NCBI GenBank assembly: GCA_017996315.1
Contig: JAGOHE010000003.1
Coordinates: forward strand, 1 to 39,425
From: Kiritimatiellia bacterium
GTDB lineage: Bacteria; Verrucomicrobiota; Kiritimatiellia; PWTM01
Length of the DNA stretch: 39,425 nt
Reading direction: 5' to 3'
Shown here: positions 1 through 39,425 of the stretch, in pieces
Position numbering within the stretch: the stretch's first letter is position 1
Layout of the letters: each line of letters begins with the position of its first letter
Position numbers and translations under genes: made by a program
Notes under the pieces: generated by a model
Database searches by the model: none
What the model saw: the letters and a program-made list of their open reading frames with translations, nothing else
Told to the model about the DNA's origin: nothing

Positions 1-410
1 TGCTGCGGCGCGAGGCCCCGCAGGGGGGGGAGGTTCCCCGCCTGGACCGCTCCGCGGAGCGCGTTCTTGAAGCCTATAGCTGGCCGGGCAATGTGCGCGA
101 ACTCGAAAACGCCATTCGCCATGCGCTTGCCTTCTGCAAAGAGGGCGTTCTGAGCGCAACCGATCTGCCCGCGCGCATTGTGGAAGCCGTTGGCCCGATG
201 GTGCCGGAGTTCGAGGGGGCGGATCGGATTAGCGCGGAACTTGAGGAATACCGTGGCAAGTCTCTTAAGACTTTTCTGCGGAGCAAGGAAAAAGAATACA
301 TCTCCATGGTGATTGATCAGCTCGATGGCGACAAGGAGGCGGCTGCCCGGGCGTTGAAGATCAGTCTGGCCACCCTCTATCGAAAATTGCCCGGAGCCGA
401 CACGCCTTGA
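1..410 (+). CDS. Sigma-54-dependent (NtrC-type) transcriptional activator, C-terminal end
   Basis: Only the last 135 residues lie in the window, read from base 3; the gene begins upstream. The residues [10 protein letters not shown] (bases about 69-98) are the GNVREL motif that closes the AAA+ sigma-54 interaction domain. The last 45 residues (about bases 270-407) form a Fis-type helix-turn-helix: the stretch [20 protein letters not shown] is typical of HTH_8. Such proteins bind upstream enhancers and use ATP to open sigma-54 RNA polymerase promoters. Whether it has a receiver domain cannot be seen, so its signal is unknown. pgi follows 31 bases downstream on the same strand, which may mean co-transcription but does not show regulation. 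The family assignment is firm; the specific regulon is not inferable. Confidence 0.88.
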
Positions 411-441
411 GTCGGAGCCGCGGCCTCTCACAGGAGATCCC

Positions 442-2079
442 GTGAAATCGAACATTCGCCCTTCCTATGTTCCGGGCGATGCGTTGGCGCGGCTCTGCGC
501 TCACGCCCGCGAAATGGATTCTGTTCATCTGCGCGATTTGTTCCGCGACGATCCGAACCGCGCGCGACGTTACCATCTTGAAGCCGGGGATCTGGCGCTG
601 GACTATTCCAAGAACCGGATCACCGACCGGACCCTGACCCTGCTGCTCGACCTCGCCCGGGAAGCGCGCGTGACCGCCGAGCGGGATGCCATGTTCGCGG
701 GCGAGCCCATCAACCGAACGGAACACCGGTCGGTGCTGCATGTCGCGCTGCGGGCGCCGCGGGATGCGATGATCCTCGTGGACGGCCAGGATGTGATGCC
801 CGGGGTCCATGACGTGCTCGATCGCATGGGCGCATTCGCGAAGCGGGTGCGTTCGGGAGACTGGAAAGGCCACACCGGTCGCCGCATCCGGAGCGTGGTG
901 AACATCGGTATCGGCGGTTCCGATCTCGGACCAGCCATGGCCACACAGGCGCTCCTGCCGTTCTCCGACCGGTCCCTGGATGTGCGGTTCGTGTCCAATA
1001 TTGACGCCACCCATCTGGCGGAGACCGTGCGCGATCTCAATCCCGCGGAAACGATGTTCATTGTCGCCTCCAAAACTTTTACGACGGAGGAGACGATGAC
1101 CAACGCGACCAGCGCGCGCGCGTGGTTGCTCCGATCCCTGGGAGATCCCTCGGCGGTCTCCCGTCATTTTGTCGCCGTGTCCACCCATGCCGGACGGGTT
1201 GCGGAGTTCGGAATCGATCCCGCCCACATGTTTGAATTCTGGGATTGGGTCGGGGGGCGATATTCGTTGTGTTCCGCCATCGGCCTTCCGCTCATGCTGT
1301 CGATCGGGCCGGAGCATTTCCGCGACATGCTTGCCGGGTTCCACCGCATGGACCGGCATTTTGTCGAAGCGCCGCTGGAGTCCAACATGCCCGTCCTGCT
1401 GGCTTTGCTGGGGGTGTGGTACAACAACGCCTGGGGCGCTCAGACGCACGCGATCCTGCCCTACGACCAATACCTGTCCCGGTTCCCGGCGTATTTCCAG
1501 CAGGCGGATATGGAAAGCAACGGGAAATGCACCGATCGAAATGGCCGTCCGGTGGGCTATCAGACCGGTCCGGTGCTCTGGGGCGAGCCGGGCACGAACG
1601 GCCAGCACGCTTTCTATCAGCTGATTCATCAGGGCACGAAACTCATCCCATGCGATTTCATCGGCTTCGCCCGGTCGCAGAATCCGATCGGCGATCATCA
1701 TGACCGGCTGATGGCCAACTTTTTTGCCCAGACAGAAGCGCTGGCCTTCGGGAAGACCATGGATGAAGTCCGGGCCGAGGGAGTGGCCGAAGCGCTGGTT
1801 TCTCACAAGACCTTCCCCGGAAACCGTCCGACCAATACGATCCTGGCTCCCGAGTTGACGCCGTCCGTACTCGGGCAGTTGATTGCTTTGTACGAACACA
1901 AAATCTTCACCCAGGGCATTCTCTGGAACATCCACTCATTCGACCAGTGGGGGGTGGAGTTGGGAAAGGTGTTGGCCCGGAGGATTCTGCCGCAACTGCA
2001 ATCAAACGTTCCGCTGGAGCATGACGCTTCCACGAATGCGTTAATTGAACGGTACCGGGAGTGGCGACGGAAGGGGTAG
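442..2079 (+). CDS. pgi: Glucose-6-phosphate isomerase
   Basis: Cytoplasmic enzyme that interconverts glucose 6-phosphate and fructose 6-phosphate in glycolysis and gluconeogenesis. The 545-residue length is normal for the long bacterial/eukaryotic form. Both family signatures are present: [14 protein letters not shown] around residues 268-281 and [10 protein letters not shown] around 499-508. The segment [17 protein letters not shown], which holds active-site residues, is also intact. The start is GTG at 442, chosen because AGGAG at 432-436 is well spaced before it and no better in-frame ATG lies nearby. It ends 19 bases from the stop of the converging PP2C gene, with no clear terminator between them. 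Fructose 6-phosphate also links it to the NagB gene of the facing cluster, which is a metabolic inference only. Confidence 0.98.
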
Positions 2080-2098
2080 GGGGCGGCGCCCGCGAGGG

Positions 2099-2887
2099 CT
2101 AATCCATGTACAGCACCACGGCGCTGGAATTGTCGTGTCCGCCGACGGCCAGGGCCGCATGCGCAATAGACGCTGCCGCCGCCCGGGCGCCGTTCGGACG
2201 GTGATCCCGCAATAAATTGCGCAGTGTTTCCATGTCGAGCGGTTCCGAAACGCCATCCGTGCATATCATCCAGGCGTCTCCCGAGCGGACGTCCATGCGC
2301 GTGATATCCAGTTGCACATCGGCCCGGTGATCAATGGCTCGAGTGATGGCGCGGCGCTGGCGAAGCGGCAAGTCCGCCGCCTCCTGCCCGAGAAGGGTCT
2401 CCAAATTATGGGGCTTATAGGCGCAGGCGATTTGGTCGCCGCGCACGCGGAACGCCAGGCTGTCCCCCGCATGCAGCAGCGCCAGCGACGACTCGCCCAT
2501 CCGCGGATAGACAAGAACGGCCAGTGTGCTGCCCACCGCCGAAACGGAATGCTGAATAGCCCAGGCCTGGATGGCATGGGCGGCATCCAGAGCCGCGGCC
2601 GTAATGCGGTGGATCATATCTTCGAGGCCGAATTGCGGCAGAGCATGGCGCGCCTGTTTCAACGATGCGACTACGCCGTCCGCCACCATATGGCTGGCTT
2701 CGGATCCGCCTTGATGGCCCCCCATGCCGTCGCACACACCGAACACGCCCCACTCCGGAATTTCGATCACGCAATCTTCATTCCGGGGGCGCGGGCCGCA
2801 CAGGGAAACCGAACCATAATCCACCCGCGTGGGCGGATTCGGCAGCAGCTGCGTATCGCCCCGCCGGCCGGAGAGAGAGGCGTTCAT
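2099..2887 (-). CDS. PP2C-family serine/threonine protein phosphatase
   Basis: A 262-residue soluble phosphatase of the PPM/PP2C (Stp1-like) family, which removes phosphate from Ser/Thr using two metal ions. The metal-binding motifs are intact: RNED at 35-38, CDGMGGHQGG at 52-61, AGDS at 140-143, CTDGVSE at 209-215 and GGHDN at 249-253. No signal peptide or membrane segment is seen. The start codon overlaps the stop of the upstream glycosyltransferase by four bases (ATGA), so the two are translationally coupled and this is the last gene of the 2.1-9.4 kb minus-strand run. No partner Ser/Thr kinase is present in the window. Its place at the end of a glycan gene cluster hints at control of surface-sugar synthesis, but that is inference. 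Confidence 0.93.
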   Translation of the reverse strand: MNASLSGRRGDTQLLPNPPTRVDYGSVSLCGPRPRNEDCVIEIPEWGVFGVCDGMGGHQGGSEASHMVADGVVASLKQARHALPQFGLEDMIHRITAAALDAAHAIQAWAIQHSVSAVGSTLAVLVYPRMGESSLALLHAGDSLAFRVRGDQIACAYKPHNLETLLGQEAADLPLRQRRAITRAIDHRADVQLDITRMDVRSGDAWMICTDGVSEPLDMETLRNLLRDHRPNGARAAAASIAHAALAVGGHDNSSAVVLYMD

Positions 2888-4065
2888 GATGCCGGCCTCC
2901 TTTGCCGGGCCGCGACGGCCTCCTCATACACGGACCAGGTCGTCCGCGCCGCCTGATTCCAGGAAAATTTCCGCGCGCGTTCCAGCCCGGCGGTGCGGAG
3001 GCGGGCGGCCAGAGCGGGATCGGTCAGTACGCTCGTCAGGGCACCGGCCAGCGCCGCGGGATCGCGGGGATCCACCATGAGCGCGGCATCTCCCGCCACT
3101 TCGGGCAGCGAGCTGACTCCGCTGCACACCACCGGTGTGCCGCAGGCCATGGCTTCAAGGATGGGCAGCCCGAACCCCTCGTACAAGCTCGGCAGCACAA
3201 ACACATGGGCCTGTCGATAGGCTTCGAGCAGGCGCGGCCCGTCCACATACCCCGACCACTCCACGCGATCCGATATCCCCAGCAGGCTCGCGAGGTGCTC
3301 CGCTTCGGGATACCGCGGATCGGGCGCGCTGACCACGCGCAGTTTCGCTCCGGGCACGGAACGCGCTACCGTCGCGAACGCTTCCATCACCCCCGTCAGA
3401 TTTTTATACGGATCCCGGCGTCCGACGAACAGGATCTGCCCGGGAACCGGTGGCGCGTTGCCGGGAGCATACATCGCTCCCGCGGCTTCGGGCACGACCC
3501 GGATGCGGGGGGACGCATTCGGATCGAGCGCCGTCAATACATCGCCGCGCGTGTGGGCGCTGGGCGTAATGATGAGATCCGCGCGTCTTGCCGCTTCGCG
3601 CATGAGCCGGCGGACCAGCCCGCGCGCCATGTTCTTTCGGGCCTTGGGGGTAAACTCAGGATGCAGGACGGGGATCAAGTCATGCAGCGTAACCACCAGC
3701 GCCAGCCGTCCGGGCGGGCGGGATGCAGGGAAGGCGCCCAGCGGAACCATGAAGTTGGGCGCATGATACACCTGCGCGTCCAGCGAACGGAGTAGGCGGG
3801 GCCAGCTAATTTGCGCGCGCGGAGAAAACGGCCCGAAGGGGAAGACGCGGCTCTGCACCGCGGAACCGGCCGGTAGCGCGAGCAAATCCATTTCCCGGCG
3901 CGCAATCTCCGGATCGTGAAACAACAGGGTCAGACGCCGGCCATCGGCGGTGCGCGCGAGTTCCGAGGCGAGTTCCCGGGTGTAGCGCCCAATCCCGCTC
4001 AACTCGCGGAAGATCCACCGCATGTCCAACGCCGCGTGGATCGGACTCGATCCCGCGCCGGTCAT
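2884..4065 (-). CDS. Glycosyltransferase family 4 (GT-B fold)
   Basis: A 393-residue GT4-type enzyme that transfers a sugar from a nucleotide sugar, probably in the cytoplasm or at the inner face of the membrane. The N-terminal lobe carries the GIGRYTREL segment near residue 24. The C-terminal lobe carries FVGRRDPYKNL and the donor-site motif SLYEGFGLPILEAMACGTPVV, including the E-x7-E pattern (EGFGLPILE) typical of GT4. The start was placed at ATG 4065 because it overlaps the stop of the preceding gene as ATGA; a longer reading to 4179 would run through 117 bases of that gene. It is a sequence relative of its neighbour at 4062-5177. The product could be an exopolysaccharide, O-antigen or other glycan; donor and acceptor cannot be told. 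Confidence 0.9.
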   Translation of the reverse strand: MTGAGSSPIHAALDMRWIFRELSGIGRYTRELASELARTADGRRLTLLFHDPEIARREMDLLALPAGSAVQSRVFPFGPFSPRAQISWPRLLRSLDAQVYHAPNFMVPLGAFPASRPPGRLALVVTLHDLIPVLHPEFTPKARKNMARGLVRRLMREAARRADLIITPSAHTRGDVLTALDPNASPRIRVVPEAAGAMYAPGNAPPVPGQILFVGRRDPYKNLTGVMEAFATVARSVPGAKLRVVSAPDPRYPEAEHLASLLGISDRVEWSGYVDGPRLLEAYRQAHVFVLPSLYEGFGLPILEAMACGTPVVCSGVSSLPEVAGDAALMVDPRDPAALAGALTSVLTDPALAARLRTAGLERARKFSWNQAARTTWSVYEEAVAARQRRPAS

Positions 4066-5177
4066 GCCAGCTCCCGGTATACGGTCCAGGTCTCTCGCGC
4101 CGTCTGATCCCATGCATAGCGGGCGGCATGCGCGAAGCCCTGCGCCCGGAGCTTGGATCGCTCCGCGGAATTGTGACACAACCGACGGATGGATTCCGCC
4201 CAGAGGTCCGCGTCGAAGGATTCCATCAGCAGCGCGCCGCCCTCCAACACTTCACGAAGCGATCCGCCGGTGGACGAAATGACCGGCGCGCCGCACGCCA
4301 TCGCTTCAAGCGGCGGGAATCCGAAACCTTCATAGCGGGAGGGGAACACGAGACACTCCGCTCCCGCATAAATGGACGGCAGATCTTCCTCGGCCGCATA
4401 CTCGAGCCACCGGATGTGCGCATGACGGGGGGAATCCTCGATACGGCGCAGGATTGGCTCACAACGCCAGCCGCGCATGCCCACCAGCACGAGATCCCAA
4501 TCTTCGTCCGCCAGTCGTTCGAAGATATCGACCAGCAGCGGGATATTCTTGCGCGGCTCCAGTGTTCCCACGAACAGCAAATATGGGCGGCTCAGGCCCA
4601 GCCGGGCGCGCGCGGCGGCGGCCCAGTCGGGACGCGGTGGCGCGAAGGAGCGTTCGAGTCCCGGATATATCGGCCGAAGCCGATCGCGGGGCGCCCCCAG
4701 CAGATCATGGATATCGTCCGCCATCGCCCGGCTGTCGGTGATGATCCGGTCTGATCGCTCGACCGTTTCGCGGATATGGTCGGTCAGATAGCGCAAATTT
4801 TTGCGTTCCGTGGTCTCCGGCATCCGCAGGAACGACACGTCATGGATCGTTACGACGCTCTTCCCCCGCGTCAGAGGCGGACGGATGAAATTGGGGAAGT
4901 GATAGAGATCGTACTTCCCTGCCATCCAATTGAATGGGGGAAACCGGAGCCGTTTCCACGACTGTTGCGCGATCCGGCCGGGAATCCACCGGATGCGCCG
5001 GGCGGGGAGGGGAGGCGCGCCTTCGCCCGCGCCCCGGCCTCGGAAATCGAAATAGAAACCTTCGATCTTCTCGCCGGGTTGAGCGGCGGAGGCCAGATGC
5101 GCCGCGAGAGCATGCGTATACCTTCCGACACCGGTGCGATGTCCCAAGGCCGACTGGACATCAAGACAGACGCGCAT
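4062..5177 (-). CDS. Glycosyltransferase family 4 (GT-B fold)
   Basis: A 371-residue GT4 enzyme. Near the N-terminus GHRTGVGRYTHAL matches the acceptor-side loop of mannosyltransferase-like GT4 proteins. The C-terminal lobe has VGTLEPRKNIPLL and SRYEGFGFPPLEAMACGAPV, the nucleotide-sugar binding signature with the E-x7-E pair. A GGGAG Shine-Dalgarno lies four bases before ATG 5177. It follows nagB by 36 bases and overlaps the next glycosyltransferase by four, so it belongs to the same transcript. Two tandem related GT4 genes after sugar-modifying enzymes suggest assembly of an oligosaccharide that contains the modified sugar. The exact linkage is unknown. Confidence 0.92.
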   Translation of the reverse strand: MRVCLDVQSALGHRTGVGRYTHALAAHLASAAQPGEKIEGFYFDFRGRGAGEGAPPLPARRIRWIPGRIAQQSWKRLRFPPFNWMAGKYDLYHFPNFIRPPLTRGKSVVTIHDVSFLRMPETTERKNLRYLTDHIRETVERSDRIITDSRAMADDIHDLLGAPRDRLRPIYPGLERSFAPPRPDWAAAARARLGLSRPYLLFVGTLEPRKNIPLLVDIFERLADEDWDLVLVGMRGWRCEPILRRIEDSPRHAHIRWLEYAAEEDLPSIYAGAECLVFPSRYEGFGFPPLEAMACGAPVISSTGGSLREVLEGGALLMESFDADLWAESIRRLCHNSAERSKLRAQGFAHAARYAWDQTARETWTVYRELA

Positions 5178-5213
5178 GAAGCTCCCGGATCCGGTCAGCG
5201 GACGAGACCACGC

Positions 5214-5999
5214 TCAGTGATACTCTTGCCACTCGGGCTCGTTCTCGAAAATCCAGCGGTAATATTCCACGCCCTTGAGTTGGGATGCCGCGCCTTCGTC
5301 CACCACCACCGTACATGTCGGGTGAAGCTGAATGGCGCTGGCGGAAATCATCGCGGTGATCGGACCTTCCACGGCGGCGGCGAGCACCTCCGCCTTGGCC
5401 TTTCCGGTGACGAGCATGATAATGCGGCGGCTTTCCAGAATCGTTCCCACGCCCATCGTGATCGCGCGATGGGGCATGCTCTTCGGATCATTGAACAGTG
5501 TGCAGTTTTCGGCGATCGTCGTGCTCGTCAGGCTCTTGACACGGGTGCGGGAGCGCAGGGCCGAAAGTGGCTCGTTGAAGCCGATATGACCGGATTTTCC
5601 CAGACCCAGCAGTTGCAGGTCGATGCCCCCGATTTCCTGGATATGCTGCTCGTATCTCCGGCATTCGGCATCCAGATCATTCGCGGTTCCAATGGGCAGA
5701 TGCGTGCATCGCAGGTCGATGTTCACCTTGGAAAACAGGTGATGGTTCATATAGTAGCGGTACGAGCCTTCGTGCGTGGGAGGAAGCCCGACATATTCAT
5801 CAAGGTTGAACGTCCGGCACAGAGAGAAGTCCAGCCCCTCCTTCTTGTGCATGTTCGCCAGTTTTCCGTAGAGCGTTTCCATCGTTCGGCCCGTGGCCAG
5901 CCCCATGACCAGGTGGGGTTTGGCCCGGATGGTCTTGGCGATCATTCGGGATACCAGGTCGCAGGCCGCATCCGCTGTTGGTTGTATGATGACTTCCAT
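5214..5999 (-). CDS. nagB: Glucosamine-6-phosphate deaminase (NagB family)
   Basis: A 261-residue protein of the NagB group, which converts glucosamine 6-phosphate to fructose 6-phosphate and ammonia, or the reverse. The sugar-phosphate loop GLATGRTM (33-40) and FNLDEYVGL (64-72), with Asp67 as the expected general base, are intact. The second catalytic stretch reads GKSGHIGFNEP (134-144): His138 and Glu143 are kept, but Ser136 occupies the place of the E. coli Asp141. Gram-positive relatives often have Asn there, so activity is likely. The Shine-Dalgarno AAGGAG ends six bases before the ATG. It sits between a Gfo/Idh dehydrogenase and two glycosyltransferases in a minus-strand operon, so it may feed or drain the hexosamine pool for that cluster rather than serve chitin-sugar catabolism. 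Confidence 0.92.
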   Translation of the reverse strand: MEVIIQPTADAACDLVSRMIAKTIRAKPHLVMGLATGRTMETLYGKLANMHKKEGLDFSLCRTFNLDEYVGLPPTHEGSYRYYMNHHLFSKVNIDLRCTHLPIGTANDLDAECRRYEQHIQEIGGIDLQLLGLGKSGHIGFNEPLSALRSRTRVKSLTSTTIAENCTLFNDPKSMPHRAITMGVGTILESRRIIMLVTGKAKAEVLAAAVEGPITAMISASAIQLHPTCTVVVDEGAASQLKGVEYYRWIFENEPEWQEYH

Positions 6000-6072
6000 G
6001 TGACTCTCCTTCGTGATGACCCGGTGTTCCGGGACCGCACATCACTATTTCAGCATGCCATCAAGCGCGGGT

Positions 6073-7149
6073 TCAGGCGAGCCCGAATTCCCGCCGGTTG
6101 GCCTCGCAGGAGGGCAACACGGGTCTTTCGCTCAGGCCGCTCTTGAGCATCGCCTGTTCGTCCGCGCCCGCCGTCAGCGGAAGGACCGCTTGCGCGCCTT
6201 CCATGGCGGAACGCTGGAGCGCCAGCATGATTTCGGCGCCGGCATACGCGCGATCGAACTGGCAGGGATGCTCCTTCGTGCCGTCCAGCCAATCCGCCAT
6301 ATCCTGTATGTACGGGGGCATGTCCGCGTCATAATTCATCGCGCCCTCACCGCTCTGGTATCCGCCCGACCGGGTGACCGCGCGCCATCCTCCGTTCGTG
6401 AGCACTTCGGCGAAACCTTCCGTGCCTTGCGCTCCGATCCGGTTCTTGCCCCACCATTTGCCCACTTCGGGCTGATCAGGCGCGCCGGCGCCGCATTCAT
6501 ACCAGCCGCGCACGCCGTTGGCGAACTGCACCACACCGGCGATGTAATCGGGCGAGGGATGGTTGTCCGTTAACTTCGCCCGCCCGGCCGCCTGCGCCAT
6601 GGCCCACTCGGCGGGGGCATAGCCGTTGTATTCGCAGGAGTAATCGATGAGGTGCGAGAGCATGTGCGTCATCCAGCCCGTCGCGGACCCGTACACCGTA
6701 TGAATCCGCCCCAGCGCTCCGCTGGCCGCAATTTCCGCGACTTTGCGGTAATGCGGCCCGTACCGATGCTGGTGGCTGACCACGGCCTTAATTCCTGAGG
6801 CGCGGATCAGATCGCGGAGCGTCATGGCTTCCGCGCTCGTGAGCGCCACGGGCTTTTCCATCGCGATCAACTTCGCGCCGGCCTCCACCCCCGCGCGTAC
6901 AAACGCGGTGCGCAGGTGGGGCAGGGTGCAGAAACAGAATACGTCGGGTTTGAGTTCCCGGGCCATGGCGGCCATATCCACGCCGGTGCGTACCTCGCCC
7001 CCGAGCTTTTCAGCGGCCGCCTGCGCGCGGGCCGGATCAATGTCGCACAACCCGACGACCTTGAACCGGGGATTGGCGTTGAAGGCGGAGGCGTGGTGAA
7101 CACCGCGTTTTCCTGTGCCGACGACCATGACCGTGTACATGGAACTCAT
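6073..7149 (-). CDS. Gfo/Idh/MocA-family NAD(P)-dependent oxidoreductase
   Basis: A 358-residue two-domain sugar dehydrogenase. The N-terminal Rossmann fold has the dinucleotide loop VVGTGKRG (9-16), and the conserved MEKPVAL around 97-103 carries the catalytic Lys99. The C-terminal alpha/beta domain binds the substrate. Members oxidise or reduce sugars, inositols or nucleotide sugars, so the substrate cannot be fixed from sequence. ATG 7149 was chosen because AAGGAG lies eight bases before it (bases 7158-7163); a longer frame to 7179 would enter the hairpin upstream. The neighbouring DegT aminotransferase is the usual partner of a Gfo enzyme that makes a 3-keto sugar for amination, as in GnnA/GnnB or NtdC/NtdA. 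That pairing is the best clue to its role. Confidence 0.92.
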   Translation of the reverse strand: MSSMYTVMVVGTGKRGVHHASAFNANPRFKVVGLCDIDPARAQAAAEKLGGEVRTGVDMAAMARELKPDVFCFCTLPHLRTAFVRAGVEAGAKLIAMEKPVALTSAEAMTLRDLIRASGIKAVVSHQHRYGPHYRKVAEIAASGALGRIHTVYGSATGWMTHMLSHLIDYSCEYNGYAPAEWAMAQAAGRAKLTDNHPSPDYIAGVVQFANGVRGWYECGAGAPDQPEVGKWWGKNRIGAQGTEGFAEVLTNGGWRAVTRSGGYQSGEGAMNYDADMPPYIQDMADWLDGTKEHPCQFDRAYAGAEIMLALQRSAMEGAQAVLPLTAGADEQAMLKSGLSERPVLPSCEANRREFGLA

Positions 7150-7178
7150 ACGTAAGACTCCTTGGGGGAAGAAACCCA

Positions 7179-7207
7179 AGGCGCCGGCCGACTGAAGGCC
7201 GGCGCCT
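7179..7207 (-). terminator. GC-rich hairpin between the DegT and Gfo genes
   Basis: An 11-bp perfect stem (7179-7189 with 7197-7207) encloses a 7-base loop. It lies 15 bases after the aminotransferase stop and 29 bases before the dehydrogenase start. On the minus strand it is followed by a mildly T-rich stretch (TTGGGTTTCTT), not a clean T run. It may be a partial terminator or an mRNA-stabilising element that sets the ratio of upstream and downstream genes. Confidence 0.6.
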
Positions 7208-7222
7208 CGCGGTTATGCGCTA

Positions 7223-8404
7223 TTACTTATCCTCGCAGCAGATCCCCGCGCGGGCCGCGCCGGGTGCCTTGCTGCAGGATTCGGGATGCAGTTTCTCCCA
7301 CTCGAGAACCTTCCCGATCGTGTAATCCACTTCTTCCTTGGTCAGTTCGGGGAACATCGGAAGGCTGATGCAGCACGCCGCGTTCGCTTCCGCGTTGGTC
7401 AGCGGTCCGACGATGCGGGCATCCTTGCCCCACGGATACCCTTCCTGCTGGTGGATGGCGATCGAATAGTGCGTCTTCGCGTCCACGCCCTGCTCATTCA
7501 GCCACTTCAGCATGGGATCACGATCCTGCGGGCGCTTGGTTTCGATCACGTAGAGGTGCCACACATGCCGGTACCCCGGTTTCGCGTAGGGCAGATCCAC
7601 GCACGTCACGTTTTTCAGCCCCTCGGTGTAGCGTTTCGCCCACTGGATGCGCTGGTTGTTCCACTCATGGATGTGCTTCAGTTTGACGCTGAGCACTCCG
7701 GCTTGAATGTCGTCGAGCCGGCTGTTGAAGCCGAAGCTGTGTACATTACGGGCGGGAGATCCATGGGCGCGCAGCAGCTTGGTCCGGCGGTTGATTTCTT
7801 CATCATTGGTCACGATCGCCCCGCCATCGCCGAAGCATCCGAGGTTCTTCTGAATGATGAAGCTCGTCGCCACGGCATCGGAAAGCTCCCCGATCTTGAA
7901 GGTGTCGCCGGCGGCGTCGATCGCCTGGGCGTTATCTTCGAGAATCTTGAGGCCGTGCTGGTCGGCAATTTTGCGGATGCGGACCATGTCGGCGCACTGC
8001 CCGTACAGGTGAACGGGGATGATGCAGCGCGTTTTCGGGGTGATGGCCTTCTCGATCTTCTCGGGGCAGATGGTCTTGGTCTTGGGGCAGCAGTCCACCA
8101 GAACAGCGGTCGCTCCGGCGATCCAGATGGCTTCAGCGGTCGCGAAAAACGTGTTGGCGTTGGTGATAACTTCATCGCCCTTGCCGATGCCCATCGCCAT
8201 GAGGCTCAGCCACAGGGCGTCGGTGCCGTTGCCGCAGGGAATGGAGAACCGGGTGCCGGAAAACGCGGCAAATTCCTTCTCAAACTGCTTGTTCATCGGC
8301 CCATGAACATATTCGCCGCTGTCCAGAACCTTCTGGATATGGGCGTCAATGTCCTTCTGGACATTGTGATATTGCCGGGTGTGCCCGTAGAACGGAACTT
8401 TCAT
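7223..8404 (-). CDS. DegT/DnrJ/EryC1/StrS-family PLP-dependent sugar aminotransferase
   Basis: A 393-residue PLP enzyme that transfers an amino group, usually from glutamate, to a keto sugar, often a nucleotide-linked one. The expected features are present: GNGTDAL at 58-64 for the cofactor phosphate, LEDNAQA at 155-161 with Asp157 facing the pyridine nitrogen, and SFIIQKNLGCFGDGG starting at 181 with Lys186 as the PLP Schiff-base lysine. NSRLDDIQAG is the typical later motif. The ATG has a GGAG Shine-Dalgarno about ten bases upstream. The C-terminal tail ends in a short Cys-containing extension (GICCEDK). It lies 90 bases after the PIG-L gene and directly before the Gfo dehydrogenase, its likely oxidase partner. 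The product sugar is unknown. Confidence 0.94.
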   Translation of the reverse strand: MKVPFYGHTRQYHNVQKDIDAHIQKVLDSGEYVHGPMNKQFEKEFAAFSGTRFSIPCGNGTDALWLSLMAMGIGKGDEVITNANTFFATAEAIWIAGATAVLVDCCPKTKTICPEKIEKAITPKTRCIIPVHLYGQCADMVRIRKIADQHGLKILEDNAQAIDAAGDTFKIGELSDAVATSFIIQKNLGCFGDGGAIVTNDEEINRRTKLLRAHGSPARNVHSFGFNSRLDDIQAGVLSVKLKHIHEWNNQRIQWAKRYTEGLKNVTCVDLPYAKPGYRHVWHLYVIETKRPQDRDPMLKWLNEQGVDAKTHYSIAIHQQEGYPWGKDARIVGPLTNAEANAACCISLPMFPELTKEEVDYTIGKVLEWEKLHPESCSKAPGAARAGICCEDK

Positions 8405-8494
8405 CGAGTACTCTCCATGGGTTGTTCGGGTGCTCTTTTCACATGCGCCAGCCGGTTCCGGGAGGCTTCTCCACGGTCGGTTCGGCGCGAAATC

Positions 8495-9367
8495 TCAGGC
8501 GGACAGGACGAGCTTTTTCAGCGCGGCCGCGTCGCCTTGGTCGATGCTGACTCCCGCCGGGAGCACGTTCTGGAACGCGCCATCCGCCCACCGGCGCAAC
8601 CGGTAGAGCGTGGCAAACGTATAGTTCGGCGCCTCGCCGCCCTGGCCGCCGACAATCTCGCCGCCGCGGCGGACATTGTCCTGCATCCACGAGGGCAGGG
8701 TGAGGTGATAGGGATTACGCTGAACTTCGCCAACGTGGAAGGAAATGGCCGCGACCAGGTCGGCGACATCCGTTTCGCTCATCTCCAGCATGATGTTGGG
8801 CGTGCCCATCGCCGCCCAGAATTCAGTTTCGATAACGAGGGTCGAGAATCGCCCGCCCAGCATCCGCATGGCCTCCACCACCAGATGATGCGTGCCGATA
8901 TGCGTGCCGTTCCAATCCCCATCATGCGGGAACATGACCACGCCGGGCTTTTCTTCCTCGAGCATGCCGGCGATGATGCCGACGGCGCGCGACCAGTTGG
9001 CCGGATCGCTATCCTTGCCCTTGGGACTGATCTTCTCAAGTCCGCCCGGCTGCGTGGTGCGAAGGCCGAAGCCCAGGTATTCGCACGCGGCGCGGAGTTC
9101 TTCCAGACGCGCGGCCTGGCGCTGCTTGTTGGAGCCTTGAGTGACGGCGACGTTGATCACCGGGCATCCTACTTCGCGCATCAGGCGAACCGCCATGCCG
9201 CCGATGATGCATTCATCATCCGGGTGGGGTGCGAACAGCAGCACTTTGGGGGCGTCCGCCTGAACCGGGGACCGCGGCGTTGGGGCAATGCCACCGAGCG
9301 GAAGTTTCCGTCCATCGCTCATGAGCCGCGCGTATCCCTGCACCATGGCCAGATATGGATTATTCAT
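8495..9367 (-). CDS. PIG-L (LmbE-like) zinc-dependent N-deacetylase
   Basis: A 290-residue member of the PIG-L/LmbE family, zinc enzymes that remove acetyl groups from N-acetylglucosamine-type sugars in free, thiol-linked (MshB, BshB) or lipid-linked form. The first metal motif is HPDDE at 48-52, with Asp50 as the likely general base. The second is DWNGTHIGTHH at 151-161, supplying a further His ligand. There is no signal peptide, so it acts in the cytoplasm. It is the first gene of the minus-strand run, transcribed away from parB. Upstream only a weak AAAGGG Shine-Dalgarno is seen. Next to an aminotransferase, dehydrogenase and NagB it probably exposes a sugar amine, but a bacillithiol-like thiol pathway cannot be excluded. 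Confidence 0.9.
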   Translation of the reverse strand: MNNPYLAMVQGYARLMSDGRKLPLGGIAPTPRSPVQADAPKVLLFAPHPDDECIIGGMAVRLMREVGCPVINVAVTQGSNKQRQAARLEELRAACEYLGFGLRTTQPGGLEKISPKGKDSDPANWSRAVGIIAGMLEEEKPGVVMFPHDGDWNGTHIGTHHLVVEAMRMLGGRFSTLVIETEFWAAMGTPNIMLEMSETDVADLVAAISFHVGEVQRNPYHLTLPSWMQDNVRRGGEIVGGQGGEAPNYTFATLYRLRRWADGAFQNVLPAGVSIDQGDAAALKKLVLSA

Positions 9368-9393
9368 GAGGAACCCTTTCTACAATGGTATAT

Positions 9394-9405
9394 TTCCGGT
9401 CGGAA
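9394..9405. promoter_or_regulatory. Short perfect dyad in the PIG-L/parB divergent region
   Basis: TTCCG-GT-CGGAA is a 12-base perfect inverted repeat 27 bases upstream of the PIG-L start. It is embedded in AT-rich flanks (TATAT on both sides) that stand out from the GC-rich surroundings. On the minus strand a TATATT box overlaps its edge. It could be an operator for the amino-sugar operon. Short dyads occur by chance, so this is tentative. The rest of the 220-base gap holds only the parB promoter element. Confidence 0.3.
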
Positions 9406-9528
9406 TATATCACGAGCGTGCCGTGTATCCGCAAGAAATAAAACGGACCTTCCGTGAAGGGGTGTGCGCATTCCCGCCCCGGAGGTTGGAATCCGCCGAT
9501 CTTCCAGCGCATCAATTGATCCCTGATC

Positions 9529-9537
9529 TGCTATGAT
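9529..9537 (+). promoter_or_regulatory. parB: Extended -10 element for parB
   Basis: TGCTATGAT fits the extended -10 form TGnTATAAT with one mismatch. No good -35 box lies 17 bases upstream, as is usual for extended -10 promoters. Transcription would start near 9544, leaving a leader of about 44 bases that contains the GGAGGT Shine-Dalgarno at 9573-9578. Confidence 0.45.
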
Positions 9538-9587
9538 GATCAAATCGCGGGTGTCCATCAGTGGAATCCGTCGGAGGTGGAGGCTTC

Positions 9588-10559
9588 ATGACTGCACAAG
9601 CAAAAGGCGGACTGGGACGCGGGCTCGGCGCATTGATCGCTCCGCGCAGATCCGAGTCGGGGACGTCGGACGCGAGTCCGGCGGCGGCCGCTTCGGCGGC
9701 GCTCAGCGCCGCGGCCCACGCGCATGCCGCGCAGACCCCCGGGGGTCCCCCTTCGATGGTGGAGGTCGGGCGGATTCGCGCCAACCGCCGCCAACCGCGG
9801 CATCGGTTTGAAGCCGAGCCGATGGACGAGCTGGTCTCCAGCATCCGCGCCCATGGAATTTTGCAGCCGCTGATTGTCCGCCGGTCGGACGAGGGTTACG
9901 AGCTGATCGCCGGCGAGCGCCGCCTGCGCGCCGCTCGCGCCATCGGCCTGACCTCCGTTCCGGCCCGGCTGGTGGACTGCGACGACGCGACCGCCCTGGA
10001 ATGGGCGCTGGTCGAAAACCTGCAGCGCGAAAATCTGAATCCGATTGAGGAGGCCGACGGCTACCGGGAACTGCAGGAGCAGTTCAAGCTGACCCAGGAA
10101 CAGGTCGCCGAACGGGTCGGCAAACCGCGAGCCACCGTGGCGAACGCGCTGCGCCTGCTGTCCTTGCCCGCGGACGTCCGTGAAATGGTCGAACAGGGCC
10201 GTCTGGCGGCCGGGCACGCCAAGGTGCTGCTCTCCGCGCCCACCGGGTTGATGTCCGCCCTCGCGCGCCAATGCGCGATCGAAGGTTGGTCGGTCCGCGA
10301 TCTCGAACGCGAAGCGGCCAAGCGATCGCGCGGCGTCGCGCCCCGGAAGCCCCGAGTGGCCCGGGACGATGTGCCACCCGAGCATGCTCGCGATCTGCAG
10401 GAGCTATTGCAGCAGAAACTCGGCACCGCGGTGCGCGTGACTTCAAGCCAGACGTTGCCCAACGGCAAGAAGCGCCGCGGCCGGATCGAGATTGATTACC
10501 TGACCGCCGACGATCTCGATCGCCTCATGCTGATCCTCGGCCTGTCCAACGAATTTTGA
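9588..10559 (+). CDS. parB: Chromosome partitioning protein ParB
   Basis: A 323-residue ParB/Spo0J CTPase clamp that binds parS sites and loads onto the origin region for segregation with ParA. The N-terminal GGLGRGLGALI (7-17) is the ParA-stimulating tail. An Ala-rich linker (about 30-50) follows. GERRLRAAR at 109-117 is the CTP-binding motif, and the stretch around 150-190 (TQEQVAERVGKPRATVANALRLL) is the DNA-binding helix-turn-helix. A dimerisation domain ends the protein. ATG 9588 was preferred to GTG 9561 because GGAGGT (9573-9578) lies nine bases before it and the protein then starts with the usual tail. parA is not next to it: the upstream gene is divergent and unrelated, and the downstream gene overlaps its stop. 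Confidence 0.96.
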   Translation: MTAQAKGGLGRGLGALIAPRRSESGTSDASPAAAASAALSAAAHAHAAQTPGGPPSMVEVGRIRANRRQPRHRFEAEPMDELVSSIRAHGILQPLIVRRSDEGYELIAGERRLRAARAIGLTSVPARLVDCDDATALEWALVENLQRENLNPIEEADGYRELQEQFKLTQEQVAERVGKPRATVANALRLLSLPADVREMVEQGRLAAGHAKVLLSAPTGLMSALARQCAIEGWSVRDLEREAAKRSRGVAPRKPRVARDDVPPEHARDLQELLQQKLGTAVRVTSSQTLPNGKKRRGRIEIDYLTADDLDRLMLILGLSNEF

Positions 10560-11098
10560 CCGCCGTGGACGAAATCCTTATCGAACCTCCCCTGACCGAG
10601 GAACGCGCACGCGCATTGCGCGCCGGTCAACCGGTGCGAATCTCGGGCGTACTCTACGCGGCGCGCGATGCCGCCCACGCGCGATTGATCCAGGCGCTCG
10701 ACCGGGGCGAGCCCCTGCCGTTCGATCCGGAAGGCGCGATCATCTATTACGTCGGCCCTACGCCCGGTCATTCCGGCCAGATCGTGGGATCCGCGGGTCC
10801 GACCACCAGCGAACGGATGGATGCGTACGCTCCGCGTTTGATAGAGCGGGGTGTCCGCGGAACCATGGGCAAAGGCGAGCGCACGGCGCCGGTGGTCGAG
10901 GCCATGCGCCGGTATGGGGCCGTCTATTTTGCCGCGATCGGCGGCATGGGCGCGCTGCTCGGCCGGGCGATCGTGTCCGCCGAAGTCATCGCCTATCCCG
11001 ACTTGGGCACCGAAGCCCTGCGTAAACTCGTGGTGAAGGATTTTCCCGCATGGGTGGGGCAGGATGCTCAGGGCGGAAGCATCTTCCGCCATCTTTGA
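10556..11098 (+). CDS. Fe-S hydro-lyase beta subunit (class I fumarase / tartrate dehydratase type)
   Basis: A 180-residue protein equal to the C-terminal (beta) part of class I fumarases and to the small subunit of two-subunit fumarase and L-tartrate dehydratase. Recognisable parts are GPTPGHSGQIVGSAGPTTS near 63-81 and GKGERTAPVVEAM near 102-114. The alpha subunit, which holds the 4Fe-4S cluster, is not in the window, so this half alone would not be active. The start is either TTG 10556, overlapping the parB stop, or GTG 10565; no Shine-Dalgarno favours one, so translation probably follows parB by coupling. Fumarate/malate or tartrate are the likely substrates. The family is clear but the substrate is not. 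Confidence 0.87.
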   Translation: MTAVDEILIEPPLTEERARALRAGQPVRISGVLYAARDAAHARLIQALDRGEPLPFDPEGAIIYYVGPTPGHSGQIVGSAGPTTSERMDAYAPRLIERGVRGTMGKGERTAPVVEAMRRYGAVYFAAIGGMGALLGRAIVSAEVIAYPDLGTEALRKLVVKDFPAWVGQDAQGGSIFRHL

Positions 11099-11158
11099 TG
11101 AACTCGTCAGCGCATCGGAAATCGCCTACGCTATCGCCCAGCGTAATGAGGAATCTTC

Positions 11159-11476
11159 ATGACGGATCGTCAGTGGCTGGATGTATGCGCGGAGACGGAT
11201 TTTCTGGAAACCGATCGCCGGGAATGGACGGGGCCGGATGGCGAGGAGGTCATCGTGATCCGCAAAGATCGCCAGTATTTCGCCCTGAGCAACCAATGCA
11301 CCCATGCGCAGGCGCTGATGATCGGCGCGACCATTGATGGCTACGAGATCGAATGCCCCCTGCACGGCGCGCGATTCGATATCCGGTCCGGCCGGGTCAC
11401 GGCGCCTCCCGCGACCACGTCGTTGAAGTGCTACCCGGTTCGTGTCGCCGACGGCCGCGTGTGGATCCGAATCTGA
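11159..11476 (+). CDS. Rieske [2Fe-2S] ferredoxin
   Basis: A 105-residue single-domain Rieske protein. The cluster ligands are visible as Cys47-x-His49 (CTH) and Cys66-x2-His69 (CPLH), with the usual 16-residue spacing. There is no membrane anchor, so it is a soluble electron carrier of the NirD / dioxygenase-ferredoxin type and not a bc1 subunit. GAGGA at 11148-11152 precedes the ATG. It follows the fumarase-type gene by 60 bases and precedes a small unknown gene by 10. No oxygenase or nitrite reductase is nearby, so its partner is unknown; a link to the Fe-S hydro-lyase is only suggested by position. Confidence 0.92.
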   Translation: MTDRQWLDVCAETDFLETDRREWTGPDGEEVIVIRKDRQYFALSNQCTHAQALMIGATIDGYEIECPLHGARFDIRSGRVTAPPATTSLKCYPVRVADGRVWIRI

Positions 11477-11486
11477 GCGGGGAATC

Positions 11487-11744
11487 ATGTCCAAACCTGT
11501 ATCATGGACCGAGCGGTTGCCCGATGGAGTGAAACGGGAGGTTCGGGTGACCTTTCTCGGCGCGCGCGATCTGCGCTGGCAATCGTTGCGCTCGGATGCG
11601 GAGGGCTGGGTGTATGATTTTCCTCCATCCGCGGAAGACTGGGAAGCGTTGACCGAGCGTATCGAGGCCCGCTACCGGCGGCGATCGGCGAGTTTGAAGC
11701 AGGTCGAATTGGTCCGGCGCCTGCGAAAGGAATCTGGTTTGTGA
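11487..11744 (+). CDS. Small protein of unknown function
   Basis: An 85-residue, charged protein that I do not recognise. It opens with SKPVSWTERLPDG, has a central part rich in Trp and aromatic residues (LRWQSLRSD, WVYDFPPSAEDWEAL), and ends in a basic, probably helical segment (EARYRRRSASLKQVELVRRLRK). No signal peptide, membrane helix or metal motif is seen. ATG 11487 was chosen because GCGGGGA (11477-11483) can act as a Shine-Dalgarno; a reading from 11442 would overlap the Rieske gene. Its stop overlaps the surE start (GTGA), so it is coupled to surE. The tight packing between two real genes supports that it is expressed. Confidence 0.72.
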   Translation: MSKPVSWTERLPDGVKREVRVTFLGARDLRWQSLRSDAEGWVYDFPPSAEDWEALTERIEARYRRRSASLKQVELVRRLRKESGL

Positions 11745-12496
11745 ATATATTAGTGTCGAATGACGATGGCATCTACGCCCCTGGAATTGCCGCGCTGGTG
11801 AGCTCGCTCGCGCCGCTGGGGCAGGTGACGGTGGTCGCGCCCAGTTCCGAGCGGAGCGCGGTCGGACACGCCATTACCATCTCCGATCCGATCAAAGTGC
11901 GGGAAGTCAGCCGGAACGGATGGCACGGTTTTGCCGTGGGCGGCACGCCCGCGGATGCTGTGAAACTGGCGGTCTGCACGCTGCTGCCGAAACCGCCCGA
12001 TGTGGTGGTGAGCGGGATCAACCTGGGGCCGAACGCGGGAATTGCGGTGTTGTATTCCGGAACGGTCTCGGCGGCGACCGAAGGAACGATCCTGCAAATT
12101 CCCAGCATGGCCGTCTCGCTGAACACATTTGAACATCCGCATTGGGAGACAGCCGCGGAGGTGGCCCGAAAGCTGACAGAGCGCCTGTGCGCGACTCCTC
12201 TGCCGCACGGGGTGCTGCTGAATGTCAATGTGCCCAATGTTCCGCTCGCTGATCTTCGGGGCTACCGGTCCACGAGCATGGCGCGATCGCGGTTCATCGA
12301 AACGTTCCATGCGCGCAAGGATCCGCGCGGCGGCGCCTACTATTGGATGGACGGCTATCTGGAGGTGCTGGGCGAGCGGGAGGGCACGGATCTCGAGGCG
12401 CTGGAGTCTGGATTTGTCTCCATGACGCCGATTCATTTCGACCTGACCCACACGGCTTCCCGCCATCAGTTGGCCAGCTGGGCCGACGAACTGTAG
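11741..12496 (+). CDS. surE: 5'-nucleotidase SurE
   Basis: A 251-residue metal-dependent phosphatase that acts on nucleoside 5'- and 3'-monophosphates and short polyphosphates, linked to stationary-phase survival and damage repair. The N-terminal VSNDDGIYAPG provides metal ligands Asp8 and Asp9; SSERSAVGHAIT supplies the Ser/Thr ligand region; VSGINLGPNAG near 88-98 supplies the Asn ligand. The length is normal. It starts with GTG 11741, overlapping the stop of the small upstream gene, with no separate Shine-Dalgarno, so it is probably translated by coupling. In many bacteria surE travels with pcm or nlpD; here neither is present. Confidence 0.95.
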   Translation: MNILVSNDDGIYAPGIAALVSSLAPLGQVTVVAPSSERSAVGHAITISDPIKVREVSRNGWHGFAVGGTPADAVKLAVCTLLPKPPDVVVSGINLGPNAGIAVLYSGTVSAATEGTILQIPSMAVSLNTFEHPHWETAAEVARKLTERLCATPLPHGVLLNVNVPNVPLADLRGYRSTSMARSRFIETFHARKDPRGGAYYWMDGYLEVLGEREGTDLEALESGFVSMTPIHFDLTHTASRHQLASWADEL

Positions 12497-12695
12497 CGTT
12501 TGAGGTGTCTCGGTTCTGATCGCTGCCCGCGGGATGGCGTGGATGCAACGGAGGACTCGCGGCCAGCCCGGACGCCCGTCGGGCGTGAGATGGGATCGCA
12601 AGGATTCAGCTTTTTTTGCGCGCATTTCTCCCTATCCATCGAAAACGCCAATGCTCCCGCCACCTCGTTGCCGGCCCAGCGATCGCGCATTCGGA
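12497..12695. other. Non-coding gap after surE with a hairpin and a T run
   Basis: Nothing protein-like is evident here on either strand. A short hairpin, ACGCCC-GTC-GGGCGT, lies at 12572-12586, and a run of seven T follows at 12611-12617. The 24-base distance between them is too long for a canonical intrinsic terminator, so I do not call one. The end of this gap leads into the promoter of the ABC transporter operon. Confidence 0.4.
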
Positions 12696-12724
12696 TTGTC
12701 CGCGATGGACCGGTTGCATAGAAT
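12696..12724 (+). promoter_or_regulatory. Sigma70-type promoter, probably leaderless, for the ABC transporter operon
   Basis: TTGTCC (12696-12701), a 17-base spacer, then TAGAAT (12719-12724). The ATG of the binding-protein gene begins at 12731, seven bases after the end of the -10 box. That is where transcription would start, so the mRNA would have no leader. No Shine-Dalgarno is seen between. The same arrangement recurs before gcvT, the GHL10 gene and coaBC. Confidence 0.65.
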
Positions 12725-12730
12725 AACCCG

Positions 12731-14977
12731 ATGGATCGGACGAACGGATATCTTGCGGCCGGCATGGCCGCGTGTCTGGGGTTAAGCGCCCTCGGGCTTT
12801 CCCGGTGCGATAACAGTCCGTATCCGCCAGCGGATCGCGCGTCCCGCACGCTGTTTCTGTATTCCGTCACTCCGACCTCCAAGCTCGATCCCGCGACATC
12901 CTATTACACGCACGAAGGGGACGTGATCGACAACATCTATGAGCCGCCGTTCGACTATCACTACCTGAAGCGCCCCTACGAGCTGATTCCGCTGATCGCC
13001 GAGCGTATTCCCGAGGCCGTGTGCCGGGATGCCCATGGCGAGGTTCTGCCCGCCGCCGCCCCGGATGAGCAGGTGGCGCGCGTGGAATACGTAATTCCTC
13101 TGCGCAAAGGCATTCGCTACCAGCCCCATCCCTGTTTTGCCCGCGGCCCGGATGGCGCCCCGCTGTATCGCAACCTGACATCGGGAGACCTGCGCGGAAT
13201 TGAAACGCCCAACGATTTTCCCGTTCTCGGGACCCGGGAGGTGGTGGCGGGGGATATTGTGTTCGCGATTCGCCGCCTTGCGGACCCGCGCATTGCATGC
13301 CCCATCCAGCAGACGCTTGGACGCAGCATCGCGGGCTTCTCCGAGTTGGGCAACGCGTACGAAGATCGTGTCAGCCGGGAGCGGGAGCGGCGAAAGGCGG
13401 AGGGCGGACCGGCCTACGATGCGGTGGCGGATGAGCGGGAGCGGCCCATCGTGGTGGAGTACATGTCACCGGAGTTCCGTTTCGAGGGCGCGCAGGCGCC
13501 GGACGATTACACCCTGAAGATCGTGCTGACCCGCCGGTATCCGCAGATACTCTACTGGATGGCGATGCATTTCTTCGCGCCCCTTCCGCACGAGGCGCTG
13601 GAGTTTTACGCGCAGGCGCCTCTCGCCGAGAAACAGATGTCCATCAATACCTGGCCCGTCGGATCGGGGCCGTATCTGCTCAGCCAGTACGATCCCACAC
13701 GGGAGATCGTGCTCGCGCGCAATCCGAATTTTGAGGGACGGCCCTATCCTTCGGAAGGAGAGCCGGACGATGCGGAACGCGGTCTGCTCCGCGACGCGGG
13801 GCGGACAATTCCGCTGAACGATCGAGTGGTGATGACTCTCGAGAAGGAACCCATTCCGCAGTGGAATAAATTTCTCCAGGGATATTACGACGTATCGGCG
13901 ATCACCCCGGAGGCCTTCGATCGCGCGGTCAGTCTCAGCACCTCCGGGGATGCCACGCTGACCCCCGAGTTGGCGTCCAAGGGTATCCAGATGACCAGCG
14001 CAGTATCGGCATCCATGTTCTACTTCGGCTTCAACATGCGCGACGATACCGTTGGCGGTCTCACGGATCGTGGGCGCAAACTCCGGCAGGCCATTTCCAT
14101 CGCCCTCGATTATCAGGAATATCTCGATATCTTCGCCAACGGGCAGGGAGTTGTGGCTCAGGATCCCATTCCGCCGGGTATATTCGGATCCCGGACCGGA
14201 CCGGAAGGCGTAAACCCCTTCACGGATGTCTGGGATGCCGGACAGCGCCGTCCGCGGCGGCGCAGCCTCGACGATGCGCGCCGGCTGCTGGGTGAGGCGG
14301 GGTATCCCAACGGACGCACACCCGATGGGCATTCGCTCGTGATCTATCTCGACCACTCGCAGGGGGGCGAGCCGACCTTTGTCAGCCGGTTCGAGTGGAT
14401 GCGTCAGCGGCTCGCGTTGATCGGCATCGACCTGCAGGAACGCGGCACGGAGCTGAAGCGATTCCGCGAGAAAATGGACCAGGGCGCCTTCATGACCTGC
14501 ATGATGGGCTGGAGCGCCGACTATCCCGATCCGGAGAATTTTCTATTTCTGTATTACGGGCCGAACTCGCGCGTGGACTCCGGCGGAGGAGGGGAGAACA
14601 GCACCAACTACCGCAATCCCGAGTACGACGCGCTCTTCTCCCGGATGGAAGCGATGTCCAACGGACCGGAACGCCAGGAGATCATCGACCGGATGCTGGC
14701 CATCCTGCGCGAGGATGCACCCATGTGCTTCGGCTATTTCCCGCGCGCCTACGTGCTGTATCATTCCTGGCTGCGCAATGGAAAAACCCATCTGATGAGC
14801 CGGAACATTTATCAATATCGTTGGGCGGTGGCGGAGGACCGCGTGCGCCGGCAGACGGAGTGGAACCGTCCGCGCATTCTTCCGATTCTGGCGCTGGAAG
14901 CGCTGTTTCTGGCGGGGCTGTGGCCGGCGATCCAAGCCTACCGCCGATCCGAGCGCGGGGGGGCGGTGCGATGCTGA
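12731..14977 (+). CDS. ABC transporter extracellular solute-binding protein, family 5 (peptide type)
   Basis: A 748-residue SBP_bac_5 protein, larger than the usual 500-600. It should capture oligopeptides or similar solutes outside the inner membrane for the permeases that follow. The N-terminus is a signal-like hydrophobic stretch (residues 7-23) ending in LSRC; the Cys could be lipidated, but Arg at -1 is unusual for a lipobox. Family features include YEPPFDY, a DYTLKIVL region near 258, GSGPYLLSQYDP near 315 and GWSADYPDPENFLFLYYG near 595. Unusually, the C-terminus has a second hydrophobic helix (ILPILALEALFLAGLWPAI) followed by basic residues, suggesting a membrane anchor. Its stop overlaps the permease start by seven bases. 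A leaderless promoter lies directly upstream. Confidence 0.93.
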   Translation: MDRTNGYLAAGMAACLGLSALGLSRCDNSPYPPADRASRTLFLYSVTPTSKLDPATSYYTHEGDVIDNIYEPPFDYHYLKRPYELIPLIAERIPEAVCRDAHGEVLPAAAPDEQVARVEYVIPLRKGIRYQPHPCFARGPDGAPLYRNLTSGDLRGIETPNDFPVLGTREVVAGDIVFAIRRLADPRIACPIQQTLGRSIAGFSELGNAYEDRVSRERERRKAEGGPAYDAVADERERPIVVEYMSPEFRFEGAQAPDDYTLKIVLTRRYPQILYWMAMHFFAPLPHEALEFYAQAPLAEKQMSINTWPVGSGPYLLSQYDPTREIVLARNPNFEGRPYPSEGEPDDAERGLLRDAGRTIPLNDRVVMTLEKEPIPQWNKFLQGYYDVSAITPEAFDRAVSLSTSGDATLTPELASKGIQMTSAVSASMFYFGFNMRDDTVGGLTDRGRKLRQAISIALDYQEYLDIFANGQGVVAQDPIPPGIFGSRTGPEGVNPFTDVWDAGQRRPRRRSLDDARRLLGEAGYPNGRTPDGHSLVIYLDHSQGGEPTFVSRFEWMRQRLALIGIDLQERGTELKRFREKMDQGAFMTCMMGWSADYPDPENFLFLYYGPNSRVDSGGGGENSTNYRNPEYDALFSRMEAMSNGPERQEIIDRMLAILREDAPMCFGYFPRAYVLYHSWLRNGKTHLMSRNIYQYRWAVAEDRVRRQTEWNRPRILPILALEALFLAGLWPAIQAYRRSERGGAVRC

Positions 14978-15951
14978 CCTATCTGATCCGCCGTGTGCTC
15001 TACGCCCTTCCGATCCTGATCGGGGTGAACCTGCTGACCTTCACCTTGTTCTTCGTGGTGTCGTCGCCGGACGATATGGCCCGGCAGATTCTGGGCGACA
15101 AGCGGGTGGACCGGCAGGCGATGGAAAACTGGAAACGAGAACGGGGCTATCACCTGCCTCGCGTATGGAACGCGCAGGAGCAGGGTGTCGCGCGCGTCAC
15201 CCAGACCATTTTCTGGCAAAAGAGCATGAAGCTGTTCGTGTTTCAGATGGGCGTTTCGGATCTCGACGGCAGCTCCATTGCCCGGGAAGTCCGCCGCCGC
15301 ATCGCGCCGTCGCTGCACATCACCCTGCCGATGTTCCTGATTTCGCTGGGCATCGACATCGTCCTGGCCATGCTGGTGGCGTTTTACCGCGGGAGTTATA
15401 TCGACGCATTCGGCCTCGTCGTGTGCGTCGTGCTCATGTCGGTATCCATGCTGTTTTACATCATCGGCGGGCAGTTCCTGTTTGCGAAGTTCCTCCGCCT
15501 GTATCCCATCTCCGGGTATGCGGACGGATTGGAGGGGATGCGCTTTGTCCTGCTCCCCGTGGTGATCGGCATTCTGGCCGGCATCGGGAGCGCCGTGCGG
15601 TTCAATCGGACGGTGTTTCTGGAAGAAATCAACAAGGACTATATCCGCACCGCCCGGGCGAAAGGGCTGAGCGAGGGCGCCGTGCTGTTCCGGCACGTGC
15701 TGAAGAACGCCATGATCCCCATTCTGACCTCGGTGGTGGTGCAGATTCCGTTCCTGATCATGGGCAACCTGCTGCTCGAAAATTTCTTCGCAATTCCCGG
15801 GCTGGGCAGCTACCTGATTGACGCCATCCGGCAGCAGGATTTCTCGGCCGTGTGCGCCATGGTCTATCTCGGATCGCTGCTGTATGTCGTTTCGCTCGTG
15901 CTCGTGGATGTCTCCTATACGCTGGTGGACCCCCGGGTCCGGATCGGATAA
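14971..15951 (+). CDS. ABC transporter permease (OppB/DppB type)
   Basis: A 326-residue inner-membrane permease of the peptide/nickel importer family (BPD_transp_1). It starts with the typical MLTYLIRRVLYALPILIGV and a first transmembrane helix, then a periplasmic stretch, then five further hydrophobic segments. The cytoplasmic coupling motif is ARAKGLSEGAVLFRHVLKNA (about 229-248), and the end LVDVSYTLVDPRVRIG is characteristic. ATG 14971 was chosen for the correct family N-terminus; it lies inside the end of the binding-protein gene, so translation is coupled. The periplasmic loop after the first helix is long and charged (about residues 30-110), as in microcin-C/YejB-like permeases. Confidence 0.95.
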   Translation: MLTYLIRRVLYALPILIGVNLLTFTLFFVVSSPDDMARQILGDKRVDRQAMENWKRERGYHLPRVWNAQEQGVARVTQTIFWQKSMKLFVFQMGVSDLDGSSIAREVRRRIAPSLHITLPMFLISLGIDIVLAMLVAFYRGSYIDAFGLVVCVVLMSVSMLFYIIGGQFLFAKFLRLYPISGYADGLEGMRFVLLPVVIGILAGIGSAVRFNRTVFLEEINKDYIRTARAKGLSEGAVLFRHVLKNAMIPILTSVVVQIPFLIMGNLLLENFFAIPGLGSYLIDAIRQQDFSAVCAMVYLGSLLYVVSLVLVDVSYTLVDPRVRIG

Positions 15952-15957
15952 TTGCGG

Positions 15958-17076
15958 ATGTCATTGGGCTGGAATCATTGGTATGTGCAGGACGCGATCG
16001 TCGCGTTCCTGCTGCTCGGCCTGGCGCGGATCCTCTGGATTCTGCGCCGGGAACCCTATTGGCGCGCCGCCGCCCGGGAACTCGCGCGTCGAAAAATGGC
16101 CATGGTCTCATTGGGCATCATCGTGATCTATGCCGTCATCGCCCTGCTCGACAGCGTGGGCGGTCATCCCGCCCTGCGGGATTCCGACGGCGCATTGATG
16201 CGCGGGCCGGACGGACGCGTTCTGCGCGATCCCAAGGGGCTTTCGGCGCTCGACTGGATCGCCACGCCGTTGCGCGAGCGCCGCGAAAAGACCTACAGCG
16301 CGCCCTTCGCCCGCGCCCAGTTCACGCCGGAATTCGTGCCGGATTCCGAGGGGAACATCCGGCAGATCTACCCGGAGCTGCGCCATCCCGGCGCCCATCC
16401 GCTGGGCACCGACAAGGTCGGGGAGGATGTGCTCTACCAGGCGCTCAAGGGCGTCCGCACCGGCGTCATTCTTGGATTGGTGACCACGCTGCTGGTGATT
16501 CCATTCGCGATCTTTTTCGGCGTCGTCGCCGGATATTTTGGCGGGGTGACGGATGACCTTATCCAGTATCTCTACACCGTGCTGGCTTCGATTCCGCCGA
16601 TTCTCCTCATCGCCGCGTTCATCATGATTTTCGGACGCGGACTGCCCCAGCTCGTGCTCATCATGGGCATCACCTCATGGACCGGGCTGTGCCGGGTGCT
16701 CCGCGGGGAAACGCTGAAAATCCGCGAGATGGAGTACGTCCAGTCCGCCGAATCGCTCGGACAGTCTCCTGTGCGCATCATCCGCCGGCACATCGTGCCT
16801 AACCTCATGCACCTGGTGGTGATCACCCTGGTGCTCGGGTTCTCGGGCCGGGTGCTTTCGGAGGCGGCCCTGACCTATGTGGGCGTCGGCGTGGGCGCGG
16901 ACACCTATTCATGGGGCCGTATGATCAACGACGCGCGCATGGAGCTGGCGCGCGATCCGGTGGTTTGGTGGAAACTGGCCGCGGCTTTTGTCGCCATGTT
17001 CGGAATCGTGCTTCCCGCCAACGTCTTCGGCGACGCCATTCGCGATGCGTTGGATCCGAGGTTGCGCACCCGATGA
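15958..17076 (+). CDS. ABC transporter permease (OppC/DppC type)
   Basis: A 372-residue partner permease. An extra hydrophobic segment precedes the usual N-terminal helix (AIVAFLLLGLARILWIL, then MAMVSLGIIVIYAVIALLD). A periplasmic region follows with HPLGTDKVGEDVLYQALKG (about 142-160), a hallmark of OppC-like proteins. The core helices follow, with the coupling motif EYVQSAESLGQSPVRIIRRH near 261-280 and the ending DAIRDALDPRLRTR. The start was set at ATG 15958, six bases after the TTG that directly follows the stop of the first permease. Its stop overlaps the ATG of the ATPase gene (ATGA). The long periplasmic insert after helix one resembles YejE. Confidence 0.95.
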   Translation: MSLGWNHWYVQDAIVAFLLLGLARILWILRREPYWRAAARELARRKMAMVSLGIIVIYAVIALLDSVGGHPALRDSDGALMRGPDGRVLRDPKGLSALDWIATPLRERREKTYSAPFARAQFTPEFVPDSEGNIRQIYPELRHPGAHPLGTDKVGEDVLYQALKGVRTGVILGLVTTLLVIPFAIFFGVVAGYFGGVTDDLIQYLYTVLASIPPILLIAAFIMIFGRGLPQLVLIMGITSWTGLCRVLRGETLKIREMEYVQSAESLGQSPVRIIRRHIVPNLMHLVVITLVLGFSGRVLSEAALTYVGVGVGADTYSWGRMINDARMELARDPVVWWKLAAAFVAMFGIVLPANVFGDAIRDALDPRLRTR

Positions 17077-19136
17077 ACGCGAACGTTCCTTCTTCCTCCG
17101 CCGGCGCTCCGCTCCTCGAAGTGCGCGAGTTGAGGTCCTATTTCCACACCGGCCGCGGACCGGCGAGGGCGGTGGACGGGGTGTCGTTTTCGATTCATCC
17201 GGGCGAAGTCTTCGCGCTGGTCGGCGAATCCGGGTCGGGCAAATCCGTCACCGCGCTCTCCATCCTTCAGCTTCTGGCCCGGCCGGCCGGGTACATCGCC
17301 GGCGGGAATATTTTGTTTGAAGGTCGCGACCTTGCGCGGCTCTCTCCGATGGAGATGAGATCGGTGCGCGGCAACCGGATTTCGATGATCTTTCAGGAGC
17401 CGATGACGGCGTTGAATCCGGTTCTCACGGTCGGCTACCAGATCATGGAGGCGTTGCGCAAGCACCGGCGGATGAGCCGGGCGGAGGCGCGGGCGATGGC
17501 GGTGGAGTTGCTGGATCGCGTGGGCATCCCCGATCCCGCCCGCCGCCTGGAGGAATATCCGCACCAGCTCTCCGGAGGCATGCGGCAGCGGGTGATGATT
17601 GCCATGGCCGTCGGGTGCCGCCCGGCGCTGCTGATCGCCGACGAACCGACCACCGCGCTGGACGTCACCGTGCAGGCGCAGGTCTTCGAGTTGCTGCGCG
17701 GACTGGTTCGCGAGAGCCGCACGGCGGTGCTGCTGATTACCCACGACATGGGGCTGGTGTATGAAAACGCCGATCGCGTGGCGGTGATGTATGCGGGGCG
17801 CATGGTCGAGACCGCCCCGCGGGATCGGCTGTTTGCCTGTCCGGCGCATCCCTACACGCAGATGCTGCTGCGCGCCATGCCGGGCCGCGCCGAGCGCGGA
17901 CGGAAACTTGCGGCGATCGAGGGCATGGTGCCCCCGGCCACGGCGTTTCCGCCCGGCTGCCGGTTTGCCAACCGATGTCCAGCCGCCATGGAGCGATGCC
18001 GGATTGAGATTCCGCCGGACTATGAGATCGAAACCGGCCACGTGAGCGCCTGCTATCTCTCGGAAACAGGAGCTCCCGCCCGGATCGATGTGGCAGCGCC
18101 GGCGATATCGGCGCCGACCGCGATTCCCGAAGAACCCCGGTTGGTGGTGCGCGATTTGCGGGTTCATTTCCCCATCCGAAAGGGCATTTTCCAGCGGGTG
18201 CATGGTCATGTGCGCGCCGTGGATGGGGTGGACCTGCAGGTGCGCGCGGGAGAAACGCTGGCGCTCGTGGGCGAGTCCGGCTGCGGGAAAACCACGGTGG
18301 GCAAGGGGATCATCCAGCTGATCCGCCCTACGGACGGCTCCATTCTGTTCCACGGCTCGGAACTGCGCGGACGCTCGCGCGGATCGCTCAAACCGTACCG
18401 CCGCCGCATCCAGGTCATTTTTCAGGATCCGCAATCGAGCTTGAATCCGCGCATGATGGCGGGCGATATCGTGGCGGAGGGCATGGTGGTGCACAACCTC
18501 CATCCGGGGGAGGACGAACGCCGCGCGACCGTCGAAGCGCTGCTGGACAAGGTGGGGCTGCCCGCCGAGGCGATGCACCGGTATCCCCATGAGTTTTCCG
18601 GCGGCCAGCGACAGCGTCTCGCGCTCGCGCGGGCGCTCGCGGTCCACCCGGAATTGATCGTATGCGACGAGGCCACGTCCTCGCTCGATGTGTCGGTGCA
18701 GGCCCAGGCATTGAACCTGCTGCGCGATCTCCAGGCCGAGATGGGATTGTCCTACCTGTTCATCACCCACGACATGGCCGTTGTTCGCTACCTCTCCACG
18801 CGCGTGGCGGTGATGTATCTCGGACGCATTGTGGAGGAGGGGACGACGGAGGATCTGCTGTCCGAACCCCGGCATCCCTACACGCAAGCCCTGCTGTCGG
18901 CGGTCCCGCGCATGGAACCGGACGGACGTCGGAGAATTGTGCTCGAGGGCGACGTGCCTTCGCCGATCCGGCCGCCGACGGGCTGTCATTTTCATCCGCG
19001 CTGCCCCTACGTCATGCCCCAATGCCGGGTGCAGTATCCGGACGCATTTTCCTTCCGTTCGGGCCAGTATTCCCGATGCTGGCTGCATGCCCGCGAGACC
19101 ACCGCCCAACCGTTGCGGAATACGACCTCGCCCTAA
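17073..19136 (+). CDS. Fused double ABC ATPase (OppD-OppF type)
   Basis: A 687-residue cytoplasmic ATPase that joins the two nucleotide-binding subunits of a peptide importer in one chain, as in YejF and GsiA. The first half has Walker A GESGSGKS (about 50-57), signature LSGGMRQR and Walker B LLIADEPTTALD. It is followed by an OppD-type C-terminal motif with the Cys-rich FANRCPAAMERC. The second half (from about 350) has GESGCGKT, FSGGQRQR and VCDEATSSLD, then a second Cys-rich tail (HPRCPYVMPQC). Both sites look catalytically complete. ATG 17073 overlaps the upstream permease stop by four bases. The Cys-rich tails may bind a cluster or metal, as reported for related dipeptide ATPases. No terminator is evident after it. 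Confidence 0.95.
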   Translation: MNANVPSSSAGAPLLEVRELRSYFHTGRGPARAVDGVSFSIHPGEVFALVGESGSGKSVTALSILQLLARPAGYIAGGNILFEGRDLARLSPMEMRSVRGNRISMIFQEPMTALNPVLTVGYQIMEALRKHRRMSRAEARAMAVELLDRVGIPDPARRLEEYPHQLSGGMRQRVMIAMAVGCRPALLIADEPTTALDVTVQAQVFELLRGLVRESRTAVLLITHDMGLVYENADRVAVMYAGRMVETAPRDRLFACPAHPYTQMLLRAMPGRAERGRKLAAIEGMVPPATAFPPGCRFANRCPAAMERCRIEIPPDYEIETGHVSACYLSETGAPARIDVAAPAISAPTAIPEEPRLVVRDLRVHFPIRKGIFQRVHGHVRAVDGVDLQVRAGETLALVGESGCGKTTVGKGIIQLIRPTDGSILFHGSELRGRSRGSLKPYRRRIQVIFQDPQSSLNPRMMAGDIVAEGMVVHNLHPGEDERRATVEALLDKVGLPAEAMHRYPHEFSGGQRQRLALARALAVHPELIVCDEATSSLDVSVQAQALNLLRDLQAEMGLSYLFITHDMAVVRYLSTRVAVMYLGRIVEEGTTEDLLSEPRHPYTQALLSAVPRMEPDGRRRIVLEGDVPSPIRPPTGCHFHPRCPYVMPQCRVQYPDAFSFRSGQYSRCWLHARETTAQPLRNTTSP

Positions 19137-19216
19137 CGGCGGCATCGTCCCGTTCGCGCGTCTGTGTCGTCTGTGATGGTTCGGCGGCGGCGGAGTCGCG
19201 CTCACCCGATGGAACG

Positions 19217-19239
19217 CGTGTGAAATCCGTGTGAAATCC
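19217..19239 (+). repeat. 11-bp tandem direct repeat upstream of the pgk promoter
   Basis: The unit CGTGTGAAATC occurs twice in perfect tandem (19217-19227 and 19228-19238), with one more matching base. The 11-base period is close to one helical turn, so both copies face the same side of the DNA. The repeat ends 9 bases before the -35 box of the pgk promoter, a classic position for an activator. Confidence 0.65.
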
Positions 19240-19248
19240 CGGCCGGGA

Positions 19249-19277
19249 TTGAAAGGGCCGCCATGCGATGTTAGACT
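19249..19277 (+). promoter_or_regulatory. pgk: Sigma70-type promoter of pgk
   Basis: TTGAAA (19249-19254), an exact 17-base spacer and TAGACT (19272-19277). The predicted start near 19284 leaves a leader of about 25 bases carrying a perfect AGGAGGT Shine-Dalgarno (19297-19303). Contrast this with the leaderless genes in the same window. The rest of the gap between the transporter and pgk holds the tandem repeat and nothing else recognisable. Confidence 0.7.
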
Positions 19278-19308
19278 GTCCGGGTTTTCCAACTCCAGGA
19301 GGTCAACC

Positions 19309-20565
19309 GTGAATAAACTGACGATTCGTGACGTGAATGTGAAGGGTCGGCGGGTATTGAGCCGTGTCGATTTTAATGTGCCGATCAAGGACGGCCGGGT
19401 GGCCGACGACACCCGCATCCGCGCCGCATTGCCCACCATACGTCATGTGCTCGAAAACGGCGGATCGTTGGTGCTGATGAGCCATCTGGGCCGGCCCAAG
19501 GGCAAAGGCTACGAAGCCGCGTTCAGCCTCAAACCCGCCGCCGATCGGCTCGCGGAGTTGCTCGGCAAGCCGGTTAAGTTCGGCCCCGACTGCATCAGCG
19601 CCGAAACCATGGCGATGGCGAAATCGCTTCAGCCCGGCGAGGTGATGGTGGTGGAGAATACCCGGTTTTACGCCGATGAAGGCAAAGCGAAGCTCCCCGA
19701 CACCGCCACCGAGGAGGAGAAGAAGGCCGCCAAGGCTGAGATGAAGAAGAAGCAGGCCGAGCTGGCCGAAAAACTCGCGCCGCTGGGTGATGGCGAGATT
19801 TTCGTGAATGATGCCTTTGGCTCCGCCCATCGCGCTCATTCGTCCACCGCGCTGGTGTGCCGGTATTACAAAAAGAATGTCGCCGGTTTCCTGCTGGAAA
19901 AGGAAATCAATTATCTGGGGCAGGCGCTGGCCAGCCCGGAGCGTCCGTTTATCGCCATCCTGGGCGGTGCGAAGGTGAGCGACAAAGTCAATGTCATCAC
20001 CAACCTGCTCACCAAGGTGGATGCGTTGATCATCGGTGGCGCGATGGCGTACACCTTTTACCGCGCGAAGGGCTTGCCCACGGGCAAATCGCTGGTGGAA
20101 GAGGACAAGGCCGATCTCGCGAAGCAAATTCTCGCCGATGCGCAGGCCAAGGGCGTGAAGTTGCTGCTACCGGTGGATCATGTTGTAGCCGACAAATTTG
20201 ACGCCGCAGCGGCAACGCAGGTGGTTCCGGAGGCCGGCATTCCCGAGGGTTGGATGGCGCTGGATATCGGACCGAAGAGCACGGAACTCTTCTGTGCGGC
20301 GATCCGGACCGCGAAAACCGTTGTTTGGAACGGGCCGATGGGCTGTTTCGAAATGGCCCCGTTCGCCGCGGGCACGATGGCGATGGCCTCGGCCATTGCC
20401 GAAACTCCCTGCCTGAGCATCATCGGCGGCGGCGACAGTGTCGCGGCGGTAAACAAGAGCGGGCTGGCGCCCAAGATGACGCACATCAGCACCGGCGGCG
20501 GCGCAAGTCTCGAGTTTCTCGAAGGCAAAACCCTGCCCGGCGTCGCGGCGCTGAGCGACCGGTGA
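19309..20565 (+). CDS. pgk: Phosphoglycerate kinase
   Basis: A 418-residue glycolytic kinase that interconverts 1,3-bisphosphoglycerate + ADP and 3-phosphoglycerate + ATP. The substrate-site signature RVLSRVDFNVP lies at 15-25, SHLGRPKG at 58-65 and VNDAFGSAHRAHSS at 166-179. The nucleotide site includes GGAKVSDK and IGGGDSVAAV near the C-terminus. A charged Lys/Glu-rich insert (about 124-158) before VNDAFG makes it longer than the usual 390-400 residues. The start is GTG 19309, fixed by the perfect AGGAGGT five bases upstream; an upstream ATG at 19231 would extend it across the promoter. gap is not beside it. A long hairpin separates it from hisF. Confidence 0.98.
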   Translation: MNKLTIRDVNVKGRRVLSRVDFNVPIKDGRVADDTRIRAALPTIRHVLENGGSLVLMSHLGRPKGKGYEAAFSLKPAADRLAELLGKPVKFGPDCISAETMAMAKSLQPGEVMVVENTRFYADEGKAKLPDTATEEEKKAAKAEMKKKQAELAEKLAPLGDGEIFVNDAFGSAHRAHSSTALVCRYYKKNVAGFLLEKEINYLGQALASPERPFIAILGGAKVSDKVNVITNLLTKVDALIIGGAMAYTFYRAKGLPTGKSLVEEDKADLAKQILADAQAKGVKLLLPVDHVVADKFDAAAATQVVPEAGIPEGWMALDIGPKSTELFCAAIRTAKTVVWNGPMGCFEMAPFAAGTMAMASAIAETPCLSIIGGGDSVAAVNKSGLAPKMTHISTGGGASLEFLEGKTLPGVAALSDR

Positions 20566-20597
20566 ACCGGCGGCGATCACGTTTCATGATAGCAATC

Positions 20598-20632
20598 CGG
20601 CGTCGGCGGCGGGGGATTCGCCGCTGATGCTG
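20598..20632 (+). promoter_or_regulatory. Long stem-loop between pgk and hisF
   Basis: Bases 20598-20611 can pair with 20619-20632, including a solid six-pair GCGGCG/CGCCGC core, three or four G-T wobbles and a 7-base loop. It ends just before the GGGAG Shine-Dalgarno of hisF (about 20635-20639). No T run follows, so it is not a standard terminator. It could limit readthrough, protect an mRNA end or influence hisF translation. Confidence 0.4.
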
Positions 20633-20646
20633 ATGGGAGCATAACT

Positions 20647-21423
20647 ATGCCGGCCAAACGAATCATTCCTTGTCTGGATGTGAAGGACGGCCGGGTGGTG
20701 AAAGGCGTCCGGTTTGTCGGACTGCGCGATGCCGGAGACCCCGTGGAGGCTGCCCGGGCGTATCAGCAACAGGGCGCCGATGAACTCACGTTTCTCGATA
20801 TCACCGCGTCCCATGAAAACCGCGGCACCATCGTGGACATCGTCCGGTCCGTGGCCGAACAGATTTTCATGCCGCTGACGGTGGGCGGGGGTATCCGCGA
20901 ACTGGCGGATATCCGGCGGCTGCTGCAGGCCGGGGCGGACAAAGTCTCGATCAACACCGCCGCGGTCCAGCGTCCGGATTTGATCGCCGAGGCGGCCGGG
21001 CAGTTTGGCCGTCAGTGCATTGTACTGGCGCTCGATGCCCGGAAGCGCATGGACGGAGAAGAGGGCTGGGAGGTCTATACCCATGGCGGACGGACGCCGG
21101 CCGGGATGGACGCCGTGGAGTGGGCGCGTCGAGCGACGGACTTGGGCGCGGGTGAAATCCTGCTGACCAGCATGGATCGCGACGGCACGAAAGACGGGTA
21201 CGATCTTGCGCTCACTCGCGCCATTTCGGATGCCGTGTCCGTTCCGGTGATCGCTTCAGGAGGAGCGGGTACGCTGCAGCATCTCGCGGACGCGGTGACG
21301 CTGGGAGGCGCGGACGCGGTCTTGGCGGCGTCCATTTTCCATTTCGGCGAGTTCACGATTCATCAGGCCAAAGCGTATCTGCGCGAGCAGGGCATCGAAG
21401 TGCGCGAGGAGACGGCGGGATGA
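20647..21423 (+). CDS. hisF: Imidazole glycerol phosphate synthase subunit HisF
   Basis: A 258-residue TIM-barrel cyclase that uses ammonia from HisH to turn PRFAR into imidazole glycerol phosphate and AICAR. The catalytic aspartates are Asp11 (CLDVKDG) and Asp130 (ALDARK), exactly as in known enzymes. Phosphate-binding loops TVGGGIR (78-84), INTAAV and ASGGAGT are intact. GGGAG precedes the ATG by seven bases. The partner glutaminase HisH is not adjacent. The gene opens a four-gene unit with hisI, trpE and trpG, all joined by ATGA overlaps, so histidine and tryptophan steps are likely co-expressed. Confidence 0.98.
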
Positions 21424-21826
21424 GCCGGGATCTCGAAGAAAGCGCGGAGCTTCAACTGGATTTCGACAAGCTGGCCCGGGCGGCCCAGTGCGGCGGTGTG
21501 TTGCCGGTCGCGATTCAGCATGCCGACACGCAGGAGGTCATCCTGCTGGCCTATACCAACGAGGTTGCGTTCCGAAAAGCGATCGCCGAGCGGATGCTGA
21601 TCTTGTGGAGCACGTCGCGCAATGAGCTTTGGGAAAAGGGCCGCACGTCCGGCGAGACGTTCGATCTGATCGAGGTTCGGGTCAATTGCGAGCAGAACTC
21701 GCTGCTCTACCGGGTCCGACCCCGGCGCGGGGGGATTTGCCACACCCGAAACGCGGGCGGGCAGCCCCGCAATTGTTTTTATCGGCGGCTGAATCTGGAT
21801 TCGGGACGATTGGAAAATCTGGATCC

Positions 21827-21830
<4 letters not shown>
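21420..21830 (+). CDS. hisI: Phosphoribosyl-AMP cyclohydrolase (HisI), variant metal motif
   Basis: A 136-residue protein of the HisI family, which hydrolyses the purine ring of PR-AMP in the third step of histidine synthesis. The family core is present: [11 protein letters not shown] (41-51), [15 protein letters not shown] (64-78) and the zinc cysteines Cys90, Cys107 (ICHT) and Cys119 (NCFYR). The magnesium-binding motif, normally Asp-Cys-Asp-x-Asp, reads Asn89-Cys90-Glu91-Gln92-Asn93 here. A long N-terminal part (about 20 residues) and a short C-terminal tail flank the core. HisE is not fused or adjacent. ATGA overlaps join it to hisF and trpE. Gene order supports a histidine role; a different metal or a neofunctionalised enzyme is possible. 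Confidence 0.9.
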
Positions 21831-23364
<1,534 letters not shown>

Positions 23365-23368
<4 letters not shown>

Positions 23369-23940
23369 TTTTCATGCTCGATAACTACGACTCCTTCACC
23401 TACAACCTCGTGCAGTACTTCGGGCAGATGGGTGTGGAAGTGACGGTGCGCCGGAACGATCAGACCAGCGTGGAAGAAATTCGCCGCATGAATCCCGAAC
23501 GCATCGTCATCAGCCCTGGTCCGTGTACACCGGGCGAGGCGGGATTATCGTGCGAGGTGATCCGTGTATTCGGCCCCGAGCGGCCGCTCCTGGGCGTGTG
23601 CCTCGGACATCAGTGCATCGGCGAGGTGTATGGGGGGCGGGTGATACGCGCGGACCGGCTGATGCACGGAAAAACATCGCCCATCCTTCACCGGGGGCAG
23701 GGCGTGTTCCGGGGTCTTCCCAGCCCGTTCTCCGCCACGCGCTATCATTCGCTGCTGGTGGAACGCGCATCCCTTCCTCCGGCGCTCGAGATCACCGCCG
23801 AAACCGCCGAGGGCGAAATCATGGGCCTGCGCCATCGGACCCATCCGGTGCAGGGAGTTCAATTCCATCCGGAATCCATTCTCACCGAATGCGGAATGGA
23901 GTTGCTGCGGAATTTTCTGGAAGATGCGCCCGCGGCCTAA
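23365..23940 (+). CDS. trpG: Anthranilate synthase component II (glutamine amidotransferase)
   Basis: A 191-residue class I glutamine amidotransferase that releases ammonia for TrpE. The triad is Cys79 in GVCLGHQ, and His168 and Glu170 in QFHPES. The N-terminal [15 protein letters not shown] and [11 protein letters not shown] are classic for TrpG/PabA. Such a subunit may also serve folate synthesis with PabB, so a dual role is possible. The start overlaps the trpE stop (ATGA). It ends 15 bases from the stop of the converging DUF503 gene, with no obvious hairpin in so short a gap. Confidence 0.96.
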
Positions 23941-23955
23941 CGGCAGGGCGGCGGA

Positions 23956-24237
23956 TTACATCAGGTGCTGGTCTACGGTAAGTAGATTGTAGCGGGGATC
24001 GCTGCGCAGAAACTGCTGCAGCTCGCTGAGTCTCCGTTCCACCACATCCCGGGTGGCGGCCACTGTGACCATGGCCATTTCCGCGCTCTGCCAGTAATCC
24101 TGGGCGCCCACCTCGGCCACACTGACGTTCATGCGGGCGACGAGCCGATCCTTGATTCCGCGCAGGACGGATCGCTTGTCCTTGAGCGACCGGGCTTCCG
24201 GGATGCTGATCTTGACTTCCAGCAGACCAATGACCAT
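23956..24237 (-). CDS. DUF503 family protein (YlxP-like)
   Basis: A 93-residue protein of the DUF503/YlxP family, small ferredoxin-like folds often found with ribosome-maturation genes such as rbfA, though no such genes are near here. Typical features are the start VIGLLEVKISIPEARSLKDK, the basic RSVLRGIKDRL, and VSVAEVGAQDYWQSAEM in the middle. ATG 24237 was preferred to an upstream ATG at 24258 because GGAGG lies six bases before it (bases 24244-24248) and the family N-terminus begins there. It is divergent from gcvT, with only 55 bases between. Function in the cell is not established. Confidence 0.9.
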   Translation of the reverse strand: MVIGLLEVKISIPEARSLKDKRSVLRGIKDRLVARMNVSVAEVGAQDYWQSAEMAMVTVAATRDVVERRLSELQQFLRSDPRYNLLTVDQHLM

Positions 24238-24257
24238 GCGCAACCTCCGGCGGGGCA

Positions 24258-24286
24258 TTCACGCTCCAATACCGACATGGTACACT
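24258..24286 (+). promoter_or_regulatory. gcvT: Sigma70-type promoter, probably leaderless, for gcvT
   Basis: TTCACG (24258-24263), a 17-base spacer and TACACT (24281-24286). The ATG begins at 24293, seven bases after the -10 box, so transcript and reading frame would start together. No Shine-Dalgarno is seen before the ATG. It overlaps the 5' region of the divergent DUF503 gene, whose own mRNA has a strong GGAGG. Confidence 0.6.
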
Positions 24287-24292
24287 GGCGGC

Positions 24293-25387
24293 ATGAAAAC
24301 TCCACTCTTCGACCGGCACATCGCACTCCATGCTCGCATGGCCCCCTTCGCGGGTTGGGATATGCCCATCCAGTACCAGGGCATTCTCCCCGAGCACCAG
24401 GCGACCCGGACCGGATGCGCGATGTTCGATATTTGTCACATGGGCGAGTTCGAGTTGGAGGGTCCTTCGGCCGCGGCGGATCTGGAGCGCCTGCTGACCT
24501 GCTCCATCGGCACATTGAAAGACGGCCAATGCCGCTATGGGTTCCTGCTGCGGGACGATGGCGGTGTGCTGGATGATTTGACCTGCTATCGGTGGACGCA
24601 GAGCCGGTATTGGCTGGTGGTCAATGCCGGAACGCGCGACGGCGATTTCCAATGGATTCGGGATCACATTTCTTCCGGCACGGCATTGCGCGACATTTCC
24701 GACCGCACCGCGAAGATTGACGTGCAGGGGCCGGGTTCGATGGCGCTGCTGACGCGCGCGTTCGGCGCCGAGTGGCCGACTCTGGGCTATTTTCGTTTCA
24801 CGCGGCATACGGCGGATGGTGTCCCCATGGTGGTCAGCCGAACGGGCTACACGGGGGAGTGGGGCTATGAGCTGTATTTCGATGCGGGCCGCGCGGTGGA
24901 AGTATGGGACCGCCTTCTTGCCGCGGGGGCCACACCCGCCGGCCTCGGCGCGCGGGATACGTTGCGCCTGGAAATGGGATATCCGCTCTACGGCCACGAA
25001 CTCGGCGTTGACCGAACCCCGGTCGCATACGCGCGCGGCGCGTTCATCGATCTGAGCAAGGAATTCACCGGGCGGGAGGCGTGCCGGAAAGACCTGGATT
25101 CGGGCGCCGGGCGCTATCTGACCGGACTGACGCTGGAGGGAAAACGCGCCGCTCGGGCGGGGGATACGGTCTGGGTGGGCGATCGCGAAGTTGGCGTGGT
25201 GACCAGCGGATCGCTCGCGCCCAGTATCGGCGTAGCCGTTGCGCTGGCGTATGTGGACGATGCCTTCACCAAGGACGGCACAGCAGTGGAGGTTCAATGC
25301 CGGGGCGCGCGCCTTGCGGCCCGTGTATCACCGCCGCCGTTCTATGGCCGGGGCACAGCCCGATTGAAGGCGCCTCCGGCGATGTAA
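24293..25387 (+). CDS. gcvT: Aminomethyltransferase (glycine cleavage T protein)
   Basis: A 364-residue folate enzyme of the glycine cleavage system, moving the aminomethyl group of lipoyl-GcvH to tetrahydrofolate with release of ammonia. Family marks are MAPFAGWDMPIQY (16-28), FDICHMGEFEL (45-55), VVNAGTRDGDFQWI, SRTGYTGEWGYELYF and GARDTLRLEMGYPLYGHEL. The final barrel domain is present, so it looks full length. The start is ATG 24293, which sits seven bases after a -10 box; a longer frame to 24131 would run antisense through DUF503. gcvH and gcvP are not in the window. It could instead be a related folate-dependent aminomethyl or demethylating enzyme, but GcvT fits best. Confidence 0.93.
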   Translation: MKTPLFDRHIALHARMAPFAGWDMPIQYQGILPEHQATRTGCAMFDICHMGEFELEGPSAAADLERLLTCSIGTLKDGQCRYGFLLRDDGGVLDDLTCYRWTQSRYWLVVNAGTRDGDFQWIRDHISSGTALRDISDRTAKIDVQGPGSMALLTRAFGAEWPTLGYFRFTRHTADGVPMVVSRTGYTGEWGYELYFDAGRAVEVWDRLLAAGATPAGLGARDTLRLEMGYPLYGHELGVDRTPVAYARGAFIDLSKEFTGREACRKDLDSGAGRYLTGLTLEGKRAARAGDTVWVGDREVGVVTSGSLAPSIGVAVALAYVDDAFTKDGTAVEVQCRGARLAARVSPPPFYGRGTARLKAPPAM

Positions 25388-25454
25388 CTCCGCTTGGTTG
25401 GGGCCGTCCGGGGCTTTTCTGCCTGGCTCCACATGGTGGTGGGGGGTGATATTG

Positions 25455-25476
25455 CCGGCGTTGAAACCGCCGCCGG
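25455..25476 (+). terminator. Weak hairpin between gcvT and the PP2C-like gene
   Basis: CCGGCG (25455-25460) can pair with CGCCGG (25471-25476) around a 10-base loop, in the 95-base gap between converging genes. On the plus strand an AT-rich stretch follows about 10 bases later (AATAATATTTCT), so it could end gcvT transcripts. No T run follows on the minus strand. Tentative. Confidence 0.3.
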
Positions 25477-25482
25477 TGCCGC

Positions 25483-26385
25483 TCAATAATATTTCTCTTC
25501 CGTGCACCGGAGTTCCGGCGGCAACGGAGAATAGACACCCACGACTGCGATGTCGTCGCGGTAACGTTTATGAGAAGCCGCGTTTTGAAGGGATTCCACC
25601 AACAACCATTCTCCCACTTCAGGCCAGAAGTTCGGTTCTTTGGAGGGGATATGCTCCCGGGCTCGGGTGACTTGGGCCGCGAGCCAGCGCTCCAGATAGA
25701 ACTCATCCAAGTTCAGCTTCATCTGCGCGTGGCCCGCAATGGCGCGCACCACAGGCATGTGAAATCCATCCGTGGAAAGCCACAAACAATTCCCGGGCTG
25801 CAGCTCGATGTTCACGGGATCATTCAGGGCGTCCTCCACCTGCGCCCGCTCGCTCATGCCCATGTACGATCCGAGGCGATGGGAAAGTTCCGCCAGGCGT
25901 TCGGGAGTGACAAACGGGCTGGTGTGATTGGACATGAAATCGTGCAACTGATTCCGGTCATGGGTCAGGCACTGGGCGGAAGCATGCCCGTCGGTATCAA
26001 TGCCGATCCGATACGCGCGACAATCTCCCAAATTAGAGATGCGCGCGCTGCGGTCCCAGAAGCACGCGGCACAAAGGCAAAACCCAAACGCTTCCTGATC
26101 ATACTTCTCGCGGAGACGACTGATCACATCGCTGCTCGCGAGGATCGCCTTCTTCAGGTGATCGTATAATTCATCCGCGGTTGTGGGCGGCTCTCGGCGC
26201 AACGATGCTCCCAATTGCCTTTCCATGGCGCCCATGAAATTCTTCCATCGCAGCCGCTTCGGGCGTCCGACCATATCCGCCACCATAAAAATGGCGGCTG
26301 GGGTTCCGGGGACATCCACCCGTATGGCAAAATCGGACGAATGGCGCGGATGCCGGAAGGTGAAATGCTCTAAGCCTGAAATCAT
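25483..26385 (-). CDS. Degenerate PP2C-like phosphatase-family protein
   Basis: A 300-residue protein with a PP2C/PPM outline. Acidic residues that could be metal ligands occur in order: Asp18 (HSSDFAI), Asp37, Asp206 in LSTDGFH and Asp277-Asp278 in RDDIAVVGVYS. GDCRAYRIG at 120-128 matches the core strand. The normally invariant Asp-Gly-x-Gly-Gly motif reads ADMVGR (36-41) instead, so activity may be changed or lost. A GAGGTAA Shine-Dalgarno overlaps the stop of the upstream dehydrogenase, seven bases away, so this is the last gene of the coaBC operon. No signal peptide or membrane helix is seen. It may be an active variant or a phosphoprotein-binding pseudophosphatase. Confidence 0.78.
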   Translation of the reverse strand: MISGLEHFTFRHPRHSSDFAIRVDVPGTPAAIFMVADMVGRPKRLRWKNFMGAMERQLGASLRREPPTTADELYDHLKKAILASSDVISRLREKYDQEAFGFCLCAACFWDRSARISNLGDCRAYRIGIDTDGHASAQCLTHDRNQLHDFMSNHTSPFVTPERLAELSHRLGSYMGMSERAQVEDALNDPVNIELQPGNCLWLSTDGFHMPVVRAIAGHAQMKLNLDEFYLERWLAAQVTRAREHIPSKEPNFWPEVGEWLLVESLQNAASHKRYRDDIAVVGVYSPLPPELRCTEEKYY

Positions 26386-26392
26386 CGAGGGC

Positions 26393-27205
26393 TTACCTCA
26401 TTTCCTGTCCGCCCGTTACGTTGATTGCCTGGCCAGTCATATACGAGGCACGATCAGACGCCAGGAAACAGAGGACGTTGCACACGTCTTCGTAAGCGCA
26501 TCCTCGTCCCAGGGGAACCCGGCGGGTATAGGACTCGCGCACGTCGTCGATCGTTCGCGCGCCGGGAACCTTGCCCGCGCGCAGATATTGAACAAACAAT
26601 CCCTGCTTGGGATCGGTCCACAACGGCGACTCCAGCAGGTTGCCAGGGCAGATGGCGTTCACCCGTATTCCGTGTGGCGCCATTTCCAAGGCCACGCTCT
26701 GAACGAGCCCGATCCCGCCGAATTTGCTGGCGGCGTATGCCGAGTTGGCCGCGCTGCCGATTTTCCCTGATTTGGAACTGATTTGCAGGATCACTCCGGA
26801 CTTCTTCGGTTTCATGACACGGCAGGCATGTTTGAAGGTCAGGAAATTTCCGAACAGGTTCACATTCATCACCGCCCGCCACTTTTCGGCATCCGCCTCC
26901 GCGATCGGTTCGGCGATCAGGATGGCGGCATTCGACACCACGATATCCACCCGGCCAAAGCGGGCGACGGTTTCGTCGAAGAGACGCGCCACATCGGGCT
27001 CCGAGGTTACATCCACCCGCCATGCAGCGGATCGCCCTCCGTTGATTTGTGAGCACATCTCCGACGTCTTCTGAGCGGCGCTCTCCTGCACGTCGGCGAC
27101 CGCGACCGCGCATCCTTCTTCGGCCAAGCGCCGGCAGATCGCTTCGCCCAGCCCGCGTGCGCCGCCGGTGACCACCGCCACCCGGTCTTTCAACTCACCG
27201 CTCAT
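26393..27205 (-). CDS. Short-chain dehydrogenase/reductase, sorbitol-6-phosphate dehydrogenase-like
   Basis: A 270-residue classical SDR using NAD(P). It has the cofactor loop TGGARGLG (13-20), NAA near 92-94, Asn114, Ser144, and the catalytic Tyr157-x3-Lys161. The C-terminal half, especially SSKSGKIGSAANSAY, GNLLESPLW, RVPLGRGCAYEDVCNVLCF and the end TGQAINVTGGQ, closely follows SrlD-type sorbitol-6-phosphate 2-dehydrogenases, which convert glucitol 6-phosphate to fructose 6-phosphate. ATG 27205 was chosen because AAGGAG lies seven bases before it; an ATG two codons earlier would be too close. It follows the long medium-chain dehydrogenase by 39 bases. That pairing recalls SorE-SorD sugar-phosphate pathways; the true substrate is not proven. 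Confidence 0.92.
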   Translation of the reverse strand: MSGELKDRVAVVTGGARGLGEAICRRLAEEGCAVAVADVQESAAQKTSEMCSQINGGRSAAWRVDVTSEPDVARLFDETVARFGRVDIVVSNAAILIAEPIAEADAEKWRAVMNVNLFGNFLTFKHACRVMKPKKSGVILQISSKSGKIGSAANSAYAASKFGGIGLVQSVALEMAPHGIRVNAICPGNLLESPLWTDPKQGLFVQYLRAGKVPGARTIDDVRESYTRRVPLGRGCAYEDVCNVLCFLASDRASYMTGQAINVTGGQEMR

Positions 27206-27244
27206 GGTCATACTCCTTGCTCATCCGTGATTCGCACGCCGATC

Positions 27245-28912
27245 TCAGCCCTCGGCATACCGTGCTCGTAGAGCATTCTCCGCCTCCAGCGTCCACACTC
27301 CGTCCGAAAGGAGCGCCGAGACTTCCGGCGCGATCCGGGAGAGATCTTCCAGCCGGGTCAACGGCATGCCCCGGCAGGCGGGATAGATCAGGATCTTTCC
27401 GGGCACTTCCTGGTTCTTCACCGCGCGCATGCCGTCAATCGCGCCGTCGAGGCCGGCCACGGCAGCCACGGAGACATTGGTGTTGAGCCGTCCATCCTCC
27501 ACCTTCCGCAGCACCGCGCGCATGTCGTCCATCCGCGACCCGCTGGTGCCGATGAAATACATGCCGTTCCGGCAATACGCATCGAGATCCACGGGGCCGC
27601 CCTTGTCCACCGGAATGCCCGCGAAAATGTTAATGATGGCGCCAGGGCCGGAATCTCGTACGGCGGAAGCGACCAGCGCCGGCACGGGAGCCATGACCAC
27701 CGTATACGACCACGGCCCGGGCCGGGATCCCGCGCTGGAGTTGTATCCCTGATACTTCACGCCCGCCTGTTTCGCGGCAGGTTCCGCGAGATGGGCCAGA
27801 GCGGCCAATCGCTCATCGCTGAGATCCGCGGCGGTCAACTCAATGTCGGGAACGCCTTCGCACAGGTTGCGGATGACGTGCATGACGCCCATAGGACCGC
27901 CGGCGCCGATGACATGAATCCGGTCTCCCCGGCGGATATCCCCGCATTCCGGAATCGTAACCGCGGCCTGGGCGGGATCTTGTCCGGCGGTTCCGGCCAT
28001 GCGCAAGCCGCGATAGTGCAGCGCGCCAAGGGCGGTCTGGACCGGCGCTCCAAACACCTGACCGCACTGAGCGATCAGGATCAGCGCGCCGTTGCGGCAA
28101 GCCGGGAAAATCCGTTCCACGCTGGCGGAGATGGCGCCCAGATAGAGGACATCGTCATACGCCTCGGGCTCGAGCGTGTCCGGTTCCACGCGCCGCGCTC
28201 CCGCAACGGCCGGCGACGCAGCCGCCGCTCCGGTCCAGTCTGTCGATTTCGCTGCCGGCTGCGCGCCGAGGAACGCCGCCAGCTCCGGGCCGGGGGTCAC
28301 ATCCGTCCAAATCAGGCGCCGCGCACCTCCGAGCAGAGTCTGTCGCTCGGGAGTCCGGTAGGAGCATTCGACGCACGCCCATGGTTCCACCAGCCCGAAG
28401 GCGGATGCGGACCGTGTTCCGATCGGCGCCGGGAGCAGCATGCACTCGCCTTCGGGGGATATCACCAGCCGTTCGTCCAACACCACATATTCCTGCAGCG
28501 CGCCCTCGAAGTTGTATCCGAACGCGCCGTTTGATCCGGCAGTCTTGAGCCAGCGCCAGTCCGCTTGAATGAAATGCCGCTCGCCGGGTTGAAAGCGTTG
28601 AACTTTATTTCCTACGGCGACAATGGTGACCACGGGCTCGTGACCGGGCACCGTGGGACGGTCGCCGGGCACATAGGCGGCCAACGAATCCAAGACCCCC
28701 TCGGGCGCCCCGGAAATGACAGGCGCTTTACGCACATGACGGGAGAACTGCTGCAGCAGTTTCATGTCGGAGAAACACAACCCCACCACATCCACGCGGC
28801 AGAGAATCTCATGCGGGCCCGGACGGGGGACCGGCTTGCGGCAATTGAGTGTCAGTTGATCGGGCCCGATCAACTGGACCGCGCACTGGGTGGAAGGGAG
28901 GGATGGGTTCAT
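27245..28912 (-). CDS. Long medium-chain (zinc-type) alcohol/polyol dehydrogenase-like protein
   Basis: A 555-residue protein, far longer than the usual 340-400 of this family. The N-terminal GroES-like domain has GLCFSDMKLL with Cys46, PGHEPV with His91-Glu92, and LVEPWACVE with Glu176, the catalytic zinc ligands. The four-cysteine structural zinc lobe is absent. After Glu176 comes about 150 residues of a divergent Rossmann-like segment (LLGGARRLIWTDV; YDDVLYLGAIS; GALILIAQCG), then a second segment with the dinucleotide loop HVIGAGGPMG (333-342) and a normal C-terminus. L-sorbose-1-phosphate reductase (SorE) is a possible relative given the SrlD-like neighbour. ATG 28912 overlaps the coaBC stop by four bases. 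The reaction is probably sugar-phosphate or polyol oxidoreduction; substrate unknown. Confidence 0.84.
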   Translation of the reverse strand: MNPSLPSTQCAVQLIGPDQLTLNCRKPVPRPGPHEILCRVDVVGLCFSDMKLLQQFSRHVRKAPVISGAPEGVLDSLAAYVPGDRPTVPGHEPVVTIVAVGNKVQRFQPGERHFIQADWRWLKTAGSNGAFGYNFEGALQEYVVLDERLVISPEGECMLLPAPIGTRSASAFGLVEPWACVECSYRTPERQTLLGGARRLIWTDVTPGPELAAFLGAQPAAKSTDWTGAAAASPAVAGARRVEPDTLEPEAYDDVLYLGAISASVERIFPACRNGALILIAQCGQVFGAPVQTALGALHYRGLRMAGTAGQDPAQAAVTIPECGDIRRGDRIHVIGAGGPMGVMHVIRNLCEGVPDIELTAADLSDERLAALAHLAEPAAKQAGVKYQGYNSSAGSRPGPWSYTVVMAPVPALVASAVRDSGPGAIINIFAGIPVDKGGPVDLDAYCRNGMYFIGTSGSRMDDMRAVLRKVEDGRLNTNVSVAAVAGLDGAIDGMRAVKNQEVPGKILIYPACRGMPLTRLEDLSRIAPEVSALLSDGVWTLEAENALRARYAEG

Positions 28913-30141
28913 GGCGATGTAGGGGTGGACGGGTGAATCTGTCGCTCGGCAAAGTCCAGGAGCTTTCTGGCGCACTGCGTCTTGTCCAACTCACCCCAGG
29001 ACTGCCAGACACCGTCGGGGCCGAGCGCGTGAAATTCCGCGCGATCCGCGCCCATGCTGGGCGGACCGTTGAGCACTACAAGATCGAAACGTTTACGACG
29101 CATCTTGTCTTCCGCGCGCGGGCGGCCATCGCCGCTTTCCAGCGCGAATCCGATGGAAATCTGTCCGGCGGGACGCTGGGCCGCGAGTTCCGAGGCAATG
29201 TCGGGCGTCGGTTCGAGGGTGAGGACAAACGGTTGATCGGACTTGGGCGTCTTGTCGTCCAAAGTTCGGATGGGTCGAAAATCCGCCACCGCTGCCGCAT
29301 GAATGATGACCTGGGCTGTCCGGGCGGAGTGGCGCGCCTCGGCGAGCATATCAGCCGCCGAAATGACCGGGACAATCTCGATGGACGGATCCTGAGGCAG
29401 TCGCGCGGGATCCACCGGTCCGGTGATCAATCGAACATGCGCACCCCGGCGGGCGGCTTCATCTGCCAGCGCGAGGCCCATGCGGCCGCTACTCGCGTTG
29501 CCGATGTACCGAACCGGATCGAGATGTTCCCGCGTGGGGCCCGACAGAATCAGCACGCGTTGGCCCGCCAGCGGCGAAGTGGACTCCGTTTCGGATCCCT
29601 GGATCGCGCGCAATATATCGGCCGGTTCGCTCATGCGGCCCTCGCCGGTGGTTCCGCACGCCAGCACGCCGGCCGCAGGCCCGATACGGATCCAACCGCG
29701 ACGCTCAAGGATGCGCACGTTTTCCTGAACGACCGGCTGCGCCCACATATGCGAGTTCATCGCCGGACAGAACATGCGCCGACAGGAGGATGCGACGCCC
29801 ATTGCGCTCGCGGTCACAACGTCGTTGGCGAGTCCATACGCCAGCCGGCCGATCAGATCCGCGGTGGCCGGAGCGATGAGGAGCACATCGGCCTGCATGG
29901 CGGGATAGAGATGGGGAAACAGAGCGTCGCCACCGGTACATCCGGCATCCGGAAACATATTCATCAGTACGGAACGCCGGGTCAGGGACGCAAATGTGGT
30001 TGGTGTGACGAAATGCGCCGCCGCATCGGTCATAGCCACCGTGACCTCATGCCCGGCTCGGATGAGCCCGCTGACCAGCTCCGCGGTTTTATAGGCGGAA
30101 ATGCCTCCACCGACTCCGACCAGAATATGCATGGAGCTCAT
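28909..30141 (-). CDS. coaBC: Bifunctional phosphopantothenoylcysteine decarboxylase/synthetase
   Basis: A 410-residue two-domain enzyme for two steps of coenzyme A synthesis: joining cysteine to 4'-phosphopantothenate, then decarboxylating to 4'-phosphopantetheine. The N-terminal flavin CoaC domain has GVGGGISAYK (9-18), LFPHLYPAM with the catalytic His, APATADLIG, PAMNSHMW and ACGTTGEGRM with the redox Cys. The C-terminal CoaB domain has SGPTREHLDPVRYIGNASSGRMG and HAAAVADFRP. ATG 30141 is preceded at the right distance by a -10 box and no Shine-Dalgarno; an ATG three codons later is the alternative. Downstream genes are joined by an ATGA overlap and short gaps. Why CoA synthesis is tied to two dehydrogenases and a PP2C-like protein is not clear. 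Confidence 0.96.
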   Translation of the reverse strand: MSSMHILVGVGGGISAYKTAELVSGLIRAGHEVTVAMTDAAAHFVTPTTFASLTRRSVLMNMFPDAGCTGGDALFPHLYPAMQADVLLIAPATADLIGRLAYGLANDVVTASAMGVASSCRRMFCPAMNSHMWAQPVVQENVRILERRGWIRIGPAAGVLACGTTGEGRMSEPADILRAIQGSETESTSPLAGQRVLILSGPTREHLDPVRYIGNASSGRMGLALADEAARRGAHVRLITGPVDPARLPQDPSIEIVPVISAADMLAEARHSARTAQVIIHAAAVADFRPIRTLDDKTPKSDQPFVLTLEPTPDIASELAAQRPAGQISIGFALESGDGRPRAEDKMRRKRFDLVVLNGPPSMGADRAEFHALGPDGVWQSWGELDKTQCARKLLDFAERQIHPSTPTSP

Positions 30142-30147
30142 GTGCGG

Positions 30148-30153
30148 AGTTTA
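30148..30153 (-). promoter_or_regulatory. coaBC: -10 box placed for a leaderless coaBC transcript
   Basis: TAAACT on the minus strand ends six bases before ATG 30141, with no Shine-Dalgarno between. The -35 region is weak (TTTCAT at 17 bases, 30171-30176). It fits the pattern at three other genes here. The rest of the 195-base gap up to the GHL10 gene shows no terminator and no other feature I can support. Confidence 0.5.
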
Positions 30154-30336
30154 CCGGAAAATAGAATGGGATGAAAGCGCCAGCACATCGCACGATACCG
30201 TTTCCTGTCAATCCACCCTGTCGGTCAGGAATTGCGGTTCCGGTTCGGAATCATGCCGTCATGCTTTGGATGATTTGATCGCGGATATGGCACATGCCGG
30301 ACTGCCATGCGATGTCCCGTCATCGCGCTCGTTCGA

Positions 30337-32751
30337 CTATTCCGGCCGGGTCGGGCCCATGCGCAATACGGGCAATGTGGCGTCGCGCAGTTCAGCATTC
30401 ATGCTGAAAAGCACAAAGCCGTGCGCACCCGCCCGGCGGGCCGCTAGAATCTGCTCAATGGCCTGATCGGGCATCAGCCGGCTTTCGTTAGCCGTCACGC
30501 CGATTCCGGGATACACCCGGTCTTTTGAGCCGTTGAGTTTCATGTGTTGGGTGGTCAGGGAGGTGAACCGGGCCAGGTTTTCTGTGTAGGTCATGGGGCA
30601 GACAAAATCCACAAGGCCGTCCCGAAGCCACGCGGACCAGTCCTGGCCGACGGTGGATACGCAATCGGGATAGTCCGCATAGACGGCGACCGACAGCCGG
30701 GCCGAGGGTCGCGTCTTCTTGAGTTCCGACCGCACGCGGCGGACCAGGGCCGTGATTTGCTGCGCTCTCCATTCCTGAAATTCCCGGGCCAGCGGTCCGC
30801 CCGAAAGCACGTCCCGGGGCCACTGCGCCACCGGCTGTCCACGGGCGGCGGTAAAGGCCTGCCGGGTCCAATCGCTGCAGTCGTACGAACTCCCGGGATA
30901 GCGGATGTAATCCAGATGAATGCCGTCCAATTCGTGATGCGTGGCCAATTCGCGTACCACCGAGACGATCAGGTTCTGGTTGGCCGGATGGGCGAGATTC
31001 AACCACAACGTCGGTTTGCGGTCCGGTCCTTCGGCCATGCGCCCTTCCTTGCGCAGGCGTTCCACGTACGCCGGGGGGGCTTCCCCCAGGCCGGCGCATA
31101 CGATCCAGGCATGAGCTTCGATTCCCTGCGCGCGGACCGCGCGGACGAATTGATCGGCCTGATCGCCGTTCGATTGCAGGGTAAAAGATCCGGGCAGCAC
31201 AGCGCTGGGATAATGGGCGATGCCCCCCCACGCCAGGTTGGCGAACACCGCGGTCACGCCGCTGGCGCGCAGTTCCGTCGCGGAGCGCTTCCAGTCGCCC
31301 GCGTACCAACCCGTGCCGTCGTGATCCCACACTCCGCGGAATTCGCCGGGGACGGAGCGCTGGATGCGCGCATAGGCTTCCGTCAAGTCGGCGCGGAGGG
31401 CGCGCGCGTACCGCATGACCGCGCCATAGTCTTTTCGTCCGCCGGCGGATTTCATGCGCTGTTGGTCTTCGCGCGCGCGCTGCAGCGCGCGGCCGGCTTC
31501 CTCTCCCGCGGGTCCGGAGGGCATGCCGCGCTCGATGGAGCGTATCGCTTCTTCCGTCGAACGAAAGGAGTCCACCCGCCCCGCGGATTCCATGAGCGCC
31601 CGCGCGATTTCCGGCCAAAGTTCCGGAGCGTAGCGCGCGGCCAGGGCCGCCGCGAGGTGGGGTTTGGTGGCGGCGTCATCGGACAGCAGAATGTGCGACA
31701 TCCATGCCCCATGCTGCGATTCCACCCACGCGGCGTGCTCCGAGCGGCGACCTCGTTCATCTTCCCACCAGGCCATCACGCGGGCCTGGGGGGAAAGGGG
31801 CCGAGGAGGCAGCAGGTTACCGGACTGCTGCAGAACCCGCTCGGGGCCGTTCCATTCCGGAAATCCTTTGAACGAGAACGCGCTCCATTGCAGGGGACGT
31901 TTGGCGCGGACCCATGATCCAAGGGTGAAGCCCATACGCTTCGCCAACTCCGCATCGGCTGAATAGCACACCAGCAGCCGCCCGCCGCGGTCCAGCAACT
32001 GGAAAATTTCCCGACGCGTCGAATCCGGAAGCGTGGTGTTGTAGGGAAGCACGGCGATTTTGGAATTTCGGAGCGCCCCGCGATCCACATCTTCCTCATC
32101 CACCAGGGCGTGGGGAACGCGCATGGTGTTGAACCATTCGCAGAACCGATCGGCGGCCTCGGCGCCGGTTCGACGTTCGGAAGCCGGGACCGACCGGGTT
32201 CCCTTTACCACCGTCACGACCGGATGAATCACGGATAAGCTATGGAGCGCCACCGGGGCATCGAGGTCCGCGCCGCGCCATGCGGAGAACCGCACCCGCG
32301 TGATCCGGGACCAGCCGGCGGGTTGGCCCTCCGTCGCGCACTGCGAGGGCGAGATGGTCATGCGCGAACGGCCCGGGCGCTGAGGCCGGATCGTCGCAAC
32401 ATACCAGCCAGGTCCGGATTCGAGATAAAGATGCAGCGCGCGAAATGCCTCGGGCCGGTGCACGGTGAAGTCCACCTCCAGCGCCATTCCCGGCTGGAGA
32501 CGCAGGGACGCCCCGTGATCCCAGTAGAAACGATCCGCCCGGACACGATCGAAGGGGCAGGGGAATTCCACGCCTCCTCCGCGCACGGTCCGGGCGGCCG
32601 GCGTGTCGGCTTCCACCGCCCGCCAGCTTCCGGGCGTGAGTATGGGCTCCGATTTGCCCGGGCCTGCGGCCTGCATCGCTACCGTGGTTTCGATCCCAAG
32701 TAACGCGATTACTCCGATCGTGAATGCGCGGGCTATGCATGAAGGACACAT
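30337..32751 (-). CDS. Secreted glycoside hydrolase-like protein (GHL10/DUF187), multidomain
   Basis: An 804-residue exported protein. The first 26 residues are a hydrophobic signal-like segment (AFTIGVIALLGIETTVAMQA). The next 150 or so look like a beta-rich, carbohydrate-binding-type region. Around 200-300 an alpha/beta stretch (KIAVLPYNTTLPDSTRREI, LLDRGGRLLVCYS) recalls a glutamine-amidotransferase-like (ThuA/beta-galactosidase trimer) fold. The C-terminal half, from GEFRGVWDHDGTGW near 467, is a GHL10 TIM barrel with LAWGGIAHYPS, HAWIV, and DGIHLDYIRYPG near 609-620, where acidic residues would catalyse. GHL10 proteins include enzymes such as YngK/DigH that cut denuded peptidoglycan glycans, so cell-wall or polysaccharide cleavage is likely. 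ATG 32751 is supported by the promoter just before it. Confidence 0.86.
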   Translation of the reverse strand: MCPSCIARAFTIGVIALLGIETTVAMQAAGPGKSEPILTPGSWRAVEADTPAARTVRGGGVEFPCPFDRVRADRFYWDHGASLRLQPGMALEVDFTVHRPEAFRALHLYLESGPGWYVATIRPQRPGRSRMTISPSQCATEGQPAGWSRITRVRFSAWRGADLDAPVALHSLSVIHPVVTVVKGTRSVPASERRTGAEAADRFCEWFNTMRVPHALVDEEDVDRGALRNSKIAVLPYNTTLPDSTRREIFQLLDRGGRLLVCYSADAELAKRMGFTLGSWVRAKRPLQWSAFSFKGFPEWNGPERVLQQSGNLLPPRPLSPQARVMAWWEDERGRRSEHAAWVESQHGAWMSHILLSDDAATKPHLAAALAARYAPELWPEIARALMESAGRVDSFRSTEEAIRSIERGMPSGPAGEEAGRALQRAREDQQRMKSAGGRKDYGAVMRYARALRADLTEAYARIQRSVPGEFRGVWDHDGTGWYAGDWKRSATELRASGVTAVFANLAWGGIAHYPSAVLPGSFTLQSNGDQADQFVRAVRAQGIEAHAWIVCAGLGEAPPAYVERLRKEGRMAEGPDRKPTLWLNLAHPANQNLIVSVVRELATHHELDGIHLDYIRYPGSSYDCSDWTRQAFTAARGQPVAQWPRDVLSGGPLAREFQEWRAQQITALVRRVRSELKKTRPSARLSVAVYADYPDCVSTVGQDWSAWLRDGLVDFVCPMTYTENLARFTSLTTQHMKLNGSKDRVYPGIGVTANESRLMPDQAIEQILAARRAGAHGFVLFSMNAELRDATLPVLRMGPTRPE

Positions 32752-32758
32752 GGGCGAA

Positions 32759-32787
32759 ACTGTAGCCGCGGATAGGGAGCGGCTCAA
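32759..32787 (-). promoter_or_regulatory. Sigma70-type promoter, probably leaderless, for the GHL10 gene
   Basis: On the minus strand TTGAGC (32787-32782), a 17-base spacer and TACAGT (32764-32759) end seven bases before ATG 32751. No Shine-Dalgarno lies between. An alternative TTG start at 32787 falls inside the -35 box, which supports the shorter protein. Confidence 0.6.
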
Positions 32788-32880
32788 GCCTTACGTGAGA
32801 ATTTTCCTGCGTACGACCTTCACCCCGGAGGATACGGTGTATGTTCCCGTTGGGGTGTAGCCCCATGGAGGACCGGCAGC

Positions 32881-33399
32881 ATGAGCGAGTACTGTGTGGT
32901 GGCGCTGGACGCGCGGCGAGCCCGATTTTTCTCGTTGCGCGATGGACGTGTTCCCCGGAATCGTTCGGGGCCCGAGCTGCGGGAGGAAGAGGATCTGGTT
33001 AATCCGGAAAGCCGGATGAAAGACCGGGAGCTGTTCTCCGATAACCGCACCGGATCCAACCGTTGCGGGGGCGGACCAACCCGGCGGTTTGACGACCATC
33101 GGGCCCGTCATCGCGAAAATACATGCCGGCAGTTCGCCCGCCGGGTGATTGGCCAGTGTCGAAAGATGGAGGATCGCTTGGACCATCCGGAGGTGATCGT
33201 TTCCGCAAGCGCCATGATGCTCGGACGGCTGCGGAAGGAGTTGGCCGCGATCCCCGGCATGCGGAATTGGAAGGTGATGCGCGGAGATCTGGTCACCCAG
33301 CCGATGAAGAATATTCAGGATCTCTTGGCGCGGAAGGGCCATATTCCCGCCTGCGCACCGCCGGCTGGAACGGCGACCAATCGGTCCTCTGGATTGTGA
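32881..33399 (+). CDS. Host-attachment (PF10116-like) family protein
   Basis: A 172-residue protein resembling the family named from a protein needed for attachment to host cells, whose fold is related to eRF1/archaeal release-factor domains. It opens with CVVALDARRARFFSLRDG (5-22), which matches the family's opening strand, keeps the His-rich centre (DDHRARHRENTCRQFARRV), then VIVSASAMMLGRLRKEL and LVTQPMKNIQDLLARKG. The last 20 residues look like an unstructured tail. GGAGGA lies before the ATG at a suitable distance. The N-terminal half is unusually rich in Arg and Asp/Glu. The role is not known; the historic name should not be taken as evidence of host contact. It is divergent from the GHL10 gene. 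Confidence 0.66.
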   Translation: MSEYCVVALDARRARFFSLRDGRVPRNRSGPELREEEDLVNPESRMKDRELFSDNRTGSNRCGGGPTRRFDDHRARHRENTCRQFARRVIGQCRKMEDRLDHPEVIVSASAMMLGRLRKELAAIPGMRNWKVMRGDLVTQPMKNIQDLLARKGHIPACAPPAGTATNRSSGL

Positions 33400-33486
33400 G
33401 ATGCGGCCCGCTGATGGAAGGGGCGGAGGGGTGTGTTGTGTGCCGTTGCGCGTCCATGATGCGCAGCCCGCATCATGGATGAATGC

Positions 33487-33492
33487 TATACT
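33487..33492 (+). promoter_or_regulatory. Possible -10 box before the PHP gene
   Basis: TATACT lies 23 bases before ATG 33516, so the transcript would begin near 33499 with a leader of about 17 bases and no convincing Shine-Dalgarno. No -35 box is recognisable at 17 bases. It stands out in a 116-base gap that otherwise shows nothing. Confidence 0.35.
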
Positions 33493-33515
33493 GCGTAACG
33501 GACCCGTATTTCGTC

Positions 33516-34379
33516 ATGATCGACCTGCATTTGCACTCAACATATTCGGATGGCACCTGCTCACCTTCAGAACTGGTGGAGCTGGCCGTCGCGGAAGGGC
33601 TTTCGGCGGTCGCCCTGACGGATCATGACACGATGGATGGCGTTCCGGAGTTTTCCGCGGCCGCGCAGGGTCGGATTCGAACGATCGCCGGGGTTGAGCT
33701 CAGCGCGGATGACGACCGGGGATCGGTTCATATTCTGGCCTATTTCCTCGAAGCCTCGGCGGTGTTTGAGCCGACGCTGCGCGCACAGCGGATGGACCGC
33801 GAGGCGCGAAATCTGGAAATCCTCCGGCGGCTGGAGGAATACGGCCTGCCGCTGACTTACGAGGAAGTCCGGGCCTGCGCCGCCGGCGGTGTGGTGGCGC
33901 GTCCCCACATCGCCGATGCGCTCGTTCGGCGGGGGCTGGTGGGGACGGCCGAGGAGGCGTTTGACCGATGGATCGGCAATGGCAAGCCGGCATATGTGGC
34001 CCGGCGCGCATTGACCCCCGAAGCGTGCGTGAGATCGGTGCGTGAAGCGGGCGGCATATCCGTCCTCGCTCATCCGGCCACGCTCAACGGCGCCCTGCCG
34101 GAACAGCGGCGTCGGGTGCGTGAGTTGGCCGAGGCGGGCTTGGATGGCTTGGAGGTTTTCTATCCCACGCACACTCGCGTACACGTGCGACGGTATCGCG
34201 CATGGGCGAGGGAACTGGGGTTGGCGCCCGCGGGTGGGACGGATTTTCACGGCGACCGGCGCCCGGGTCTTCGCGTGGGGCGCGGTGGAGGCCGGTTCAG
34301 TGTGCCGTCGTGGTGTCTGGATGAGCTGGAGCAGAAGCTCCGGAGCCGGCGGCCCCGTTCCAGTATGGACGAAAAATAA
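33516..34379 (+). CDS. PHP-domain phosphoesterase (RNase AM / YciV-like)
   Basis: A 287-residue PHP-fold enzyme with a trinuclear metal site. HLHSTYSDG (5-13) gives the first His pair and Asp, LTDHDTMDG (34-42) the next His and Asp, GVELSAD the Glu, and GTDFHGDRRPG near the C-terminus the final Asp-x-His. Relatives (RNase AM, TrpH) are 5'-3' exonucleases or remove 3'-phosphates from 3',5'-bisphosphonucleotides. It lacks any DNA polymerase parts, so it is a stand-alone enzyme. ATG 33516 is chosen for the family N-terminus; ATG 33483 would add 11 residues. The last 83 bases overlap the end of the oppositely oriented acyltransferase gene. Confidence 0.92.
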   Translation: MIDLHLHSTYSDGTCSPSELVELAVAEGLSAVALTDHDTMDGVPEFSAAAQGRIRTIAGVELSADDDRGSVHILAYFLEASAVFEPTLRAQRMDREARNLEILRRLEEYGLPLTYEEVRACAAGGVVARPHIADALVRRGLVGTAEEAFDRWIGNGKPAYVARRALTPEACVRSVREAGGISVLAHPATLNGALPEQRRRVRELAEAGLDGLEVFYPTHTRVHVRRYRAWARELGLAPAGGTDFHGDRRPGLRVGRGGGRFSVPSWCLDELEQKLRSRRPRSSMDEK

Positions 34380-35238
34380 ACCATTGGTGGGGATACTCAC
34401 CGATGGCGTTCTCCATGGACCGGGAGACGGAGCGTTGGATGTCATCGGCCGAGGAATGATCTTCCGGATGAATCGCTTCATCCATACTGAGCAGGAAAGA
34501 GTCGTCCACGCGCCGGGTGACATAGCAGGGGATGATGGGCGCTCCGGTCTTCCATGCCAGTCGAGCCGCGCCGTCGGGCAGTGGCGCGGGCGCTCCGAAA
34601 AACGATACCGGCCGGGCCAGGCCCGTGAAATCCCGGTCGGTGAGGAGCACAATGCATTCCCCCGCGCGCAGGGTGTTCAACAGTGCGCGTACGGAATTCC
34701 CGAGTGGAACCATTTTCATTCCCCGACTGCTGCGGTACTGGGTGAACATGCGGTCTAAATGCGGAATTCCGAACGGGCGAAAGACCGCGGTGAGGGGATA
34801 CCCTTGGGTGGCCAGGACACAGCCTCCGACTTCCCAATTACCGAGGTGCGCGGTGGTGATGATGACACCCTTGCCCCGCTGAAGCTCCGCATCGAGCCGG
34901 TCGAGATGCTGAGTGCTGACCCTTCGATTCAGCCAATCCGCATGCGTTTTGGAGAACCGGAAAAAGTCCACGAGATACTTGCCGAAATACTGATAGGTTT
35001 TACGGACCTGGTTGCGCACCATGCGTTCCGTCGGCTGAATGCCGCGAAACGTCAGGATATGGCGCAGATTGTCGGCCACGGCGGCACGGCCAGCCCGGTC
35101 CCGAAAATAAAAATAATCGGCCACGCGGAGTCCAAGCCAGTACGTGAAGGAAAGGGGCATGATACGGCTGAGAAAGGATGCCGCACGGTAAACCCGCGGA
35201 TGTGGCACCGGCTCTGGAATGCCCGTATCTGTCGTCAT
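34297..35238 (-). CDS. LpxL/HtrB-type lysophospholipid acyltransferase
   Basis: A 313-residue membrane-associated acyltransferase of the LpxL/LpxM/HtrB family, which adds secondary acyl chains to lipid A or a similar lipid at the inner membrane. The catalytic H-x4-E is His131 to Glu136 in TAHLGNWEVGG. Upstream is the NLRHILTFRGI region common in the family, and downstream are DRDFTGLARPVSFFGAPAPLP and GAPIIPCYVTR. A hydrophobic N-terminal helix (about 20-45) anchors it. The last 83 bases overlap the PHP gene on the other strand. It points to a lipid A-bearing outer membrane. The Ala-rich C-terminal tail (GAAGSGASAPAHPDTTTAH) looks dispensable and may have grown by overlap. Confidence 0.91.
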   Translation of the reverse strand: MTTDTGIPEPVPHPRVYRAASFLSRIMPLSFTYWLGLRVADYFYFRDRAGRAAVADNLRHILTFRGIQPTERMVRNQVRKTYQYFGKYLVDFFRFSKTHADWLNRRVSTQHLDRLDAELQRGKGVIITTAHLGNWEVGGCVLATQGYPLTAVFRPFGIPHLDRMFTQYRSSRGMKMVPLGNSVRALLNTLRAGECIVLLTDRDFTGLARPVSFFGAPAPLPDGAARLAWKTGAPIIPCYVTRRVDDSFLLSMDEAIHPEDHSSADDIQRSVSRSMENAIGEYPHQWFIFRPYWNGAAGSGASAPAHPDTTTAH

Positions 35239-35413
35239 ATTCCGGCTAGCATGTCAAAGGCCGCTCCGCTCCGTCAATCCGGATCGGAACGCGATGCTTC
35301 CGGGAGACGGGAGGTTTCGTTTCGGAGGGGTCCAGCGTTTGGGCGCGCGCTCGGCCGCGGGAAGATGCGAAATCTTTCTTTTCTAACTCACGCCCTCGGG
35401 CCACACTATCCGC

Positions 35414-36133
35414 ATGACAGACCCGAATCCTGCGAATTGCGAGCCCGTGTCCTCCGCCGGAATCTGCGCCCTGATGCCCGCCTTTCATGAGCGGGGGCGC
35501 ATCGGAACGGTTGTTTCGGAGGTCCGGCAGCATGTGTCCACCGTATTGGTGGTGGATGACGGATCGAACGATGGGACCGCGGAGGAAGCAGAGGCCGCCG
35601 GCGCCGTGGTGATCCGGCATGAGACCAATCGAGGCAAGGGCGTGGCGCTGCGAACGGGATTTGAAGAGGCGCGCAAACGGGGATTCGAAGCGGTGGTTAC
35701 GCTGGATGCCGACGGCCAGCATCTGCCCTCCGAAATTCCAAAGTTCATCGAGACCTATCGGCGCACCAACATCCCCGTGCTGATCGGGAACCGCATGTGG
35801 GACACCCGGGGCATGCCTCGCATCCGGCGGTGGACCAATCGGTTCATGAGCTGGCTGCTCAGCCGCGAAATGAAGCAGTTCGTGCCCGATACCCAATGCG
35901 GCTATCGTCTGTTTCGCTGCGATGTGATTCCGTTCATCCAAGCCGCGTCGGATCGTTTTGCGGCGGAGTCTGAAATTCTGTTGCATGTGGCGGCGCGGCA
36001 TATGCGCATCGACAACGTGCGCATCGCCACCGTCTACGGAACCGAGAAGAGCAAAATCAATCCATGGACGGATACGTTCCGCTTCTTCGGCATGCTGCGC
36101 GCGCATCGGCGGCGGATGCGAAAGCGGCGGTAG
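35414..36133 (+). CDS. Glycosyltransferase family 2 (dolichol-phosphate mannosyltransferase-like)
   Basis: A 239-residue GT-A enzyme that uses a nucleotide sugar and often a polyprenyl phosphate acceptor. Visible motifs are MPAFHERGRIGTVV (21-34), VVDDGSNDGT (46-55), NRGKGVALRTGF (72-83), LDADGQH (97-103) with the metal-binding Asp-x-Asp, and PDTQCGYRLF near 162-171. There is no C-terminal transmembrane pair, so it is the soluble short form. The last 25 residues are very basic, which may help membrane binding. The 175-base gap before it, shared with the divergent acyltransferase, has no clear promoter; a CACACT box seven bases before the ATG is a weak leaderless candidate. With the LpxL-like gene it suggests envelope glycolipid work. 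Confidence 0.92.
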   Translation: MTDPNPANCEPVSSAGICALMPAFHERGRIGTVVSEVRQHVSTVLVVDDGSNDGTAEEAEAAGAVVIRHETNRGKGVALRTGFEEARKRGFEAVVTLDADGQHLPSEIPKFIETYRRTNIPVLIGNRMWDTRGMPRIRRWTNRFMSWLLSREMKQFVPDTQCGYRLFRCDVIPFIQAASDRFAAESEILLHVAARHMRIDNVRIATVYGTEKSKINPWTDTFRFFGMLRAHRRRMRKRR

Positions 36134-36146
36134 TTTCCCCAAACGC

Positions 36147-36178
36147 ACGGGGCGCGCATCGGACGATGCGCGCCCCGT
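36147..36178. terminator. Strong bidirectional hairpin between converging genes
   Basis: A perfect 14-bp stem (36147-36160 with 36165-36178) closes a GGAC tetraloop. It sits in the 59-base gap between the converging GT2 and PPIase genes, 14 bases from each stop. T runs are short on both sides, as is common in GC-rich genomes, but stem strength and place make a two-way terminator the best reading. Confidence 0.85.
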
Positions 36179-36192
36179 CGTAATTCACACGC

Positions 36193-37257
36193 TCAACGGC
36201 CGGGATACTCGATCTTGGCGTTCTTGCGAAGATCCTCAATGAACTTCCGGATGGCCTCGGACCGGTCGCGGCGTTCAAGCATTTCCTTCAGCCGGTCGTG
36301 AGCCTCTTCCAGCGTCACGGTTCCAGCTTCGTTGCGCTTGGTAGTTTTGATGATGTGGAAGCCGAAGGGTGTCTCCACCAGCGGGCCGATGGCATTGAGC
36401 TCCTGGGAGAAGGCGGCGTCTTCAAACGCCTTGACCATCATTCCGCGGGGGAAGGTGTATTCTCCACCTTTGTCCTTGCTGCCAGGATCCTCGGAATACT
36501 TCTTCGCCGCTTCCGCGAAATCGGCGCCCGCCACCAGCTCCTCGCGGATTTTCTCCGCTTGGGCGCGTTTCTCCGCCTTCGCGCTGTCCTCGGCGCCATC
36601 TTCCACGCGAATGAGGATGTGGGATGCGGTGACAGTTTCCGGCCGGGTCATCCGCCCCTTGTTTTCCTCGTAGAACGCGGCGACCGCCTCCTCGGTGGGC
36701 GGCTTCACACTCTCGGCGGGTTTGCGAAGCAACTTATCAATCAGCAGGGCCCTGCGGATATCCCGGTCGAATTCCGCGCGGTCGATGCCCTGCATGGTCA
36801 GCGCCTGATCCAGCGTGAGGTCGGGGGGCATGGGCATGGCGGCAATCGCCTTTTGGACATCTTCGTCCGTGACCTGCAGATTCTGCTCCGCCGCCTTCTG
36901 TTCAAGCACCATCTGGGTGATCAAATCCTCGGTCACCTGCTGATTCAGTTGGGAACGGACATTCGCTTCGTGTTCCGGGGGAATCTGCTGTCCTGAAGAC
37001 CGGATGGCGCGGGTCACATAATCATTGACGGTTTTCTGGGTCAGCCCGGTTCCGTTGATGGTCGCGATGACCGTGTCCGGCGCGGGCAGCGGCGCGGGCT
37101 TTGGGACTTCGAACAGGTTCTCGGGCATAGACAACTCGCCCGGGACATCGGCGGGAGCCGCGGCGGGAGCCGCCTCCTCCGCTCGGGCGGAACAAACAGT
37201 CAACGCGATCAGGGCGACAACCAATCCACGCGGGATCGAGAGTTTCATGAGGCGCAT
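36193..37257 (-). CDS. SurA/PpiC-like periplasmic peptidyl-prolyl isomerase
   Basis: A 354-residue exported folding factor. The signal peptide runs to about residue 26 (hydrophobic core GLVVALIALTVC, cleavage after ARA). An Ala/Pro-rich spacer (28-60) follows, then a helical SurA-N-type chaperone domain (about 62-180). A single parvulin domain starts at 208 with TVTASHILIRV and contains the usual FAEAAKKYSEDPGSKDKGGE and PFGFHIIKTT. A charged helix ends it. AAGGA lies seven bases before ATG 37257. tRNA-Cys is encoded only 18 bases upstream on the same strand, so the two probably share the promoter at 37361-37389. It should help outer-membrane protein folding. Confidence 0.93.
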   Translation of the reverse strand: MRLMKLSIPRGLVVALIALTVCSARAEEAAPAAAPADVPGELSMPENLFEVPKPAPLPAPDTVIATINGTGLTQKTVNDYVTRAIRSSGQQIPPEHEANVRSQLNQQVTEDLITQMVLEQKAAEQNLQVTDEDVQKAIAAMPMPPDLTLDQALTMQGIDRAEFDRDIRRALLIDKLLRKPAESVKPPTEEAVAAFYEENKGRMTRPETVTASHILIRVEDGAEDSAKAEKRAQAEKIREELVAGADFAEAAKKYSEDPGSKDKGGEYTFPRGMMVKAFEDAAFSQELNAIGPLVETPFGFHIIKTTKRNEAGTVTLEEAHDRLKEMLERRDRSEAIRKFIEDLRKNAKIEYPGR

Positions 37258-37275
37258 ATCAGGTTCCTTCTATTT

Positions 37276-37350
37276 TGGAGGCGCGGATCGGAATCGAACC
37301 GATGAATAGAGGTTTTGCAGACCTCCGCCTTACCACTTGGCTACCGCGCC
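37276..37350 (-). tRNA. tRNA-Cys (anticodon GCA)
   Basis: Read on the minus strand, 72 bases (37350-37279) fold as a full cloverleaf and are followed by an encoded CCA (37278-37276). The acceptor stem GGCGCGG pairs with CCGCGCC, the D stem is GCC/GGC, the anticodon stem is GAGGT/ACCTC around loop CTGCAAA with anticodon GCA, and the T arm is ATCGG-TTCGATT-CCGAT. The discriminator is U, as required for cysteine. It lies between the topoisomerase VI A gene and the PPIase. Confidence 0.97.
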
Positions 37351-37360
37351 GAATCCGTAC

Positions 37361-37389
37361 ATTTTCGGATATCCGGAGGGAATTGTCAA
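37361..37389 (-). promoter_or_regulatory. Promoter of tRNA-Cys and the PPIase gene
   Basis: On the minus strand a consensus TTGACA (37389-37384) is followed after 17 bases by GAAAAT (37366-37361). The start would fall near 37354, a few bases before the mature tRNA 5' end at 37350. It begins right after the topoisomerase A stop codon, so this unit is independent of the topoisomerase operon. Confidence 0.62.
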
Positions 37390-37391
37390 AC

Positions 37392-38537
37392 TCAGGGCAG
37401 GAACCGGCCGAGCTTGAGTTTTTCAGGCAAGTAGCGCTCCAGCACAAAGTTCAAGCCGTGTTTCGCGAAGGCCTGCTGCTCGATGCGGACGCCCATCTTG
37501 AGCATCTGTTCCAGCGCCTGCTGCCACTCCTTGTGATGCCGGATGAACGGGTCGTTCTTGAGCGCGTCGCGGGCGCGCTTGATATCCGCATCCTCCAGCG
37601 GATGCGTGGCGTCTTCCAGGTCGTAGTCGAGGATGTCCTGGGGCGTGACCCCGAGGTAGTGGCACTGGGGCACGCAGAAGTACCGGTTGATGTGCGCCGC
37701 CTGTCCGGACCCCGCCTTGAGCGTTCGATAGATATTGCAATAGCCGTACGGGTCGCCGTCGGTAAAGGCCAGCACGGGCAGCTTCCGATCGTCGGCCAGC
37801 CGGCGGATAAACCGGCGGCAGGCGCGCGTGGGCACACCGCTCATGGAGATCAGAATGCATTTCGCCTTCTCGAAATACCGGTGGTGCACGAGGCGCTGGA
37901 ACAACGATGCGGTTTCCACCGCGAGAATGAATTTCGCATGGGATTCGAAGCGCAGATGCTCGACCCGGGAGGGTATGCTCCATGCCCCGGTTCCGAGCTT
38001 CAGGCAGTTGATCGGGATGTCCTTGCCCGTCGCCGGATCGCGGTCCACCACGATCAGCGGACCGCAGACTTCGCCCCCGCGCTCCTCCGGGATGTACCCG
38101 AGTTGTTCGCGGTTGATGCCGAGCATGGCCTCCATATCGTCGAGCAGGCTGTCGCTCTCCGGCTGCTCGTCGAACCGGCATTCGCCCCAGCTCTTCGAGT
38201 TGTAGTACACCTCGCGTTTGCCGGCGATATCATCGCGGTCCAGCAGGTCGTTCTTCGTGGTCGCGAGCAGGCGCATGGATTGCGCGAACGTCTTGACCGT
38301 GTTGTACGACAGCGTCCGCGTGGCGACCCGGTGGAGGATTTCGAAATGCCCGCGCGCGGCATCGAATTTCACGTTCTTCAGCGAGCGCACCGGAAACTTC
38401 ATGCTGGGCTTGCGGTGTTTTCGGACGATGTCGTTCCGGATCGTTTCGGCGACCGTCACGATTTTCTTCGAAGCGTCCTGGCGGGTCACCGAGCGCGGGC
38501 CGGATTCCGGAGCGGCGGGGGGGGTGTTCTTTTTCAT
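37392..38537 (-). CDS. top6A: DNA topoisomerase VI subunit A (Spo11-like)
   Basis: A 381-residue homologue of the DNA-cutting subunit of type IIB topoisomerase, which works as an A2B2 complex to pass one duplex through another with two-base overhangs. The 5Y-CAP (winged-helix) domain has KREVYYNSKSWGE (107-119), where Tyr112, the second of the pair, should be the residue that joins to DNA. The Toprim domain has Glu208 in AVETASLF and Asp260-x-Asp262 in FTDGDPYGY, which hold the magnesium. The length is normal for the family, so it looks functional. The start overlaps the subunit B stop (ATGA). An N-terminal basic tail of about 25 residues is extra. Both subunits are common in archaea and plants but patchy in bacteria. 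Confidence 0.95.
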   Translation of the reverse strand: MKKNTPPAAPESGPRSVTRQDASKKIVTVAETIRNDIVRKHRKPSMKFPVRSLKNVKFDAARGHFEILHRVATRTLSYNTVKTFAQSMRLLATTKNDLLDRDDIAGKREVYYNSKSWGECRFDEQPESDSLLDDMEAMLGINREQLGYIPEERGGEVCGPLIVVDRDPATGKDIPINCLKLGTGAWSIPSRVEHLRFESHAKFILAVETASLFQRLVHHRYFEKAKCILISMSGVPTRACRRFIRRLADDRKLPVLAFTDGDPYGYCNIYRTLKAGSGQAAHINRYFCVPQCHYLGVTPQDILDYDLEDATHPLEDADIKRARDALKNDPFIRHHKEWQQALEQMLKMGVRIEQQAFAKHGLNFVLERYLPEKLKLGRFLP

Positions 38538-39425
38538 ACGTCCAGATGGCTCTTTTCCAGCATGCGGCGCAGGTCGACCAGCACCCGCTGTTCGTCACGG
38601 TCGCTGAGCGACAGCACCTGCTTCAATCCCAGGGCCAGATGGGGCAGATACATTTCGATATAGGAGCGCTTGCGGTCCGCTTCGGCGGCCCGATGGCGGC
38701 GTCCGACAAAGACCGACATGCGCCGTCCGCATTCCTGCAGGCCCAGGGTCACTTCCTTGAGAATCTCCCCGTAGCTTGCAATCGCATCCTTGCTCTCGCT
38801 GGTGAAGGGCACCCAGACACTGGCCATGTGCACCATGATCACCACCGGTCCCTGCGGGAGCGCGCCTTTGGGCTGGGACAGCCCGTACGATTTCCAGTCC
38901 ACACCGGTCACCGCCTTGGTGATCGCGCAGCCGCCGGACATGTGCAGCAGGGGAACCCGGTTGGCAAAACGCAGCAGGCGGACCGGATCGTCCGCGGCGC
39001 CGCCGGCGCCGCCGGGACGGGCCACGGCCAGCCCGACTTCGATCAGGAACGGATTGCCCCGGTAGACCTCGGGATTGCGCGTGACCGCGGTGACGAATTC
39101 CGGATCCACCTCTTTGCGCAGTCCCGCCTCGATGGCCGCTTCGCCAATGGGCGCGAGGCCATCGGTGGGGGGACGCATGAACCGGGTTTCCGAGATCGCC
39201 TTGAACAAAGCTTCGGATTCACGATGCGCGATGCGCGTGGGATTTGCGGATGGTTCGAGACCCGCCCGCGCGCAAAGCTCCTGTGCGACCCGGTCGCTGA
39301 CCCGGCAGAACTCCTGCGTGAGCGCCGTTTTGAGAGTCCGGGCGCGGGTATTCTTCAACATCTGCATCAGCATCCCGAGTTCGACGCCGAGCGGATGCGG
39401 CCGGATTTCCCGGATCGGCGGGGGC
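38534..39425 (-). CDS. top6B: DNA topoisomerase VI subunit B, C-terminal part
   Basis: About 296 residues of the ATPase subunit; the N-terminal GHKL ATPase core lies beyond the window edge. The part seen starts with IRPHPLGVELGML, matching the helix-two-turn-helix/transducer junction of TopoVI-B. It continues through SETRFMRPPTDGLAPIGE, LLRFANRVPLLHMSGGCAI and the key transducer stretch VPFTSESKDAIASY, whose lysine contacts ATP in known structures. The C-terminus ends after the transducer without the immunoglobulin-like extension of some archaeal forms. The stop overlaps the subunit A start by four bases, giving a B-A operon as in many archaea. Any promoter is outside the window. Confidence 0.95.
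   Translation of the reverse strand, partial: PPPIREIRPHPLGVELGMLMQMLKNTRARTLKTALTQEFCRVSDRVAQELCARAGLEPSANPTRIAHRESEALFKAISETRFMRPPTDGLAPIGEAAIEAGLRKEVDPEFVTAVTRNPEVYRGNPFLIEVGLAVARPGGAGGAADDPVRLLRFANRVPLLHMSGGCAITKAVTGVDWKSYGLSQPKGALPQGPVVIMVHMASVWVPFTSESKDAIASYGEILKEVTLGLQECGRRMSVFVGRRHRAAEADRKRSYIEMYLPHLALGLKQVLSLSDRDEQRVLVDLRRMLEKSHLDV

Follow-up and report, generated by a model that had tools for sequence, protein, structure and literature searches.

Topoisomerase VI, which untangles DNA, is known mainly from archaea, and the usual chromosome-separating enzyme of bacteria is topoisomerase IV. What, then, does a pair of genes resembling topoisomerase VI mean on the contig of a Kiritimatiellia bacterium? 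Why some bacteria keep topoisomerase VI, and whether it can substitute for topoisomerase IV, are questions left by the survey of Allen and Maxwell 2024 (PMC11302465). Our analysis started from a window of 39,425 nucleotides, i.e., the whole stretch of DNA analysed, and extended the comparison to the class to which its host belongs.

The subunit genes and their catalytic residues

Both subunits, Top6A and Top6B, are assigned at high significance by Pfam and NCBIfam. The Top6A gene (37392-38537, minus strand) is complete and encodes 381 amino acids matching the three Pfam Top6A domains (TP6A_N, Topo_VI_alpha and TOP6A-Spo11_Toprim, the Toprim match at E=4e-57). Its matches in the PDB are archaeal topoisomerase VI structures only, the nearest being the Top6A of M. 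jannaschii (1d3y), aligned over residues 79-375 (297 residues) with E=1.9e-105. We found in it both the winged-helix (5Y-CAP) domain with the cleaving tyrosine and the Toprim glutamate and Asp-x-Asp. Indeed, Tyr111-Tyr112 (38202-38207, minus strand) and the metal-binding Toprim residue Glu208 (37914-37916, minus strand) are invariant in 65 of 65 aligned Top6A, and the Toprim pair Asp260-x-Asp262 (37752-37760, minus strand, inside FTDGDPYG at 37743-37766) has both aspartates in 64 of the 65, the remaining row being a gap. By likeness to Spo11 and Top6A, the second tyrosine, Tyr112, would be the DNA-cleaving one. Against six relatives of 83-85% identity, dN is 0.12-0.14 and dS 0.85-2.5, showing that Top6A is under strong purifying selection.

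The Top6B gene is shared between two contigs. The window holds its C-terminal 296 amino acids, i.e., the H2TH region and the transducer, with an open 5' end (38534-39424, minus strand; Topo-VIb_trans, E=9.5e-55); residues 1-275 of this part align to 2q2e_B, the H2TH region being judged by alignment alone. The transducer carries the motif PFTSESK (38789-38809, minus strand), with the switch lysine at 38789-38791, and the ORF coordinates place the start of A and the stop of B in an ATGA overlap (38534-38537, minus strand). Since the window contig stops at base 39425, Top6B is truncated by the assembly. A broken or half gene is ruled out, as the N-terminal half lies at the edge of another contig of the same genome (C181:5-820, minus strand). 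In the full Top6B of a relative (L009, 577 aa), residues 285-577 match the window and residues 6-281 match this interval of C181; moreover, the first 8 bases of C181 are identical to the last 8 of the window, and the join, read by hand, is in frame (...DLPPPIREI...). We infer that this is the junction of Top6B and hence that the operon is whole, though the assembly splits it. The C181 part shows the GHKL motifs KEAVDN, DNGPGI and GQQGIGISAAG and an HATPase_c score above the cut-off, so that the GHKL ATPase domain of Top6B is present on C181, its attachment to the window depending on that junction. The Top6B of the relative aligns only up to residue 508 of the 621 of the M. mazei B subunit; judged from it, the B subunit described here would lack the Ig-like domain found at the C-terminus of the M. 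mazei protein, as do other bacterial Top6B (PMC11302465).

A preliminary description, made from the letters of the window, had proposed a coupled B-A pair with Tyr-Tyr, Glu, Asp-x-Asp and PFTSESK. The Top6A domains, Topo-VIb_trans and the ATGA overlap bear out the pair, and each of these residues is where it had been placed. The N-terminus of Top6B, whose recovery it had advised, exists in the host genome with its GHKL motifs intact.

Topoisomerases IV and VI in the host and its class

The genome carrying the window is a 2.22 Mb MAG of 240 contigs, 84% complete and with 2.8% estimated contamination. It encodes one PF00521 protein, a single GyrA with the GyrA box QRRGGKG, together with one GyrB whose gene is divided between two contigs, the C-terminal half preceding GyrA and the N-terminal half lying elsewhere. 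The search for parC/parE and gyrA/gyrB, also advised in the preliminary description, recovered the gyrase genes and no ParC or ParE in this 84%-complete genome, which has no second PF00521 gene lacking the GyrA box beside a ParE. At such completeness this absence is weak alone, but it is matched in near-complete genomes from the same family: four f1 genomes (G001, G003, G006 and G007, 96-98% complete) have single GyrA- and GyrB-type genes each.

At the scale of the class, Top6A is above the cut-off in 86 of 288 genomes and Top6B in 89; the six genomes with Top6B and no detected Top6A are probably assembly gaps. Outside the class, no Top6A above the cut-off was found in a phylum sample of 388 genomes. 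We counted topoisomerase VI as present when A or B was detected, and topoisomerase IV when ParC or ParE was detected. At a completeness of 90% or more, topoisomerase VI occurs without topoisomerase IV in 23 genomes and together with it in 28; topoisomerase IV alone occurs in 88 and neither enzyme in 2 (Fisher p=2e-10, kinship ignored). Fifteen genomes carry two PF00521 genes, with a GyrA box in 15/15 first copies and 0/15 second copies; most of the second copies adjoin a ParE, and topoisomerase VI is also present in 12 of these genomes. A ParE check, which covered genomes with one PF00521 gene and nine controls, left ParE undetected in 30 of the 32 topoisomerase VI genomes of this type that were checked. 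The survey genomes are drafts, so that a gene missing from one of them may simply fall in an assembly gap; G086, G067 and G206 are examples. Many members of the class seem to have kept topoisomerase VI and lost topoisomerase IV. The early suggestion that the enzyme works beside or in place of topoisomerase IV is supported on both counts, "in place" applying to the host lineage and "beside" to about half of the carriers in the class.

The arrangement of the two genes varies. In about 16 of 76 related loci, top6B and top6A are separated by unrelated genes (for instance in L005, L025, L035, L077, L046 and L054), which encode 23S-rRNA-intervening-sequence (23S-IVP), PDDEXK_3, PIN, TPR and kinase proteins; these insertions differ from locus to locus, which rules out a common accessory gene between B and A. 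In nine further loci, the roughly 5.7 kb upstream of A contain no B. An apparent Top6A fusion in L018 (a 1298-codon frame) was rejected, the upstream frame having no domain and a start codon being present ahead of Top6A. In the two-contig Kiritimatiellae genome MH-Pat (L080/G018:C1, about 1423607-1426069), frame changes break Top6A into three frames and Top6B into two. Many other frames of this locus are short too, while GyrB is intact (828 aa); the broken frames reflect either gene decay or assembly indel errors.

Probable gain and losses of topoisomerase VI

We read this distribution as one old gain of an archaeal-type enzyme, followed by a state with three type II enzymes together and then by alternative losses. 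On balance, it is probable that, in a large part of the Kiritimatiellia, an ancestor had gyrase, topoisomerase IV and an archaeal-type topoisomerase VI, that its descendants repeatedly dropped topoisomerase IV or topoisomerase VI, and that topoisomerase VI became a true functional replacement in many independent lineages. A loss-only reconstruction, which assumes that topoisomerases IV and VI are both ancestral, was run on a GyrA phylogeny covering 103 genomes, with other classes as the root. It gives 9 losses of topoisomerase IV, 7 of them in topoisomerase VI lineages, and 11 losses of topoisomerase VI, 10 of them in topoisomerase IV lineages. When branch lengths are considered, the alternation of losses is no more than suggestive (p=0.07 and 0.11).

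The patchiness could also stem from several gains in the class, between members or from outside, rather than from losses of an ancestral enzyme. This is possible, though rather doubtful. It would agree with three families (f1, f12 and f26) whose Top6A sequences do not group as single clades, with a correlation between Top6A and GyrA tree distances that is significant and moderate (Mantel r=0.44, p=0.001), with a gene location that is not conserved and with A and B genes that are often unlinked. Against it, 7 of the 10 multi-member families are clades in the Top6A tree (f2, f6, f7, f14, f15, f25 and f42), and the class is one group in the careful Top6A tree, with support that is weak when G011 is included (96/73) and strong when it is left out (100/99). 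This grouping is not recovered in a quick tree whose root is M. jannaschii alone. Only two proteobacterial and five archaeal sequences served as outgroups, a small number on which both the donor and the single entry rest; moreover, the Top6A tree and the GyrA tree are both weak in their deep branches. The search for mobile carriers runs against repeated gains: Top6A gave no phage or viral match and no bacterial plasmid, only three haloarchaeal megaplasmids being matched. Carriage by a mobile element was rejected on these results.

As for the age of the single gain that we favour, an old acquisition fits because topoisomerase VI is spread over the class and the Top6A tree keeps most families together, in agreement with the old transfer put forward in the preliminary description. 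The correlation between Top6A and GyrA distances, moderate as it is, also counts in favour of our reading. One bacterial topoisomerase VI cluster is close to Methanococcales (PMC11302465), which is consistent with M. jannaschii being the best PDB match here.

Proposed function, genomic setting and known enzymes

Taken as a whole, the best explanation of the locus, which we hold with good confidence, is a genuine and complete topoisomerase VI (type IIB, predicted A2B2) of a Kiritimatiellia bacterium, expected to work as in archaea. ATP binding would make the GHKL domains of B close around a second duplex; the transducer would relay the signal to A, whose Tyr112 pair would cut the first duplex, leaving a two-base overhang; through this cut the second duplex would then pass. 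The sequences show the integrity of the genes, the catalytic residues, the purifying selection, the lack of detectable topoisomerase IV in the host and its near-complete family, and the class-wide spread. We infer from these that topoisomerase VI replaces topoisomerase IV in vivo.

The enzyme could instead be real and have a side role, such as DNA repair, stress or the relaxing of positive supercoils, with gyrase alone decatenating where topoisomerase IV is absent. Topoisomerase VI is indeed kept alongside topoisomerase IV in 28 genomes, and other bacteria live with gyrase as their sole type II enzyme. Two fairly complete genomes of the class (G020, 92%, and G236, 97%) may be of this kind, having neither topoisomerase IV nor VI detected and gyrase as the sole type II enzyme found, so gyrase alone may be sufficient. 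We nevertheless consider a side role unlikely, as topoisomerase VI is present in 23 of the 25 class genomes without topoisomerase IV, above chance if kinship is ignored. In favour of replacement, the M. mazei enzyme is said to complement a parE-ts mutant of E. coli (unpublished statement in PMC11302465).

The genes adjoining the pair are ordinary bacterial ones, as had been noted at the outset: a tRNA-Cys (GCA) outside the topoisomerase VI system (37276-37350, minus strand), and housekeeping or envelope genes for a lipid A acyltransferase, SurA/PpiC and CoaBC. Even in a draft of 240 contigs with some estimated contamination, an archaeal or chimeric, misbinned contig is extremely improbable and was dismissed on account of these bacterial neighbours and of close bacterial relatives, Top6A sharing 73-85% identity with its counterparts in dozens of independent MAGs (Kiritimatiellia, Verrucomicrobia and Lentisphaerae), its archaeal matches being far weaker, and Top6B running on in frame into a second contig belonging to the bin. 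MAGs with these three labels (or Kiritimatiellae) also make up most of the 76 related Top6A loci. The base composition had been described as matching the neighbours; this is so for overall G+C (0.62 and 0.65 for Top6A and Top6B, 0.63 for the window) and not for third-position G+C, which is somewhat higher in the topoisomerase VI genes (0.85 and 0.79) than in their neighbours (0.67-0.76). A conserved neighbourhood was not found, the six neighbour genes tested being almost never near Top6A in the 76 loci. An 816-aa protein of the window (30337-32787, minus strand), which combines a long N-terminal region with a glycosyl hydrolase-like 10 domain, has a relative (41% identity) that is also near top6A in L052.

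With archaeal topoisomerase VI (M. jannaschii 1d3y, M. mazei 2q2e, S. shibatae 2zbk), the system shares the three Top6A domains, the cleaving tyrosine, the Toprim residues, a GHKL-transducer B subunit and the B-A gene order, and its Top6A is clearly nearer to M. jannaschii than to the other two. It differs by its occurrence in a bacterium with gyrase and, judging by the relative's B subunit, by the predicted lack of the M. mazei Ig-like domain. Topoisomerase IV (ParC/ParE) would share its proposed cellular role, the decatenation of sister chromosomes, but is a type IIA enzyme with another cleavage subunit and was not found in the host genome. Topoisomerase VIII and MksG/Gabija-type Toprim proteins have type IIB or Toprim parts in common with it. 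Here, A and B are separate, full-length and chromosomal, with best matches to topoisomerase VI models; they lie among housekeeping genes rather than on the free or integrated plasmids of topoisomerase VIII, and no bacterial plasmid or phage homologue was found. Spo11/topo VIB-like systems have no conserved GHKL partner, whereas a full GHKL B subunit is present here.

Bacterial topoisomerase VI, its archaeal origin and its occurrence without topoisomerase IV are already published (PMC11302465). The 17 families of Allen and Maxwell 2024 resemble the present case in their gyrase, their frequent lack of topoisomerase IV and their archaeal gene descent; their list includes Planctomycetota and neither Kiritimatiellia nor Verrucomicrobiota, and gyrase, topoisomerase IV and topoisomerase VI were reported together in Pseudomonadota and Terrabacteria only (PMC11302465). 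Here, by comparison, 28 genomes at least 90% complete have all three type II enzymes, which corrects the reported limits on such bacteria. What is new relative to that survey is the lineage, the scale and the three-enzyme genomes outside those two groups; our search, mostly outside subscription journals, found no literature linking Kiritimatiellia with topoisomerase VI, and two papers in which topoisomerase VI and a Verrucomicrobial name each occur a single time. One class with topoisomerase VI only, topoisomerase IV only or both, in dozens of genomes, offers a natural comparison that could settle whether one enzyme substitutes for the other.

Gene names can mislead in this respect. Of the six NCBIfam models that match Top6A, five bear the name "DNA topoisomerase IV subunit A", the label also given to haloarchaeal Top6A genes (CP031304.1, NZ_CP031306.1); keyword counts of ParC can therefore take topoisomerase VI for topoisomerase IV.
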